DNA of 64,000 bases. Source: Chloroflexota bacterium. GTDB lineage: Bacteria; Chloroflexota; Dehalococcoidia; Tepidiformales; Tepidiformaceae. This document shows positions 1-64,000 of this stretch, piece after piece. Made by a program: the position numbers and the translations under genes. Position 1 is the stretch's first letter, and each line of letters begins with the position of its first letter. The notes under the pieces are model-generated. The model saw only the letters and a program-made list of their open reading frames with translations. It did not search any database and was not told where the DNA came from. The stretch is taken from contig JACRBT010000016.1 of assembly GCA_016234445.1 (NCBI GenBank), positions 1 through 64,000 of the forward strand, given 5' to 3'.

Positions 1-93
1 AGAGGTATGGAGAAGGGCAACACGTCGACTCTCATCATAGACTGGATGAGATGATGGTATAGTCTAAGCACTCCAGTAATGGAGGGGCTATTG
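1..93 (+). other. 3' end of an insertion (probable group I intron) in the 16S rRNA gene
   Basis: The universally conserved 16S stretch that should precede GAGATGTTGGG (containing CTGTCGTCAGCTCGTG) is missing. In its place are 93 bases unlike any 16S segment. Group I-like features are an S-element-like GGTATAGTCT at 56-65, a hairpin at 71-84 closed by a GTAA (GNRA) tetraloop like P9, and a final G before the exon. 38-43 (TAGACT) can pair with 61-66 (AGTCTA), and 31-36 with 45-50, which interleave as a pseudoknot. The spacing is too short for a textbook P3/P8, so the exact class is uncertain. The rest of the element, including any homing endonuclease, lies left of the window. Confidence 0.6.
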
Positions 94-547
<454 letters not shown>

Positions 548-706
548 AGGGAGCTCGAACCGACTGCGTTCAAACCTTCACGGTGTGTGAGGGTGTGGCC
601 GGTTCGATACCCAGGTCGATCGGACCCTTCGGGGCCCGTCAAACCAAATGGCCTCCAGGCGGCCATCTCTCGTCCGCTCTCCAGCTCTTAAAGCTGCACC
701 GGCCCA

Positions 707-783
707 GGGCCATTAGCTCAGCAGGTTAGAGCGCAGTCCTGATAAGACTGAGGTCTCTGGTTCGAGTCCAGAATGGCCCACCA
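707..783 (+). tRNA. ileT: tRNA-Ile(GAT)
   Basis: A complete cloverleaf with acceptor GGGCCAT/ATGGCCC, anticodon GAT at 741-743 and encoded CCA. It sits in the 16S-23S spacer, the usual place for this tRNA, and is presumably released from the rRNA precursor. Confidence 0.97.
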
Positions 784-850
784 AACCATCCTGGCCCCGC
801 CGAGCAACTTGGCCCCGCTCGAGGGCTGTGGCATACTGAAAGACCCCGGA

Positions 851-926
851 GGGGCCGTAGCTTAGTTGGGAGAGCGCCGCCTTTGCACGGCGGAGGTCAG
901 GAGTTCGAATCTCCTCGGCTCCACCA
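851..926 (+). tRNA. alaT: tRNA-Ala(TGC)
   Basis: A complete cloverleaf with acceptor GGGGCCG/CGGCTCC containing the G3:U70 pair that identifies alanine tRNAs, anticodon TGC at 884-886 and encoded CCA. It is the second spacer tRNA of the rRNA operon. Confidence 0.97.
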
Positions 927-1029
927 ACACCAACCCCGGCGCCGCCGGCCAAGACAACAGGGAGAACACTGCGATAGCAGGGAAGACGCCGTAGACCGCC
1001 TCTTCGCCCCAGCTGACCGTCCAGTTTAG

Positions 1030-1064
1030 GACCGGTCCGCCGTGGCGGGCCGGTCTTCTTGTTT
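1030..1064 (+). terminator. terminator-like hairpin inside the 16S-23S spacer
   Basis: An 11-bp GC-rich stem (1030-1040 with 1045-1055, one G-U pair) with a CGTG loop is followed directly by TTCTTGTTT. This is the form of an intrinsic terminator in the + direction, between tRNA-Ala and the 23S gene. If it works, rRNA antitermination must override it or 23S output is attenuated. It could also be a processing hairpin. Confidence 0.5.
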
Positions 1065-1170
1065 CCCCTCCCGGGCAGTGAACCCCCGCCAGGACTTCCA
1101 GTTTCGCGATCGACCCCTGCCCAGGCGGCAGCGGCCGGCAGCGAAGCCGGGCAAACCCGGGAAACCGGGC

Positions 1171-1203
1171 GCACCTTAAAAACTGAAGAGCGAAGAAACT
1201 GCA
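1171..1203 (+). other. 23S rRNA processing stem, 5' arm
   Basis: This arm is complementary to 4240-4271 beyond the 3' end of the 23S gene: 7 bp, a 3x3 internal loop, 13 bp, a one-base bulge and 9 bp. Such stems are the usual double-stranded substrate of RNase III that frees pre-23S rRNA. Confidence 0.85.
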
Positions 1204-1266
1204 TCTGCGTCCCGCACCAGCGTGTGCGGGAGGCGTAGGCAATTCATATTGGCGAGCCTTAATGTG

Positions 1267-4210
<2,944 letters not shown>

Positions 4211-4239
4211 ACATTTAGGTTTGCCACCATGAAAAGCCG

Positions 4240-4271
4240 TGCAGTTTCTCGCTCTTCAGTTACCAAGGTGC
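4240..4271 (+). other. 23S rRNA processing stem, 3' arm
   Basis: Reverse complement of 1171-1203 (see that entry). It lies between the 23S 3' end and tRNA-fMet, so the tRNA is outside the stem and must be cut out separately. Confidence 0.85.
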
Positions 4272-4295
4272 GGCCCCGGCCGTGCCGGCACCCGT

Positions 4296-4370
4296 CGCGG
4301 GGTGGAGCAGTGGCAGCTCGTCGGGCTCATAACCCGAAGGTCAGGGGTTCGAATCCCTTCCCCGCTACCA
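4296..4370 (+). tRNA. initiator tRNA-fMet(CAT)
   Basis: Initiator hallmarks are clear. Position 1 is C and cannot pair with U72 (start CGCGGGG against CCCCGCT). The anticodon stem ends in three G-C pairs (GGG/CCC) around the CTCATAA loop. Anticodon CAT is at 4328-4330 and CCA is encoded. It occupies the place where many operons carry 5S rRNA. Confidence 0.96.
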
Positions 4371-4396
4371 AGAAGCGAATCTACGCTCCGCGTAGT

Positions 4397-4420
4397 GAAG
4401 GCCCTCGAAAGAGGGCCTTC
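4397..4420 (+). terminator. hairpin after tRNA-fMet, likely end of the rRNA operon
   Basis: A perfect 10-bp stem, GAAGGCCCTC/GAGGGCCTTC, has a GAAA tetraloop. It follows a shorter palindrome (4381-4395, CTACG-CTCCG-CGTAG). There is no good U-run, so termination is inferred from position. Confidence 0.55.
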
Positions 4421-4617
4421 GTGGCGTCCGTCGGCTGGATTGGTCCCGGGCTTCGGAGCAAGTCCGGGAATCGCGAGCGCTGAGGGGGCCCGGGCTGGGC
4501 CACCCCACCCGCTTCCGGCTTCGTTCTGGGAAGGCTAACTGTTGGTCGTTGCCCGATGCGGGCCTGGGGAACCGCATGAGTGTGAACGCCATTCGGGTAG
4601 GGGGCCCCATGTTTCCG

Positions 4618-5019
4618 CTACGGAGGCCAGCGCTGTCCGATCCGGACCTTGGTCTCGGGATCGACATCCAGTTCGTACGTTTCTTTGTCTGAGGTCCTGA
4701 GGGTAACGACCAAGCGGTGGTTGGTAGGCATCCCGGGGGATGCCGAGTAGTTTGAGCCGGGCTTGGATTCGCACTCCGCAGCCGTTAGCCGCTCGGTGAC
4801 TCTCTTGGTGCCGTCCCAGTAGTTGCAGACTCCGGGACCGGGCTGGAGGCAGCCCTCGCCGCGGAGCACCGTACCGTTGACCGTGCACGTTCGGACTACG
4901 TTGATGACCTGGTCGCGGTCGTCGCCGCAGCCGCCCATGAATACCATCGCAAGCAGAGCTGCGACGTAAAGTCCGGAGTTCCGCGGGCTGAACCTCGTGT
5001 TCCGGGCGGTCTCGGTCAC
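4618..5019 (-). CDS. small predicted lipoprotein
   Basis: A 133-residue protein of unknown function. With the GTG start chosen here the N-terminus has arginines, a hydrophobic segment (GLYVAALLAMVF) and a lipobox-like FMGGC, so it should be lipidated on cysteine about 31 and held outside the membrane. The mature part has several cysteines (CTVNGT, GEGCLQPG, CNYWDG, AECES) that could form disulphides. An in-frame extension upstream would overlap the ferredoxin gene and has no lipoprotein logic. Codon use is less GC-biased than in the neighbours. No family recognised. Confidence 0.65.
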   Translation of the reverse strand: MTETARNTRFSPRNSGLYVAALLAMVFMGGCGDDRDQVINVVRTCTVNGTVLRGEGCLQPGPGVCNYWDGTKRVTERLTAAECESKPGSNYSASPGMPTNHRLVVTLRTSDKETYELDVDPETKVRIGQRWPP

Positions 5020-5090
5020 TCCCGCACGATGCAGGATGGAACATTCGACGTCAATCCGGTGGCGACCGGGACACACGCCTAGCCCGCGCG

Positions 5091-5306
5091 TCACGGCTCG
5101 ATGCGCCCCAGCCAGTTCATCGCGATCCCGTGCTGGGGGCAGAGCTGCGCGCATTCGTGGCAGCCGCAGCAGCGCTCCGGGTCCACCTTCGCCTTCAGCC
5201 GCTTCGACTTGCCGATCCGGACGAGGTCGATCGCGTCGTAAACGCAGCCTTCGAGGCAGTCCTGGCACCCGTCGCAGACTTCGAGGTCGACTTCTGCTTC
5301 CCGCAT
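5091..5306 (-). CDS. 2[4Fe-4S] ferredoxin
   Basis: A 71-residue electron carrier. The first cluster motif is CDGCQDCLEGC near residues 11-21 and the second is CCGCHECAQLC near 46-56. Both have the CxxCxxCxxxC spacing typical of bacterial-type low-potential ferredoxins. The basic linker (KSKRLKAKVDPE) closely matches the C-terminal domain of the gene just upstream, so the two probably share ancestry. It lies 37 bases after that gene on the same strand and is likely co-transcribed. Redox partner unknown. Confidence 0.9.
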   Translation of the reverse strand: MREAEVDLEVCDGCQDCLEGCVYDAIDLVRIGKSKRLKAKVDPERCCGCHECAQLCPQHGIAMNWLGRIEP

Positions 5307-5343
5307 CGCATGCCCCCTGGTTCGTCAGGCTGGCCGGCCCCGG

Positions 5344-6441
5344 TCAGCCCGCATGGGAGTGTTCCGGCACCGCATGGCGCGAAGGCGACGGGATGTGCTC
5401 CGGCGGCCGGACGATCGCCATCTTCAGGCTCTGCGGTTCGCAGGCGAGGACGCAGACGCCGCAGCCCATGCAGTTCACCGGGTCGACGATCGCCTTGAGC
5501 TTCTTCTGGCCCTGGACCTTCTCCATCGTCAGGGCGTCGAACTGGCAGCGCTCGATGCAATCCTGGCAGCCGTCGCAGGTTTCCAGGTCGTTCTGGGCTT
5601 CGAAACGGCTCTTCGCGTACCAGACCGTCCAGGGGACCTTCGCCTCGGACATCGGCAGGAGGAAGACGCAGCAGTCGTCGCAGCAGCTGCAGAGGGTGTT
5701 GGTGCTGTGGATCGCGACGTTGGGCCACTGGTGGACGAGCCCGTGCTCTTCGGTCTCCTCGATGAGGGCGAGGGCCTCTTCCTTACTGAGCATGCGCCCG
5801 TGGCCGCGGCCCTTCGTGTACTCGGCCGCCCGGCTGAACTGGATGCAGTTCATGTCGTGGGAAAGGCGGCAGGGGTTGCCGAGCGATTCCTGGCGCTTGC
5901 GGCACGAACACGAGACCACCGAAATAAGGGGCGCCTCCTCGACGATGACCTTCATGCTTTCGCTGGGGAGGACGCCCGGGATGTCCTTGATCGCCTTCCA
6001 GGCGGGGAGGATGCGGAGTGGCGGCGCCTTGGCGGCGGCGATCTCCGGCATGCGGTCGGCGTCCCATTCGTTGTGGACGAAGTCCCACCACAGGGCCCAG
6101 AGCTGCTTCTTTTCGGGTTCGGTGTAGAGGCCGTCGAGCCCGTCGAGCGACTCGGTCGCGTCGTGGAGCTGCATGATCGTGCGGGCGAAGCGGTAGTACT
6201 CGCGGGTCTCGAAGTTGCGGGGGAAGATCACCCCCTTCTTGAAGAGCTCTTCGAGTTCCGCCTCGACGACGCCAACCGCGACCCCCTCCTGGGCAGCGAG
6301 GTCGGCGTTCGTCATCGGGAGCGACGCCGCCATCCGCGCCTGCCGCGGCGACATCAGGAATTCGAGGATGCGCCGGTAGCGTGGGGATTCCCCGTAGCCG
6401 TGCCTGGCGGCAAGCGTCCCATAGGCGTCGATCTCGGCCAT
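5344..6441 (-). CDS. winged-helix-like protein with a C-terminal 2[4Fe-4S] ferredoxin domain
   Basis: 365 residues. The N-terminal ~80 residues look like a helix-turn-helix fold (TNADLAAQEGVAVGVVEAEL). The middle carries extra cysteine groups (CSCRKRQ, NPC, MNC, CSCCDDCC) that could hold another metal site. The C-terminus has CDGCQDCIERC and CMGCGVCVLAC, two 4Fe-4S motifs, then a His-rich tail. The ATG was chosen because AAGGAGAG lies just upstream; a longer in-frame start lacks this. It heads a two-gene operon with the small ferredoxin. It could be a redox-sensing or electron-transfer protein; the exact family was not identified. Confidence 0.75.
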   Translation of the reverse strand: MAEIDAYGTLAARHGYGESPRYRRILEFLMSPRQARMAASLPMTNADLAAQEGVAVGVVEAELEELFKKGVIFPRNFETREYYRFARTIMQLHDATESLDGLDGLYTEPEKKQLWALWWDFVHNEWDADRMPEIAAAKAPPLRILPAWKAIKDIPGVLPSESMKVIVEEAPLISVVSCSCRKRQESLGNPCRLSHDMNCIQFSRAAEYTKGRGHGRMLSKEEALALIEETEEHGLVHQWPNVAIHSTNTLCSCCDDCCVFLLPMSEAKVPWTVWYAKSRFEAQNDLETCDGCQDCIERCQFDALTMEKVQGQKKLKAIVDPVNCMGCGVCVLACEPQSLKMAIVRPPEHIPSPSRHAVPEHSHAG

Positions 6442-6563
6442 GTCTCTCTCCTTGGCTCGCGAATCCGCGGCGCCCGCGCCGGTCGAAAGGCAGCCAGCGG
6501 CCGCCAATGCGTGGCGCCGCGCGGAGCTTGTAGCAACACTCTGCCGCGAGGTCCGTGCCCAAT

Positions 6564-6577
6564 ATGATCCAGATCAT
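6564..6577 (-). promoter_or_regulatory. FNR/CRP-type palindrome upstream of the 4Fe-4S operon
   Basis: ATGATCCAGATCAT is a perfect palindrome with the TGAT-N4-ATCA half-sites typical of FNR/CRP-family operators. It lies about 120 bases upstream of the Fe-S gene start and about 40 bases before a possible -10 (TACAAG, 6532-6527 on the minus strand). Oxygen or redox control of the operon is an inference. Confidence 0.45.
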
Positions 6578-6740
6578 GTCGGCGGCCAGGCCCGGCGCCT
6601 GACGGAGGCAGGCCGAGGATCGGCGGCGACCGGTCCAAGCCGCACCAGTTCCCGTTTCTTCACCTGTTGGTCACCTGATCGACCCCTCGGTGGCAGCACG
6701 GGACGCCGTAACGTAGCGAGAGGAAGTGAGCAGGAGCTAA

Positions 6741-7682
6741 ATGGAGAAGTTCGTTCGATTGGCGAAGTGCGCCCGTTGGGGGCGGCGCGACCAGGGACAG
6801 GCGCTGGTGCTTTTCGCCGGCGGCCTCGCCGTCTTCTGCGGCCTCGTGGGCATGTCGGTCGACGCCGGCCAGCTGCTCTACGCCCGCACGGATCTCCAGA
6901 AGATCGCCGACGCCTCGGCCCTGGCCGGTGCCCAGGATTTGCCGGCCTCCACCGCGGATGCGACAACCTCCGCAACCACCTACGCTTCCGCCAACGGGTC
7001 GGCGTCGACGGCGATCAGCTTCGGCAACGCGAACACCACGATCACGGTGACCGCGACCCGCCGCGTCAACTACACCTTCTTGAAGGTGCTCGGGTTGAGC
7101 GGGGCAGACGTTACCGCCCGCGCCACCGCGAGGGCGTCTCAGCTGCCCATAACCGGTTACTCATGGGCAAACGTCGCGCCCTTCACCCTCTGGGGCGGCT
7201 CCCGCACGAGCGAAGTGCACCCCGGCGACCAGAGCTGCCCTCTTCACACCTGCGTCGGCCGCTCGTACACCTTCATGGACACTGGCTGGATGGCCGCGAG
7301 CGGGAATCCAACCGCCCCCGATTGGACCGCGAGCAGTAGCAACAACTTCAAGGGCGACGTCGAACATGGCGCCGGAGCACCGGTCTCGCAGATCGGGGAC
7401 TTCTACAGCGTCGGTGGCTTCGGGAACGTCAGTGCGCCCGCGGTCGGCAGCATCATCGTCATCCCAATCGTGGACAGGGCGAGCGGCAACGCCAACAGCC
7501 GCACCTTCCGTGTCGCCGCGTGGGCAATCGTCAGGGTTGACGCGGGATGCACCAAGCAGCACTGCACCGGCACGCTCCAATCTTCGTCAGTCACCCCGCC
7601 CGACGGGTGGGTCACAGACGGCAGCGTCCCACCGCCCGGCGGCATCACCTACCTGGGGACCACGTTCGGGCTGACGGAATAA
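6741..7682 (+). CDS. TadG/TadE-like pilus assembly protein
   Basis: 313 residues. After a short basic leader comes QGQALVLFAGGLAVFCGLVGMSVDAGQLL, here described by position 18-46: a transmembrane helix followed by the 'D-GQL.-.R..LQ..ADASALAGA' pattern of Tad N-terminal domains. The rest is extracellular, rich in Ser/Thr/Ala/Gly, with a cysteine pair region (CPLHTC). Such proteins are minor components or assembly factors of Flp/Tad pili. No other tad genes are visible. AGGAGC lies just before the ATG. Confidence 0.75.
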   Translation: MEKFVRLAKCARWGRRDQGQALVLFAGGLAVFCGLVGMSVDAGQLLYARTDLQKIADASALAGAQDLPASTADATTSATTYASANGSASTAISFGNANTTITVTATRRVNYTFLKVLGLSGADVTARATARASQLPITGYSWANVAPFTLWGGSRTSEVHPGDQSCPLHTCVGRSYTFMDTGWMAASGNPTAPDWTASSSNNFKGDVEHGAGAPVSQIGDFYSVGGFGNVSAPAVGSIIVIPIVDRASGNANSRTFRVAAWAIVRVDAGCTKQHCTGTLQSSSVTPPDGWVTDGSVPPPGGITYLGTTFGLTE

Positions 7683-7739
7683 GCCGGGGCCGGTCACCAG
7701 CCGTTCCTTCCGGCGCCCCCGCTGTCCGCTGCTTCGCGC

Positions 7740-7745
7740 TACCAT
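7740..7745 (+). promoter_or_regulatory. -10 box, leaderless (SRAP gene)
   Basis: TACCAT ends 6 bases before the ATG at 7752, so the transcript should start at or next to the start codon. Confidence 0.45.
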
Positions 7746-7751
7746 CGTCCC

Positions 7752-8468
7752 ATGTGCGGCCGGTTCACGATGACCTACGACCAGCTGGAGCTCCTCGCGG
7801 AAGACCTGGGGGTGCCCGTGGAGTCGCTGCCGCCGCAGGCCCGGACGCGCTACAACATCGCCCCCACGGACGAACACTTCATCGTCCGGGAGAAGAACGA
7901 GGCCCGGGAAGTCTTGCCAGCCCGCTGGGGTCTCGTGAATTCGTGGGCGAAGGACGCGAAACGGGCGGCCATGCAGATCAACGCCAGGGCGGAGACGATC
8001 GAGCGCGCCCCCGCCTTTCGCGACGCCTTCCGGGAGCGCCGCTGCCTGGTGCCCGCGACCGGCTTCTTCGAATGGGTCGGACCCAAGGAGGCGCGCCAGC
8101 CGATCTGGTTTCACCGCCCGGACGACCGGCTCATCTTCTTCGCCGGCCTCTATGAGTCGTGGCGACCCCGCCCGGACGCGTGGGAGCGGACCTTCACGAT
8201 CATCACGACCGATGCGAACCCGGTCGTCGCGCCTATCCACGACCGGATGCCCGCGGTGCTCACGGGCGAGGCGGCCGCACTCTGGATCGACCCGAACCAC
8301 CCGGACCCGCACGCCCTCCTCGGCCTCCTCGGGCCCGCCCCGGAGCGGTTGCTGGTCGCCCGACGGGTTTCGCCCCTCGTGAACAGCGTGAAGAACGACT
8401 TCGCCGCGGTCCTGGAAGAGGCGGGGCCGCCCGAACCGGCCGCCGAGGTCAACCTGCGTCTGCTGTGA
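7752..8468 (+). CDS. yedK: SOS response-associated peptidase (SRAP/HMCES family)
   Basis: 238 residues. The protein begins MCGRFT, and Cys2 is the residue that crosslinks to abasic sites in single-stranded DNA once the Met is removed. Other family residues are present: YNIAPT near 36, WGLVNSWAKD near 60, NARAET near 78, FFEW near 100 and the catalytic His in PIHDRM near 160. The length is typical. It protects abasic sites at replication forks and releases itself later. It is likely monocistronic. Confidence 0.95.
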   Translation: MCGRFTMTYDQLELLAEDLGVPVESLPPQARTRYNIAPTDEHFIVREKNEAREVLPARWGLVNSWAKDAKRAAMQINARAETIERAPAFRDAFRERRCLVPATGFFEWVGPKEARQPIWFHRPDDRLIFFAGLYESWRPRPDAWERTFTIITTDANPVVAPIHDRMPAVLTGEAAALWIDPNHPDPHALLGLLGPAPERLLVARRVSPLVNSVKNDFAAVLEEAGPPEPAAEVNLRLL

Positions 8469-8514
8469 ACTTCCCGCTTCCATCTTTCCGCCGCGGTCTA
8501 TAGCGTAGGGGGCG

Positions 8515-9660
8515 ATGTTTGGGCGCTCGTTCCCAATCGCCCGGATCGCGGGGGTGCTTGTCGAAGTCCACCCTTCGTGGCTGCTCATCCTCGCCTTCCT
8601 CTCGTGGAGCCTTTCCGACCAGGTCTTCCCCGAGACGAACGAAGGCTGGTCGACGGCGACCTACTGGGTGGTCGGCACGAGCGCCGCGGTCCTCCTCTTC
8701 GTGACCGTCCTCGTGCACGAATTTGCCCACGCGGCGGTGGCCATCCGGCGTGGGCTGCCGGTGCCGAAGATCACCCTGTTCATCTTCGGCGGCGTCTCCC
8801 ATATGTCGCGGCAGCCGCGCAGCGCCGGCGAAGAGTTCGCGATCGCCGCCGCCGGGCCGGCCACGAGCTTCGTGATCGCGGCGGTCACGGGCCTCGCCGG
8901 CCTCGCCGTTGGCGGTTCGAACGAACAAGCCGAGGCGATCCTCTACTACCTCGCCGGCGTCAACGCGGTCCTCGGCGTCTTCAACCTCCTCCCTGGCTTC
9001 CCCCTCGACGGTGGCCGCGTGCTCCGCTCGATCGCCTGGAGGAGCACCGGCAGCTTCCGCCGGGCCACCCGGATCGCCGCCTCCGTGGGCGAACTCTTCG
9101 GCTACACGCTGATGGGCGGCGGCTTCCTCCTCGCCCTCGGCGGATTCGTCGTCCAGGGCCTCTGGTTCCTCTTCATCGGCTGGTTCCTGACCGGCGCGGC
9201 CCGGGGCGAAAGCCAGGGAATGCAACTCGAGTCGATCCTCGCCGGCCTCTTCGCCCGCGACCTGATGGACGAGACCTTCCCCTCGGTCACCCCGGGACTG
9301 CCCGTCCAGGCAGTGGTCGACGACTACATGGTGGGCGAAGGCCACCGCGCCCTGATGGTGGCGAACGACGGCGCCGTCGTCGGCATCCTTTCGGTGAACG
9401 ACGTCCGCCGGGTGCCGCGGGCGGAGTGGCCGAACACCCCGGCCCAACGGGTGATGACCCCCCGCGAGCGGATCGTCTCGGTGGACGCCGCCACACCCGC
9501 CTTCGACGTGCTGATGCTGGTGAGCCAGAAGGGCCTGAACCAGGTGCCGGTGCTCGAAGAGGGCCGGATGGTGGGCCTGATCACGCGCCGGCACCTGCTC
9601 GACCGTATCCAGCTGGCGGAGTCACTCGCCCCGGACGTGCCCACGGACACGAACGAATAG
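8515..9660 (+). CDS. site-2 protease family (M50) membrane metalloprotease with CBS domains
   Basis: 381 residues. Six or so hydrophobic segments carry the zinc motif HEFAH (near residue 67, HExxH) and the distal NLLPGFPLDGGRVL motif (near 160) of intramembrane proteases. Residues ~245-370 form two CBS repeats, which usually bind adenine nucleotides and regulate activity. This matches the Rip3-like S2P subgroup. It likely cleaves membrane-anchored regulators; the substrate is not visible. A TAGCGT box 8 bases before the ATG and an AGGGGG run leave the leader type unclear. Confidence 0.9.
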   Translation: MFGRSFPIARIAGVLVEVHPSWLLILAFLSWSLSDQVFPETNEGWSTATYWVVGTSAAVLLFVTVLVHEFAHAAVAIRRGLPVPKITLFIFGGVSHMSRQPRSAGEEFAIAAAGPATSFVIAAVTGLAGLAVGGSNEQAEAILYYLAGVNAVLGVFNLLPGFPLDGGRVLRSIAWRSTGSFRRATRIAASVGELFGYTLMGGGFLLALGGFVVQGLWFLFIGWFLTGAARGESQGMQLESILAGLFARDLMDETFPSVTPGLPVQAVVDDYMVGEGHRALMVANDGAVVGILSVNDVRRVPRAEWPNTPAQRVMTPRERIVSVDAATPAFDVLMLVSQKGLNQVPVLEEGRMVGLITRRHLLDRIQLAESLAPDVPTDTNE

Positions 9661-9691
9661 GCGGGATCTTCCCATTTGACCCCGCGCTCAC

Positions 9692-9697
9692 TACGCT
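9692..9697 (+). promoter_or_regulatory. -10 box, leaderless (glycerophosphodiesterase)
   Basis: TACGCT ends 7 bases before the ATG at 9705. Confidence 0.45.
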
Positions 9698-9704
9698 GCA
9701 AACC

Positions 9705-10460
9705 ATGCCGAACCTGCTTGTGATTGGTCATGCCGCCGCCGCCGGCGAAGCCCCGGCGAACACGCTTGCCGGCGTCCGCGCCTCGCTCGACGCCCGCGCG
9801 GAGGCGATGGAGATTGACGTCCAGCTCTGCGCCGATGGCGTCCCCGTGCTCATGCACGACGAAACCGTCGACCGGACGACGAACCTCCGCGGGCCGGTCC
9901 GGGCCCTCTCGCTGGCTGCGCTCCAGGCCGCCGATGCGGGTGGCGGCGAGCCCGTGCCCACGCTGGACCAGGTGCTCGACCTTGTCGCGGGGCGCCTGAC
10001 GGTGATGTGCGAGCTGAAGCAGACCCCCGGCGAGCCCGGCTACGACCAGCGGCTCGTCGACGCCGTCCTCGCCGTCGTCGAGCGCCACGACGCCCGGGTG
10101 TGGACGGCCGTCCATTCCTTCAACCCGCCCATGGTCGAACGGGCACGGGCCAGCGAGCCGCGGATCTCGGCGGCGATCATCTCGCCCCCGGTCGAAGGAG
10201 AACAGTTGGAGCGGCTGCTTTCGGGCACCATCAAGCGGAACGGGCAGGCCGTCTCCATCGAACACCACTGCATCGACCGCGCGCTCGTGGTCCGGGCGAA
10301 GCAGCGCCAGCTGTGCGTCTGGGCGTGGACGGCCGACTCGCCCGCGGACTGGGCACGGCTGGCCGCGGCGGGGGTCGACGGGATCATCACCAACGTCCCC
10401 CACCAGCTTCGCGCCTGGCTGGAAGGCGCCGCGCCGCCGTCGTCCGTCGCCCGCGGCTGA
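9705..10460 (+). CDS. glycerophosphodiester phosphodiesterase family protein
   Basis: 251 residues with the GDPD TIM-barrel pattern: an early His in VIGHAAAAGEAPANT, the metal-binding MEIDVQ near 43, the catalytic MHDETVDRTT near 55 and CELK near 107. The C-terminus ends with the usual DGIITNVP strand. It would release sn-glycerol 3-phosphate and an alcohol from deacylated phospholipids. The normal GHRG near the start is GHAA here, a relaxed version. There is no signal peptide, so it is probably cytoplasmic. Confidence 0.88.
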   Translation: MPNLLVIGHAAAAGEAPANTLAGVRASLDARAEAMEIDVQLCADGVPVLMHDETVDRTTNLRGPVRALSLAALQAADAGGGEPVPTLDQVLDLVAGRLTVMCELKQTPGEPGYDQRLVDAVLAVVERHDARVWTAVHSFNPPMVERARASEPRISAAIISPPVEGEQLERLLSGTIKRNGQAVSIEHHCIDRALVVRAKQRQLCVWAWTADSPADWARLAAAGVDGIITNVPHQLRAWLEGAAPPSSVARG

Positions 10461-10463
10461 CCC

Positions 10464-12362
10464 TTACCAGCTGCCGCCACCGCCACCGCCGCCACCGCCG
10501 CCGGAACTGCCCCCGCTGAAGCCGGAGCCGCCGGAACTCCCGGGCGAGCTGCTGATCGTCGATCCGACGCTACTGGAGAAGGAGTGCATCCCGGAGGCGA
10601 ACGCCAGCGCCTGGAAGCCGGCCGCCCCCGTGTACCAGCCCGAGACGGCTTGATCGACCTGGTCGTCGAGCCCTTCGAGCGCCTTCGCCCACTTGTCGAC
10701 GCAGCCGAAGACCATCGCGTAGGGCAGGTAGCGGGCGAAGTCGTTGAGGATGTTCTTGTCTTCGTTGAACTCCTGCCGCCGGGTCTCGGCGGTCGCGACG
10801 TAGAGGCGGAAGCCGAGCACCCGGCGGAGCGCCTCGCTACCCGCGGCCGTGCGCCGGGCCATCGTCCGGGAGATGGCCATCAGCAGAAGCCCGCCGAGGA
10901 TCACGGGCATCCCGATGAGGGCGCGCCCGGCGAATCCCCCGAAGGCCAGCGTCGCACCCGCCCCCAGGATCACGACGGCGACCCCGGCGCCGATCCAGAG
11001 GGCGCGGGCGGTCGAGGGCTTTCGCGGGAACCACTTGCGTTCGGCCGCGTCCTTGTAGAGCTGGTCCTGGGCCTTCGCGAGGTCCTTGTAGAACTTGTTC
11101 TTCAGCTCCGAAAGCTTCACTTCGTCGCCGTCGTCGAAGAGGCCGCTGAAGACCGTCCGTTCGTATTTCTGCAGCTCCGCATCGTCGGTCCGCGTCTTCG
11201 TCAGCGTCCAGTCGGTCTTCCCGAACCAGCCCTTCTTCGGGATCTCGGTGATGTGGAGGTAGCCACGGACGGCGAGGTCGACCACGGTCGCGGTGATGTC
11301 GAGGGTGTCGGCGCGCTCGTCGAGGACGACGCCCATCTGGCCCGGGCGGAGGCGGTCCGGGGGCGTGTATTCGACGACGATCGGGTCCTTCGCGAAGAGC
11401 GGCCGCGTCTGTTCGCTGGGGTCGTTGGTGAGGTAGAAGAGGCTCTTGTAGCGGCGGTCGCGGCCGTGGCGCCACCACGCCCCCACGACCCCCACCAGCG
11501 ACAACACGCCGACCAGTCCGGCCCCGCCGAATTCGATGGGATCGAATTCGAAGTAGTCGTCGATGCTCGGGCGGTCCTTCGTCAGGATCGGCGGCACGTC
11601 GACGACACCCTTCGCCCAGGCCACGGCGACGGTCAGCTCCTCGTTAGGATGGAGGCTGCGGCTGGAGCTGAACGAGGCACTGCTCCCCTGGAGACCGCCG
11701 CCCTTGCCCGCCGGGCACTGCGCGGTGGACTGGTAGCCCTGGTAGCAAGCCACGGCCGTGATCCCGCCCGGCAGGTTCACGGTAACCGTCACCTGCTCCA
11801 TCGTCGCCTCGGGCCAGGTCCCGGTGACGTTCCAGTAGAGCTCGTCGTGGTCTTCGAATGGGTTCAGCGCCCCCTCGATCCGGTAGGTCAGGTGATAGGA
11901 CTGGCGGCCGCTGATGACCACATCCGGGTCGCCGATGCGGACGCGCATGCGGCCGTTCTCGTGGCTGGTCTTCGTCTCCACCGGCTGGCCGCCGCCGTCG
12001 GTGACCACCATCTCCCGGTAGCGGTAGACGCGGTCGCTCCCCGATGGGCAGGGATAGAGCGGCTGGGGCTCGTCCGGCGGCGGCGGCAACCCGCAGGGCA
12101 CGCGTTCGAACAGGTCACGGTAGATGCCGTGCCGTTCGATGGAGCCGAAATCCACGACGATCACCTCGTCGACGTCGACCGTCCCGTCGGCCTCGACGTC
12201 GTAGGTGGCGGTGAAGGAGGTAATCGCCCAGCCGGCCTGGGCGCGGGCCCCCGCCCCATAGGCCAGCGCGCCAACCACGGCGGCGGCGACGATGAGGACT
12301 CCAGCCACGGCGCCGAGCGATGTTCGCCTGGCGGGGGACCCGGTGCGATAAGACAAGTTCAT
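10464..12362 (-). CDS. DUF2207 domain membrane protein
   Basis: 632 residues. An N-terminal signal/anchor (near 18-38) precedes a large external domain starting ITSFTATYDVEADGTVDVDE, a typical DUF2207 opening. A transmembrane segment near 290 and a pair near 490-530 follow, with a cytoplasmic region between. The C-terminus is an extreme Gly/Ser tract (GFSGGSSGGGGGGGGGG), which is common in this family. Function unknown. It converges with the GDPD gene, their stops only 3 bases apart, and is divergent from the molybdenum hydroxylase operon. Confidence 0.88.
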   Translation of the reverse strand: MNLSYRTGSPARRTSLGAVAGVLIVAAAVVGALAYGAGARAQAGWAITSFTATYDVEADGTVDVDEVIVVDFGSIERHGIYRDLFERVPCGLPPPPDEPQPLYPCPSGSDRVYRYREMVVTDGGGQPVETKTSHENGRMRVRIGDPDVVISGRQSYHLTYRIEGALNPFEDHDELYWNVTGTWPEATMEQVTVTVNLPGGITAVACYQGYQSTAQCPAGKGGGLQGSSASFSSSRSLHPNEELTVAVAWAKGVVDVPPILTKDRPSIDDYFEFDPIEFGGAGLVGVLSLVGVVGAWWRHGRDRRYKSLFYLTNDPSEQTRPLFAKDPIVVEYTPPDRLRPGQMGVVLDERADTLDITATVVDLAVRGYLHITEIPKKGWFGKTDWTLTKTRTDDAELQKYERTVFSGLFDDGDEVKLSELKNKFYKDLAKAQDQLYKDAAERKWFPRKPSTARALWIGAGVAVVILGAGATLAFGGFAGRALIGMPVILGGLLLMAISRTMARRTAAGSEALRRVLGFRLYVATAETRRQEFNEDKNILNDFARYLPYAMVFGCVDKWAKALEGLDDQVDQAVSGWYTGAAGFQALAFASGMHSFSSSVGSTISSSPGSSGGSGFSGGSSGGGGGGGGGGSW

Positions 12363-12447
12363 CTCCGCCCCTTATGATCGACCCTACGCCGCTCGCGCCG
12401 GGACCACCGGCCCGGGCTCCCCATCCTCCAACCGACAAGGAAACTGC

Positions 12448-13323
12448 ATGGAAGCATTCGCTTACGTTGCGCCGAAGTCACTGGCCGAAGCCTACACCGT
12501 CCTCGCGAACGGGAAGAGCAGCCAGTTGCTCGCCGGCGGAACCGACGTCATTGTCCAGCTTCGCGAAGGGCGTCGCCACTGCGACCAGGTCATCGACCTG
12601 AAGCACATCCCCGAACTGATGGGGATGCGCTGGCTGCCCGACGGCACCCTCGAAATCGGCGCCGCGAAGCCGCTCGCCGAGATCTACGAAGACGCCGAGG
12701 TCGCCCGCCGCCTGCCCGGCCTCATCGACGCGGCTTCGCTGATCGGCGGCATCCAGGTGCAATCGCGGGCGAGCCTCGGCGGCAACCTTTGCAACGCCAG
12801 CCCGGCCGCGGATTCGCCCCCGGCGCTGATGGTGCTGGGCGCCCGGCTGGTCATCGGCTCTTCCTCCGGGACGCGTGAGCTGCCGGTCGAGCAGTTCTTT
12901 GCAGGCCCCGGCCGGAACGTCCTCGCCCCCGGGGAACTCCTCCTCGCGGTGAAGGTGCCCCCGCCGGGCCCCCACGCCGCCTCGTTCTACCTCCGCTTCA
13001 TCCCTCGCAACGAGATGGACATCGCCGTCGCCAGCGCCGGGGCCTTCCTCCGCCTCGACGCCACGGGGGGCCGGATCGAAGCCGCCCGCGTCGCCCTTGG
13101 CGCGGTCGGCCCGACGCCGCTGATGTCCGCCGGGGCCGCGGCCGCGCTCGTCGGGCAGGCCCCGACGCGGGAAGTGTTCGAAAAGGCCGGCGCGGCCGCC
13201 GCCGAGACCGCAACCCCCATCACCGACATGCGCGGTTCGGCCGCCCAGCGCCGCCACCTCGTTTCCGTCCTTACCATCCGCGCGCTCGAAGGGGCGCTCC
13301 AGCGAGCACGGGAGGCCCGCTAA
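12448..13323 (+). CDS. molybdenum hydroxylase, FAD-binding subunit (CoxM/HcrB-like)
   Basis: 291 residues. The FAD-binding fold is marked by LLAGGTDVIVQLREG near 29 (pyrophosphate site) and by SLGGNLCNASPAAD near 108 (second FAD motif). The length fits the medium subunit of xanthine dehydrogenase/CO dehydrogenase family enzymes. It passes electrons from the 2Fe-2S subunit to FAD. It is the first of three genes in the standard M-S-L order, with a 3-base gap to the next; AGGAAA precedes the ATG. Confidence 0.93.
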   Translation: MEAFAYVAPKSLAEAYTVLANGKSSQLLAGGTDVIVQLREGRRHCDQVIDLKHIPELMGMRWLPDGTLEIGAAKPLAEIYEDAEVARRLPGLIDAASLIGGIQVQSRASLGGNLCNASPAADSPPALMVLGARLVIGSSSGTRELPVEQFFAGPGRNVLAPGELLLAVKVPPPGPHAASFYLRFIPRNEMDIAVASAGAFLRLDATGGRIEAARVALGAVGPTPLMSAGAAAALVGQAPTREVFEKAGAAAAETATPITDMRGSAAQRRHLVSVLTIRALEGALQRAREAR

Positions 13324-13326
13324 CTC

Positions 13327-13812
13327 ATGCGCCGAAGCCAGGTACAGGCCCGCATCAACGGTGCCGACATCGATTTCCTCTGCGAACCGCGCCAGAGCCT
13401 CCTCGAAGTGCTCCGGGACGAACTCGGCCTCACGGGCACGAAAGAAGGCTGCGCCAACGGCAACTGCGGCGCCTGCAGCGTCATGCTCAACGGCCGCATC
13501 GTGAACTCCTGCTGCGTCCTTGGCGTTGAAGCCGAGGGCGCCGAGGTCACGACCATCGAAGGCGTCGCCCATGGCGACCAGCTCCACCCGCTCCAGCAGG
13601 CCTTCCTCGAAGAGGCGGCCCTGCAGTGCGGCATCTGCACCCCCGGTTTCATCATCGGGGCCAAAGCCCTGCTCGACCGCGAACCCAACGCCGACGAGCA
13701 GCGCATCCGCCACTGGCTTGCGGGCAACCTCTGCCGGTGCACCGGCTACGACAAGATCATCCGCGCCGTCCTTCGCGCGGAAGAACACATGCAGGAGGCA
13801 ACAAAGGCATGA
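13327..13812 (+). CDS. molybdenum hydroxylase, 2x[2Fe-2S] subunit (CoxS-like)
   Basis: 161 residues. The N-terminal plant-type cluster motif is CANGNCGACSV near 42-52 with a distal C near 64. The C-terminal cluster has CGICTPG near 103 and NLCRCTGY near 138. It shuttles electrons from the molybdenum site to FAD. Its stop overlaps the next ATG (ATGA), which indicates translational coupling. Confidence 0.95.
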   Translation: MRRSQVQARINGADIDFLCEPRQSLLEVLRDELGLTGTKEGCANGNCGACSVMLNGRIVNSCCVLGVEAEGAEVTTIEGVAHGDQLHPLQQAFLEEAALQCGICTPGFIIGAKALLDREPNADEQRIRHWLAGNLCRCTGYDKIIRAVLRAEEHMQEATKA

Positions 13813-16073
13813 CGACGATCGAGAAGCCCACCTACACGATCATCGGCACCCGCCCCATCCGCCCGGACGGCGTCGAAAAGGTCACCGGGAAGGCCCAGTA
13901 CGGCGCCGACATCCGGCTCCCGGGCATGATCTTCGGCCGCGTCCTTCGCAGCCCCCACGCCCACGCCCGCATCCGGAGCATCGACACGAGCGCCGCCGAG
14001 TCCTTCCCCGGCGTCCTCGCCGTCCTGACGCACGCGGACTTCCCCGTGGCCGCCGACCGGGTTGAGGAACTCGGGGAGACGGCCGTCAACCTCAAGGAAC
14101 TGAGCGAGAACATCCTCGCCGCCGGCAAGGCGCTCTACCGCGGCCACGCGATCGCCGCCGTCGCCGCCGCGAACCCCCACGTCGCCGAAGAGGCCCTCAA
14201 GCTGATCAAGGTCGACTACGAGCTGCTCCCGCCGGTCACCGACGTCCGCGACGCCATGCGCGAAGACGCGCCCCTCCTCAACGAAAACCGCTACACGAAG
14301 GAACTCGGCGGGGCCAAGAGCGACAAGCCATCGAACATCGCCAGCCACGTCCAGTTCCAGTCGGGCGACATCGCCGCCGCCTTCGCCGACGCGGACCACG
14401 TCGTCGAGCGCGAGTTCACAACGAAGATGGTCCACCAGGGCTACATCGAGCCCCAGAACTCGACCGCGAGCTGGAACTCCGACGGCACGCTCGTCATCTG
14501 GACCAGCACCCAGGGGGCGTTTTCGGTCCGCGCCCAGCTCTCCGAAATCCTCAAGATGCCCGTCGCCCGGATCAAGGTAGTCCCGATGGAGATCGGCGGC
14601 GGCTTCGGCGGCAAGCTCCCCATCTACCTGGACCCCGTCGCTGCCCTGCTTTCGAAGAAGTCGGGCCACCCGGTGAAGGTGGTGATGAACCGGACGGAAG
14701 TGTTCGAAGGCACCGGCCCCACGAGCGGCACCTACATCAAGCTCAAGGCCGCCGAGAAGGGCGGCAAGCTCACGGCGATCGAAGCCACGCTCGCTTACGA
14801 GGCCGGGGCCTACCCCGGCTCCTCCGTCGGCGCGGGGGCGATGTGCATGCTTTCGCCATACAACATCGAAAACTTCAAGATCGACGGCTACGACGTGGTC
14901 GTGAACAAGCCCAAGACCGCGGCCTACCGCGCTCCCGGCGCCCCCGCCAGCGCCTTCGCCACCGAGAGCGTGCTGGACGAACTGGCGAAGGCGGCGAAGA
15001 TCGACCCCCTCCAGTTCCGCCTCCAGAACAGCGCCCACGAAGGCACGCGCATGGTGACCGGCGTCCCCTTCCCGCGCATCGGCCACGAAGAGGTGGTGGA
15101 GGCGGCCCTCAACAGCGCCCACTACCGCTCGCCGATCGAGGGCCCTTACCGTGGCCGCGGCGTCGCCTCCGGCTTCTGGTTCAACGCCGGCATGCAGTCC
15201 AGCGTCGTCGTCTCCGTGAACACGGACGGCACCGTCAACCTGACCGAGGGCTCGACCGACATCGGCGGGACCCGCGCCTCGTTGGCGATGCAGCTCGGGG
15301 AGACGCTCGGCATCCCCTACGACACCATCAAGCCCACCGTCGTCGACACCGACTCAATCGGCCACAACGACGTCACCGGCGGCAGCCGGACGACCTTCGC
15401 CAGCGGCATGGCCGTCTACGAAGCCGGGATGGACGTCCAGCGCGAGATGCTCAAGCGGGCCTCGAAGCTCCTGAACGCGCCCGAGACCGACCTCGTCTAC
15501 GAACACGGCGGCGTCCACGTCGTCTCCGACCCCGCGAAGAAGATGTCGTTCAAGGAGATCGCGGCCCAGTCGGCGCGCACCGGCGGCCCGATCAACGGCA
15601 AGGGCTCGGTCCTCGCGCGCGGGGCCGGCGCCGCCTACGGCACCCACATCGTCGACGTCGAGGTCGACCCGGACACGGGCAAGGTCACCATCCTCCGCTA
15701 CACGGCGGTCCAGGATGTGGGCACGGCCATCCACCCCGCCTACGTCGAGGGCCAGATCCAGGGCGGCGCCGTCCAGGGCATCGGCTGGGCCCTGAACGAG
15801 GAGTACTACTACGACGACACCGGCCGGATGGCGAACTCCAGCTTCCTCGACTACCGCATGCCGACCACCCTGGACGTGCCCCTGATCGACACGATCCTGG
15901 TGGAAGTGCCGAACCCGGGACATCCCTACGGCGTCCGCGGCGTGGGCGAGGTCCCGATCGTGCCGCCGCTCGCCGCCGTCGCCAACGCGATCGCGGACGC
16001 GACCGGGCACCGGTTTACGGACCTGCCGATCTCGCCCCGTCGCGTCGTCGAGGAACTGCACGGGCTCGGGTAG
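13809..16073 (+). CDS. molybdenum hydroxylase, molybdopterin-binding large subunit
   Basis: 754 residues. The start overlaps the 2Fe-2S gene. It has the family's RPDGVEKVTGKAQYGADI opening, EIGGGFGGK (molybdopterin site, near 258), TAAYRAPGAP near 370 and the conserved glutamate in RGVGEVP near 713. The active-site loop is AYRAPGA, not AYRCSFR of form I CO dehydrogenase, so the substrate is more likely an N-heterocycle, aldehyde or aromatic compound. It hydroxylates its substrate with water-derived oxygen. The complex is probably cytoplasmic; no Tat signal is seen. Confidence 0.92.
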   Translation: MTTIEKPTYTIIGTRPIRPDGVEKVTGKAQYGADIRLPGMIFGRVLRSPHAHARIRSIDTSAAESFPGVLAVLTHADFPVAADRVEELGETAVNLKELSENILAAGKALYRGHAIAAVAAANPHVAEEALKLIKVDYELLPPVTDVRDAMREDAPLLNENRYTKELGGAKSDKPSNIASHVQFQSGDIAAAFADADHVVEREFTTKMVHQGYIEPQNSTASWNSDGTLVIWTSTQGAFSVRAQLSEILKMPVARIKVVPMEIGGGFGGKLPIYLDPVAALLSKKSGHPVKVVMNRTEVFEGTGPTSGTYIKLKAAEKGGKLTAIEATLAYEAGAYPGSSVGAGAMCMLSPYNIENFKIDGYDVVVNKPKTAAYRAPGAPASAFATESVLDELAKAAKIDPLQFRLQNSAHEGTRMVTGVPFPRIGHEEVVEAALNSAHYRSPIEGPYRGRGVASGFWFNAGMQSSVVVSVNTDGTVNLTEGSTDIGGTRASLAMQLGETLGIPYDTIKPTVVDTDSIGHNDVTGGSRTTFASGMAVYEAGMDVQREMLKRASKLLNAPETDLVYEHGGVHVVSDPAKKMSFKEIAAQSARTGGPINGKGSVLARGAGAAYGTHIVDVEVDPDTGKVTILRYTAVQDVGTAIHPAYVEGQIQGGAVQGIGWALNEEYYYDDTGRMANSSFLDYRMPTTLDVPLIDTILVEVPNPGHPYGVRGVGEVPIVPPLAAVANAIADATGHRFTDLPISPRRVVEELHGLG

Positions 16074-16076
16074 ACT
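16071..16076 (+). promoter_or_regulatory. -10 box overlapping a stop codon, leaderless
   Basis: TAGACT begins with the TAG stop of the large subunit and ends 6 bases before the ATG at 16083. It may give the protease/MoaD pair its own start besides read-through. Confidence 0.4.
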
Positions 16077-16082
16077 GCCGCC

Positions 16083-16442
16083 ATGGGCGTCACGGTCACG
16101 TCCGTTCGGGGAACCGCGGTCGGGCCCTCCGGCGAGGAGGGCCTCGACTTCCTCGTTGACAGCGGCTCCCAGTACACGCTCCTGCCAGAGGCGGCCTGGC
16201 GCCGGATCGGCCTCCTGCCGGTACGCCGCCAGCGGTTCCGACTCGCCGACGGGACGCTGATGGAGCGCGACATCTCCAACTGCGTCGTCCGCCTGGTGGA
16301 GCTGGGGGAGACCCCGACGCCCGTGGTCCTCGGGCAGCCGGGCGACGTCGCGCTCCTCGGCGCGGTCACGCTGGAGGAGCTTGGGCTCGTCCTGAACCCG
16401 TTCACGAGGACGCTCCACCACGCCGCGCTCCTGATGGTCTAG
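16083..16442 (+). CDS. retropepsin-like aspartyl protease (clan AA)
   Basis: 119 residues, about the size of one retropepsin monomer. The catalytic triad-like FLVDSGSQYTLLP lies near 23-35, and the flap/C-terminal signature ALLGAVTLEELGL near 93-105. Active enzymes of this type dimerise. It has no signal peptide. It follows the molybdenum hydroxylase operon by 9 bases and ends 2 bases before the MoaD-like gene; a role in maturing these proteins is only a guess. Confidence 0.78.
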   Translation: MGVTVTSVRGTAVGPSGEEGLDFLVDSGSQYTLLPEAAWRRIGLLPVRRQRFRLADGTLMERDISNCVVRLVELGETPTPVVLGQPGDVALLGAVTLEELGLVLNPFTRTLHHAALLMV

Positions 16443-16444
16443 CC

Positions 16445-16708
16445 GTGGTTTCCGTCTGGGTCCCGGCGTTGTTGCGGTCCCTCTGCGGGGGGGCGGCGCG
16501 CCTCGAAGTCGAAGGCGGGACCCTCGGCGACGTCCTCCGTGCGCTCGACCTCCGCTGCCCCGGGCTCTACGACCGCGTCGTGGAGGGCGGCCGCGTCCGC
16601 CCCGAACTGGCGGTGGCGATCAACGGCGAGGTCCTTTCCCTGGCGCTGCACGAGCCTCTCGCCCCGGGGACGGAGCTGACGCTCGTCCCGGCGATCGGCG
16701 GCGGGTGA
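16445..16708 (+). CDS. MoaD/ThiS-like sulfur carrier protein
   Basis: 87 residues with a beta-grasp pattern (RLEVEGGTLGDVLRALD, VAINGEVLS, LAPGTELTLVPAIGGG). The C-terminal GG, which is adenylated and thiocarboxylated in these proteins, is present as GGG. As it follows a molybdenum hydroxylase, supply of sulfur for molybdopterin is the natural reading. The start is GTG. No MoaE or MoeB is visible here. Confidence 0.78.
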   Translation: MVSVWVPALLRSLCGGAARLEVEGGTLGDVLRALDLRCPGLYDRVVEGGRVRPELAVAINGEVLSLALHEPLAPGTELTLVPAIGGG

Positions 16709-16724
16709 GGGGGCTCACGGCCGA

Positions 16725-17339
16725 TTACGGTTGCATCGTGCGGATCATCTTGAGCATGGCGGCGTGCGGCGGCTGGGCGATCCCGGGATAGACGATCACG
16801 AGATAGGTGCGGTCCGCGCCAAGGACGGTGTAGCCCTCGACTCCGTTCGCGGTGTGTTCGTACCAGACCTCCAGCCCGGGCGCGCCCGGGTCGATCAGAT
16901 TCGCGCGGTCGTCCGGGGCCCCGATCCGGATGGGCATCTGGATTACCTGGATCCAGGCGTGGGAACGGGCGTTGATGGCCTCCCGGGTCAGGCCGGCAGG
17001 CTGGGCCCACTGGAGAAACACCTGGCTGTTGGAGTAGTCCTGCCCGGCTTGCCGGTTGTCTGGTTCAGCCTGGACCAGGACCAGCGAGAATCCGGCAGGG
17101 GCATCACCGACCGGCCGCACCGGGAAGCCGGCGATGCGTGATGCCTGTTCCAGCGCGTCTTCGCTGTTGAACGCGCCGACGAGTTTGCCGTTCTCGCGGA
17201 CTTCCACCGTCCCGGCCTCGGTCTTGCTGGTGCCGAACAGTGCCCAGGCCGAAATTCCGAGCGCGCCAACGACGATGGCCGCGGCTGCCACGCGTGCCGT
17301 CTTGCTACGGGCCCATCTGGTCATAGGAACCATCTGCAC
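16725..17339 (-). CDS. membrane-anchored protein of unknown function
   Basis: 204 residues; a start at the later Met (MTRWARSK) is equally possible. One N-terminal transmembrane helix (AAAAIVVGALGISAWALF) is followed by an extracytoplasmic domain. The end (GVEGYTVLGADRTYLVIVYP) recalls small DUF4367-type domains, but I would not assign it. Codon use is a little less GC-rich than in the metabolic genes around it. Confidence 0.6.
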   Translation of the reverse strand: MQMVPMTRWARSKTARVAAAAIVVGALGISAWALFGTSKTEAGTVEVRENGKLVGAFNSEDALEQASRIAGFPVRPVGDAPAGFSLVLVQAEPDNRQAGQDYSNSQVFLQWAQPAGLTREAINARSHAWIQVIQMPIRIGAPDDRANLIDPGAPGLEVWYEHTANGVEGYTVLGADRTYLVIVYPGIAQPPHAAMLKMIRTMQP

Positions 17340-17366
17340 CCAGTGTACTCGTGGCTGTCAAGGGCC

Positions 17367-17753
17367 TCAGCGCCGCTGCGTCAGTTCGATGACGTTGCCG
17401 TCGGGGTCGCGGTAGCGCGCGGAACGGCCCCACGGTTCGTCGCGCGGTCCGTGCACGACTTCCGCGCCGGCCGCGACCGCCGTGGCATGCGCCGCATCGA
17501 TGTCGTCGACCGCGAACGCGATTTGTACGCCCTTTGAGGGGCCATCTGCTTTCCCTTGATAAAGCGCGAAATGGAGGAAGGCTCCGTCCGTCCATGAGAC
17601 AGCCGCATGCCGTCCGCCGATCCAGCGGTCGTCGTCTTCCGCGTGGTCCGATGCGTGCAATTCGAGGCCGAATGCGTCCCGGTAGAGCCGCGCGGAACGG
17701 TCCAGGTCAGAGACTTCGACAACGACAGCCACAAGCCGGTTCTGCCCCGCCAC
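17367..17753 (-). CDS. VOC (glyoxalase/bleomycin resistance) family protein
   Basis: 128 residues with two babbab modules: VVVEVSDLDRSARLYRDAFG at the start and IAFAVDDIDAAHATA near 76, ending with the typical YRDPDGNVIEL. Such proteins bind a divalent metal and act as isomerases, dioxygenases or drug-binding proteins; the sequence does not say which. GGAGG lies 4 bases before the ATG. Confidence 0.85.
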   Translation of the reverse strand: MAGQNRLVAVVVEVSDLDRSARLYRDAFGLELHASDHAEDDDRWIGGRHAAVSWTDGAFLHFALYQGKADGPSKGVQIAFAVDDIDAAHATAVAAGAEVVHGPRDEPWGRSARYRDPDGNVIELTQRR

Positions 17754-17787
17754 GGACGCCTCCTACAAGGCTGTGAACGGCCGCGTT

Positions 17788-17815
17788 CCCCTCGCCCACC
17801 GCAGTGGGAGAGGGG
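17788..17815. repeat. REP-like hairpin repeat, copy 1
   Basis: CCCCTCGCCCAC - CGCA - GTGGGAGAGGGG, one mismatch in the stem, followed by GGCAGGGGGTGA. The same sequence recurs at 57662 and 57724. It lies between an acyl-CoA dehydrogenase and the VOC gene. Confidence 0.85.
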
Positions 17816-17838
17816 GCAGGGGGTGAAGGCCAGCCCCG

Positions 17839-19038
17839 CTACCCCCGCGGCAGCCCCAGGCCGCGCGTGGCGATGATGTTGCGCTGGATCTCGCTCGTTC
17901 CGGCCGCGATCGTCGCCGGGACGGTGGTCATGTAGTCCATCGCCGCCCGGATCTTGTAAGCGCCTTCGAGGCCCTGGGGTTCGCGGAGTTGGCCCTTCAT
18001 CCCGCTGATGTGCATCTCCGTCCAGGAGATCCGCTGGGAGAGTTCGGAGCCGTACATCTTCGTCATGCTCGCCTCCATGTTCGGGACCCCGCCCCGCGCC
18101 TGGATGGCGATGACCGTGAACGAAAGCAGGGCGCAGACGGCGGTCTCGATCGCCCGGTCGGCGACTTCCAGCCGGTAGGGCGCGGCCACCGGGTCGCCGG
18201 CCTTCGTCCGGTCCTGGAGGTAGTGGCTGATCTTCTCGACGGACTTCCGGGCGGCGATGGCGCGGGCGATGTTCGACCGCTCGAAGTCGAGGGTGGTGGT
18301 GCCGACGTACCAGCCGCGGTTCTCTTCGCCGATGCGGTTGCGCACGGGAACGCGGACGTCTTCGAAGAAGACCTCGTTGAAGACGTGGCCGTCCGCCATG
18401 TTGATCAGCGGCCGGACGCTGACCCCCGGCGCCTTCATGTCAAGCAGCAGGTAGCTGATGCCACGATGCTTGGGCGCGTCCGGGTCGGTCCGCGTGAGGA
18501 CGAACATCCAGTCGGCGCGGTGGGCGCCGGAGGTCCAGATCTTCTGGCCATTCACGACATAATCGTCACCGTCGCGGATGGCGCGCGTCTGCAGGCTGGC
18601 GAGGTCGGAGCCGGAACCCGGTTCGCTGAAGCCCTGGCACCAGGCCACTTCGCCGCGGAGCATCGGCGGGAGGTGCTCGGCCTTCTGTTCCTCGGTTCCG
18701 TGGAGCATGATCGTCGGGCCGACGAGGTTGAGCATCTGGCGGCTCGTCGGCGCCTGGGCTTCGTGCAGCTCCTGGTTGAGGACGAACTGTTCGAGGACGC
18801 TCATGTCGGCGCCGCCGTACTTCTTCGGCCAGGCCGGCGCGAGCCAGCCGTTGGCCCCCAGCTTGTCCAGCCACCCGCTGATGCGCTTCTCGCGGGCGGC
18901 CTCGCGGGCGGGGTCGGTGTCGCCGCCGCCGAGTTCGCCTTCGTAGGATTCGCCCTCGGCGGGCTGCCAGTTCTCGTGTACGAAATTGCGGACCTGCTGC
19001 CGCCACGCGGCGAGCTCGGGGGTGTCGTTGAAACGCAT
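17839..19038 (-). CDS. acyl-CoA dehydrogenase
   Basis: 399 residues with all three ACAD domains: an N-terminal helical part, the middle FAD-facing strand region (QGFSEPGSGSDLASL near 138, NGQKIWTS near 163) and the C-terminal helical part ending GTSEIQRNIIATRGLGLPRG. In MCAD the catalytic Glu sits just before the GT; here it is Ala, as in FadE-like relatives that use another base. It oxidises an acyl-CoA to the enoyl-CoA and passes electrons to ETF. The substrate is unknown. Confidence 0.93.
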   Translation of the reverse strand: MRFNDTPELAAWRQQVRNFVHENWQPAEGESYEGELGGGDTDPAREAAREKRISGWLDKLGANGWLAPAWPKKYGGADMSVLEQFVLNQELHEAQAPTSRQMLNLVGPTIMLHGTEEQKAEHLPPMLRGEVAWCQGFSEPGSGSDLASLQTRAIRDGDDYVVNGQKIWTSGAHRADWMFVLTRTDPDAPKHRGISYLLLDMKAPGVSVRPLINMADGHVFNEVFFEDVRVPVRNRIGEENRGWYVGTTTLDFERSNIARAIAARKSVEKISHYLQDRTKAGDPVAAPYRLEVADRAIETAVCALLSFTVIAIQARGGVPNMEASMTKMYGSELSQRISWTEMHISGMKGQLREPQGLEGAYKIRAAMDYMTTVPATIAAGTSEIQRNIIATRGLGLPRG

Positions 19039-19082
19039 CGTGTCGTCCTGAGTGTGCTAGATGCGGCCGATTCTACACCCCC

Positions 19083-21827
19083 TTACTGGACTTCGCCCCA
19101 GTTCTTCCCCTTCTTCACGTCCACCTTCAGGGGCACGTTCATCTCCAGGCTGGCCGGCATCAGCCTCAGGGCGATCTCCGAGACGGCCTCGATCTCTTCC
19201 GCCGGGCATTCGAAGATCAGCTCGTCGTGGACCTGGAGGATCATCCGGCTGCGAAGCCCGCGGTCGCCGATCTCGGCGTCGACGCGGATCATCGCGACCT
19301 TGATGATGTCGGCGGCGCTGCCCTGGATGGGCATGTTGATCGCTTCGCGTTCGGCGGCGCTGCGGACCTGGAAGTTGGTGCTGTGGATGGCCGGGAGGTA
19401 GCGCCGCCGCCCGAAGACGGTCTCGGCGTAACCGTGGTCCCGGGTGAACTTCAGTGTCTGCTGCTGCCATTCGGCGATGCCCGGGAAGCTGGCGAAGTAC
19501 GACTTGATGAAGGCGTCGGCCTCCTCCCGCGACATCCCGGTGCGGCTCGCCAGCCCGAACTCGCCCATCCCGTAGGCGATCCCGAAGTTCACCATCTTCG
19601 CCGTGTCGCGCATCTGGCGGGTGACTTCCTCCGGTTGGACGCCGTAGACCGTCGCCGCGGTCGCGCGGTGGATGTCCTGGTCCGCGAGGAAGGCGGCGAC
19701 CAGCCCCCGGTCGCCGGTGACGTGGGCGAGGACGCGGAGCTCGACCTGCGAATAGTCGGCGGCGACGAACCAGGGGTCGTCGAATCGCGCCGCGACGAAG
19801 GCCTTGCGGATGTCGCGGCCGGTGTCGGTCCGGACGGGGATGTTCTGGAGGTTCGGGTTCTTGCTGCTCAGGCGGCCCGTCGCGGCGACCGTCTGCTGGA
19901 AGTCGGTGTGGATACGGCCGTCCTCGGCCACGGTCATCGGGAGCGCGTCGAGGTAGGTCGACTTCAGCTTCGTCAGCTCGCGGTATTCGAAGATCTTGTC
20001 GATCAGCGGAGTCACCGCCCGGAGCGACTCCAGCGCGCGCTGGTCTGTGCTGTAGCCCTGCGTCGTCTTGCGCGTCTTCGGAAGCCCCATCTCCTTGAAG
20101 AGGACGTCGCTCAATTGTTGAGGACTTCCGATGTTGAATTCGTGCCCGACCAGCGCGTAGATCTCGCGCTCGCCGCGTTCAATGTCCGCGGACATCCCCC
20201 GCGCAAGGTCGCGCAGGACAGCGATGTCGAGGGCCACACCCTCGCGTTCCATCCGGTAGAGCACCGGAATAAGTGGGAGCTCCATATCGGCGAAGAGCGG
20301 CCACTGACCGCGTTCGTGGAGTTGCGCCTCCAGGTGCGGCCTGACGCGGAGAAGCATGTCGGCGTGCTGGCAGGCGTAATCCTGCACGCGCTCTATTTCC
20401 ACCTGCGACAGCGCCACCGCGTTCCGGCCGGAGCCGGTCAGGGTCGTCAGCGCCGGCATCTCCAGGCCCAGCCGTTCGTTCACCAGCGCGCTCAGGGTGG
20501 AGGAGGTTTCGCCGAGGAGGAAGGCCGCGATCGTGACGTCGAAGCCGGCCCCGTCGAGGGTCATGCCGGCCGCCGCCAACTGGTGCATCAGGTGCTTCGT
20601 GCCGTAGGTCGTCTTGCCGATCGCCGGGTCGGCGAGCAGGGGCCCGAGGGTCGCCCGGACCTGGTCCATCGTCACCTGGGTCGTGTCGGCGTCGAGCCGG
20701 GGGGCGTGCCCGACGGGGACGTACCAGGCCCGCCCGGGAGCGGTCGCGAAGGAGAGCCCGAGGAGCAGCTGGTGGGCCGTGTCGCCGCTCGTCGAGAGGG
20801 CCGCGAAGGCGAAGCTCCCGGCCGCGCGAAGGGCCTCGGCGAGGGCGCGCAGGGCCGGTTCCGTGGTGACAGTTTCGTAGGATTGTGCCACCGCCTCATC
20901 GGCACTGCCGGCGCTTGTTTGCGGCTGCGAACCGAGCACTTCGTCGAGCCGTGCCGCGAGCATCCGGAACTCCAATTCGCGGAAGAAGGACATCACGGCG
21001 TCGCGGTCGTAGCCTCGAACCTCGCATGCAGCCATGTCGAAGTCGACCGGGACATCGGTGTGGATGGTGACGAGTTCCTTGTTCCGGCGGGCGGTCTCCT
21101 CGCCGTCGATGAGCTTCGTCTTGAGCGCACCTTTCACTTCGTCGATGCGCTCGTAAATCGCCTCTACGGTCCCGAACTGGCGGATGAGGTCGGTCGCCGT
21201 CTTCTCGCCGATCCCGCGGATGCCCTCGACGTTGTCGCTCGTGTCACCTTTCAGGGCCTTGTAGTCGATCATGTAGATGGGGCTGAAGCCGTAGCGTTCG
21301 GCGGCGCGCGTCTCGTTGTAGTCGACCGTGTCGCGCTGGTAGGGCCGGAACATGAAGAGGTTCACGCCCGGCTTGATCAACTGGACGAGGTCGGTGTCGA
21401 GGGTCGCGATGTAGGTCTCGACGCCGTTCTCGGCCGCCATCCGGGCGATCGTCCCGGCGACGTCGTCGGCTTCGTACCCGGGGCACTCGTAGATCGGGAT
21501 CCCAAAGGCATCCAGGAGTTGGCGCACGCGGGCCATCTGCTTCAGCAGCTCCGACGGCGTCTCCCGGCGAGTGGCCTTGTAGGCTTCGCTGGCTTCGTGG
21601 CGGAAGGTCTTGCCGGCGGCGTCCCATGCTGCGCAGATGTGCGTCGGCTGGAGCTGGTCGAGCACCCGGATGAGCGTCTCCGCGTAGCCGTGGGTGGCGA
21701 AGGTGAGCTCGCCCTTGCTCGTCATCAGCGGCTTGTCGCTGTTCGCGAAGGCGAAGAAGGCGCGGTAGAGGATCCCGTGCGAGTCGAGGATCACGAGCCT
21801 TGGCTTGCGGTTCGCGGCGGGAGGCAT
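19083..21827 (-). CDS. polA: DNA polymerase I
   Basis: 914 residues. The N-terminal 5'-nuclease region starts LVILDSHGILYRAFFAF with KGDTSDNVEGIRGIGEKTA near 190. The middle, proofreading-like domain lacks the DxE motif (SFAFAALSTSGD where active enzymes have DTET), so it should not proofread. The polymerase domain has motif A (DYSQVELRVLAH), motif B (RDTAKMVNFGIAYGMG) and motif C (QVHDELIF). It fills gaps and removes RNA primers. The ATG was chosen because a perfect TATAAT lies 6 bases before it; an upstream in-frame ATG would precede the promoter. Confidence 0.96.
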   Translation of the reverse strand: MPPAANRKPRLVILDSHGILYRAFFAFANSDKPLMTSKGELTFATHGYAETLIRVLDQLQPTHICAAWDAAGKTFRHEASEAYKATRRETPSELLKQMARVRQLLDAFGIPIYECPGYEADDVAGTIARMAAENGVETYIATLDTDLVQLIKPGVNLFMFRPYQRDTVDYNETRAAERYGFSPIYMIDYKALKGDTSDNVEGIRGIGEKTATDLIRQFGTVEAIYERIDEVKGALKTKLIDGEETARRNKELVTIHTDVPVDFDMAACEVRGYDRDAVMSFFRELEFRMLAARLDEVLGSQPQTSAGSADEAVAQSYETVTTEPALRALAEALRAAGSFAFAALSTSGDTAHQLLLGLSFATAPGRAWYVPVGHAPRLDADTTQVTMDQVRATLGPLLADPAIGKTTYGTKHLMHQLAAAGMTLDGAGFDVTIAAFLLGETSSTLSALVNERLGLEMPALTTLTGSGRNAVALSQVEIERVQDYACQHADMLLRVRPHLEAQLHERGQWPLFADMELPLIPVLYRMEREGVALDIAVLRDLARGMSADIERGEREIYALVGHEFNIGSPQQLSDVLFKEMGLPKTRKTTQGYSTDQRALESLRAVTPLIDKIFEYRELTKLKSTYLDALPMTVAEDGRIHTDFQQTVAATGRLSSKNPNLQNIPVRTDTGRDIRKAFVAARFDDPWFVAADYSQVELRVLAHVTGDRGLVAAFLADQDIHRATAATVYGVQPEEVTRQMRDTAKMVNFGIAYGMGEFGLASRTGMSREEADAFIKSYFASFPGIAEWQQQTLKFTRDHGYAETVFGRRRYLPAIHSTNFQVRSAAEREAINMPIQGSAADIIKVAMIRVDAEIGDRGLRSRMILQVHDELIFECPAEEIEAVSEIALRLMPASLEMNVPLKVDVKKGKNWGEVQ

Positions 21828-21833
21828 CCGCTG

Positions 21834-21839
21834 ATTATA
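21834..21839 (-). promoter_or_regulatory. -10 box, leaderless (polA)
   Basis: A perfect TATAAT ends 6 bases before the polA ATG on the minus strand. The predicted first transcribed base is the A of ATG. Confidence 0.6.
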
Positions 21840-21914
21840 GGGGTGCGGGCTGGCCGCGCGGACAGCCACGCTGGGCTACAATCGCTCCACAGACACCCGG
21901 CCGGGAGCGCTTCC

Positions 21915-23057
<1,143 letters not shown>

Positions 23058-23164
23058 CCGGCCGGTAAGGGGGCCTGAAGCTCGCGCCGAATTAGTTTGC
23101 CCCGAGCGAAAGACCTCCTGTAGGCTAACCGATGCTGACGTGTACGTGAGCGTTCGGAGGGTCT

Positions 23165-24871
23165 TTGTCCGCACCTGCCGCAACTGACATGGGCCGGCCG
23201 CTCGGCGAAATCCTGAACCGGCGGGAGCGCTGGCTCCTGCTTCTCAGCCTCATGCTCGCGATGTTCGTCGGCGCCATCGACCAGACGGTCGTCTCGACGG
23301 CGACGCCCCGCATCCTCGCCGACCTTGGAGGCTTCAACCTCCTTTCCTGGCTCTTCACGAGCTACATGCTCAGTTCGACCGTCATCATCCCCCTGGTGGG
23401 CAAGCTCTCCGACACCTTCGGCCGCAAGTACTTCATCCTCGGCGGCCTTGTGGTCTTCCTCTTCTCGTCGGTCGCCTGCGGGGCGGCGACGAGCATGCCC
23501 ATGCTGATCGCGTTCCGGGCCGTCCAGGGCCTCGGCGGCGGGATGATCTTCGCCTCGGTTTTCGCCTCGATCGGCGACATTTTCCCCCCGGCGGAACGGG
23601 CGAAGTACATGGGCCTCTTCACCGGCACCTTCAGCCTCGCGAGCATCCTCGGGCCTGCTACGGGTGGCTTCCTCACCGACCACGGTGGCTGGCGCTGGGT
23701 GTTCTACATCAACGTTCCCTTCCTGCTCGTGGCGATGCCGGCCATCTGGTTCAACCTGCCGGCGCGGAAGGCGGCTATCCGGCCGAAGATCGACTTCATC
23801 GGGGCGATCCTGCTTTCCTGTTCCTCCGTGCTACTCCTCCTGGCCTTCGAATGGGCCGGCAAACGCTACGCCTGGGGGTCTGGCCAGATCCTGGGGCTGA
23901 TCGTCTCGTCGCTGGTCCTCCTTGGGCTCTTCATCTTCCAGGAGCGCCGCCACGACGAACCGATCCTGCCGCTGCACCTCTTCAAGAACAGCACCTTCGT
24001 CCTCTCGAACGTCCTCGTCTTCATCTTCGGCGTGGGTATGTTCGGGGCACTCCAGTACCTGGGCATCTTCGTCCAGACCGCCCTCGGCGCCTCCGCCACG
24101 GCCTCCGGCGTGATCACCACGCCCCAGTCGTTCGGGATGCTGGCGGCGAGCGTCCTCGGGGGCCAGATCATCGCGCGTACGGGCCGCTACAAGTACCAGA
24201 CGATCCTTGGCTGCGCCATCATCGTCATCCCCATGCTCTTCTTCACCCAGCTCGACGTCGGCGTCGTCCGCTGGCACATCAGCGTCGCCATGGTCCTCCT
24301 CGGGATCGGCTTCGGCCTGACGATGCCCACGATGTCGCTCACCGTCCAGAACGCCGTGCCCTACAAGTACCTGGGCGTGGCCAGCAGTTCGAGCCAGTTC
24401 TTCCGCCAGATCGGGAGCGTCTTCGGGATCGCCATCTTCGCCGCGATCCTGACGAACTCCTACGAGTCCGCCTTCACCAGCGACCTCCCCGCCGAAACCC
24501 GCGCCACCATCGAAGACGCCCAGGCCTCCGGGGCGCTTCCGCCGACCACCCTCGAAAGCTTCAACGACCCGACCCTCGCCCTGAACCAGCGAAAGTACCT
24601 GTCCCTGCAGAAGTCGTTGAGCTCCATCCCGGGCGGGGAGGTTGCGCTCGCGGAAGCGGTCGACACCCAGCACGAGTCGGTCGCCGTCGCCGTGGACCGC
24701 ATCTTCATCGGGGCGTCGCTTGTCGCGGTCATCTGCCTTATCCTCAGCCTCTTCATCAAGGAACTTCCCTTGCGCCGCGGCTTTGGCGCAGGCCCCGAAG
24801 CGGCGCGCCCGCCGGGCCCGGGTCCGCGGCCCGAAGCCCCCGATGGCGCGAAGGCTCCCTCCACTCCCTGA
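23165..24871 (+). CDS. MFS transporter, DHA2 (EmrB/QacA-like) drug exporter
   Basis: 568 residues with about 14 transmembrane helices. Motif A between helices 2 and 3 reads GKLSDTFGRKYFILGG, and the family's AIDQTVVSTATPRI is near 37. The C-terminal tail is Pro/Gly-rich (ARPPGPGPRPEAP). The start is taken as TTG, since GGAGGG lies 4 bases upstream; the next ATG (23189) lacks a site. Proton-coupled export of drugs or hydrophobic ions is expected. A promoter (TTGCCC-18-TAGGCT) and an ACGTGTACGT dyad precede it. Confidence 0.92.
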   Translation: MSAPAATDMGRPLGEILNRRERWLLLLSLMLAMFVGAIDQTVVSTATPRILADLGGFNLLSWLFTSYMLSSTVIIPLVGKLSDTFGRKYFILGGLVVFLFSSVACGAATSMPMLIAFRAVQGLGGGMIFASVFASIGDIFPPAERAKYMGLFTGTFSLASILGPATGGFLTDHGGWRWVFYINVPFLLVAMPAIWFNLPARKAAIRPKIDFIGAILLSCSSVLLLLAFEWAGKRYAWGSGQILGLIVSSLVLLGLFIFQERRHDEPILPLHLFKNSTFVLSNVLVFIFGVGMFGALQYLGIFVQTALGASATASGVITTPQSFGMLAASVLGGQIIARTGRYKYQTILGCAIIVIPMLFFTQLDVGVVRWHISVAMVLLGIGFGLTMPTMSLTVQNAVPYKYLGVASSSSQFFRQIGSVFGIAIFAAILTNSYESAFTSDLPAETRATIEDAQASGALPPTTLESFNDPTLALNQRKYLSLQKSLSSIPGGEVALAEAVDTQHESVAVAVDRIFIGASLVAVICLILSLFIKELPLRRGFGAGPEAARPPGPGPRPEAPDGAKAPSTP

Positions 24872-24891
24872 CCCCACTCTGAGGCGACACA

Positions 24892-26622
24892 ATGGCTGCC
24901 CCGGTCGAACCGCTCCGGCCCCTCGGCGAGATCCTCGATCAACGGCAGAAGATGCTGCTCGTCGGCAGCCTCATGCTCACGCTCTTCCTTGGCGCGCTCG
25001 ATCAGACGATCGTTTCCACCGCGGTGCCCCGCATCCTCGCCGACCTGGGCGGGTTCGGCCTCCTCTCGTGGCTGTTCACCAGCTACATGCTCGCCTCGAC
25101 GGTCGTCATGCCCCTCGTCGGGAAGCTTTCCGACATCTTCGGGCGGAAGCTCCTCCTGATCGGCGGGATCGTCGTCTTCCTTGCGGGTTCCGCGCTCTGC
25201 GGCACGGCCCAGTCGATGGTCGCCCTGATCATCTTCCGGGCGATCCAGGGGGTTGGCGGCGGCGCCATCTTCTCCCTCGTCTTCGCCACGAACGCGGACC
25301 TCTTCCCGCCAGCCCAGCGCGGCAAGTACATCGGCTTCTTCACCGGCGTCTTCAGCCTCGCCAGCCTCCTCGGCCCGACGATTGGCGGCCTGCTGACCGA
25401 CCACGCCGGCTGGCGCTGGGTGTTCTACGTCAACATCCCGGTCGGCCTCGTCGCCATCCCGGCCATCTGGTTCAACCTCCCGCTGCGCGGCGGCCAGGGC
25501 CACCCGAAGATCGACTTCGCCGGGGCGGCGCTTCTCGCCGCCTCCACGATCCTCTTCCTCCTGGCGCTGGTCTGGGCTGGCGACCAGTACAGCTGGGGCT
25601 CGGTCCAGGTGATCGGCTCGCTGGCCGCTGCCGCTGTCCTCCTCGCGCTCTTCATCGCCCAGGAGAGCCGCCACCCGGAACCGATCATCCCGCTCAGCCT
25701 CTTCCGGAACCGGACCTTCGTGCAGTCGGGGGCGGTCGTGTTCACCTTCGGCGTCTGCGTCTTCGGGGCGCTGTCCTACCTGCCGACCTTCGTCCAGACC
25801 GCGCTCGGGGCGTCGGCGACGATTTCCGGCGTCATCGGCACGCCCCAGGCCATCGGCACCCTGGTGACGAGCATCATCGGCGGCCAGATCATCGCCCGCT
25901 ACGGCAAGTTTCGCTGGCAGACCATCCTCGGCGCGCTCAGCATTCTTGTCGCCCTGCTCTGGCTCTCGACCCTGAGCGTGGACACGCCCCGCTGGGAGAT
26001 CAGCGCCCGGATGGTGGTCCTCGGCCTCGGATTCGGCGTCGTCCTCCCAACGATGTCGCTGGTCGCCCAGAACGCCGTCAGCCACGCGATGATCGGGATC
26101 GCCAGTTCGACCAACCAGTTCCTTCGCCAGATCGGCATGGTTCTCGGGACGGCCGTCTTCGGGGCGATCCTCGCCAACGCCTACCATTCCGGCTTCGACG
26201 ACCAGCTCCCCGCGGGGACGAAATCCACACTCGAACAGGCGGAGGCTGCCGGCACGCTACCGCCGGGGACCCTCGACGAATTCGACGACCCGACGCTCGC
26301 CCTGTCGCCCCCCAAGTATCACAAGGTCCAGGCCGCCATCAGCGCCCTCCCCGGCGGCCCCGCGCTCTTCGGGGAGGCCCAATCCGCCCAGCGTGAGGCC
26401 GTGGCCATCGCCGTGCGGCGGATCTTCCTGGTCGCCTCGGGCGTGGCGGTCCTGACGCTCGTCCTCGCCTTCACGATGAAAGAGGTGCCGATGCGCCGCG
26501 ACTTCCGGCCGCCGGTGCCAGCGGGCGCGCCCGGCGGTGCACCCGTGGGCCCGGCGCCGGGGATGGCGCCCCCTGCCGCCGAGGCCGCCAGCGCACCCGG
26601 CACGACCCCTGGCTCAGGCTGA
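24892..26622 (+). CDS. MFS transporter, DHA2 drug exporter (paralogue)
   Basis: 576 residues, 14 helices, closely similar to the preceding gene along its whole length (ALDQTIVSTAVPRILADLGG, GKLSDIFGRKLLLIGG). It also ends in a long Pro/Gly/Ala tail. The 20-base gap makes an operon likely. Tandem duplication followed by substrate divergence is the simple explanation. Confidence 0.92.
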   Translation: MAAPVEPLRPLGEILDQRQKMLLVGSLMLTLFLGALDQTIVSTAVPRILADLGGFGLLSWLFTSYMLASTVVMPLVGKLSDIFGRKLLLIGGIVVFLAGSALCGTAQSMVALIIFRAIQGVGGGAIFSLVFATNADLFPPAQRGKYIGFFTGVFSLASLLGPTIGGLLTDHAGWRWVFYVNIPVGLVAIPAIWFNLPLRGGQGHPKIDFAGAALLAASTILFLLALVWAGDQYSWGSVQVIGSLAAAAVLLALFIAQESRHPEPIIPLSLFRNRTFVQSGAVVFTFGVCVFGALSYLPTFVQTALGASATISGVIGTPQAIGTLVTSIIGGQIIARYGKFRWQTILGALSILVALLWLSTLSVDTPRWEISARMVVLGLGFGVVLPTMSLVAQNAVSHAMIGIASSTNQFLRQIGMVLGTAVFGAILANAYHSGFDDQLPAGTKSTLEQAEAAGTLPPGTLDEFDDPTLALSPPKYHKVQAAISALPGGPALFGEAQSAQREAVAIAVRRIFLVASGVAVLTLVLAFTMKEVPMRRDFRPPVPAGAPGGAPVGPAPGMAPPAAEAASAPGTTPGSG

Positions 26623-26646
26623 CCGATTGCACTCCCCGCCGCAGGC

Positions 26647-27273
26647 TCAGCGGCCCTCGGCCGGGGGCGAGTCCGCCGGGGCGTACCCGGCTCTCTGTGC
26701 CGCCGCCAGTTCAGCTGGAGTGAGAACTTTGTACAAAGCGTCGGACGGGAGCTCAAGAGTGGCGAATGCGCAGGCCACGTAAGCATCGAGTGCCGGTGAG
26801 TGGCGCACCGTGAACAGACCCCGGCTGGTGTCGACCAGCGGTCCATCCGCATTCAGCTGCGACACCAACGCATCGAGGTCGCCTTGCCGGAAATCTGAAG
26901 GCGAGCGGGCGATGGCGACACCGGAGCCCTGCATGCACCGCGCAAACGGGGCCCAGCGGGGGTTCACGACCGGATCGGCTAGCTTCTGTTCCGGGGAAAT
27001 GTGGCGATCGTCCCAGTTCGGCGATTCGATGAACCCCGACTTGTCCACCAGGACCATTTCCCTCGGCGGCGGGGCCGGGGCTTGAACACCAGGACCCACC
27101 ACTACCGACGTGTCATCCAGCGGCGGCGCCGGTGGCCGCGCGGTCTTGGCCTGGTCACGAGACGCACTCAGGGTCAGTCCCGCGGGCACGGCGGCAATCA
27201 TGACCAGGCCCAGGATGAGAACGACGAAGGAGAGGCGGGGGTTCGTTAGGGCTCGCCGTATGGATAATCTCAT
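26647..27273 (-). CDS. membrane-anchored hypothetical protein
   Basis: 208 residues from the ATG chosen at MRLSIRRALTNPRLSF. One N-terminal helix (VVLILGLVMIAAVPAGL), a Pro-rich linker (TARPPAPPLDD, APAPPPRE) and a globular C-terminal half with FARCMQGSG and AYVACAF cysteines that might pair. It probably sits on the outer face of the membrane. Not recognised. Convergent with the exporter pair. Confidence 0.6.
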   Translation of the reverse strand: MRLSIRRALTNPRLSFVVLILGLVMIAAVPAGLTLSASRDQAKTARPPAPPLDDTSVVVGPGVQAPAPPPREMVLVDKSGFIESPNWDDRHISPEQKLADPVVNPRWAPFARCMQGSGVAIARSPSDFRQGDLDALVSQLNADGPLVDTSRGLFTVRHSPALDAYVACAFATLELPSDALYKVLTPAELAAAQRAGYAPADSPPAEGR

Positions 27274-27407
27274 GGTGCCGACCCCGCACTCCATGGCTTT
27301 CTCCCCGCTCCGGGGGGCGCTCGCAAGAAGGGCCGGGGGCGCATCGGCACAGTAGTCTTGTTAGACCTGACGCCGCAAGCGAACGAAAAGTTCCCGGGCG
27401 CGCCCCG

Positions 27408-29036
27408 CTACTCCTCGATAGAGGCGATGTACTCGTAGAGCGGCTGCCCGCCGCTGGCCCCTTCGACTTCGACTCCCGGGAAGGCGGCACGCACGCGCGT
27501 GACCGTGTCATCGACGCCCCCGGCCGCACCGGAGCCCGCGTAGACCGTGATCAACCCGGCCGAGGCCGCGCCGCCCGCCTGGAGGCCCGCCACGAGCGCC
27601 TCGAAGGCCGTTGCCCGCCCCGCGACCAGCATCCCGTCGACCAGGGCGATAGCCTGCCCGGCGCGGACACTGACCCCGTCGGCCGAGCGGTTGGCCGCCG
27701 CCCGGGTCACTTCCACGGTCCGGACGGCGTGGCGAGCCTGTTCCATCGCTTGCTGGTTCGCGGGCGCGCCGTCCGTGTTGTCGAAGGCGAGCACCGCGGC
27801 GATGCCCTCCACCAGCGAGGCCGTCGGGACGACGTGCACGGTCGAGCGCGCGAGCGACGCGGCTTGCCCGGCGGCGAGGACGACGTTCTTGTGGTTCGGG
27901 AGGACGATGACGTCCGGGGCGCCGAGGGCGTCGATCGCGGCCGCGATCTCCCCCGCGGGCGGCTTCACGACCTCGCCGAGGTCGGTCACGTGCGCCCCGA
28001 GGCTTTCGAAGATGGCGTCGAAGCCTTCCCCACGGCTGAGGGCGAGCACCGCCACCCGCTCGCTGGCGCCGCTGCCGGTGGCCCTCCAGCGCGCGTTCTG
28101 GGCGGTCATGTCCTGGGCCTTCACCCGGGTGACGTGGCCGAAGGCGGCCACTCCGGCCAGCAGGCGTTCCGGGTCGGCCGTATGGACGTGCACCCGGAGC
28201 GCCGCTTCGTCCCCGACGATCACGACCGAGGAGTTGCCCGGCGAGCCAGCCAGTTCCCGGACCGCCGCGACATCGACGTCCCGCCCGGCCGCTTCGAGGA
28301 GGAACTCGGTGCAGAAGCCGAACGCCTCGTGCTGGTGGCCCGCGGCCATCGCGATCGGCGGGCCGGGGACGGCCTTCGGCACCGGCGTCTCCCCCCGGAC
28401 GGCCGCGAGCAGCCCGCGAAGGATGACGCAGATACCCTCGCCGCCCGCATCCGTGACGCCTGCTTCCTTCAGTGCCGGGAGCTGGTCGATGGTCCGGTCC
28501 TCGGCGGCTTCCGCGGCGGCCACGGCCGTCTTCAGGACCGCGGCGCAGGGCACGCCTCGCCCTCCATCTCCGAGCGCGGCGGCGGTCACCGCGGCTTCTT
28601 CGGCAGCGACCCGGAGGACCGTCAGCATCGTGCCTTCTTCCGGCTGCCCGACCGCCGCATAGGCCGAACGGGCAGCCTCCCGGAGCCCGGCCGCGAGCAT
28701 CGCCGCGTCGAATTCGCGGCCTTCGCCGGCGCCCCGCGCAAGCCCCTTCAGCGCCTGCGAGAGGATGACGCCGGAGTTCCCCCGCGCCCCGTAGAGCGCG
28801 CCCTTTGCCAGGGCAGCGAGCACCTCGGCGGCCGTGGCCTCCGCGGGAAGGAGGTTCGCCGCGTCGACTGCTTCGGCGAAGGTCGCGGCCATGTTCGAAC
28901 CCGTGTCGCCGTCCGGGACGGGGTAGACGTTGATCGCGTCGACCGCCTTCGCCGACTCCCGCAGATGGGCTGCCGCCGCCGCGAAGACGCCCCGCAGGTC
29001 ACTCCCCGTGAGCACGCCCGCCGCGAGGGCGCTCAT
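27408..29036 (-). CDS. fakA: DAK2 domain fatty-acid kinase subunit A (YloV/FakA-like)
   Basis: 542 residues. The kinase domain carries NVYPVPDGDTGSNM near 41-54 (metal and ATP site) and GARGNSGVILSQ near 97. The middle (GHQHEAFGFCTEF, NSSVVIVGDEAALRVHVHT) and C-terminal parts are those of FakA. FakA phosphorylates fatty acids held by a DegV-type FakB; the DegV gene at 30566 is the obvious partner. CGGAGG lies just before the ATG. Divergent from rpmB, as part of a neighbourhood known from Firmicutes. Confidence 0.9.
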   Translation of the reverse strand: MSALAAGVLTGSDLRGVFAAAAAHLRESAKAVDAINVYPVPDGDTGSNMAATFAEAVDAANLLPAEATAAEVLAALAKGALYGARGNSGVILSQALKGLARGAGEGREFDAAMLAAGLREAARSAYAAVGQPEEGTMLTVLRVAAEEAAVTAAALGDGGRGVPCAAVLKTAVAAAEAAEDRTIDQLPALKEAGVTDAGGEGICVILRGLLAAVRGETPVPKAVPGPPIAMAAGHQHEAFGFCTEFLLEAAGRDVDVAAVRELAGSPGNSSVVIVGDEAALRVHVHTADPERLLAGVAAFGHVTRVKAQDMTAQNARWRATGSGASERVAVLALSRGEGFDAIFESLGAHVTDLGEVVKPPAGEIAAAIDALGAPDVIVLPNHKNVVLAAGQAASLARSTVHVVPTASLVEGIAAVLAFDNTDGAPANQQAMEQARHAVRTVEVTRAAANRSADGVSVRAGQAIALVDGMLVAGRATAFEALVAGLQAGGAASAGLITVYAGSGAAGGVDDTVTRVRAAFPGVEVEGASGGQPLYEYIASIEE

Positions 29037-29074
29037 TCGGGCCTCCGCGGGCGGAGTTGGCCGTAATCGGGAGT

Positions 29075-29080
29075 CACTGG
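29075..29080 (+). promoter_or_regulatory. -10 box of rpmB
   Basis: TAGCAT preceded after 18 bases by TTGGCC. Unlike the leaderless genes, it leaves a leader of about 38 bases. Confidence 0.4.
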
Positions 29081-29123
29081 TAGCATGAGAAGTCCGATTC
29101 TCGCATCAAAGGGAAACACACGC

Positions 29124-29336
29124 ATGGCTAGTGGCGCCTGCGACGTTTGCGGCAAAGTCACCGTGTTTGGGCGGAACATCCGTCACACCCACGGCGGCCG
29201 CTGGGAACGCAAAGCACATAAGACCAGCCGGCAGTTCCGGCCGAACGTCAACAAGCAGCGAATCTTCCTCGCTGGCGCATGGCATCGCGTTAACATCTGC
29301 ACGCGTTGCCTTCGCACCCTCGTGAAAGTGGCCTGA
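29124..29336 (+). CDS. rpmB: 50S ribosomal protein L28
   Basis: 70 residues. MASGACDVCGKVTVFGRNIRH opens the protein (described by residues 1-21), with HTHGGRW and NVNKQRIFL inside. It keeps the zinc-type cysteines, CDVC and CTRC. The start chosen is the one that matches other L28 proteins; an upstream in-frame ATG adds 13 unrelated residues. Confidence 0.95.
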   Translation: MASGACDVCGKVTVFGRNIRHTHGGRWERKAHKTSRQFRPNVNKQRIFLAGAWHRVNICTRCLRTLVKVA

Positions 29337-29400
29337 CCCCAGGCTTCCCCGGTTCCTGCGATCGACCCGGCGTCCACCAGGGCGCCGGTTTCGTTTGTCT

Positions 29401-29844
29401 TCAGCCACGGCGAACCAGCAGATCCGCGATCCCGTCCGGGTAGAAAAAAGGTTCGCCTTCGGCCAGCAACTCCGCCAGCCGCACCCAGACCAGCCGGAAC
29501 GGTTCCCCGCTGTCTTCGAAGGCGTCGATGACCTCGCGGGCGTAGAAGGCCGGGTCCCGGAAGTCCGCCTCGTAGACGAACACGACCTCGTGCCCGGGTT
29601 CGTCTTCAAAGACGTAGATGTTCTCGGTCGTGCCGAGAAGGCGGACGTTGTCGATCTCGGCGCCGAGTTCCTCGCGGATCTCGCGCCGGACGGCATCCTC
29701 GGCCCGTTCCCCGAACTCGATGCCCCCGCCGGCCGGCCGGACGAAGTGCTGCTGCTTGACGCGGTCGTAGCCTTCGAGGACGAGCAGTTCGTCGTCGCCT
29801 CGCCGGAAGATGGCGATGGCGATGGGCCGAATCCGGCCGCTCAC
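29401..29844 (-). CDS. Nudix hydrolase
   Basis: 147 residues. The Nudix box GGGIEFGERAEDAVRREI continuing REELGAEI (near 48-73) has every required Gly, Glu and Arg. It would cleave a nucleoside diphosphate linked to another group. The GTG start overlaps the rpe stop (GTGA), so the two are translationally coupled. Confidence 0.9.
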   Translation of the reverse strand: MSGRIRPIAIAIFRRGDDELLVLEGYDRVKQQHFVRPAGGGIEFGERAEDAVRREIREELGAEIDNVRLLGTTENIYVFEDEPGHEVVFVYEADFRDPAFYAREVIDAFEDSGEPFRLVWVRLAELLAEGEPFFYPDGIADLLVRRG

Positions 29845-30503
29845 GCCCGCAGCGCCGCCCGCAGCGCCGCCAGGTTCTCGGCCGGCGTCGACTGCGGGTT
29901 GAAGACCGAGCTCCCGCAGACGAGCACGTCCGCCCCGGCCGCCGCGCACCGGGCAGCGTTGCCCACCTTCACGCCGCCGTCGATCTCGATTTCCGCCCGG
30001 TAGCCGCCCGCGTCCAGCCGCCGCCGGATCTCGGCCACCTTGTCCAGCTGGCGTTCGATCATCTGCTGCCCGCCCCAGCCGGGGTTGATGGTCATCACCA
30101 TCACCTGGTCCACATCGCCCAGGGACTCTTCGATCGCACCCACCGGCGTCCCCGGGTTGATGCAGACGCCGGCCCGCTTCCCGAGCTTCCGGATCGCGTC
30201 CAGCGTGCGGTTGATGTGCGGCGAAACCTCGATGTGGACGTTGATGGTGTCGGCCGCCTCGGCGTAGTACTCGACCTGGCGCTCGGGCTCCACGGTCATC
30301 AGGTGGATGTCGAAGGGGAGGGAACAGACCTTCCGCAGGGCCTCGACGAGGACGTGGCCGAAGGTGATGTTGGGGACGAAGCGGCCGTCCATCACGTCCA
30401 GGTGGAGGATGTCGGCGCCGCCGGCCTCCGCCGCGCGGACCTCGTCGGCGAGCCGCCCGAAGTCCGCCGTCAGGATCGATGGGGCCAGCTTCACAGCGCG
30501 CAT
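29841..30503 (-). CDS. rpe: ribulose-phosphate 3-epimerase
   Basis: 220 residues forming a TIM barrel. KLAPSILTADFGRL at the start, HLDVMDGRFVPNITFG near 34 (metal His and Asp), DIHLMTVEPE near 70, VMTINPGWGGQ near 136 and EIDGGVKVGN near 175 are the family motifs. It interconverts ribulose 5-phosphate and xylulose 5-phosphate in the pentose phosphate or Calvin pathways. It starts from a leaderless promoter and is followed by the coupled Nudix gene. Confidence 0.97.
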   Translation of the reverse strand: MRAVKLAPSILTADFGRLADEVRAAEAGGADILHLDVMDGRFVPNITFGHVLVEALRKVCSLPFDIHLMTVEPERQVEYYAEAADTINVHIEVSPHINRTLDAIRKLGKRAGVCINPGTPVGAIEESLGDVDQVMVMTINPGWGGQQMIERQLDKVAEIRRRLDAGGYRAEIEIDGGVKVGNAARCAAAGADVLVCGSSVFNPQSTPAENLAALRAALRA

Positions 30504-30509
30504 GGTCGC

Positions 30510-30515
30510 ATTCTA
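30510..30515 (-). promoter_or_regulatory. -10 box, leaderless (rpe)
   Basis: TAGAAT ends 6 bases before the rpe ATG on the minus strand. Confidence 0.55.
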
Positions 30516-30536
30516 ACCCCTCGCCGGGGTACCGTT

Positions 30537-30542
30537 TATACT
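30537..30542 (+). promoter_or_regulatory. -10 box of the degV-recG operon
   Basis: TATACT, back to back with the rpe promoter. The predicted start near 30549 leaves a very short leader that contains an ATG (30558) opening a three-codon reading frame, whose TGA overlaps the degV ATG. Confidence 0.45.
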
Positions 30543-30565
30543 TGTCCGCATAGGCACATGAACAG

Positions 30566-31405
30566 ATGACCGTCCGCATCGTCACCGACAGCACCTGCGA
30601 CCTCGACCCGGACGCCGTCGCGGCACACGGGATCACCGTCGTGCCACTCACCGTCTTCTTCGGCGAAGAGGCGTTCCTCGACGGCATCGAGATCACCCCC
30701 GAGACCTTTTACGACCGCCTGCGCGAGTCGCCCGTCCTCCCCCGGACGAGCCAGCCCTCGGTCGAGTCTTTCCGCGAAACCTACGAAGCGCTCGCCGCGG
30801 AGACGGACGAGATCGTCTCCATCCATCTCTCCTCGCGGCTCTCGGGCACCCTGAACTCCGCCTCCGTCGCCCGCGAAGAGATTTCCCGCGACACCCACAT
30901 CGAGCTGATCGACTCCTACACCGTCAGCCTTGGCCTGGGCGCTATCGTCCTCGAAGCGGCCGCCGCTGCCGCCGATGGCGCCTCGATGGCCCGGGTCGTC
31001 GAGGTCACCCGCCGGGCGATGGACCGCGTCCACCTCGTCGCCGCCCTCGACACGCTGGAGTACCTGCAGAAGGGCGGGCGCATCGGCCGGGCGCGTTCGC
31101 TCATGGGCTCGCTCCTCAGCATCAAGCCGATCATCCACGTCGACGACGGCGAAGTGGCGCCCCTCGAACGGGTTCGGACGCGGGCGAAGGCGGTCGAGCG
31201 ACTCTTCGAAATCGCCACCACCGACCGCACCCTCCGGAAGATGTACGTCGCCTGCACCGCCGACGACGAGCAGGCCTACGACTTCATCGAACGCCTGCGG
31301 CCGCTCATGCCCCACACGGAGTTCCACCTCGGCCACATCGGGTCGGTCGTGGGGGTTTACGCCGGGCCGAATGCCCTCGGGATCTGCACGGTGGAGCGCG
31401 ACTGA
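30566..31405 (+). CDS. DegV family fatty-acid binding protein (FakB-like)
   Basis: 279 residues. MTVRIVTDSTCDLDP at the start, LPRTSQPSVESF near 58 and HLSSRLSGTLNSA near 91 are the ligand-binding signatures of DegV/FakB. GGRIGRARSLMGSLLSIKPI near 170 is also conserved. It would hold a fatty acid for phosphorylation by the FakA homologue at 27408, feeding exogenous acyl chains into phospholipids. Its TGA overlaps the recG ATG. Confidence 0.93.
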   Translation: MTVRIVTDSTCDLDPDAVAAHGITVVPLTVFFGEEAFLDGIEITPETFYDRLRESPVLPRTSQPSVESFRETYEALAAETDEIVSIHLSSRLSGTLNSASVAREEISRDTHIELIDSYTVSLGLGAIVLEAAAAAADGASMARVVEVTRRAMDRVHLVAALDTLEYLQKGGRIGRARSLMGSLLSIKPIIHVDDGEVAPLERVRTRAKAVERLFEIATTDRTLRKMYVACTADDEQAYDFIERLRPLMPHTEFHLGHIGSVVGVYAGPNALGICTVERD

Positions 31406-33960
31406 TGTCCGCCGCCCTCGACGCGGGGCGCGTCCGCCGCGTCTTCGAACTCGAAATCGAGCGCGGCTGCGACAACGGCACGGTCATCGGCGGCCTCGAC
31501 CGGATGCTCATCCAGATGTCGGAAGACGGCCTCCTCCCGGCCGGGCACCCACTTCGCCAGCGCGTGGGGGCGCTCCCCGAAGGCGGCTATCGTTCGCTCG
31601 GGCCGGCCCAGCGGCGGGCATGGCTGGACGCGACAGTGAAGGTGCTGTCGCCCGTCATCGCCTCGCCCCGGAGCGCGCCAGCCGCGGTCGACGCCCCGTC
31701 GCGGCGCCCCGCGGCAACGAAGGCCGCGCGAGGCAGGGGTGCCGCTCGCCGGCCGCACGTGGTCATCGACGCCGGCGGTGTCCCCCGCGTGGGCGCTGCC
31801 GTGCCAAAGAGTCCGACCGCGCCTGAACCCGCCCACGCGGCGGGCGGGGCCGGGCTGCTGCTCGACTCTCCCGTGGCGAAGCTCCCCGGCATCGGCAAGA
31901 CGGGCGCGACCCGGCTCGAGAAGCTGGGGGTCGCGACCGCGGCCGACGCCGTGCGCTTCTTCCCCCGCCGCTTCAACGACTTCACCGACGTCCGCAAGGT
32001 CTCAGACCTGAAGCCCTCGGGGGTGCCCCAGACCATCGTCGGCACCGTCTTCTCCATCCAGCAGCGCGGCTTCGGCCGCCGTATGCGCGGCACCGAGGCG
32101 CTCGTGAACGACGGCTCCGGCGTCCTCCGGGTGAGCTGGTTCAACATGCCCTACGTCGCGAAGGCGATCGAAGAAGGCAGCCGGGTCGTCCTCTCCGGGA
32201 AGGTGCGCGCCTACCGCGGCCACCTCCAGATGGACAACCCGGAGTACGAAGCCTTCGACGGCGAGACCATGGACGCCGGCCGCCTCGTCCCGGTCTACCC
32301 GGCGACCCAGGGCCTCACTCAGCGCACCCTCCGCCGCGCCGTGAAGGCCGCCGTCGACACGCTCGCGCCGCTGGTGCCAGACCCCGTCCCCGCCTGGGTG
32401 CGCGACAGCGAGCGCCTGCCGCCGATCGCCGCCGCCATCCGCACCTACCACTACCCGGCGACCTTCGGGGAGGCAGAGGAGGCCCGCCGCCGCCTTGCCG
32501 TGGGCGAATTCCTCGCGATCCAGGCGGCGGTGCTCATGCGCCGGGCGGAGTGGCAGCAGGGCGAAGCCGCGCCAACCCTGGCTCTCGACGACGCCTTCCT
32601 CCCCTTCCTCGACTCACTCCCCTTCCCGCTGACCCGTGCCCAGGGCTACTGCCTTGACGAGATCTTCGCCGACATCCGGGGCCCCCGGCCGATGCTCCGG
32701 CTCCTCCAGGGCGACGTCGGCAGCGGCAAGACGGTGGTGGCCGTGGCGGCGATGCTCGCGGCCGTCCGCTCCGGGCACCAGGCCGCGTTCATGGCCCCCA
32801 CCGAGATCCTCGCCGACCAGCACTACCGTTCCATCGCCCGGCTCCTCGGCGGCGACGCCATCGGGGCGCTCCACGGCCTCTTCGCGCCGGAGTGGCTCGG
32901 CCGGCCCGTGCGCGTCCTCCTCCTCACCGGCTCGCTCACGCCGGCCCAGAAGGAGCAGATCCGCAGCGACGCCGCCCACGGCGGGGCCGACATCATCATC
33001 GGCACCCACGCCTTGCTGGAAGACGACGTCCAGCTGCCGCGCCTCGGGCTGGCGGTGGTCGACGAACAGCACCGCTTCGGGGTCCTCCAGCGCGCGAAGC
33101 TCCGCCAGAAGGGGGCGAACCCCCACCTCCTGGTCATGACCGCGACGCCCATCCCCCGGACGCTGGCCCTCACCGTCTACGGCGACCTCGAAGTCTCGAC
33201 CATCGACGAGATGCCGCCCGGCCGGAAGCCCGTCAACACCGTCTGGGTGCAGCCCCACGAACGCGAAGAGGCCTACCAGTTCATCCGCGAGCACCTCGAC
33301 AAGGGCGAGCAGGCCTTCGTCATCTGCCCCCTGGTGGAGGACTCGGAGAGTCTCGACGTCCGCTCGGCGGAAGAGGAGTTCGAGCGGCTCCGCAGGGGAC
33401 CGTTCCGCGCCTACCGGCTTGAGCTGCTTCACGGCCGCATGCCCGGCCGCCACAAGGACGAAGTGATGGCCCGCTTCGCCAGCGGCGAAACCAGCATGCT
33501 CGTTTCCACCAGCGTCATCGAGGTCGGGATAGACATTCCCAACGCCACCGTCATCGTCATCGAAGGGGCGGAGCGCTTCGGCCTGAGCCAGCTCCACCAG
33601 TTCCGGGGGCGGGTCGGCCGCAGCCCCGTCCAGAGCTTCTGCATGCTCTTCAGCACGGCCGAGGAACCCGGCCCCGAGGCCCGCGAACGCCTTGAAGCCA
33701 TGGTCGAAACCACGGACGGCTTCAAGCTCGCCGAGGTGGACCTGGAAATGCGGGGAGAAGGCGAGGCCTGGGGCCGGATCCAGTCGGGTGCGAACACCAT
33801 GCTCCGGGTCGCCCGGCTCACCGACCGCGACATCCTCCTCCGCGCCCGGGGGATCGCCGAACAGGTGCTCCAGCGCGACCCCTTCCTCCAGAAGCCGGAG
33901 CACCGCGCCCTCGCCGCCACGGTGAAGCCCTTCCTCGAACGCGCCGCCGAAGCGAATTGA
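31405..33960 (+). CDS. recG: ATP-dependent DNA helicase RecG
   Basis: 851 residues, longer than the usual ~690 because of an N-terminal extension of about 150 residues with an Ala/Arg-rich stretch. A helix-hairpin-helix-like LPGIGKTGATRLEKLG lies near 162, then the wedge/OB domain. The helicase motor has GDVGSGKT near 435, DEQHRFG near 552, TATPIPRTL near 578 and QFRGRVGRS near 733. It remodels stalled forks and Holliday junctions. The reading frame is coupled to degV. Confidence 0.96.
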   Translation: MSAALDAGRVRRVFELEIERGCDNGTVIGGLDRMLIQMSEDGLLPAGHPLRQRVGALPEGGYRSLGPAQRRAWLDATVKVLSPVIASPRSAPAAVDAPSRRPAATKAARGRGAARRPHVVIDAGGVPRVGAAVPKSPTAPEPAHAAGGAGLLLDSPVAKLPGIGKTGATRLEKLGVATAADAVRFFPRRFNDFTDVRKVSDLKPSGVPQTIVGTVFSIQQRGFGRRMRGTEALVNDGSGVLRVSWFNMPYVAKAIEEGSRVVLSGKVRAYRGHLQMDNPEYEAFDGETMDAGRLVPVYPATQGLTQRTLRRAVKAAVDTLAPLVPDPVPAWVRDSERLPPIAAAIRTYHYPATFGEAEEARRRLAVGEFLAIQAAVLMRRAEWQQGEAAPTLALDDAFLPFLDSLPFPLTRAQGYCLDEIFADIRGPRPMLRLLQGDVGSGKTVVAVAAMLAAVRSGHQAAFMAPTEILADQHYRSIARLLGGDAIGALHGLFAPEWLGRPVRVLLLTGSLTPAQKEQIRSDAAHGGADIIIGTHALLEDDVQLPRLGLAVVDEQHRFGVLQRAKLRQKGANPHLLVMTATPIPRTLALTVYGDLEVSTIDEMPPGRKPVNTVWVQPHEREEAYQFIREHLDKGEQAFVICPLVEDSESLDVRSAEEEFERLRRGPFRAYRLELLHGRMPGRHKDEVMARFASGETSMLVSTSVIEVGIDIPNATVIVIEGAERFGLSQLHQFRGRVGRSPVQSFCMLFSTAEEPGPEARERLEAMVETTDGFKLAEVDLEMRGEGEAWGRIQSGANTMLRVARLTDRDILLRARGIAEQVLQRDPFLQKPEHRALAATVKPFLERAAEAN

Positions 33961-33972
33961 GGGGAAATGGGA

Positions 33973-33999
33973 CGGCCCCGGGCTGGATGCCCGGGGCCG
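33973..33999. terminator. hairpin between convergent recG and protease genes
   Basis: An 11-bp perfect stem (CGGCCCCGGGC/GCCCGGGGCCG) with a 5-base loop lies just after recG and before the convergent 34027 gene. No U-run follows on either strand, so its efficiency is uncertain. Confidence 0.5.
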
Positions 34000-34026
34000 C
34001 TGAGGGTCAGGAACGACTGCCGCCCG

Positions 34027-36258
34027 CTATGGGCCGTCAGCTCGCTGGATCCCGTTCACCAGGAGCGAGTAGGGCGAGTAGATGCCGCTCCCTTCGTCCT
34101 CCGGGATCCCGGTGATGATGATGACGACCTTGCCGCTGCCCGCGAGGGCCGCCAGGTCGGCGCCGGTGGCGGTCCACGTGTTGCCGGCGCCGAGGGTTGG
34201 GCGGATGACCACCACGCTGGTTGCCGCGGTCACGTCCCCGTAGGCGCTTACAGTCCCGTTGAGACCCACGAGCTGCAGCTGGAAGTTGAGTACGGCCGGG
34301 TCGAGGTACTTCTGGTTGTCCCAGCCAGCGAGGGAACCGGGAGTCCCAACGTCGCCCCCGTCGACCTTCACGTTCTTGACGAACCAGCCGGCGTCCTCCA
34401 CCGCTGCGTCGCTCATGAAGCGGAAGGCGACGTAGGCCGGCCCCGCGAACGACGCAGGGATGGCACAGGACACGCTGATTGGCGCGCCGGCCGAACCCGC
34501 CGAACCCGTGTAGCCCGGGAGTTCCGCAACGATGTTCGCGGCGGCGGCGGGATCGTGGGCCGAGGTCGTGCCGGGGCAGGCCAGGGTTGTCCACCCCAGC
34601 GCGGGACTCGACGAGACCTGGACCACGCCAAAGTCCCAGGTTGGTTCGAGCCCGTAGTAATGGTCGAAGGTCAGCGTGCTGCCGCCCGCGCCGACGGTGA
34701 TCGCGTGGGTGATGCTCTTGTCGGCGTCGTTGCCATAGCCGGACTTGAAGTAGCCGGCGTCGACGGTCCACTGCGGCCCGGCCGGGAAGGTGAACGTATC
34801 GCCGCCGTCGAAAACGATGCTGCCGAGCGCCGCGCCGCTGCCGAGGTCGATGTAGTCCGAGCCCCAGGGTGGCGCGCCCGTGGTTGAGGCGGCGTTGGCG
34901 CTGAAGTAGATGGTGGCTTCGGTGTAGGGGTTCTGGACGTCGGCTCCCACGGCGCCGCTGATGCTGGCGCCCTGGTCGAGGTAGCCGTCGGCTAGCGCCG
35001 AAAGCTGCATGTCGCGGAAGAGCGAGGCGAACGTGTCGCTGCTCCCGTTCGCGTTGAGGGTGTCGTTCAGGCCGTCAATGCCGTTCAGGGGGTTGTGTGC
35101 CCACTGCTTGAAGAAGGCCTGCCCGTACCCCTGGCCCTTCACCTGGGTCATGAAGTAGTAGGCGTGCCCGTAGTCCTCGAGGATCTCTCCTGGTCCCTGG
35201 TCCTCCCAGACGGTGAGCGAGTTTTCGGGGCCGCTCGGCCGTGGGATCGGGTTGTAGCTTGCCTCAAGCACGCTCAGCCAGCCGAGGAAAGCATTGATGT
35301 GGGAGTCGAACCCGAGCTGGTTGACGTGCTTCTGTGGCGAGGAGTAGCCGGTCACCAGCTCCGCCAGGTCCGACATGCCTTCGTTCACCCAGTTGACTTC
35401 GTCAGGGTCCCAGTCGGCATGGATCAGGTGCTGGTATTCGTGGGCGAAGACGCCCTCGTAGAGGAACGGCCGGGCCGGAGCACTCGTGCACGGGTCCGCC
35501 GTGGGCGCCGGTAGCGGGGTCGCCCCGGTGCGGTGGACCCAGTCCCACGAGTCGATCGTGATCACGTTGCGGTCGTGGTAGTACGGCATCGCCGAGGTGA
35601 AGAACCCGGCGATGTAGGAGTACGAGTTCGCATTGTTCAGGTCGTAGTAGTTGTCGTCGCGGACGTTGTCGACGAGGATCACATCGCGCCCGGCCTTGTT
35701 GTAGTAGGCGTTGCTGCCGCTCCCGAACGAGTTGGGGAGCAGCTTCAGCAGTTCCGCGGCTTTGCCCGTCCGCTTCGCCGGCTCCCCGAACCAGTCCACG
35801 TCCGTCGGGCGGATGTTGGTGTCGAACTGGCCGATCATGTAGGCCACCTGGGCGTCCGTGATCACGTTGCGAACGCCGTCGTTCCGGCAGTCGCCGTCCT
35901 TGAAGTTCAAGTTCACCGCCACCCAGACCTCGGACTTGCCGCTCATCCCCCGGAGCTTGAACTTCTTGACGTAGTAGTTGCCGGTGAAGTCGTTCAAGGC
36001 GATCCAGTACTTCACGTCCCCGATCTTCGGGACCCGGTTTTCGTCGCCCATGGCCTTGGGCGGGAGCCCGTTCTCGTCGGCGATCACGATGGGCGCGCTC
36101 GCCTTCCGTAGCTCCTCGCGGAGCTCTTTGGTCCCGGGCCCGTGGACCGGGAGCGGGTCCGCGTCTGCGCCCTGGGGGGCAGCGCCCGCGACGGCCGCCG
36201 CGAACGCGGTGACCGCGAGCGCCAGCCCAATCCGGCCGAACCTCCTCCAACTTCTCAT
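34027..36258 (-). CDS. secreted HExxH metalloprotease (immune inhibitor A/M6-like)
   Basis: 743 residues with a clear signal peptide (RRFGRIGLALAVTAFAAAVAGA). The zinc site is HEYQHLIHADWD near 276-287, followed by NEGMSDLAE whose Glu is the likely third ligand. The C-terminal half is beta-rich and resembles the jelly-roll domains of immune inhibitor A-type proteases (FVKNVKVDGGD). It should be exported and digest protein outside the cell. No pro-sequence boundary is obvious. Two nearby TGTACGTG copies at 36287 and 36297 lie in its upstream region. Confidence 0.85.
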   Translation of the reverse strand: MRSWRRFGRIGLALAVTAFAAAVAGAAPQGADADPLPVHGPGTKELREELRKASAPIVIADENGLPPKAMGDENRVPKIGDVKYWIALNDFTGNYYVKKFKLRGMSGKSEVWVAVNLNFKDGDCRNDGVRNVITDAQVAYMIGQFDTNIRPTDVDWFGEPAKRTGKAAELLKLLPNSFGSGSNAYYNKAGRDVILVDNVRDDNYYDLNNANSYSYIAGFFTSAMPYYHDRNVITIDSWDWVHRTGATPLPAPTADPCTSAPARPFLYEGVFAHEYQHLIHADWDPDEVNWVNEGMSDLAELVTGYSSPQKHVNQLGFDSHINAFLGWLSVLEASYNPIPRPSGPENSLTVWEDQGPGEILEDYGHAYYFMTQVKGQGYGQAFFKQWAHNPLNGIDGLNDTLNANGSSDTFASLFRDMQLSALADGYLDQGASISGAVGADVQNPYTEATIYFSANAASTTGAPPWGSDYIDLGSGAALGSIVFDGGDTFTFPAGPQWTVDAGYFKSGYGNDADKSITHAITVGAGGSTLTFDHYYGLEPTWDFGVVQVSSSPALGWTTLACPGTTSAHDPAAAANIVAELPGYTGSAGSAGAPISVSCAIPASFAGPAYVAFRFMSDAAVEDAGWFVKNVKVDGGDVGTPGSLAGWDNQKYLDPAVLNFQLQLVGLNGTVSAYGDVTAATSVVVIRPTLGAGNTWTATGADLAALAGSGKVVIIITGIPEDEGSGIYSPYSLLVNGIQRADGP

Positions 36259-36513
36259 CGCTCTGGTGTGTCCTTTCTGTACGTGTCTGTACGTGAGCCG
36301 CTCAGGTCGGGCGCGACCGTGGGAAACCGGCGATCTGGGGTCAAGCCACCCGGCATTCTGTATGAATGGATAGCCTATGCCAATGGCTCTGGGGCCTGTC
36401 TGCGGAATCTTAACAATCGCCCGGATTCGGCCCGATGTGTTAGAACTTCGTTTGCAACCGCGGACTCAATCGCGAAACCTCTTTCGAACCCGCAAGAAAG
36501 GCGGCCACTCCCC

Positions 36514-37467
36514 ATGCACGTCGGGCTCATGGTCGAAGGCCAAAACGGCCTCACCTGGGAGCGCTGGAGCCACATCCTCGCCCTCGCCGAGCGCCTCCGC
36601 TTCCCCACCGTCTTCCGCTCGGACCACTACTTCATCGGCACCCAGCAAGACTCGCTCGAAGCCTACCTCTCCTTCGTCCTCGCCGCCCGCGAAACGAAGA
36701 CCATCCGCTTCGGCCCGCTCGTCAGCCCTGTCACCTTCCGTTCGCCGGTCGACGTCGGCCGGATGGCGGCGCAGGTCGACCAGCTTTCCGGCGGGCGCTT
36801 TGTCATGGGCCTCGGGGCCGGCTGGAACGAGCCTGAACATCGCGCCTACGGCATCCCCTTCCCGCCCGTGAAAGAGCGCTTCGACCGCCTGGAAGAGGCG
36901 ATCCAGGTCATCCGGGGCATGTGGCAGCCGGGCGCTGCTTCGTTCGAAGGCCGCCACTACCGGCTCGACGGGGCCGAATGCCTGCCGAAGCCGCCGGCCG
37001 GACGCCCGCCGATCCTCATCGGCGGTGGTGGCGAAAAGCGTACCCTCCGCATCGCCGCCCGCCATGCCGCCGAATGGAACTGCGTGAACCTCTCGCCCGA
37101 GGCCTTCGCCCACAAGCTCTCCGTGCTCGAACGCCACTGCGAGGCCGAGGACCGCGACCCGGCGACCATCCGCCGCTCGATGATGACCTTCGCCCTCATC
37201 GGCCCGAACGAGGCCGCGATCGAAGCCTCGGCCCGCCGCCGGATGGGCATGTTCGGCGTCCCCGCGACGACGACCCCGGCCGAGTTCATCGCCGGGATGA
37301 AAGCGCGCGGCCTGCTCGCCGGGACCACGGACGAGGTGGTCGACACCCTTGGGCGCTTGGCCGCCGCCGGCCTCCAGGAGGTCGAGTTCCAGCACTTCGA
37401 CTTCGACTCCGACGAGATCCCCGAGTACCTCGCCGCGGAGATCGCCCCCCGCGTCCGGGACTTGTGA
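36514..37467 (+). CDS. LLM class luciferase-like monooxygenase (F420/FMN type)
   Basis: 317 residues. A TIM barrel with MHVGLMVEGQNGLTWERW at the start, FPTVFRSDHYF near 30, LVSPVTFRSPVDVGRMAA near 71, FVMGLGAGWNEPEH near 97 and ILIGGGGEKRTLRIAA near 166. This fits F420-dependent LLM oxidoreductases, which oxidise or reduce small molecules with a deazaflavin; FMN is possible. The stop overlaps the next start (TGATG), pairing it with a PPOX-type enzyme. Confidence 0.9.
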   Translation: MHVGLMVEGQNGLTWERWSHILALAERLRFPTVFRSDHYFIGTQQDSLEAYLSFVLAARETKTIRFGPLVSPVTFRSPVDVGRMAAQVDQLSGGRFVMGLGAGWNEPEHRAYGIPFPPVKERFDRLEEAIQVIRGMWQPGAASFEGRHYRLDGAECLPKPPAGRPPILIGGGGEKRTLRIAARHAAEWNCVNLSPEAFAHKLSVLERHCEAEDRDPATIRRSMMTFALIGPNEAAIEASARRRMGMFGVPATTTPAEFIAGMKARGLLAGTTDEVVDTLGRLAAAGLQEVEFQHFDFDSDEIPEYLAAEIAPRVRDL

Positions 37468-37862
37468 TGATGACCCCCGAAGAGCGGGCGGCGTTTCTCA
37501 GCGTCCCCCGGACGGCCGTGCTTGCGACCACGGGGCCGGGAGGGCGGCCCCACGCCGTCCCCGTCTGGTTCCTCTGGCGGGATGGGATGATCCGGGTGCT
37601 GACGGAACGGGGCTCGCAGAAGCACCGCAACGCCGCCCGGACCGGCCGCGCCGCCCTTTGCGTCGAAGACAGGGAGGGCGGCAGCTTCCGTTACCTGACC
37701 GCCGAAGGTCCGGTCGAAGTCCTCGACGCGGTGACGCCGGAGGACCGGATGGCGCTCTGGACACACTACCGCGGCGAGGAGGCCGCCCGGGCCATCGTCT
37801 CGCGCGGTGGCCACGAATCGATGGTCGCGCTCATCATCCGCCCGGACCGCTGGCTAGGCTGA
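37467..37862 (+). CDS. PPOX class (F420-dependent) small oxidoreductase
   Basis: 131 residues with the split-barrel pattern of pyridoxamine-phosphate-oxidase-like flavin/F420 proteins: LSVPRTAVLATTGPGGRPHA near 10, VPVWFLWRDG near 31 and RNAARTGRAALCVED near 56. It is coupled to the LLM gene; the two may act on one substrate or share reduced F420. The substrate is unknown. Confidence 0.88.
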   Translation: MMTPEERAAFLSVPRTAVLATTGPGGRPHAVPVWFLWRDGMIRVLTERGSQKHRNAARTGRAALCVEDREGGSFRYLTAEGPVEVLDAVTPEDRMALWTHYRGEEAARAIVSRGGHESMVALIIRPDRWLG

Positions 37863-37877
37863 GGACGACCGCCGAAA

Positions 37878-37915
37878 ATCGCAAATCGAAAATCAAGAAT
37901 CGAAAATCAAAAATC
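37878..37915. repeat. heptamer tandem repeat, ATCGAAA type
   Basis: Six ATC trinucleotides spaced exactly seven bases apart (37878, 37885, 37892, 37899, 37906, 37913) in an ATCGAAA-like unit. It is AT-rich against a GC-rich background. The same unit appears reverse-complemented near 45644-46176. Confidence 0.85.
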
Positions 37916-38036
37916 CGTCTTCTGTGATCGACTTCACAGAACTCCCGGATCTCCACGCGTCCGCCGTTAACCCATCGAGATATCGTGCCGTTTATATCGG
38001 TAGATCCTATCGCTTCACCCCACCGGAGCGTCTGCG

Positions 38037-38111
38037 ATGTCAACGGCCATCAACACCCTGGCTCTGTTCACGACCCTCTACGCGGCCGCGATCTTGATGA
38101 AGTTCGCGTAG
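38037..38111 (+). CDS. 24-residue hydrophobic microprotein
   Basis: ATG to TAG encodes 24 residues, almost all one hydrophobic helix (NTLALFTTLYAAAILMKFA), positively charged only at the C-terminal side. GGAG stands 7 bases upstream. It sits alone between the PPOX-type gene and a methyltransferase-like gene, after an AT-richer upstream stretch (TTTATATCGG near 37991). A small membrane protein is plausible. It matches no family I know; KdpF is similar in size only. Confidence 0.4.
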   Translation: MSTAINTLALFTTLYAAAILMKFA

Positions 38112-38175
38112 CTTCCGGGTCAGGAGGCGCCGCATCCCGCGACTGCCGGCCGTTGGCTGGTAGCGGCGGCGTGCC

Positions 38176-38181
38176 TACGCT
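38176..38181 (+). promoter_or_regulatory. -10 box, leaderless (methyltransferase-like gene)
   Basis: TACGCT ends 6 bases before the ATG at 38188. Confidence 0.45.
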
Positions 38182-38187
38182 TGCCCC

Positions 38188-38868
38188 ATGACGACCCCCT
38201 TCGACGCCCTTGTCGAAGAGTACGCATCCTGGTGGATCGACTTTCTTGGCGAGCACAGCCACATCGGCGGCGCCGAAGCGACCCGCTGGCTCCTCCAGCG
38301 CGCGGACCTCAAGCCCGGTGACCGGATGCTCGACGCCGGCGCCTTCATCGGCGCTTCAGCGCGGCTGGCGGCCGCTTCCGGCGCGCTCCCGGTCGCCACC
38401 GACCTCAACGTCGACTTCCTCAATGCCGGGCGCGCGATGCCCGGCGGCGAATCCGTCCAGTGGCTGCTCGCCTCCACGAACCGGCTGCCGTTCGAAGACG
38501 CCGTGTTCGCCAGCGTCTGGTGCCTGGACAGCTATCTCGCCCCGCGCGAACTCAGCCGGGTGGCGGGCCCGCGCTCGACCCTCTGCCTCTGCTGCGAAGT
38601 CCCCACCGACGGCCGTGGCGGCGTCGAGGCCTTCATCGACGAATGGGAGAGCTACGGCTGGCGGCTCGGCGCCCACCGCGCCATGAGCATCGAGGCGACC
38701 CAGACCTGGCGCCGCGCCGAAGCCGACCTCGTCCGCAAGCGCAACATCTACGAGCCCCGCTACGGGAAACGCCCCTACCTGGCCCAGCTCGACCTCGTCG
38801 GCAACCTCGTCGCTTCCTACGAACGCGGCGAACAGGGCCACGGGCTCTTCGTTTTCGCCCGCGGCTAG
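38188..38868 (+). CDS. class I SAM-dependent methyltransferase-like protein
   Basis: 226 residues. Motif I is MLDAGAFIGASARLAA near 49-64 and an acidic VATDLNVDFL strand near 69 would bind the ribose of SAM. A post-motif NRLPFEDAVFASVWCLDSYL near 93-112 follows the usual pattern. The C-terminal half is unusual (WRRAEADLVRKRNIYEPRYGK). The acceptor substrate is not readable; a catalytically changed relative is possible. Confidence 0.75.
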   Translation: MTTPFDALVEEYASWWIDFLGEHSHIGGAEATRWLLQRADLKPGDRMLDAGAFIGASARLAAASGALPVATDLNVDFLNAGRAMPGGESVQWLLASTNRLPFEDAVFASVWCLDSYLAPRELSRVAGPRSTLCLCCEVPTDGRGGVEAFIDEWESYGWRLGAHRAMSIEATQTWRRAEADLVRKRNIYEPRYGKRPYLAQLDLVGNLVASYERGEQGHGLFVFARG

Positions 38869-38883
38869 CCCTGGCTGGACTTG

Positions 38884-39384
38884 CTACATCTCTGGCGGCG
38901 GCGCCTTCGTCGGGTCCTTCGCTTCGACCCAGATCGCGCCCACAAGCAGCGCCAGCACCGTGATCCCGAGCGCCACCGCCGCTGAGATCGTCAGGGCGTC
39001 GCGGGCGCCGTCCTGGCCCTCCGACTGGGTGCCCTGCCAGATGTTGAGGATGGTGAGCCCGAGCACGACGACCAGGAGCATCAGCCCCGTGAAGGCCGCG
39101 TCCACTTTGCGCCGGGCGAGGAGGTGGCCAAGGGAAACCCCCGCGACCGCCCAGATCGGCACGGTCATCGGCACGACCCAGTCGCGGTGGGAATCCCAGC
39201 TCGCCCGGGTCTGGAAGGCGAGCGCCGTGAAGCCGAGAGCCAGCACCAGCCCGAGGAGCAGCCCCAGGTTGTCGCGCACCAGTTCGGCGACGGGCCGTTT
39301 CGGCGCTTCCGGCCGGCCGCCGCGGTCGTGGAGGAAGGTGCTCTTTTCGGTTTCGACCGGGGCCGCCGTGGTCAGGTCCGCCAT
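38884..39384 (-). CDS. four-helix integral membrane protein of unknown function
   Basis: 166 residues. A polar N-terminal ~35 residues is followed by four predicted transmembrane helices (LGLLLGLVLALGFTALAF, VPMTVPIWAVAGVSLGHLLA, FTGLMLLVVVLGLTILNI, ISAAVALGITVLALLVGAIW). It ends with a short charged Pro-rich tail. No family recognised. GAGG is placed before the ATG. It converges with the methyltransferase-like gene. Confidence 0.7.
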   Translation of the reverse strand: MADLTTAAPVETEKSTFLHDRGGRPEAPKRPVAELVRDNLGLLLGLVLALGFTALAFQTRASWDSHRDWVVPMTVPIWAVAGVSLGHLLARRKVDAAFTGLMLLVVVLGLTILNIWQGTQSEGQDGARDALTISAAVALGITVLALLVGAIWVEAKDPTKAPPPEM

Positions 39385-39473
39385 TGTCGCCTCACGTGTG
39401 GTGCGTCTGGTTGGAGCATAATCCCGCCTCCGTCCGCTCGCCGCAAGCGCCAGCGCCGAACCGCGCGCGCGGC

Positions 39474-39479
39474 TACGAT
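39474..39479 (+). promoter_or_regulatory. -10 box, leaderless (crotonase-like operon)
   Basis: TACGAT ends 6 bases before the ATG at 39486. Confidence 0.45.
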
Positions 39480-39485
39480 GGGGGC

Positions 39486-40160
39486 ATGAGAGGAAGCGCT
39501 GTGGTGGTCGGCGGGGTCGCCACCTTCCGTCTTGGGGCGAAGCCGCCGGCGGGGGACTGGTTCGCCAGCGAACTGGCCCGCGTCCGCGAGGATCCGGCCG
39601 TCCGTGTGGCCCTTGTCGACGCCCGGGGCGCCCCCGAACGCCCCTCGCTGCCCGCCGATGCCCGCGACGCCCTCGCCCGCCACGACCTGCCCGTTGTCTT
39701 CGCCTTCGACGGCGCCCTTGGCGGTGGGGTCGCCGAACTGGCGCTCGCGGCCGACATCCGCGTCTGCGATGCCGAGTCTACCGTGGCCCTCGGGCGGCCT
39801 GGCGCATGGACGTCCCGGCGCCTGCGCACCCTCGTTGGCGATGGCGCCTGCTATCGCCTCCTCCGCGCGGGAGAGGCGCTCGACGCCGGCGCGATGCTCG
39901 CCTGCGGCCTGGTCTCGGACGTGGCGGAAGCCGGGGAAGCCTTCGCCCGGGCCTCCGGGGTCGCCGCCGTCATCGCCTCCCGCGGCCCGATCGCGACCCG
40001 GATGGCGAAGGAAGCCATCTGGCGCGGGCTCGAACTGCCCTTCGCCGAGGCCCTCCGGATGGAGACCGATTTGACCTTGCTGCTCCAGACAACGAAAGAT
40101 CGGGCTGAAGGGGTGCGTGCCTTCCTTGAGAAGCGCCCGCCACAATTCACAGGTGAGTAG
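39486..40160 (+). CDS. degenerate enoyl-CoA hydratase/isomerase-like protein
   Basis: 224 residues, shorter than the ~260 usual for crotonases. The second oxyanion-hole motif is present (GALGGGVAELALAADIRVCD near 78-97). The first, GADL-type motif and the usual catalytic Glu region are not recognisable (STVALGRPGAW). It may therefore be a non-enzymatic or altered member. It heads a three-gene unit with 3-base gaps to two small related proteins, which suggests a shared process. Confidence 0.75.
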   Translation: MRGSAVVVGGVATFRLGAKPPAGDWFASELARVREDPAVRVALVDARGAPERPSLPADARDALARHDLPVVFAFDGALGGGVAELALAADIRVCDAESTVALGRPGAWTSRRLRTLVGDGACYRLLRAGEALDAGAMLACGLVSDVAEAGEAFARASGVAAVIASRGPIATRMAKEAIWRGLELPFAEALRMETDLTLLLQTTKDRAEGVRAFLEKRPPQFTGE

Positions 40161-40163
40161 CCA

Positions 40164-40415
40164 ATGATAGTCCTCCTCGAAGCGCCCGAGGCGTGGTCCC
40201 TCATGATGTTGGTCAGCGCCGTCGCCATCGACAACGCCGGCATCTCCGAAGAAGCGAAGGAAGCCATCCGCCGCTGGCGCTCCGACCGCAACGAAGCCAG
40301 CCCGATGATGGAGAAGCTGACCGACGACCTGAACAAGGCCATGAACAGCCACCTCGACGCGAAATTCTTCCGCCGGGTCAAGAGCCGCGGCTGGTATGAA
40401 ACGGTGAAGAAGTAA
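40164..40415 (+). CDS. small unknown protein A of a paralogous pair
   Basis: 83 residues, helical and highly charged. It shares with the next gene a similar length, a central (I/L)xRWR(S/A)xxx motif, a following M-x2-L core, and a tryptophan near the C-terminus. It lies 3 bases after the crotonase-like gene and 3 before its relative. No signal peptide or membrane segment. No family recognised. Confidence 0.7.
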   Translation: MIVLLEAPEAWSLMMLVSAVAIDNAGISEEAKEAIRRWRSDRNEASPMMEKLTDDLNKAMNSHLDAKFFRRVKSRGWYETVKK

Positions 40416-40418
40416 CCC

Positions 40419-40661
40419 ATGGAAGTTCGATTTACCGACGACGAACTCGCAGAAGCCCTGACCGTCCTCGTCAACCGCATGGCGGACGAATCCGGTCTCC
40501 CCGATAAGGACCGTGCCCTCCTCAAGCGTTGGCGCGCTTCGAAGATGCGCCTCGGCGGCGACGACATGGAGGACCTGGTCCGCAAGGCGAACGAAGACTT
40601 CGCCCAGGGGATCACCCGCCGCGCCCGCTCCCAGATCCGCAAGCCCGACTGGGTGGAGTAG
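40419..40661 (+). CDS. small unknown protein B of a paralogous pair
   Basis: 80 residues. It aligns loosely with the preceding protein (LLKRWRASKM against AIRRWRSDRN; DDMEDLVRKANEDF against PMMEKLTDDLNKAM; final DWVE against GWYE). An ancient tandem duplication is likely. Function unknown; the tight spacing says it is made together with protein A and the crotonase-like protein. Confidence 0.7.
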   Translation: MEVRFTDDELAEALTVLVNRMADESGLPDKDRALLKRWRASKMRLGGDDMEDLVRKANEDFAQGITRRARSQIRKPDWVE

Positions 40662-40704
40662 CCCCGGCCCCCAGCAGGCTGCCCGCCCCGACACGAGCCC
40701 CGGA

Positions 40705-41060
40705 TTGCCGTGCCGCGACTGTGAAGGAGCGGTTCCCCGGGTGTCCCCGCGTTCGGCGTCCGGGAGCCCGACTGCCGGGGCATGGTCGAGGCTCAGGCCC
40801 ACCGCCTCCTCACGGGGGCGGCACCGCCACCAGGTTCATGAAACCTCCCTCGCGGTCGTCGTACGGATGGGTTCACGACCGCGACCCGCGGTTTGCCGTG
40901 CCGCGACTGTGAAGGAGCGGTTCCCGGGGGTGTCCCCGCGTTTGGCGTCCGGGAGCCTGACTGCCGGAGCATGGTCGAGGCTCGGGCCCACCGCTTCCTC
41001 ACGGGCGCGACACCGCCACCCGGTTCATGAACCCCCCTCGCGGTCGTGGTACGGATGGAA
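40705..41060. repeat. two-copy tandem repeat, period 188 bp
   Basis: TTGCCGTGCCGCGACTGTGA starts both at 40705 and at 40893; about 170 bases after each are ~90% alike. This explains the 470-base gap between 40661 and 41132. Several reading frames cross it but none has family signal. I see no transposase. Confidence 0.85.
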
Positions 41061-41131
41061 CTGCGGCCGCGCGTTGACATCCTCCCCGCCCGGAGCACAC
41101 TGGTGACAGAGCTTCGGCCCGGAGCAGGGAA

Positions 41132-41665
41132 ATGACGCACGCGCTCGCGCGACCCGATGGCGGTTCCTCGGGGGCGCAGCCTGCCTCGCAGCTCGCAAGC
41201 TGGTGGCGGTACTGGGCGCTCTTTGTTGCGGCAGCCTATGCGGCAGTCATCCTGGCCGTCCTGGCGTGGTCGTCCGAGCCCGCGTGGGCCGCGCTGCTGA
41301 CAGCGCCCTTCATGGTCGCGGATGGCATCTTCGCCCTGGGATTGGGGGCCGCCGGCACCCCGGGCCGTCGCCGGCTGCGAATCGTGGGCTGGACGTTGCT
41401 GCTGCTCGGCGCTGTCCCCCTGATCAGCTTCGCCTTCGTGCTCGTCCCGCTGGTCCTGAGCACCGCGCCTGCCGTCTTCGCGAGCGAGCCGCCCGTGGCA
41501 GGCGAGCGCGGGGCGCATTCCAGCTTCTCGCAGGTTGCGCTTCAGGCGCTGGCCGCGGGGCTCGCCGTCCTGGGGCTCCTCCTGCTCGGGTTCGTCTTCT
41601 TGGGAAGCGGCGAAGAGAGCAGCGTCGAGGTCACCGTTGGCGGCGCCCCAACCCGGGTCCCCTGA
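41132..41665 (+). CDS. four-helix membrane protein of unknown function
   Basis: 177 residues. Four predicted helices: YWALFVAAAYAAVILAVLAW, ALLTAPFMVADGIFALGLG, IVGWTLLLLGAVPLISFAFV and LQALAAGLAVLGLLLLGFVF. A hydrophilic N-terminus of ~25 residues and a short polar tail flank them. GGAGCAGGGAA precedes the ATG. It converges with thrS, the stops 8 bases apart. Not recognised. Confidence 0.65.
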   Translation: MTHALARPDGGSSGAQPASQLASWWRYWALFVAAAYAAVILAVLAWSSEPAWAALLTAPFMVADGIFALGLGAAGTPGRRRLRIVGWTLLLLGAVPLISFAFVLVPLVLSTAPAVFASEPPVAGERGAHSSFSQVALQALAAGLAVLGLLLLGFVFLGSGEESSVEVTVGGAPTRVP

Positions 41666-41673
41666 GGCTCGCC

Positions 41674-43458
41674 CTACGGCGCCAGCGCTTTCGTGTCCCG
41701 CTCGGTCCGCAGCTTCTCGACGATCTCCGCGATCGGCATCGCGCCGAGGTCGCCGCCGCCCCGGACGCGGAGGGCAGCGGCCCCCGCCTCGGCTTCGCGG
41801 TCACCGACGACGAGCATGTAGGGCACCTTCCGCAGCTGGGCGTCGCGGATCTTCGCGTTCATCCGCTCCCCCCGGCTGTCGACCTCCACCCGCAGCGTCG
41901 CAGCGCGCAACTTCGCCGCGACTTCGTCCGAGTAGGCCTGGTGGCGGTCGGCGATGGGGATGACCATCGCCTGGAGCGGCGACAACCAGAGCGGGAAGTT
42001 GCCTTCGTACTCTTCGATGAGGAGCGCGACCATCCGTTCCAGCGTGGAGATCACCCCCCGGTGGACGATGATCGGCCGGGCGCGGCCCCCGTCCTCCGCG
42101 ACGTACTCCAGCTTGAATTGCTCCGGGAAGTGGAAGTCGACCTGGACCGTGACGAGCGTTTCGTCCTTGCCGGCGGCCGTCTTGAACTGGACGTCGATCT
42201 TCGGCCCGTAGAAGGCGGCTTCGCCCACGGCTTCGAAGTAGTCCAGGCCCACCTTCCCCAGGACGCGGCGGAGGAGCGCTTCGCCGGCTTCCCACATCGG
42301 CGGGTTGTCGACGTACTTCTCCTTGTCGGCCGGGTCCCCGAGCGAGAGGCGGTAGGTGTAGTCCTTCAGCCCGAGCGTGCCGTAGACCTCCTCCATCAGC
42401 CGGAGGACGCCTTCGACTTCCGACTCCACCTGGGCGACGTCGGCGCAGAAGATGTGGGCGTCGTTCAGGGTCATGATCCGGACCCGGCTCATGCCCGTCA
42501 CCTGGCCCGACTTCTCCCAGCGGTGCATGTTCCCCAGTTCGGCGATCCGGACCGGCAGTTCGCGGTAGGAGTGCTGGTCGGCCATGTAGACCATGATGTG
42601 GCTGGGGCAGTTCATCGGCCGGAGCACGTATTCCTCGCCCTCGCGCTCCATCACCGGGTACATGTCGTCGCGGAAGTGGTCCCAGTGGCCCGACTTCACG
42701 TAGAGCTCGCGCTTGGCGACGTTGGGCGTGATGACGTGGAGGTAGCCGCGTTCGAGTTCGAGGTCTTCGATCCAGCGCTGGAGTTCGCGGCGGATGGTCG
42801 CCCCGGCGGGCAGCCAGACCACGTGGCCGGGGCCGACTTCGTCGACGAGCGCGAAGAGGTTGAGGTCGCGGCCGATGCGGCGATGGTCGCGGCGGCGGGC
42901 GTTCTCAAGCTGCTCCTCGTAGGCGGCGAGTTCGTCCGCCGTTTCGAAGAGGGCGCCGTAGACGCGCTGGAGCTGGGGGTTCTTTTCGCTGCCCCGCCAG
43001 TAGGCCCCGGCGATGCTCATCAGCTTGAACGCGGGGATTTCGCCGGTGTGGTTGACGTGGCCGCCGCGGCAGAGGTCCGTGAACCCCGCGTGCGTGCACT
43101 GCGTCACGTTGCCTTCTTCGAGGTCGGCGAGGAGGTCGAGCTTGAAGGGCTGCCCCTGCCAGCGTGCCTCGGCCTCGGCTTTCGTGAGCGAAGCCATGAC
43201 GAAGGGGTGCTTCCCCGCGATCGAACGGCGCATCCGCTCTTCCAGCCACGCCAGGTCTTCCTGCGTCAGCGGCCGGGGCAGGCGGAAGTCGTAGTAGAAG
43301 CCGGTCTCGATCGGCGGCCCAATCCCGAGTTCGGCCTCGGGGAGGAGGTCGAGCATGGCTTCGGCGAGGACGTGCGCGGCCGAATGGCGCATGCGCGCGA
43401 GGCGGTCCTCCTTCGGCAGGTTGCGGAGGTCGACGTGGGATTCGAGCGGTGCGGGCAT
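41674..43458 (-). CDS. thrS: threonine--tRNA ligase (without TGS domain)
   Basis: 594 residues. It charges tRNA-Thr. The editing domain has HSAAHVLAEA near 26 and DLCRGGH near 131. The catalytic core includes RPMNCPSHIMVY (zinc Cys), MSRVRIMTLNDAHIFC (motif 2 area) and APLWLSP-type motif 3. The C-terminal anticodon-binding domain follows. The N-terminal TGS domain of ~60 residues is absent with this start, as in some shorter ThrRSs; an upstream in-frame ATG would lie inside the T-box. It is controlled by the T-box leader. Confidence 0.96.
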   Translation of the reverse strand: MPAPLESHVDLRNLPKEDRLARMRHSAAHVLAEAMLDLLPEAELGIGPPIETGFYYDFRLPRPLTQEDLAWLEERMRRSIAGKHPFVMASLTKAEAEARWQGQPFKLDLLADLEEGNVTQCTHAGFTDLCRGGHVNHTGEIPAFKLMSIAGAYWRGSEKNPQLQRVYGALFETADELAAYEEQLENARRRDHRRIGRDLNLFALVDEVGPGHVVWLPAGATIRRELQRWIEDLELERGYLHVITPNVAKRELYVKSGHWDHFRDDMYPVMEREGEEYVLRPMNCPSHIMVYMADQHSYRELPVRIAELGNMHRWEKSGQVTGMSRVRIMTLNDAHIFCADVAQVESEVEGVLRLMEEVYGTLGLKDYTYRLSLGDPADKEKYVDNPPMWEAGEALLRRVLGKVGLDYFEAVGEAAFYGPKIDVQFKTAAGKDETLVTVQVDFHFPEQFKLEYVAEDGGRARPIIVHRGVISTLERMVALLIEEYEGNFPLWLSPLQAMVIPIADRHQAYSDEVAAKLRAATLRVEVDSRGERMNAKIRDAQLRKVPYMLVVGDREAEAGAAALRVRGGGDLGAMPIAEIVEKLRTERDTKALAP

Positions 43459-43485
43459 GGTGGCTACTCCCGGTCTGGATGACAA

Positions 43486-43518
43486 ACAAAACGCCTCGCC
43501 GTCGCAGGGACGGGAGGC
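43486..43518 (-). terminator. T-box terminator of thrS
   Basis: CGCCTCCCGTC pairs with GACGGCGAGGCG (one-base bulge), loop CCTGC, followed by TTTTGTTTG. It overlaps the region that would otherwise form the antiterminator. Confidence 0.9.
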
Positions 43519-43720
43519 GCGCTCCGTGGTTCCACCCATGCTTTTCCGCCAGGCAAGCCTCGCGGACTCATGACGGCCGCTAACGGGGCCAACCGTGCAC
43601 GCCTACCGCGGGGCGGTTCGGGTGCAGGCTCGCGGGTGGTTTTCGCTCCCTGGGTGCCGCGCTTTCAGCCGGTGGCGCTGGCTCTCTGTGGGGTCGGGGG
43701 CTACTCGTCCCGGTCGTCAC
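43486..43720 (-). promoter_or_regulatory. threonine T-box riboswitch controlling thrS
   Basis: On the minus strand the leader shows AGAGAGC at 43687-43681, and GAAA followed by ACC-A and GCGAGC, giving ACC (Thr) at 43640-43638 as the likely specifier. The T-box itself is GGGTGGAACCACGG near 43538-43525. A terminator follows at once. Uncharged tRNA-Thr(GGT) would pair with both ends and stabilise the antiterminator. A -10-like TACGAT lies near 43754-43749. Confidence 0.92.
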
Positions 43721-43831
43721 CTTCGTATGGATGCCGAGGTTGGCGACCATCGTACCACAGCCGGGCGGCGTTGCGGGGCCGGCCGCGCGCAGTCCACAAT
43801 GCCGCCACGAACTCCACCCCCGAGGTACACA

Positions 43832-44305
43832 ATGCCAATCCCGAAGGAACTCTCGCTCACACCGGAACAGGTCGACGAACTGATGACGACGTCCTGGAAC
43901 ATGCGCATCGCCACCGTGGGGCCGGGCACGCGCATCAACCTCACGCCGCTCTGGTTCGGCTGGGCCGGCGGCAAGATCTACACCTATTGCCGCGGCCAGA
44001 AGGTCACGAACCTCCGCCGCAACCCCGTCGCGACCGTGCTCGTCGACCGCAACGAGCGCTTTCCCGAACTCCAGGGGGTGATGTTCCAGGGGAGGGCGAC
44101 CGTCCTCGAAGACCCGGACGCGGAGAACGCCGACCCCCACCTCGAAGAGGTGCGCATGCAGATGGGGACGAAGTACGCCGGCGGCCACGGCGAACCGCGC
44201 GAACCCCAGCGGAACGCCGCCAGCGCCCGCGGCCGACACTGGCGCTGGGTCGTCATCCAGCCCACCCACGTCGTCACCTGGGACAACTTCAAGCTGAAGC
44301 GGTAA
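43832..44305 (+). CDS. pyridoxamine-5'-phosphate-oxidase-like (PPOX) protein
   Basis: 157 residues. Split-barrel pattern: MRIATVGPGTRINLTPLWFG near 24, KIYTYCRGQKVTNLRRNP near 47 and ATVLVDRNE near 66. It probably binds FMN, F420 or heme. It ends HWRWVVIQPTHVVTWDNFKL, close to F420-linked small oxidoreductases. GAGG is placed 7 bases before the ATG. The gene is divergent from thrS. Confidence 0.85.
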   Translation: MPIPKELSLTPEQVDELMTTSWNMRIATVGPGTRINLTPLWFGWAGGKIYTYCRGQKVTNLRRNPVATVLVDRNERFPELQGVMFQGRATVLEDPDAENADPHLEEVRMQMGTKYAGGHGEPREPQRNAASARGRHWRWVVIQPTHVVTWDNFKLKR

Positions 44306-44327
44306 CGGTCGCCCCTCCCAAACCCCC

Positions 44328-44350
44328 TTGACACGTGCGTACACTGTCAA
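44328..44350 (+). promoter_or_regulatory. promoter/operator dyad before the CBS protein gene
   Basis: TTGACA-N11-TGTCAA is an inverted repeat whose left arm is also a perfect -35. CATAAG, 17 bases after it, is a possible weak -10. A repressor bound here would block the promoter; no candidate regulator is next to it. Confidence 0.4.
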
Positions 44351-44373
44351 CATAAGCGGAAGGGAGGCCAGCA

Positions 44374-44820
44374 ATGCACGGGTTCGTCAGCAACGTCCTT
44401 GGCGACAAGGGCAGCCAGGTGTACGCCATCGCCCCATCGGTAACCGTCCGCCAGGCGGTGGCCGAGATGAACGAGAAGGGCGTCGGCGCCCTCCTTGTCG
44501 TCGACCGCGACGAGCAGCCCCTCGGCATCTTTAGCGAACGCGACGTCCTTCGCCGCGTCGTGGGAGAAGGGCGCGACCCCCTCCACACGCGCGTCGCCGA
44601 CGTGATGACCCACGACCTCATCGTCGTCTCGCCGTCCACCACCGTGTCGGAGGCGATGGCGGTGATGACCCAGAGCCGCTGCCGCCACCTGCCCGTCATG
44701 GACAGCGGGCGCCTCGCCGGGATGGTCTCGATCGGCGACCTCACGCGCTGGGTCAGCCTCACCCAGGAGGTCGAGATCCAGCACCTCGTCGACTACATCA
44801 CCGGCCGCCACCCCGCCTGA
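44374..44820 (+). CDS. tandem CBS-domain protein
   Basis: 148 residues, only two CBS repeats (roughly 12-68 and 78-140: VRQAVAEMNEKGVGALLVVD, DVMTHDLIVVSPSTTVSEAM). Such stand-alone pairs sense AMP/ATP or related ligands and act on partner proteins. The partner is unknown. GGAGG lies 6 bases before the ATG. Confidence 0.92.
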   Translation: MHGFVSNVLGDKGSQVYAIAPSVTVRQAVAEMNEKGVGALLVVDRDEQPLGIFSERDVLRRVVGEGRDPLHTRVADVMTHDLIVVSPSTTVSEAMAVMTQSRCRHLPVMDSGRLAGMVSIGDLTRWVSLTQEVEIQHLVDYITGRHPA

Positions 44821-44835
44821 GAGACGCGGGCTGGG

Positions 44836-45627
44836 CTATCGCCCCTTGAAGACGGGCTCGCGGCGCTCGACGAAGCTGAGGGCGCCCTCGCGGTGGTCCT
44901 CGGTCGTGAACAGGTAGCCCAGCGCGCTGCCGATGTACGCGCCCATCTCGTCCATCGAAGCGAGGCGCGACTTTCGCAGCCCTTCCTTCATGTAGCGCAT
45001 CGCGATCGGCGGGTTGTTGGCGATCTTCGTGGCGATCTCGCGGGCGGCGGTCAGGAGGTCGTCCGCCGGGACCACCCGTGAGACCAGCCCGATGCGCTCC
45101 GCCTCCACCGCGTCGATGACGTCGCCCGTGAAGAGCAACTCGGCCGCCTTCGAAGGCCCGACGACCGCCGGGAGCCGCCAGAGGCCACCCAGATCGGCGA
45201 CGAGGCCGCGCTTGATGAAGAGCTCGCCGAACTTCGCCCGGTCGGAGGCGATGCGGATGTCGCACATCAGGGCGAGGTCCATCCCCCAGCCGACGGCCGG
45301 GCCGTTGACCGCCGCGATCACGGGCTTGTCGCATTCGAGCACGGCCGCGCCCGCGGGCGTGGGGCGAGGGCGGACGTCCCGGAGCCGCCGCGTGGTCTCG
45401 TCGCGCTGTTCCCCGAGCATGATCTGCTTGACGTCGTCGCCGGAGCAGAAGGCGCGCCCTTCGCCGGTGATGATGACGCAGCGCACCTCGGGGTCGGTGT
45501 GGGCGTCGCGCATCGCCCGTTCGAGGTCGCCATAAAGCTCGCGGGTGAGCGCGTTCATCGCCTCGGGCCGGTTGAGCGTGACCGTGGCGATGTGGTCGGT
45601 CAGGTCGTACTTCAGGATGTCAGACAT
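44836..45627 (-). CDS. enoyl-CoA hydratase/isomerase
   Basis: 263 residues, the full length for a crotonase. Both oxyanion-hole motifs are present (EGRAFCSGDDVKQ near 65, NGPAVGWGMDLALMCDIRIA near 109). Where crotonase has its second catalytic Glu this one reads RGLVADLGG, with Asp. It may hydrate or isomerise an enoyl-CoA. GAGGGG lies just before the ATG. The gene is 9 bases from the four-helix gene. Confidence 0.92.
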   Translation of the reverse strand: MSDILKYDLTDHIATVTLNRPEAMNALTRELYGDLERAMRDAHTDPEVRCVIITGEGRAFCSGDDVKQIMLGEQRDETTRRLRDVRPRPTPAGAAVLECDKPVIAAVNGPAVGWGMDLALMCDIRIASDRAKFGELFIKRGLVADLGGLWRLPAVVGPSKAAELLFTGDVIDAVEAERIGLVSRVVPADDLLTAAREIATKIANNPPIAMRYMKEGLRKSRLASMDEMGAYIGSALGYLFTTEDHREGALSFVERREPVFKGR

Positions 45628-45635
45628 GGGGCCCC

Positions 45636-46028
45636 TCATTTCTGATTTTCGATTGTCGATTTTCGATTGGCGATTGGTGGCCGGTCCTTCAGCGTCTTCC
45701 TGGAGGCGACCACCATGCGGGTGATTTCGTCCGCCTCCTGGAGCAGCGGTGAGGCCCGCGCCGAGTCGAGGTGCCCGGCCCGGACGAGGACCTCCAGCCA
45801 GTAGGCAGATTCGTCCGCTTCCTCTTCCACGATACCGAGCTTGCTGACCATGTCAGGCACCGAGCGCGCCCGGCAGGCCGCCCGGTAGTTGGCGCCCACC
45901 GACGTAGCCGACCTCAGCAGCTGCCTCCCGATGACCTGCGAAGCCATCCCCGGCGGCAGGGTATCGACGAGCCGGATCGCTTCGAGCCCGAGATTCATGG
46001 TCCGCCGGCGGAAGGTAGCTTCGTCCAC
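45636..46028 (-). CDS. four-helix bundle protein (S23/IVP family)
   Basis: 130 residues from a GTG with GAGAGG upstream. The family core RSATSVGANYRAACRARS near 40-57 and VEEEADESAYWLE near 70 is clear. These proteins form pentameric or oligomeric bundles; many are encoded within or near 23S rRNA intervening sequences, with unknown roles. The last ~14 residues (PPIANRKSTIENQK) are read from the heptamer DNA repeat. An in-frame longer start would read through the relic described next. Confidence 0.85.
   Translation of the reverse strand: MDEATFRRRTMNLGLEAIRLVDTLPPGMASQVIGRQLLRSATSVGANYRAACRARSVPDMVSKLGIVEEEADESAYWLEVLVRAGHLDSARASPLLQEADEITRMVVASRKTLKDRPPIANRKSTIENQK
45644..45685. repeat. heptamer tandem repeat, GATTTTC/GATTGGC type
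   Basis: Five or six 7-base units (starts 45644, 45651, 45658, 45665, 45672). It encodes the last residues of the four-helix protein on the minus strand. Confidence 0.85.
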
Positions 46029-46046
46029 GCCCGACCTCTCATTTTG

Positions 46047-46088
46047 GATTTTCGATTTTTGATTGGCGATTGGCGATTGGCGATTGGT
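46047..46088. repeat. heptamer tandem repeat, GATTGGC type
   Basis: Six consecutive 7-base units starting at 46047 (GATTTTC, GATTTTT, three GATTGGC, GATTGGT). It adjoins the relic of a second four-helix gene. Confidence 0.9.
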
Positions 46089-46130
46089 GGCCGCTTCGTC
46101 AGTGTCTTCCTGGAGGCGACCACCATGCGG
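46089..46130 (-). pseudogene. relic of a second four-helix bundle gene, 3' end
   Basis: This stretch matches the 3' coding end of the four-helix gene (45680-45721). On the minus strand it reads RMVVASRKTLTKRPP against RMVVASRKTLKDRPP. The rest of that copy is missing. Both ends abut heptamer repeats, which suggests loss by recombination between them. Confidence 0.75.
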
Positions 46131-46141
46131 CACAGAACCTC

Positions 46142-46176
46142 AATCGGAAATCGAAAATCGCCAATCGAAAATCACT
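46142..46176. repeat. heptamer tandem repeat, AATCGAA type
   Basis: Five 7-base units (46142, 46149, 46156, 46163, 46170). The last contains the stop codon of the ThDP enzyme gene. Confidence 0.85.
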
Positions 46177-47818
46177 TGAACTCGTACCCGCCCTTCACCC
46201 CTGCCGGGTCCGGGTCCATGATCACGTTCACGCACGCGGGCTTGCCACTGTCGATGGCCCGCGCGATCGCCGCGTGGATCTGCTCCGGGTGCTCCACGAA
46301 CTCGCCGTGACCGCCCAGCCCTTCGACCACCTTGTCGTAGCGAGCGTTGTCGCCGAGGACGGTCGCCGGGGTCCGGCCCTCGCCGTACTGCGCCTTCTGC
46401 CCGACGTAGATCTGGTGCCAGCAGCGATCGTTCCCGACGATCGACACCACCGGCATCTTGAAGCGCACGAAGGTGTCGAAGTCGAAGCCGTTGAGGCCGA
46501 AGGTGCCGTCGCCGTTCACCATCAGCACCTTCTTGTCCGGCGCGGCCACGCTCGCCGCCATCGCGAAGCCCGTGCCGACGCCGAGCGTCCCGAACGGGCC
46601 CGGGTCCATCCACTGCCCGGGGTGGTTTACCGGCAGCACGCCCGCCGCGATCGCGACGATGTCGCCGCCGTCACCGACCACGATCGTGTCGTCGTCGACG
46701 AACTTCGCGATCTCCTTGCAGAGCCGAAGCGGGTGGATGGGCATGCTGTCGGAGTTCATGAAGACTTCGCGCTGGGCGTCCGCCTGGCCTTCGAGGCCCC
46801 GCAGCGTCTGCATCCAGTCGGCGTGGTCTCCCTTGCCGATCTCCGCCGTCAGTTGAAGGAGCGCCTGGCGGATGTTCGCCTCGATCCCGATCGAGAAGTC
46901 GCGGTTGCGGCCGATGTCGCGCGGGTCGGTGTCGATCTGGATGACCTGCGCGTCCGCGTTCCAGGCCGGCGGGCGGCCGTACTTCAGGCGGAAGTCGATG
47001 GGCGTGCCGAGGACGACGATGACGTCGGCCTGGGCGAAGGCGGGCCTCCGCGAGAGGGAGAAGAAGTTGGGGTTGTCCTGGCGGAGCGTCCCCCGGCCCA
47101 TCGCGTTGGTGTAGACCGGCACGTCGGCGGCCTTCGCGAATTCCGCCAGCTCCTTGTGGGCGCGGTGCCAGAAGACGCCGGAACCGGCCATCACCATCGG
47201 CTTCTTCGCGGCCTTGATCGCCTGTGCCGCCTGCTTGATCAGCTGCGGGTCGGCCATGATCTCGCCGGTGGGGCGATAGCTTCGCGGCCACTCGACCTGG
47301 TCTTCGTCGACGCGCCCGAAGAGCACGTCCGAGGGCACCTGGAGGAACGCCGGGCCATAGCGGCCGGTCATCGCCTCGCGGAAGGCCATGGCCATGTAGT
47401 AGGGCAGGCGGCGGGTTTCGTAAACGCCCTGGGCCCACTTCGTGATCGGCTTCATCACGTCCAGCAGTTCGATGTCCTGGAGCGACCCCATGTCGTACTG
47501 GCGCAGGGGCGAACGCCCGCCGATGACGACCATCGGGCTCGACGCCTGGTAGGCGTTCGCGACCGCCGTCACGACGTCCGTCACGCCGGGGCCGGCCGTC
47601 ACCACGGCGACGCCGGGCTTGAAGGTGATCCGCGAATAGCCGTCGGCGGCGTGGCCGGCGGACTGTTCGTGGCGGGTGTCGACGATTTCGATGCCGTTGT
47701 TGAGACAGCCTTCGTAGATGTTCTGAACGTGCCCGCCGGAGAGCGTGAAGATGTGCCCGACACCCTCCTGCTTGATCATCCGGGCGATGATTTCGCCCCC
47801 GTCGATAATGTTGCCCAT
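46172..47818 (-). CDS. thiamine diphosphate-dependent enzyme (acetolactate synthase/2-hydroxyacyl-CoA lyase-like)
   Basis: 548 residues. The catalytic Glu is in DTRHEQSAGHAADGYSR near 50, and the ThDP/Mg motif is GDGTFGLNGFDFDTFVRF near 442-459, completed by GNDRCW. It has the three-domain PYR-middle-PP order of acetolactate synthase relatives. The neighbourhood of enoyl-CoA hydratase and CoA-transferase genes makes a 2-hydroxyacyl-CoA or oxalyl-CoA lyase possible, but the substrate is not proved. TATACT near 47855-47850 and GAGAGGG give a normal leader. The upstream in-frame start is less likely. Confidence 0.85.
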   Translation of the reverse strand: MGNIIDGGEIIARMIKQEGVGHIFTLSGGHVQNIYEGCLNNGIEIVDTRHEQSAGHAADGYSRITFKPGVAVVTAGPGVTDVVTAVANAYQASSPMVVIGGRSPLRQYDMGSLQDIELLDVMKPITKWAQGVYETRRLPYYMAMAFREAMTGRYGPAFLQVPSDVLFGRVDEDQVEWPRSYRPTGEIMADPQLIKQAAQAIKAAKKPMVMAGSGVFWHRAHKELAEFAKAADVPVYTNAMGRGTLRQDNPNFFSLSRRPAFAQADVIVVLGTPIDFRLKYGRPPAWNADAQVIQIDTDPRDIGRNRDFSIGIEANIRQALLQLTAEIGKGDHADWMQTLRGLEGQADAQREVFMNSDSMPIHPLRLCKEIAKFVDDDTIVVGDGGDIVAIAAGVLPVNHPGQWMDPGPFGTLGVGTGFAMAASVAAPDKKVLMVNGDGTFGLNGFDFDTFVRFKMPVVSIVGNDRCWHQIYVGQKAQYGEGRTPATVLGDNARYDKVVEGLGGHGEFVEHPEQIHAAIARAIDSGKPACVNVIMDPDPAGVKGGYEFK

Positions 47819-47955
47819 GCCACCAGCCCTCTCAGAAGTCGTGTGGGGGCAGTATAAGCTGAGGCGGCCGACGGCGCGGGCGCCCACCGGGTGCATCCGG
47901 TTCGACCGCCGGCGCGTATCGCGGAAACAGACGCGCTTCGGCGGGGAGGCAGCGG

Positions 47956-48723
47956 ATGACCATCTTCACGCAGTCGATCTGGGATGCGGTCCGGCCCCAC
48001 GCGTGGAAATACCGGACGCGGACAGAGCCCGTCACGGGCCTGATCTGGCATTCGACGCGCGGCGGCCAGGGCTACGACGGGCGGAAGGAGCTGCAGGCGG
48101 CGCTGAACTGGTTCCGCTCGCCCAACAACCGCATCGTCCAGGCGCCGTTCGAGCCGTTCGCGGGCATCTCCCACGTCACCATCGGCCCGGACGCCATCGT
48201 CGAAGTCGTGCCGATCGACGACTTCATCCCGGCGTGGTCCAGCCACCCGAGCGACGAGCACGCGATCTCCATCGAAGTCGCCCAGAGCAACTCCGGCCAG
48301 GCGATCGAGCCGGGGACCATCGCCAATTGCCGGAAGTTCGCGGCCTGGGCGGCGGCCGAGTACCGCTTCCCGCTGGGACGCCTGGCGCCTGCGGGTGACG
48401 ACTGGAAGTGGTCGGGCGAGCTTGGCCACGAAGACACGGTCCAGGGCAAGGCCCAGGGGAAAACCGACCCGGGCCTCGCGTTCTGGAACCCCTACCTGCA
48501 ACTGGAGGACGAGATGACGAAGGACGAGATCCGGGCGCTGATCCGCGAGGAACTGAGGGCTCTGCACATCATCGACAGCGCCGCCAACCCGTCCGTCTCG
48601 GGCGCCACGCTCGACGGCCTCGACGACTTCGTGACCCGCGCCTTCACCCGCCTCCAGGGCGCGGACGTAACCTCGGTCGCCGCGATCAAGAAGGTCCTCC
48701 ACCCGGACAAGCCGCAGATCTGA
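47956..48723 (+). CDS. N-acetylmuramoyl-L-alanine amidase (endolysin-like)
   Basis: 255 residues of the Amidase_2/PGRP type. Zinc ligand His is in GLIWHSTRGG near 32; a second His in SSHPSDEHAISIEVAQ near 94-105; and the C-terminal GHEDTVQGKAQGKTDPG near 158 has the final His and Lys/Asp. It cuts the lactyl bond of peptidoglycan. There is no signal peptide, as in phage endolysins; release would need a holin or lysis. The last 80 residues form an unknown helical domain. GGGAGG precedes the ATG. Confidence 0.88.
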   Translation: MTIFTQSIWDAVRPHAWKYRTRTEPVTGLIWHSTRGGQGYDGRKELQAALNWFRSPNNRIVQAPFEPFAGISHVTIGPDAIVEVVPIDDFIPAWSSHPSDEHAISIEVAQSNSGQAIEPGTIANCRKFAAWAAAEYRFPLGRLAPAGDDWKWSGELGHEDTVQGKAQGKTDPGLAFWNPYLQLEDEMTKDEIRALIREELRALHIIDSAANPSVSGATLDGLDDFVTRAFTRLQGADVTSVAAIKKVLHPDKPQI

Positions 48724-48838
48724 GGGCCGGTGCCGTCGGGCGTAGCGCCTAGCATTGCAGGATCTCGCGCGGCCGCCGGCGGCGAACGAGATATCCTGTG
48801 CTGAGAGGCTTGGGACATCTCTCCTTTGGAGACACGTC

Positions 48839-49408
48839 ATGGTGCAGCGCCCGGGGATTCATGGCCTCCTCCTGGTCGACCCCGAGATCCTCATGCCCGA
48901 CGTCGAGGACGCCAAGGCGGTCGGCCGAGATCCGAGTCTCCGGGAGGTGAGTTGGCAATCGGTCGGCCTGTCGAGCCGGGAAGACGAACTCTGCCGGGAC
49001 AATCCGTACTGGCCCCAGCGCGGTAGTCCCGGGGGCATCACGATTCTCGGTAACGAGGTGGTGGTCGCCAGCTTCCCCGTGTCGATCACGATGGTGGTCT
49101 GCTGCTGGCTTTTCGGTGAACGCCATGCGGACCTGTCGGTCCGGTTCACGGGTCCGTTGGCAGCGTGGGGCGCACCCGCCCCCGAGGTTCTTACAACCAA
49201 CACCCTGCCCGTGGAGTTGCGGCCACTGGCGGTTCCAATGGTGCAGCCAGGCGTCGCGCCACCGAGGTTGGGCGCTCAGATGGTGCCTCTCGGCGTAAGA
49301 CCGGCGTTCCCTCAGCCCGGGCTCTACCGGATCGAGGCGCTCCTCGGCGGTCAGCCTGCCGCCGCCATCCCATTGTTGGTACGCCTGCCACTCGGCGCCG
49401 CCGGCTGA
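48839..49408 (+). CDS. unknown protein, possibly DUF6941-like
   Basis: 189 residues from the ATG that follows GGAG by 8 bases. It opens IHGLLLVDPEILMPDVEDAK, and later VVVASFPVSITMVVCCWLFG and DLSVRFTGP. This resembles the layout of small DUF6941 proteins, but I am not sure. Mostly beta. No signal peptide. A more upstream start adds 28 unlikely residues. Lower GC bias than neighbours. Confidence 0.55.
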   Translation: MVQRPGIHGLLLVDPEILMPDVEDAKAVGRDPSLREVSWQSVGLSSREDELCRDNPYWPQRGSPGGITILGNEVVVASFPVSITMVVCCWLFGERHADLSVRFTGPLAAWGAPAPEVLTTNTLPVELRPLAVPMVQPGVAPPRLGAQMVPLGVRPAFPQPGLYRIEALLGGQPAAAIPLLVRLPLGAAG

Positions 49409-49442
49409 GGAGTGGGTTCCTACGAGGCTCCGCGACTGCCCC

Positions 49443-50159
49443 CTACAGCCGCGCCTTCAGCCAGTCCCCCGCCGCACGGATGACCTCGGGGCCGATTTCG
49501 AAATGGCCGCCGGGGAACCAGGCGATGTCCTTTGGCCCGGGCAGGGCGGCGTAGAGCGCTTCCGTCGCTGCCCGCGAGACAAGCTCGTCGTTGCTCTTGG
49601 CGACGATGCGGATGGCGACGCCAGAAAGCCGGGGGATGACACTTCCTTCGCCCGCCGCGGGGCCAACGAAGCCGCCTTCGCCCACCAGGCAGAGCGCCGC
49701 CGCCTTGAACCGGCCGTCGCTGGCGATGGCGGGGACGCCCAGCATCGCCCCCATCGAGTACCCCACGTAGGCCAGCCGCGACAGGTCGATCGGGAACTCG
49801 GCGGCGATGGTGTCGATCGCTGCCGTGACTTCGCGGGCGAACTGGGCCGTGATCGCCGGGTAGAGGGAGCGGTCCTTGAAGAGCCGCATGGGGTCGTATT
49901 CGCGGCGGTCGCCGTGGAGGGGAGCGTCGATCCCGGCGCAGGCCCAGCCGCGCTGCGCCCAGGCCCGGGCCGGCTCCTCAACGAAATAGTCGTCTTTGCT
50001 GCTCGTCGCGGGGTGCTGGATGAGGACGAATGGGAGCAGGCCCTCCGGCTCGGCGGGGAGGTACATCAACCCGGGCACGATTTCGCCGTCGAGGTCGAAG
50101 GAGAAGCGCACCTCGCGGAGGTCACCGATCAGGGTCTGCTGCATCGAAAGCGCGGCCAT
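49443..50159 (-). CDS. alpha/beta hydrolase (dienelactone hydrolase-like)
   Basis: 238 residues. The nucleophile elbow is GYSMGA near 138, the His is in FPGGHFEIG near 219, and a Asp in AIRIVAKSNDELV near 191 would complete the triad. VLIQHPATSSKDD near 47 forms the oxyanion region. An esterase or lactonase; no substrate can be named. It appears to start from a leaderless promoter. Confidence 0.85.
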   Translation of the reverse strand: MAALSMQQTLIGDLREVRFSFDLDGEIVPGLMYLPAEPEGLLPFVLIQHPATSSKDDYFVEEPARAWAQRGWACAGIDAPLHGDRREYDPMRLFKDRSLYPAITAQFAREVTAAIDTIAAEFPIDLSRLAYVGYSMGAMLGVPAIASDGRFKAAALCLVGEGGFVGPAAGEGSVIPRLSGVAIRIVAKSNDELVSRAATEALYAALPGPKDIAWFPGGHFEIGPEVIRAAGDWLKARL

Positions 50160-50165
50160 CGCCAG

Positions 50166-50171
50166 AGCCTA
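50166..50171 (-). promoter_or_regulatory. -10 box, leaderless (alpha/beta hydrolase)
   Basis: TAGGCT ends 6 bases before the ATG at 50159 on the minus strand. Confidence 0.4.
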
Positions 50172-50197
50172 CTCCGAACCGGGCGTGGCCGGCACCG

Positions 50198-50719
50198 CTA
50201 TTCGAGGACGACGAGGGTCTCGTTTTCGGCGACGCGCTGGCCGTCCGTGACGAGGACTTCCTTCACGGTGCCGTCGGCGGGCGCCTTGATCTCGTTCTCC
50301 ATCTTCATCGCTTCGAGGAGGAGGAGGACGTCGCCGCGCTTGACCGCCTGCCCGGCCGTCACCTTGACGGAGATGACGCGCCCGGCGATCTGGGACGAGA
50401 TGCCGCCCTTGCGCCCGGCGGCCTTCGGTGCGCCAGCACCGGCGCCCGCGGCCGGTCGTGCCTCGCGGGGGGCGGGGCCGCCGCCGAGCCGGCCTTCGAA
50501 TTCGAAGGTGAAGGGGCGGTAGTCCACCTTGATGGCCATGCCGCTCTCGCGTTCGCCTTCGGGGGGAAGCTGGACGCGGTAGGCGACGCCGCCCGCGGTA
50601 ACGGTGGTGAACCCCTGGTCTTCGCGCAGCTTCACCGGGAATTCGTGCCCGTCGACGACGACCACGTCGCCACGGACCTCAACTTCGTACTTCCTGCCGC
50701 CAATCGTTACAGATGCCAT
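50198..50719 (-). CDS. biotin carboxyl carrier protein
   Basis: 173 residues. The C-terminal 80 residues are a biotinyl domain with the lysine in LEAMKMENEI near 137. An Ala/Gly/Pro linker (ARPAAGAGAGAPKAAG) joins it to an N-terminal beta domain. It would carry CO2 between a biotin-dependent donor and acceptor subunit. It follows the OadA-like carboxyltransferase gene by 13 bases and is probably its partner. Confidence 0.92.
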   Translation of the reverse strand: MASVTIGGRKYEVEVRGDVVVVDGHEFPVKLREDQGFTTVTAGGVAYRVQLPPEGERESGMAIKVDYRPFTFEFEGRLGGGPAPREARPAAGAGAGAPKAAGRKGGISSQIAGRVISVKVTAGQAVKRGDVLLLLEAMKMENEIKAPADGTVKEVLVTDGQRVAENETLVVLE

Positions 50720-50732
50720 CTCACTGCTCCCG

Positions 50733-52229
50733 TTATCGCATCTGGCGCATGCGGCCGAAGCTGCGCCATGGGGCGGCCATGCCGTTGTCGAAACCACCGG
50801 CCGGCGCGACGGGCGCGGCCGCGGCAGGCTTTTTCTCGCGGACGAAGAGGGCGCCGACGACCGCGGCGACCAGTTCCCGCTCGGGGCCGCCGCCTTCGCT
50901 CCGCCACTGGAGGAACTCCTTCGCCGGCTGGGGGAACATCACGTAGCTGAGGACGTCGTCGATGTCTTTCGCGAGGTCGCCGATCTCGGCTTTCGCGGCT
51001 TCGAGTTCCGGCGGCAGGTCGTCGGCGGGGCGATGGGTGATCGGCTCTTCGTCGCCGAGGATGGTCTTGAGGATGTCGGGGGCGATGGGGGCGGCGGTGG
51101 CGCCATAAAGGCCCTTCGCCAGGTTCTTCGTCTCCTTCGTCACGCTGCCGTAGCGCTTCCCCGTGAGGACGTTGAGCACGGCCTGGGTGCCGACAATCTG
51201 GGAGCTGGGCGTGACCAGCGGCGGGTAGCCGAGGTCGGCCCGGACGCGGGCGTTCTCTTCGAGCACGGCGGGCAGCTTCGCCTCCGCGCCCTGGTCCCGG
51301 AGCTGGCCGACGAGGTTGGAGATCATGCCCCCGGGCACCTGGTGGGAAAGCACGCCGGCGTCCACGCCGAGGAGGTTGCTTTCGAACTTCCAGTAGTGGC
51401 GGCGGACGTCCTTGAAGTAGGAGGCGATGTCGCTCAGCGGTTCGAGGTCGATCGCCGTCGCGTGGTCGGGGTCTTCCCGCAGGGCGGCGACGAGCGTCTC
51501 CGTGGCCGGGTGCGAGGTGCCCCCCGCGAGGGTGCTGATCGCGCAGTCGATGACGTCGGCCCCGGCCTGGACGCCCATCAGGTAGGCCATCTCGGAGTAG
51601 CCGGAGGTCGAATGGCAATGCATCTGGACCAGCATCTGGGGGTGGTCCTTCTTCAGCCGCTGGACCATCGCCTTCGCCATCATCGGGCTGAGGAGGCCGG
51701 CCATGTCCTTCACGCAGAGGGAGTCGGCGCCCATCTCAACCATCCGGTCGGCCAGTTTCGCGAAGGCGTCGACCGTGTGGACGGGGCTGGTGGTGTAGCA
51801 GAGGGTGCCCTGGATGTGGCCGCCGGCCCGCTTCACCGCGTCGAAGGCCGTCTCCAGGTTCCGCATGTCGTTCAGGGCGTCGAAGATCCGGAAGATCTCC
51901 ATGCCGTTGGCGACGGAGCGGTCGCAGAATTCGCGCACGACGTCGTCCGCGTAGTGGCGGTAGCCGACGGCGTTCTGGCCGCGAAGGAGCATCTGCGTCG
52001 GGGTGTTCGGGAGCCGCTTCTTGATCTCCCGCAGCCGTTCCCAGGGGTCTTCCTTGAGGAAGCGCATGGAGGTGTCGAAGGTTGCGCCGCCCCAGCATTC
52101 GACGCTGTGGTAGCCCACCGCGTCCATCCGTTCAAGGATGGGGAGCATGTCCTCGGTGCGCATCCGCGTCGCGAGGAGCGACTGGTGGCCATCGCGGATG
52201 GCCGTCTCCATGATGCCGACTTTCGCCAT
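50733..52229 (-). CDS. pyruvate/oxaloacetate carboxyltransferase subunit (OadA/5S-like)
   Basis: 498 residues. TAIRDGHQSLLATRM near 8 (metal Asp), VECWGGATFDTSMRFL near 43, SLCVKDMAGLL near 172 (the Lys that is carbamylated) and VQMHCHSTSGY near 200 (metal His pair) are all present. The end (PAKEFLQWRSEGG) is the PYC_OADA association domain. There is no fused biotin domain; the carrier is the next gene. It moves CO2 between biotin and pyruvate. The length fits the 5S subunit of propionibacterial transcarboxylase. Confidence 0.92.
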   Translation of the reverse strand: MAKVGIMETAIRDGHQSLLATRMRTEDMLPILERMDAVGYHSVECWGGATFDTSMRFLKEDPWERLREIKKRLPNTPTQMLLRGQNAVGYRHYADDVVREFCDRSVANGMEIFRIFDALNDMRNLETAFDAVKRAGGHIQGTLCYTTSPVHTVDAFAKLADRMVEMGADSLCVKDMAGLLSPMMAKAMVQRLKKDHPQMLVQMHCHSTSGYSEMAYLMGVQAGADVIDCAISTLAGGTSHPATETLVAALREDPDHATAIDLEPLSDIASYFKDVRRHYWKFESNLLGVDAGVLSHQVPGGMISNLVGQLRDQGAEAKLPAVLEENARVRADLGYPPLVTPSSQIVGTQAVLNVLTGKRYGSVTKETKNLAKGLYGATAAPIAPDILKTILGDEEPITHRPADDLPPELEAAKAEIGDLAKDIDDVLSYVMFPQPAKEFLQWRSEGGGPERELVAAVVGALFVREKKPAAAAPVAPAGGFDNGMAAPWRSFGRMRQMR

Positions 52230-52313
52230 CGTGTCGTCCGTGAAAGAGGGGGTCAGGCCGCTTCCGGCCCGTCCGTGAAGCGTATCACGAATGGCCCGAA
52301 GGGACGAAGAAGA

Positions 52314-52340
52314 AAGCCCCGGGAGTTCGGCCCGGGGCTT
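52314..52340 (-). terminator. terminator of the HDOD gene
   Basis: AAGCCCCGGG pairs with CCCGGGGCTT around a 7-base loop, followed on the minus strand by TCTTCTTCG. It ends transcription between the HDOD and carboxyltransferase genes, so these are separate units. Confidence 0.75.
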
Positions 52341-52366
52341 CGCCTTGCATCGACGCTCCCGGGGGC

Positions 52367-53230
52367 TCAGACCGCGACGGCCATCTCCGAGACGCCCGTG
52401 ACGAGGTCCATGAGGGTGTTGACCTGGCGGAGCAGCCGTTCCATCTCCGGGGAGCGGGGTTCGTGTCCCGGCTTCGGGCTGGGAACGAAATAGCCCGGCA
52501 GGACCCCGTTTTCCGTGCAGAAGCGGTCCGCCGCGGCGACCACTGCCGCAAGCGTGCCCTCGCCGCGCTCGCCGTGGTGGTGGCCGACGATCGCGTCGCG
52601 GATCTCGACCGGGAGCCGCCACTTCTCGGCCAGCATCGCCCCGAGCACGGCGTGGTCGTATTCGAGCATCTCCCATTCGACGTCTTCGAGGGCGCGCCCG
52701 CTCGCGATGGCGACGGCGACCGCCTGGTCGAGCCCGGCGGGATCGGCGTGGAACATCGCGAGCCGGCCCATGTTGTGGAGGATGCCGGCCGTGAAGGCGC
52801 TCGGGCCGTCGAGGTTCCGCGCGTGGGAGGCGAGTTCGCTCGCCCGGAAGGCGACCGCCAGCGAGTGCCGCCAGAACGCCGAGATGCGGAAAAGCGCGTT
52901 GAGCGAGTCCGGGGCGTAGGCACTCGTGATCGCGCTGCTGATGGCGACGTTGCGGGCCTGGACGAAGCCGAGGACCACCAGCGCCTCCTGGACAGAGGTC
53001 ACTTCGCGGGCACGGCGGTAGGCGGCCGAGTTCACGATCCGGAGGATCGAAGCGCTGAGGCCGGGGTCGGCCGAGATCACGAGGGCCAGGTCCGAGGCCG
53101 ACGACTTCGGGTCCTGGGCCACCTGGATCACCCTGAGCGCGACGGCGGGCAGCGGCGGGAGGGAGTCGATGGCGCGGAGCACTTCGGGCTTCGGGCGTTG
53201 AGTGGACCGGGGCGGGATCTCGGATGCCAT
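52367..53230 (-). CDS. HDOD domain signalling protein
   Basis: 287 residues, mostly one HDOD domain (LPPLPAVALRVIQVAQDPKS near 24, ILRIVNSAAYRRAREVTS near 64, FTAGILHNMGRLAMF near 150 and AIVGHHHGE near 218). HDOD is related to HD phosphohydrolases but usually lacks metal-binding residues, and acts as a signalling scaffold. HNMG stands where HD-GYP has HDxG. GAGGG lies before the ATG. Confidence 0.9.
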   Translation of the reverse strand: MASEIPPRSTQRPKPEVLRAIDSLPPLPAVALRVIQVAQDPKSSASDLALVISADPGLSASILRIVNSAAYRRAREVTSVQEALVVLGFVQARNVAISSAITSAYAPDSLNALFRISAFWRHSLAVAFRASELASHARNLDGPSAFTAGILHNMGRLAMFHADPAGLDQAVAVAIASGRALEDVEWEMLEYDHAVLGAMLAEKWRLPVEIRDAIVGHHHGERGEGTLAAVVAAADRFCTENGVLPGYFVPSPKPGHEPRSPEMERLLRQVNTLMDLVTGVSEMAVAV

Positions 53231-53357
53231 GGCTACCCTCGGGGACGGCGTGTCTTCGTCCCAGTGTCACCCCCACGGGCGAAGGCCGGCGATCCGGGGT
53301 TACCCCAATGTTCCCCCGCCACCACACAGAGCTTTCCGCAACCAGCCCGTCACCCCG

Positions 53358-54581
53358 CTAGAACATCTCCGGGCACCAGGGCGCGCGTTCCGTCGCGAAC
53401 ATCTTCGTGGCGAGGCTGATCGCGGCGGAGTCTCCGGTCACCCGCCCGGCCTGGCTCAATGTCTCGAACCGAACGCCGCCAAGATAGGCGGAGGCGAGGT
53501 CAGCTGCGTTGAGCGTGATCCCGGCCGGCTCGCCGGTGGGCCGGCAGGTGGCCCCGCCCGGCCCGGCGGTCAGCTCGTAGCGTCCCGCCACCCACGGGCA
53601 GAAGTCATCCCCGACCTCGAACACAACCCTGCCGGGCGCGGCATAAGCCCGTGCCGCGAGCGCCGCCGGCACATCCAGGATCCGCAGCCAGAGCGTGTCG
53701 TCCGGCGTTCGCCGCAGCCGCCGGGGGTCTGCGAGCATCCAGTACAGCGGTTCATCCGTTCGGCGGTACTCGGCGACGATAAGCCCGGCAAGGTCGAGGT
53801 TGAGGACGTATTCCCAGAGGGCCACGTAGGCCTCGTCCGTGCTCGCCATCAGCTCCGCGACGTTGACGGTGTGATTCGGGAGGTGGTCCTCCGTCCAGTC
53901 CTGCTTGTACCGGTAACGGACGTAGCCGAGGGTCGCGCCGTCTTCCTCGTAGGAGACGTGGTAGGCCTCGGTGTGACCGTCGCGGAAGTCCGGGTGGTCC
54001 CGGAGGCTGCGATTCCACCACGGCTCGCTGCGGCTCATCATCCCCGGCTGGGTCGGCCGGACCCGTTCCAGGACCGCCGGCCAGGCCGAACGCGCCTCCT
54101 CCCGGGTGACCATCCGCACGCGGCCCCGCGCCGGGAGTTTCGATGCCAGCGCCGTCCGCTCCCGGTCGATGGAAAGCCGGTTGCTTTCGGCTGCGAGCCC
54201 GTACCCGAACCTGCCGTAGATGACGCTTTCCGACGCCCAGAGCGCGGCGAACGCTTCACCCCGCTCGCGGACGTGCTCCAGCTGGCGGCGCATCATCGCG
54301 CTCAGGATGCCCCGCCGGCGGTGGGTCGGCAGGACGGAGACCATCGTCACACCGGCCGTCGGTACCGCGGCGCCCCCGGGCACGGTCATGTCGAACGAAA
54401 AGATGCCCGCGGTCCCGGTGATCTCGCCGCCGTCGAAGGCGCCGAGGCTGCGGTCGAACTCGAAGAGCTCGCGGCGATACTCCAGCATCTCGGGCTGGTA
54501 GCTCCGGCCGAATGCCGCCGACTGGCAGCGCGAAAACGCTTCCAGTTCGTCGCCGGTGATGGGTCGAATCTCCTGGGCCAT
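53358..54581 (-). CDS. GNAT N-acetyltransferase, Eis family
   Basis: 407 residues, typical for Eis: two GNAT folds and a sterol-carrier-like C-terminal domain. The acetyl-CoA loop is MVSVLPTHRRRGILSAMM near 79-96. The last residue is Phe (CPEMF), whose terminal carboxylate is catalytic in Eis. Known relatives acetylate aminoglycosides or protein lysines; the substrate here is open. AAGGAG precedes the ATG. Confidence 0.9.
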   Translation of the reverse strand: MAQEIRPITGDELEAFSRCQSAAFGRSYQPEMLEYRRELFEFDRSLGAFDGGEITGTAGIFSFDMTVPGGAAVPTAGVTMVSVLPTHRRRGILSAMMRRQLEHVRERGEAFAALWASESVIYGRFGYGLAAESNRLSIDRERTALASKLPARGRVRMVTREEARSAWPAVLERVRPTQPGMMSRSEPWWNRSLRDHPDFRDGHTEAYHVSYEEDGATLGYVRYRYKQDWTEDHLPNHTVNVAELMASTDEAYVALWEYVLNLDLAGLIVAEYRRTDEPLYWMLADPRRLRRTPDDTLWLRILDVPAALAARAYAAPGRVVFEVGDDFCPWVAGRYELTAGPGGATCRPTGEPAGITLNAADLASAYLGGVRFETLSQAGRVTGDSAAISLATKMFATERAPWCPEMF

Positions 54582-54623
54582 GGGTGGCTCCTTCCCCGGC
54601 TCCGGGATCGGTCCGCGGGGCCG

Positions 54624-56177
<1,554 letters not shown>

Positions 56178-56386
56178 GCTCGTCAGCCTCGCTGCCCCGG
56201 TGGCGGGGCGGGGAATGTCGCGGCGCAAAGAACCCGGCCGCCCTTGGGCCGGGTCACGGGGTTCACGCGGTGGGCCGATCCTAGCATCGGGCGGGGTTCG
56301 GCGCCACGAAACGGCCTCTCGCTTGCGGCCCGCCCACCGGCAGAGTAGGAAAGGTAACGCAACCATCGTTTCCCAGGAGGCTCCCC

Positions 56387-57643
56387 GTGGACTTCGAAAT
56401 CCCTTCCGACATCAAGCAACTCCTCGCCGACATCGACGACTTCATCGAAGCCGAGATCAAGCCGCTCGAACGCGAAAACATGCAGTACTTCGACCACCGC
56501 CGCGAATACGCCCGGACCGACTTCGAAAACGGTGGCGTCCCCCGCCACGAATGGGAAGAGGTCCTCCGCGAGATGCGCCGCCGGGCCGACGCCGCCGGCT
56601 TCCTCCGCTACGCCGTCCCCAAGAAGTACGGCGGCCGCGACGGCACCAACCTCGGCATGGCGATCATCCGCGAACACCTCGCCGCGAAGGGCCTCGGCCT
56701 CCACAACGACCTCCAGAACGAATCGGCCGTCGTCGGCAACTTCCCCACCATCCAGATGTGGGAGCGCTACGGCACCGAGGCCCAGAAGAAGCAGTTCCTC
56801 GAAGGCATGTTCACGGGCGAAACCCGCGTCGCCTTCGGCCTCACCGAGCCCAAGCACGGCTCCGACGCCTCCTGGCTCGAAACGAAGGCCATCCGTGACG
56901 GTGACGACTACGTCATCAACGGCGCCAAGCGCTTCAACAGCGGCATGCACGCCGCCACCCACGACCTTGTCTTCGCCCGCACCGGGGGAGATGAGGGCAA
57001 GCCCAAGGGCATCAGCTGCTTCATCGTCCCCGCCGACGCTCCCGGCCTCAAGGTCGAATTCATGTGGTGGACGCTGAACATGCCCAGCGATCACGCCGAA
57101 GTCTCGCTCGACAACGTCCGGGTCCCGGCCGATGCGATGCTTGGGAAGGAAGGCGACGGCCTCGCCCTCGCCAACACCTTCACCCATGAGAACCGCATCC
57201 GCCAGGCCGCTTCCGGCGTCGGCGCGGCCCAGTACTGCATCAACGAGTCGGTGAAGTACGCGAAGGAACGGATCACCTTCGGCCAGCCGCTCGCTACCCG
57301 CCAGGCGATCCAGTGGCCCCTCGCGGAACTCCAGACCGAGTGCGAAATGGTCCGGCAGCTCGTCCGCAAGACCGCCCACGAGCTCGACCAGAAGCACCAC
57401 ATGGAGATCAGCGACAAGGTTGCGATGTGCAACTACCGGGCGAACCGCCTGGTCTGCGACGCCGCCGACCGCGCCATCCAGATCCACGGCGGGATCGGCT
57501 ACACCCGCCACATGCCCTTCGAGCACATCTACCGCCACCACCGCCGCTACCGGATCACCGAAGGCTCGGAGGAGATCCAGATCCGGCGGGTGGCCCAGGT
57601 GATGTTCGGCTTCACCGGCCGCGCCCAGCAGACTCCTTCGTAG
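56387..57643 (+). CDS. acyl-CoA dehydrogenase
   Basis: 418 residues from a GTG with AGGAGG 6 bases before it. FGLTEPKHGSDASWLETKAI near 147 and NGAKRFNSGMHAATHDLVFA near 178 mark the FAD and substrate regions; the end has RITEGSEEIQIRRVAQVMFG, where a Glu stands before the G as in classical ACADs. It differs from the two FadE-like genes at 17839 and 21915. Hairpin repeats follow its stop. Confidence 0.93.
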   Translation: MDFEIPSDIKQLLADIDDFIEAEIKPLERENMQYFDHRREYARTDFENGGVPRHEWEEVLREMRRRADAAGFLRYAVPKKYGGRDGTNLGMAIIREHLAAKGLGLHNDLQNESAVVGNFPTIQMWERYGTEAQKKQFLEGMFTGETRVAFGLTEPKHGSDASWLETKAIRDGDDYVINGAKRFNSGMHAATHDLVFARTGGDEGKPKGISCFIVPADAPGLKVEFMWWTLNMPSDHAEVSLDNVRVPADAMLGKEGDGLALANTFTHENRIRQAASGVGAAQYCINESVKYAKERITFGQPLATRQAIQWPLAELQTECEMVRQLVRKTAHELDQKHHMEISDKVAMCNYRANRLVCDAADRAIQIHGGIGYTRHMPFEHIYRHHRRYRITEGSEEIQIRRVAQVMFGFTGRAQQTPS

Positions 57644-57660
57644 CTGCTCAACGCCCGCGT

Positions 57661-57686
57661 TCCCCTCGCCCACCGCAGTGGGAGAG
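57661..57686. repeat. REP-like hairpin repeat, copy 2 (truncated)
   Basis: Same sequence as at 17788 but it ends after GTGGGAGAG; it lacks the final GGGGCAGGGG tail. Confidence 0.85.
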
Positions 57687-57722
57687 CAGCCTGGCTTGGA
57701 TGAAGGGCTGTCAACGCCCGGG

Positions 57723-57757
57723 TCCCCCTCGCCCACCGCAGTGGGAGAGGGGGCAGG
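57723..57757. repeat. REP-like hairpin repeat, copy 3
   Basis: Full copy with the GGGGGCAGGGGGTGA tail, 62 bases after copy 2. The two lie between the acyl-CoA dehydrogenase and the convergent 57773 gene. Confidence 0.85.
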
Positions 57758-57772
57758 GGGTGAGGGGCCGGT

Positions 57773-58420
57773 TCAGCGAAGCCGCGCGGGCGGATCTCCT
57801 GGGGTGTCGCCGTGCGGGCGGTGGCCGCGATCGACGAGCTCCTCCACGACGCCGCCACCCAGACCGGCGACGTCGCCTGAGGGGCCGTTCTGCGCGCGCC
57901 CGGGCGCCCACCCGGAGCTGGCCGTGGCCGGCGGAGGCGTCGCTTCCTCCGTGGAAGCGGGTTCGGGCGTAGGTGTGGGCGTGGGTGTCGCCGCCGTGGG
58001 TTCGCCGAGGGGAACGACCCTGCCGCCTTCGCTGGCGGCGCTGGCTTCCGGGACCGCGGGAGTCTGGTCCGTGGCGTCCTGGGACTGGATGACAGCCGCC
58101 ATGGCGCCGGCGTCGGTCGCCGCCTCGGGCGCGGGGTTCGCATCCCGGAGGTTCGGGCGGAGCATCGCGGCGAGTTCGAACGCGGCCGGGGCGCCGGTGG
58201 GCGCGTCCGTGACGGCCGCGAACTGGGGAGCGAGGTCGTTCGGGAGCCGGATGCCGCGGTCTTCAGCGACGTAGGCGAGGCTGGAAAGGAAGCCGGCGGC
58301 CCCGGCAAAGGCGCAGCCGGTGGCGAGGAAGAGCGGCGCCCGGCGTTTGAGGGCATTGCGCCATCGCGGCGCCGGGTTCAGCCATCGTTCCTGCGTGGGA
58401 CGGGGGAAATGGGCTTGCAT
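57773..58420 (-). CDS. membrane-anchored protein with low-complexity tail
   Basis: 215 residues. A basic N-terminus, then one helix (APLFLATGCAFAGAAGFLSSLAY), an external region and a long Pro/Thr/Ala/Glu tract (TPTPTPTPEPASTEEATPPP) typical of extended cell-envelope stalks. The end is Gly-rich. AAGGTGAGG lies 5 bases before the ATG, which supports translation. No family recognised. Confidence 0.6.
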   Translation of the reverse strand: MQAHFPRPTQERWLNPAPRWRNALKRRAPLFLATGCAFAGAAGFLSSLAYVAEDRGIRLPNDLAPQFAAVTDAPTGAPAAFELAAMLRPNLRDANPAPEAATDAGAMAAVIQSQDATDQTPAVPEASAASEGGRVVPLGEPTAATPTPTPTPEPASTEEATPPPATASSGWAPGRAQNGPSGDVAGLGGGVVEELVDRGHRPHGDTPGDPPARLR

Positions 58421-58458
58421 TGCGCCTCACCTTCTGGCGCGCGATGGCGCCTCTGGTG

Positions 58459-58572
58459 TTAGCCCTCTCGCCGCATCCGCACTCCAAGGAAGGCGGGGCG
58501 GCAGGAGAGGCATAGCCCGTGCGAGATATGGGGGCCGCCCTTCCGCAGGGTGGCGTTGCACCACACGCACAC
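58459..58572 (-). CDS. possible 37-residue zinc-ribbon protein or fragment
   Basis: Reads CVWCNATLRKGGPHISHGLC (residues 2-21) then LSCRPAF. The CxxC - SHGxCxxC arrangement resembles the zinc tail found at the end of some PAS/response-regulator proteins (CxWC...SHGICPDC). The GTG start lacks a ribosome site, and the frame stays open further upstream. It may be a relic or part of a longer protein. Confidence 0.3.
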   Translation of the reverse strand: MCVWCNATLRKGGPHISHGLCLSCRPAFLGVRMRREG

Positions 58573-58763
58573 GACTGTTGGCCGGCTGGTCTTCCGTGTG
58601 GGCGAAAGACTAGGACGGGCGCCCGGCTCGGTTGGATGCTTGCCCACGCGCGCTCCTTGTGCGGCCGTGGGGGCATCGGCGCTGCCCCGATTCTGTGCGC
58701 CCTTTCGCCCCCGATCATCAACGGAGTGCAAACTCCAGCGCAACTCCGTGTAAACGCGGGGTC

Positions 58764-58784
58764 GAGTCCCGAGTCCCGAGTCCC
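58764..58784. repeat. heptamer tandem repeat, GAGTCCC x3
   Basis: Three perfect 7-base units. Confidence 0.9.
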
Positions 58785-58917
58785 GCGCCACCATCCGCAC
58801 CGCGACGGGAACGGAGCGGCGTCTCTGACGATCCACCGGTATTCGCGTCCCTGCCACCAACTCCTTCCAGTTCCACCGCCCACCCGGCGACCATGCCCGC
58901 ATTGTTGCGTGGCCCCC

Positions 58918-58945
58918 CGGTACTCGGTACCCGGCACTCGGTACT
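58918..58945. repeat. heptamer tandem repeat, CGGTACT x4
   Basis: Units CGGTACT, CGGTACC, CGGCACT, CGGTACT. Same period as the other arrays, different sequence. Confidence 0.9.
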
Positions 58946-59127
58946 TCGCATGTGGGTTCGTCGGGTGAAAAACAGGTGTGGCGGTGGGTTCAACCCATGG
59001 TTTTTTCGTTGTGCGCCGCGGATCGGTGCCCCGTGGCGGCACCAGTGGCGCGGGGCGAAAAGGTATGGCGAGCGACGAATGCGGCCACGGGGGGCCGCGG
59101 CTACCAGCCCGTCGCGGCCGACTCCGG

Positions 59128-59133
59128 TACACT
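59128..59133 (+). promoter_or_regulatory. -10 box, leaderless (ffh)
   Basis: TACACT ends 7 bases before the ATG at 59141. Confidence 0.5.
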
Positions 59134-59140
59134 GGGTGCC

Positions 59141-60462
<1,322 letters not shown>

Positions 60463-60466
<4 letters not shown>

Positions 60467-60561
60467 GCGCCCGAAAGCACGTTACCGGGGGATGCGATAG
60501 CATTGCCCGTACGTATGCACGCGTGCCCGGCGAACGGGCTCAGGAGATTCTGACCATATGA
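60463..60561 (+). CDS. possible 32-residue linking reading frame
   Basis: Its ATG overlaps the ffh stop (ATGA) and its TGA overlaps the rpsP ATG (ATATGA). Translating it would couple ffh to rpsP. The peptide itself (start MSARKHVTGG) has no recognisable features. An internal TAGCAT could be an rpsP promoter instead. Confidence 0.25.
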
Positions 60562-60833
60562 TCCGGATTCGACTCCGCCGGGTGGGCAAGAAGCACCACC
60601 CCTACTACCGCCTCGTGGTGGCCAACAAGCCCGACAAGCGCGACGGCGACTTCCTCGAGATCCTCGGTTCCTACGACCCCCACGTCGACCCGCCGGCGGT
60701 GAACATCGACGAAGCGAAGACGCGCGAATGGCTCCGCAAGGGCGCCCAGCCCAGCGAATCGGCCGCCAAGATCCTCAAGCGCGCCGGGATCGAATCGGGC
60801 GCCGCTCCAGCGGCCGCCGCGACGGAGAACTAG
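60558..60833 (+). CDS. rpsP: 30S ribosomal protein S16
   Basis: 91 residues. IRIRLRRVGKKHHPYYRLVV at the start and LGSYDPH near 36 are standard S16. The tail is Ala-rich. AGGAG lies 11 bases upstream. Gene order with KhpA and RimM is the usual one. Confidence 0.97.
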   Translation: MIRIRLRRVGKKHHPYYRLVVANKPDKRDGDFLEILGSYDPHVDPPAVNIDEAKTREWLRKGAQPSESAAKILKRAGIESGAAPAAAATEN

Positions 60834-60835
60834 CC

Positions 60836-61078
60836 GTGGCTTCGATGATGGGCACGGTCGTCGAATACATCGCCAAGGCCCTCGTCGACAACCCGGACGA
60901 GGTGAAGATCACCGAATCCGACAACGGCGACCGCGTTGTCGTCCGCCTCGACGTTGCCGAAGGCGACTGGGGCAAGGTCATCGGCAAGGGTGGCCGGATC
61001 GCCACCGCGATGCGCTCCCTGGTGAAGGTCGCCGCCGTCAAGGAAGACGTCCGCGTCGGCCTGGAAATCGGCGACTGA
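60836..61078 (+). CDS. khpA: KH-domain RNA-binding protein KhpA
   Basis: 80 residues from a GTG two bases after the rpsP stop. WGKVIGKGGRIATAMRSLV near 45 has the GxxG loop of KH domains. It binds RNA, usually together with KhpB, and affects small-RNA and cell-division control in other bacteria. Confidence 0.93.
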   Translation: MASMMGTVVEYIAKALVDNPDEVKITESDNGDRVVVRLDVAEGDWGKVIGKGGRIATAMRSLVKVAAVKEDVRVGLEIGD

Positions 61079-61101
61079 GCGCCGGGAATACGGAGCTCCC
61101 G

Positions 61102-61707
61102 GTGGCCGCCGGCGAAGACCCCCCGCCCCCTGTCCCCCCGGCGAAGGCGGCGCGCCGCCGCCCGGCCCCTCCCCCACCACCCCAGGAACCCCCGCAGGAG
61201 CCCCGTGAGGGCTTCACCGCGGTCGGGCGTATCGCGCGTCCCCACGGGCTTCGCGGCGAGGTCCGGGTCGCCGCCTTCACGGAAGGCGCCCCGAACCTCC
61301 AGCGCGGCCGCCCGGTCTACCTCGACGGCAAGCGCTACGTCGTCGTCCGGGCGCGGCCGGAACGTGACGCATGGATCCTCCAGCTGAACGGCCTCACCGA
61401 CAGGGACGCGGTCGAAGGCTTCCGCGGCTTCCTCCTCGAAGCGGCGGACGGCGACGTCCTGAGGGCAGACCCCGAGTCGTACTTCGTCCATGAGCTCATC
61501 GGGCTTGACGTGGTGACGGCTGAGGGCCGCGACCTGGGGAAGGTCACGGACGTCATGCAGACGGGCGCGAACGACGTCTATGTGGTCACCGGCCCCGGGG
61601 GCGAAGTCCTGGTGCCGGCGATCGAGAGCGTCGTCAGGGAGATCGACCTCCTTCGGCGCAGGCTAACCATTACACCTTTGCCCGGACTGTTAGACGAACC
61701 GGAATAG
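61102..61707 (+). CDS. rimM: ribosome maturation factor RimM
   Basis: 201 residues from a GTG preceded by GGAG. The N-terminal 35 residues are an unusual Pro/Ala/Arg stretch. Then RIARPHGLRGEVRVAAFTEG near 44 and the PRC-barrel (LIGLDVVTAEGRDLGKVTDV near 133, LVPAIESVVREID near 172) give RimM. It assists 30S head assembly with S19. Confidence 0.94.
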   Translation: MAAGEDPPPPVPPAKAARRRPAPPPPPQEPPQEPREGFTAVGRIARPHGLRGEVRVAAFTEGAPNLQRGRPVYLDGKRYVVVRARPERDAWILQLNGLTDRDAVEGFRGFLLEAADGDVLRADPESYFVHELIGLDVVTAEGRDLGKVTDVMQTGANDVYVVTGPGGEVLVPAIESVVREIDLLRRRLTITPLPGLLDEPE

Positions 61708-61809
61708 CCCATTGAAACCCTCTATAGCAGGGACTACACTGACCGGCGGGCCGGGGCGGGGTGAAGACTGACCCGGTACTGCCCGATTTCGCGCGAGGGG
61801 GAAGTCTGC

Positions 61810-61980
61810 ATGTCCAAGGCTGAAGCACTGCAGCTGGTAGGAGACTGCATCCACCACTGGGTCCTCGAGTCTCCAAGGGGCGAGCTGACGCCGGGCCGGT
61901 GCAAGAAGTGTGGCAAGGAGAAGGAGTTCACAGGCGAAACCAGCTACCGGATCGGTCGAGGTTCCGGCAGCCGCCACTAA
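61810..61980 (+). CDS. small zinc-ribbon-like protein
   Basis: 56 residues. One CxHH pair (DCIHHWVLE near 12-20) and CKKCGKEKEF near 32 form a plausible Cys/His zinc site. AGGGGGAAG lies before the ATG. Such one-domain proteins are common but uncharacterised; I know no function. It lies between rimM and tRNA-Ala. Confidence 0.65.
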   Translation: MSKAEALQLVGDCIHHWVLESPRGELTPGRCKKCGKEKEFTGETSYRIGRGSGSRH

Positions 61981-62054
61981 TTCCCTGCCCACGCCAAGGT
62001 TTGACTCAGATTCGGGCCGCTGACTACGATGGTTAGCGGCCCGAAGCGTTCTGT

Positions 62055-62130
62055 GGGGACGTAGCTCATCCGGGAGAGCGCAGCGTTCGCATCGCTGAGG
62101 TAAGGGGTTCGAGTCCCCTCGTCTCCACCA
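62055..62130 (+). tRNA. tRNA-Ala(CGC)
   Basis: Complete cloverleaf GGGGACG...CGTCTCC with G3:U70, anticodon CGC at 62088-62090 and CCA encoded. It reads GCG codons. The 52-bp direct repeat begins 13 bases after it. Confidence 0.96.
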
Positions 62131-62142
62131 ATCCCCCTTCTT

Positions 62143-62194
62143 CCCTGCGCACGAAGCGCGCTCCGCGTAGAATCGCGGCGATGAGCACCCTGCC
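62143..62194. repeat. 52-bp direct repeat, left copy
   Basis: Identical to 63293-63344. It includes the TAGAAT -10 box, an ATG (62181) and the first 14 bases of the CoA-transferase reading frame. In this left copy the frame goes on for 58 unrelated codons and stops. Confidence 0.97.
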
Positions 62195-62235
62195 TGCCCA
62201 CACGGCTTGGCTTGCACCATGCGGCGGCCCGAGGC

Positions 62236-63234
62236 CTATTGCCCTCGGGAAGTGTGCGGAACAAACAGCCGCGTCATTCCGTACGGGGTCGCGTCGAGAA
62301 TCTCAGGTATCGAGTCCCCGTCCTGGTCGATCCATCCAAACAGGGCGGGCTCCGTTATGAAGAGGTCGATGTTCCCCGTCCGCGCCTCCGTCTCCCGGTA
62401 GGTCCACTCATGCTCCCAAGCCCAAGTGTGGGCCATCTCGTGCTGGAACGCGGTCGCGGCGAACGCGTCGGAGCGGTATTGGTCGATCGTGCCCGCGCCA
62501 CCCTCGAAGTACCACCCAACGGCAACGAAGTCCCCGCCCAGATAGGCCCAGCCACCGGCCGGGCTGAGAGGGTCGAGGTCGAGCACGATGAGAACGTCAA
62601 AGGCCGAAAGGTCAAGACCTTGTTGCGAAAGGTAGTCGCGCACACCAGGCCGGTCGACCGGCCTGGCCGGGAGGGCCCCGCGCGGGACAACGACCGATTC
62701 ATCCGTGAACTGAACGAGCGGGCTTTGGTATCCCTGGGCTGTCGCCCATGCTGCGTGTGAGCCGTTTACGCGTGCGACGGACAGTGGCCAATAGGTTGAC
62801 AGCACTTGCCCGATGTTCACCGTGCCGTAATCGATGCCCACGGTGAGGGTGCGAATCGCGCCCACTGGACGGCGGCACTTCAACCGACGCGCGGAGAACC
62901 GGCCGTCACTGGTGAGCGTGATGCGGTAGACGTACTGGCCGACGTATGCAGTCGATGTCCACCCAGGCCCACAGGGCTCGTTATAGACCGATGGCGGGGT
63001 GAGGTAGGTACACTCCTGAGGGACAATCGCGGGCGCGCGGAGGGGCAACTTGAACTGGCTTTGGAATAGGCAGAGGAACGTCGAAGTCGGGCTGGGGGTT
63101 GGGCGTGGACAACCGTCCGCTTCCACCGCGGCAGGCCCGCCGTCTGCCGACGGAGACCGCGCTGGCAGGAGAGCCCAAGCTCCAACGACCATAAGCGTAC
63201 CCATGAGGAAGAAGGCGCGGGTTCTGACCGACAT
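62236..63234 (-). CDS. secreted HExxH metalloprotease-like protein
   Basis: 332 residues. The signal peptide (RAFFLMGTLMVVGAWALLPA) is followed by a Pro/Thr-rich stretch. The zinc motif is AFQHEMAHTWAWEHEW near 264-279. A cysteine-containing N-terminal half (ECTYLTPP, EPCGPG) and an acidic DQDGDSIPEI near 312 add to the picture. No exact peptidase family was identified. It is the only gene in the 1150-bp unit between the direct repeats and has visibly less biased codon use than the rest. A TAGAAT box near 63277-63272 may be its promoter. Confidence 0.75.
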   Translation of the reverse strand: MSVRTRAFFLMGTLMVVGAWALLPARSPSADGGPAAVEADGCPRPTPSPTSTFLCLFQSQFKLPLRAPAIVPQECTYLTPPSVYNEPCGPGWTSTAYVGQYVYRITLTSDGRFSARRLKCRRPVGAIRTLTVGIDYGTVNIGQVLSTYWPLSVARVNGSHAAWATAQGYQSPLVQFTDESVVVPRGALPARPVDRPGVRDYLSQQGLDLSAFDVLIVLDLDPLSPAGGWAYLGGDFVAVGWYFEGGAGTIDQYRSDAFAATAFQHEMAHTWAWEHEWTYRETEARTGNIDLFITEPALFGWIDQDGDSIPEILDATPYGMTRLFVPHTSRGQ

Positions 63235-63292
63235 ATCCTAGTCTCCCGGCGATAGGCGTGATTCAGCATTCTACGTCTCCCGAGGCTCGGGA

Positions 63293-63344
63293 CCCTGCGC
63301 ACGAAGCGCGCTCCGCGTAGAATCGCGGCGATGAGCACCCTGCC
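63293..63344. repeat. 52-bp direct repeat, right copy
   Basis: Identical to 62143-62194; this copy leads into the intact CoA-transferase gene. Confidence 0.97.
63318..63323 (+). promoter_or_regulatory. -10 box, leaderless (CoA-transferase)
   Basis: TAGAAT ends 7 bases before the ATG at 63331. The same box occurs in the left repeat at 62168. Confidence 0.5.
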
Positions 63345-64000
63345 CCTCGCCGGCGTCCGCGTCTGTGACCTCACCTGGATCATCGCCGGGCCCACGGCCA
63401 CAAGGGTGCTCGCGGATTTCGGCGCCGAAGTCATCCGCGTCGAACACGGCCAGGCCGTGGACGCAATCCGGCTGGGCCGACCGATCGTCGGCGACGCCCC
63501 CACGCTCAACAACTCCGGCTTCTTCAACTACTTCAACCGCAACAAGAAGAGCATGCTCCTCAACACCCGCCACCCGATGGGGGGCGACGTGCTCCGCAAG
63601 CTGATCGCCGCGAGCGACGTCGTCGTCGAGAACTTCTCCAGCCGGGTGATGGAGTCGTGGGACCTCGACTACCCTCAGCTCCGGGAGATCCGGCCGGACA
63701 TCATCTACTGCTCGGTCTCGGGGTTCGGCCACAGCGGCCGCGACCGGGACTTCACGACCTGGGGCCCGACCGCGCAGGCGCTCAGCGGCCTGACGATCAT
63801 GTCCGGGCTGCCGGGGAAGCCGCCGGCGGGCTGGGGCTACAGCTACATGGACCACACGGCCGGCTATTCGGCCGCGATCGCGATCATGGCCGCGCTCCAT
63901 CACCGGAACCGGACGGGCGAAGGCCAGCACATCGACATGTCGCAGGTGGAGGCGGGGATCGTCCTCACCGGACCGGCGGTGCTCGACGCGACGGTGAACG
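63331..64000 (+). CDS. CaiB/BaiF family CoA-transferase (partial, runs off the window)
   Basis: The first 223 residues are present. LAGVRVCDLTWIIAGPTATR near 6, LADFGAEVIRVE near 27, NRNKKSMLLN near 70, VENFSSRVMESWDLD near 96 and the catalytic Asp in SYMDHTAGYS near 171 all fit. The ~20-residue loop GEGQHIDMSQVE near 199 is also typical. It swaps CoA between acids and CoA-thioesters. The substrate is unknown; a fatty or dicarboxylic acid is possible. The start overlaps the right direct repeat. Confidence 0.93.
   Translation, partial: MSTLPLAGVRVCDLTWIIAGPTATRVLADFGAEVIRVEHGQAVDAIRLGRPIVGDAPTLNNSGFFNYFNRNKKSMLLNTRHPMGGDVLRKLIAASDVVVENFSSRVMESWDLDYPQLREIRPDIIYCSVSGFGHSGRDRDFTTWGPTAQALSGLTIMSGLPGKPPAGWGYSYMDHTAGYSAAIAIMAALHHRNRTGEGQHIDMSQVEAGIVLTGPAVLDATVN

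Follow-up and report, generated by a model that had tools for sequence, protein, structure and literature searches.

A perfect 52-bp duplication of a promoter and gene start encloses a single-gene segment in a Tepidiformaceae genome, a probable insertion with long target duplication

In the 64,000-nucleotide stretch of Tepidiformaceae DNA analysed here (the window), a 1.1-kb segment with one complete gene is enclosed by two identical 52-bp direct repeats that correspond to the beginning of a neighbouring CoA-transferase gene. The arrangement is best read as foreign DNA that was probably inserted without a transposase while the 52-bp target was copied. The locus is a probable further case of insertion with long target duplication, and both its cargo and its host differ in kind from those known before. 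The features of the locus are collected in Table 1, together with four other inserts of the same design.

Table 1 Features of the 52-bp locus (window positions) and location of the four other inserts (labels of genomes, contigs and stretches are those of the analysis)
Feature	Location	Strand	Description
tRNA-Ala(CGC)	62055..62130	+	left neighbour of the insert; ARAGORN
Left 52-bp copy	62143..62194	+	putative orphan leaderless promoter and CoA-transferase first codons; sequence, repeat search
Left-copy elements	TAGAAT 62168-62173; start codon 62181	+	
59-codon hybrid ORF	62181..62360	+	translation; antisense to cargo gene 3' end
Inserted DNA	62195..63292	.	1098 bp, GC 0.641; no inverted terminal repeats or recombinase
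Cargo gene	62236..63234	-	332 aa, predicted secreted zincin-like protein; ORF translation and motifs
Right 52-bp copy	63293..63344	+	start of the uninterrupted CoA-transferase gene with its putative promoter, which is conserved in orthologues
CoA-transferase family III gene (CaiB type)	63331..64000, continues beyond the window	+	PF02515, E 1.5e-75; full length 411 aa
obg insert	own genome, C9:126104/128666 (to 128722; L269:6104-8722)		perfect 57-bp repeat, obg 3' end with stop codon; 2505-bp insert, WxL-type surface protein genes
tRNA-Gln insert	own genome, C20:53923/54957 (to 55030; L157)		44-bp repeat, one mismatch; about 1 kb, SnoaL_2 gene, no integrase
icd insert	relative G017, C1:58238/58938 (to 59013; L187:18238-19013)		perfect 76-bp repeat, icd 3' end; 624-bp insert, HigB-HigA toxin-antitoxin pair
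Tepidiforma flava insert	NZ_CP115149, L069:581/1580 (to 1619)		40-bp repeat, one mismatch; SocA_Panacea gene and second ORF

The repeat, CCCTGCGCACGAAGCGCGCTCCGCGTAGAATCGCGGCGATGAGCACCCTGCC, is the longest exact direct repeat of the window. Its two copies are identical at 52/52 positions and spaced by 1150 bp, as the original prediction had described, and an exact match of this length is far beyond chance. The similarity breaks off sharply at the edges, with 2/20 and 5/20 bases matching beyond them. The genome search for additional copies that had been proposed as a check was carried out, allowing up to three mismatches, and only the two sites were found in the 3.54-Mb genome; the 21-bp promoter core of the 52-mer, searched with the same tolerance, gave no hit besides the two copies either. 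Twelve bases lie between the end of tRNA-Ala(CGC) and the left copy, in agreement with the predicted position beside this gene. The host is an uncultured member of the Chloroflexota, and the relatives of its CoA-transferase place it in a family that includes Tepidiforma. The order rimM - tRNA-Ala is kept in the family, and rimM adjoins tRNA-Ala at most family loci. The CoA-transferase gene was located away from tRNA-Ala in every relative examined; a search for an empty site that started from the CoA-transferase orthologues in named genomes met a different gene order, and so did one that started from the tRNA.

As judged from the sequence, the right copy would comprise a leaderless promoter and the first codons of the CoA-transferase gene. 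In the orthologues of this gene, a TAGAAT, a TATAAT or a similar hexamer was found a few bases before the start codon, a conservation that upholds the earlier assignment of the repeat. The pattern points to a leaderless promoter because these elements lie too near the start codon for a ribosome-binding site, so that what is duplicated would be a promoter together with a gene start. As had been proposed, the left copy is orphaned: it lies before the insert, cut off from the CoA-transferase gene, and its promoter would read into the hybrid frame and antisense into the 3' end of the cargo gene. This hybrid frame may be a by-product of the insertion.

One convincing gene is contained in the inserted DNA. 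The protein it encodes displays a signal-peptide-like N-terminus, the motif HEMAHTWAWEH and, further on, PYGM. The first motif would combine HExxH with a histidine at the place of the third zinc ligand of metzincins, while PYGM could be the Met-turn. The cargo is thus a putative secreted, zincin-like and probably protein-cutting enzyme. No family match was obtained in Pfam, NCBIfam, PADLOC, PHROGs or PDB sequences, and the single-sequence structure model (pLDDT 37.5) was too poor for a fold search. A relative with 32% identity was detected in another genome of the phylum (G305), where it is a larger protein with a HELSH motif. The description as a secreted protease is consequently backed by the motifs and by this weak relative, but not by any match in Pfam, NCBIfam or PDB sequences.

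The cargo gene was absent in 37/37 other family genomes searched, and distant relatives were found in only 2 other genomes of the 400 searched in the phylum. Its GC3 is 0.75, below about 94% of 477 long ORFs, its codon fit ranks among the poorest 5% of these ORFs, and the tetranucleotide distance of the insert ranks in the top 3.4% of 1.1-kb windows. The atypical composition is real but moderate, which fits the earlier claim of a unit with one gene of different codon use. Since the gene is missing in the 37 family genomes and its codon use is atypical, it is most likely a recent arrival. A plasmid and a viral source were considered, and neither search gave a match. A perfect 22-bp palindrome, CCAGGCCGGTCGACCGGCCTGG, is located within the cargo gene (window 62645-62666).

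No recombinase family match was obtained in the insert, whose sole gene is the cargo, and the predicted lack of a transposase in the unit was therefore confirmed. The unit has no integrase, and no autonomous partner element sharing its att site was found in the genome. The locus resembles insertion sequences and MITEs in that the target is duplicated around the insert. It differs from them in the 52-bp length of the duplication, the lack of terminal inverted repeats (the best end match is 4 bp), the lack of a transposase and the single copy, and an element of this type was rejected. The argument that 52 bp is too long for an ordinary IS duplication holds, as the length is outside the range of such duplications and fits a long target duplication. 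An integron gene cassette was discarded as well: the 52-mer has no GTT or AAC, and so no RYYYAAC / GTTRRRY attC core sites.

In the proposed sequence of events, 1.1 kb of foreign DNA with one complete gene would have entered the chromosome where the CoA-transferase gene begins. On entry, 52 bp of the target would have been copied, leaving one copy on each side of the insert and the left one behind as an orphan promoter. The insertion would be harmless because the copied block holds the promoter, the start and the first codons, and the right copy keeps the gene intact; a duplicated promoter can in this way make even an insertion at a gene start tolerable. For the molecular step, a fragment may have been captured at a break, the ends of which, offset by about 50 nt, were filled in and joined. 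Alternatively, a polymerase could have switched template and returned upstream. Neither transposase nor site-specific recombinase would be required. In both versions the length of the repeat would be arbitrary, and insertions at gene ends would survive since the copied block restores the gene. Ku is encoded in the genome, which makes end joining possible. The repeats, once formed, could later allow RecA to delete or amplify the unit.

In order to find comparable cases, long direct repeats enclosing units of gene size were scanned for over about 1.18 Mb of the 3.54-Mb genome, plus stretches of relatives' genomes. The cases were chosen by eye following the mechanical scan, and their number is for this reason not a rate. 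Four other loci showed the same design: the repeated sequence is the end of a host gene or DNA next to it, the cargo looks foreign, and there is no recombinase. Only two further genomes of the family encode a relative of the WxLIP-like protein of the obg insert, at 29-32%. Past the perfect part of the obg repeat a weaker similarity continues (11/20 and 9/20 bases); the changes in it are synonymous, which would suit an orphan end derived from a slightly different obg. An empty site was also sought here, and in none of the relatives' obg loci was the gene downstream of obg a close match to the one in this genome. When the inserts were compared with each other, no common sequence or ends and no terminal inverted repeats were detected, and every insert was flanked by its own, different repeat. 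With no shared sequence, inverted repeats or recombinase, and with repeats that differ, a single transposon family behind all the inserts is unlikely.

The T. flava case provided an empty site. Its two flanks map to one continuous stretch in each of three relatives (L070, L082 and L067), and the 40-bp block in which they overlap is present there only once; the block of L070 is identical to the left copy of T. flava. Read from these alignments, the T. flava locus is evidently an insertion with target duplication. This empty site makes the insertion reading of the 52-bp locus credible without proving it. As the CoA-transferase gene of the relatives is not beside tRNA-Ala, we infer, rather than observe, a single-copy ancestral junction at the 52-bp locus. 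The original prediction of a recent non-autonomous insertion is accordingly retained as the best-supported reading, given the absence of the cargo from 37 relatives, the lack of a recombinase and the sister inserts; before it, the site would have held a single copy.

The main rival explanation is that the 52-bp repeats are the attL and attR of an element mobilised by an integrase that it lost or never carried. Such an element would bring a replacement promoter and gene start, as elements that target tRNA genes or icd bring gene ends. This was judged unlikely for the 52-bp locus; among the inserts, it best fits the one at tRNA-Gln. There, the repeat spans exactly the stretch from the CCA end to the anticodon loop, i.e. 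the 3' half of the tRNA, which is a classic integrase target, and part of the insert class may for this reason be att sites. The location of the inserts at or beside gene ends points the same way; selection alone, however, would leave surviving insertions at gene ends. Integrases adjoin tRNA-SeC and tRNA-Ser(TGA) in the genome and could act in trans, and the similarity that extends weakly past the perfect obg repeat is also compatible with att sites. On the other hand, the unit has no integrase, the 52-mer and its promoter core have no other copy in the genome, the repeats differ from insert to insert without common ends, and a gene 5' end is a less usual target. Break capture or template switching is preferred over an integrase at this locus because the target is the 5' end of a gene, the genome has no second copy of this site and the repeat has clean edges.

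It was further considered that the protease gene originally stood upstream of the CoA-transferase gene and that the left copy is a scar, either of a mostly deleted tandem duplication or of a 52-bp patch copied beside the tRNA when the CoA-transferase gene moved. No relative examined has tRNA-Ala and the CoA-transferase gene side by side, and therefore a rearrangement did happen at the locus. Decayed tandem duplications also exist in the genome, e.g. at C2:350804/351125. Such a duplication should, however, leave more than a perfect 52-bp block, and the cargo gene occurs in none of the other family genomes searched, hence upstream of no CoA-transferase orthologue there. A scar is consequently quite improbable. 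An assembly artefact, or a mixture of strains joined at a short repeat, would be conceivable in a genome of 20 contigs, but is very improbable, since a chimeric join alone does not produce a second gene start on the other side of the insert, and an insert of this architecture also occurs in T. flava. The latter is a named strain with a complete chromosome, and its case is for that reason unlikely to be an artefact of metagenome assembly.

Insertion with long target duplication was reportedly described for restriction-modification genes of Helicobacter pylori and other bacteria by Nobusato and co-workers in 2000 (Gene 259:99) and by Furuta and co-workers in 2010. To our knowledge, its mechanism is still open, and the entry of single genes into bacterial chromosomes without a mobile element is largely unexplained. 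The description from H. pylori, published in 2000, is cited and illustrated in another paper (PMC1643837). According to a review, some restriction-modification systems insert with long, variable target duplications, on the order of 100 bp, and with no known mobile element (PMC3874152). Insertion into existing breaks has been discussed as one possible cause in a 2024 paper (PMC11708052). The inserts found here share with this class the gene size, the host-locus repeats of tens of bp and variable length, and the lack of a transposase; the empty site was demonstrated for the T. flava example, while for the 52-bp locus the single-copy site is deduced. They differ from the known restriction-modification cases in their cargo, which is a putative secreted zincin-like enzyme at the 52-bp locus and toxin-antitoxin, SnoaL_2 and WxL genes in the sister inserts.

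Integrase elements in the 3' ends of tRNA genes or icd have integrase-less relatives (CIME-type remnants). The likeness to these lies in gene-end repeats that restore the gene and in the use of the tRNA-Gln and icd ends by sister inserts. The differences lie in the lack of an integrase, the 5' end used at the 52-bp locus and the separate repeat of each insert.

What seems to be new is that such inserts recur within one family and carry genes that are not of the restriction-modification type. Several fresh inserts with differing cargo and gene-end targets, one of them with clear empty sites, make this family well suited to tests of the mechanism. It is also possible, although somewhat doubtful, that Tepidiformaceae take up single genes or small operons of any function, such as those for secreted enzymes, toxin-antitoxin pairs or surface proteins, by a recurrent route that needs no recombinase and copies 40-76 bp of the target. 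If this were so, gene-end insertions would be harmless and the process would be a general mechanism of gene uptake, perhaps by Ku-type end joining, instead of a peculiarity of restriction-modification systems.

Further long direct repeats turned up by the scans were judged by eye to be gene duplications, members of intergenic repeat families or a CRISPR array, and were left aside. A 76-bp, 92% identical repeat with a terminator-like hairpin flanks a CNNM/CorC transporter gene (C4:98041/99881, to 99956; L139); it is perhaps an older insertion of the same kind and was excluded from the count as diverged and terminator-containing. An intergenic repeat family, CCCCTCGCCCACCGCAGTGGGAGAGGGG..., is present at window positions 17788, 57662 and 57725, with related elements elsewhere in the genome. 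The apparent CRISPR array, with the repeat GTCGTCCCCACACGCGTGGGGGTGAACCG, is located near a contig end (C16:118700-119400; L267).
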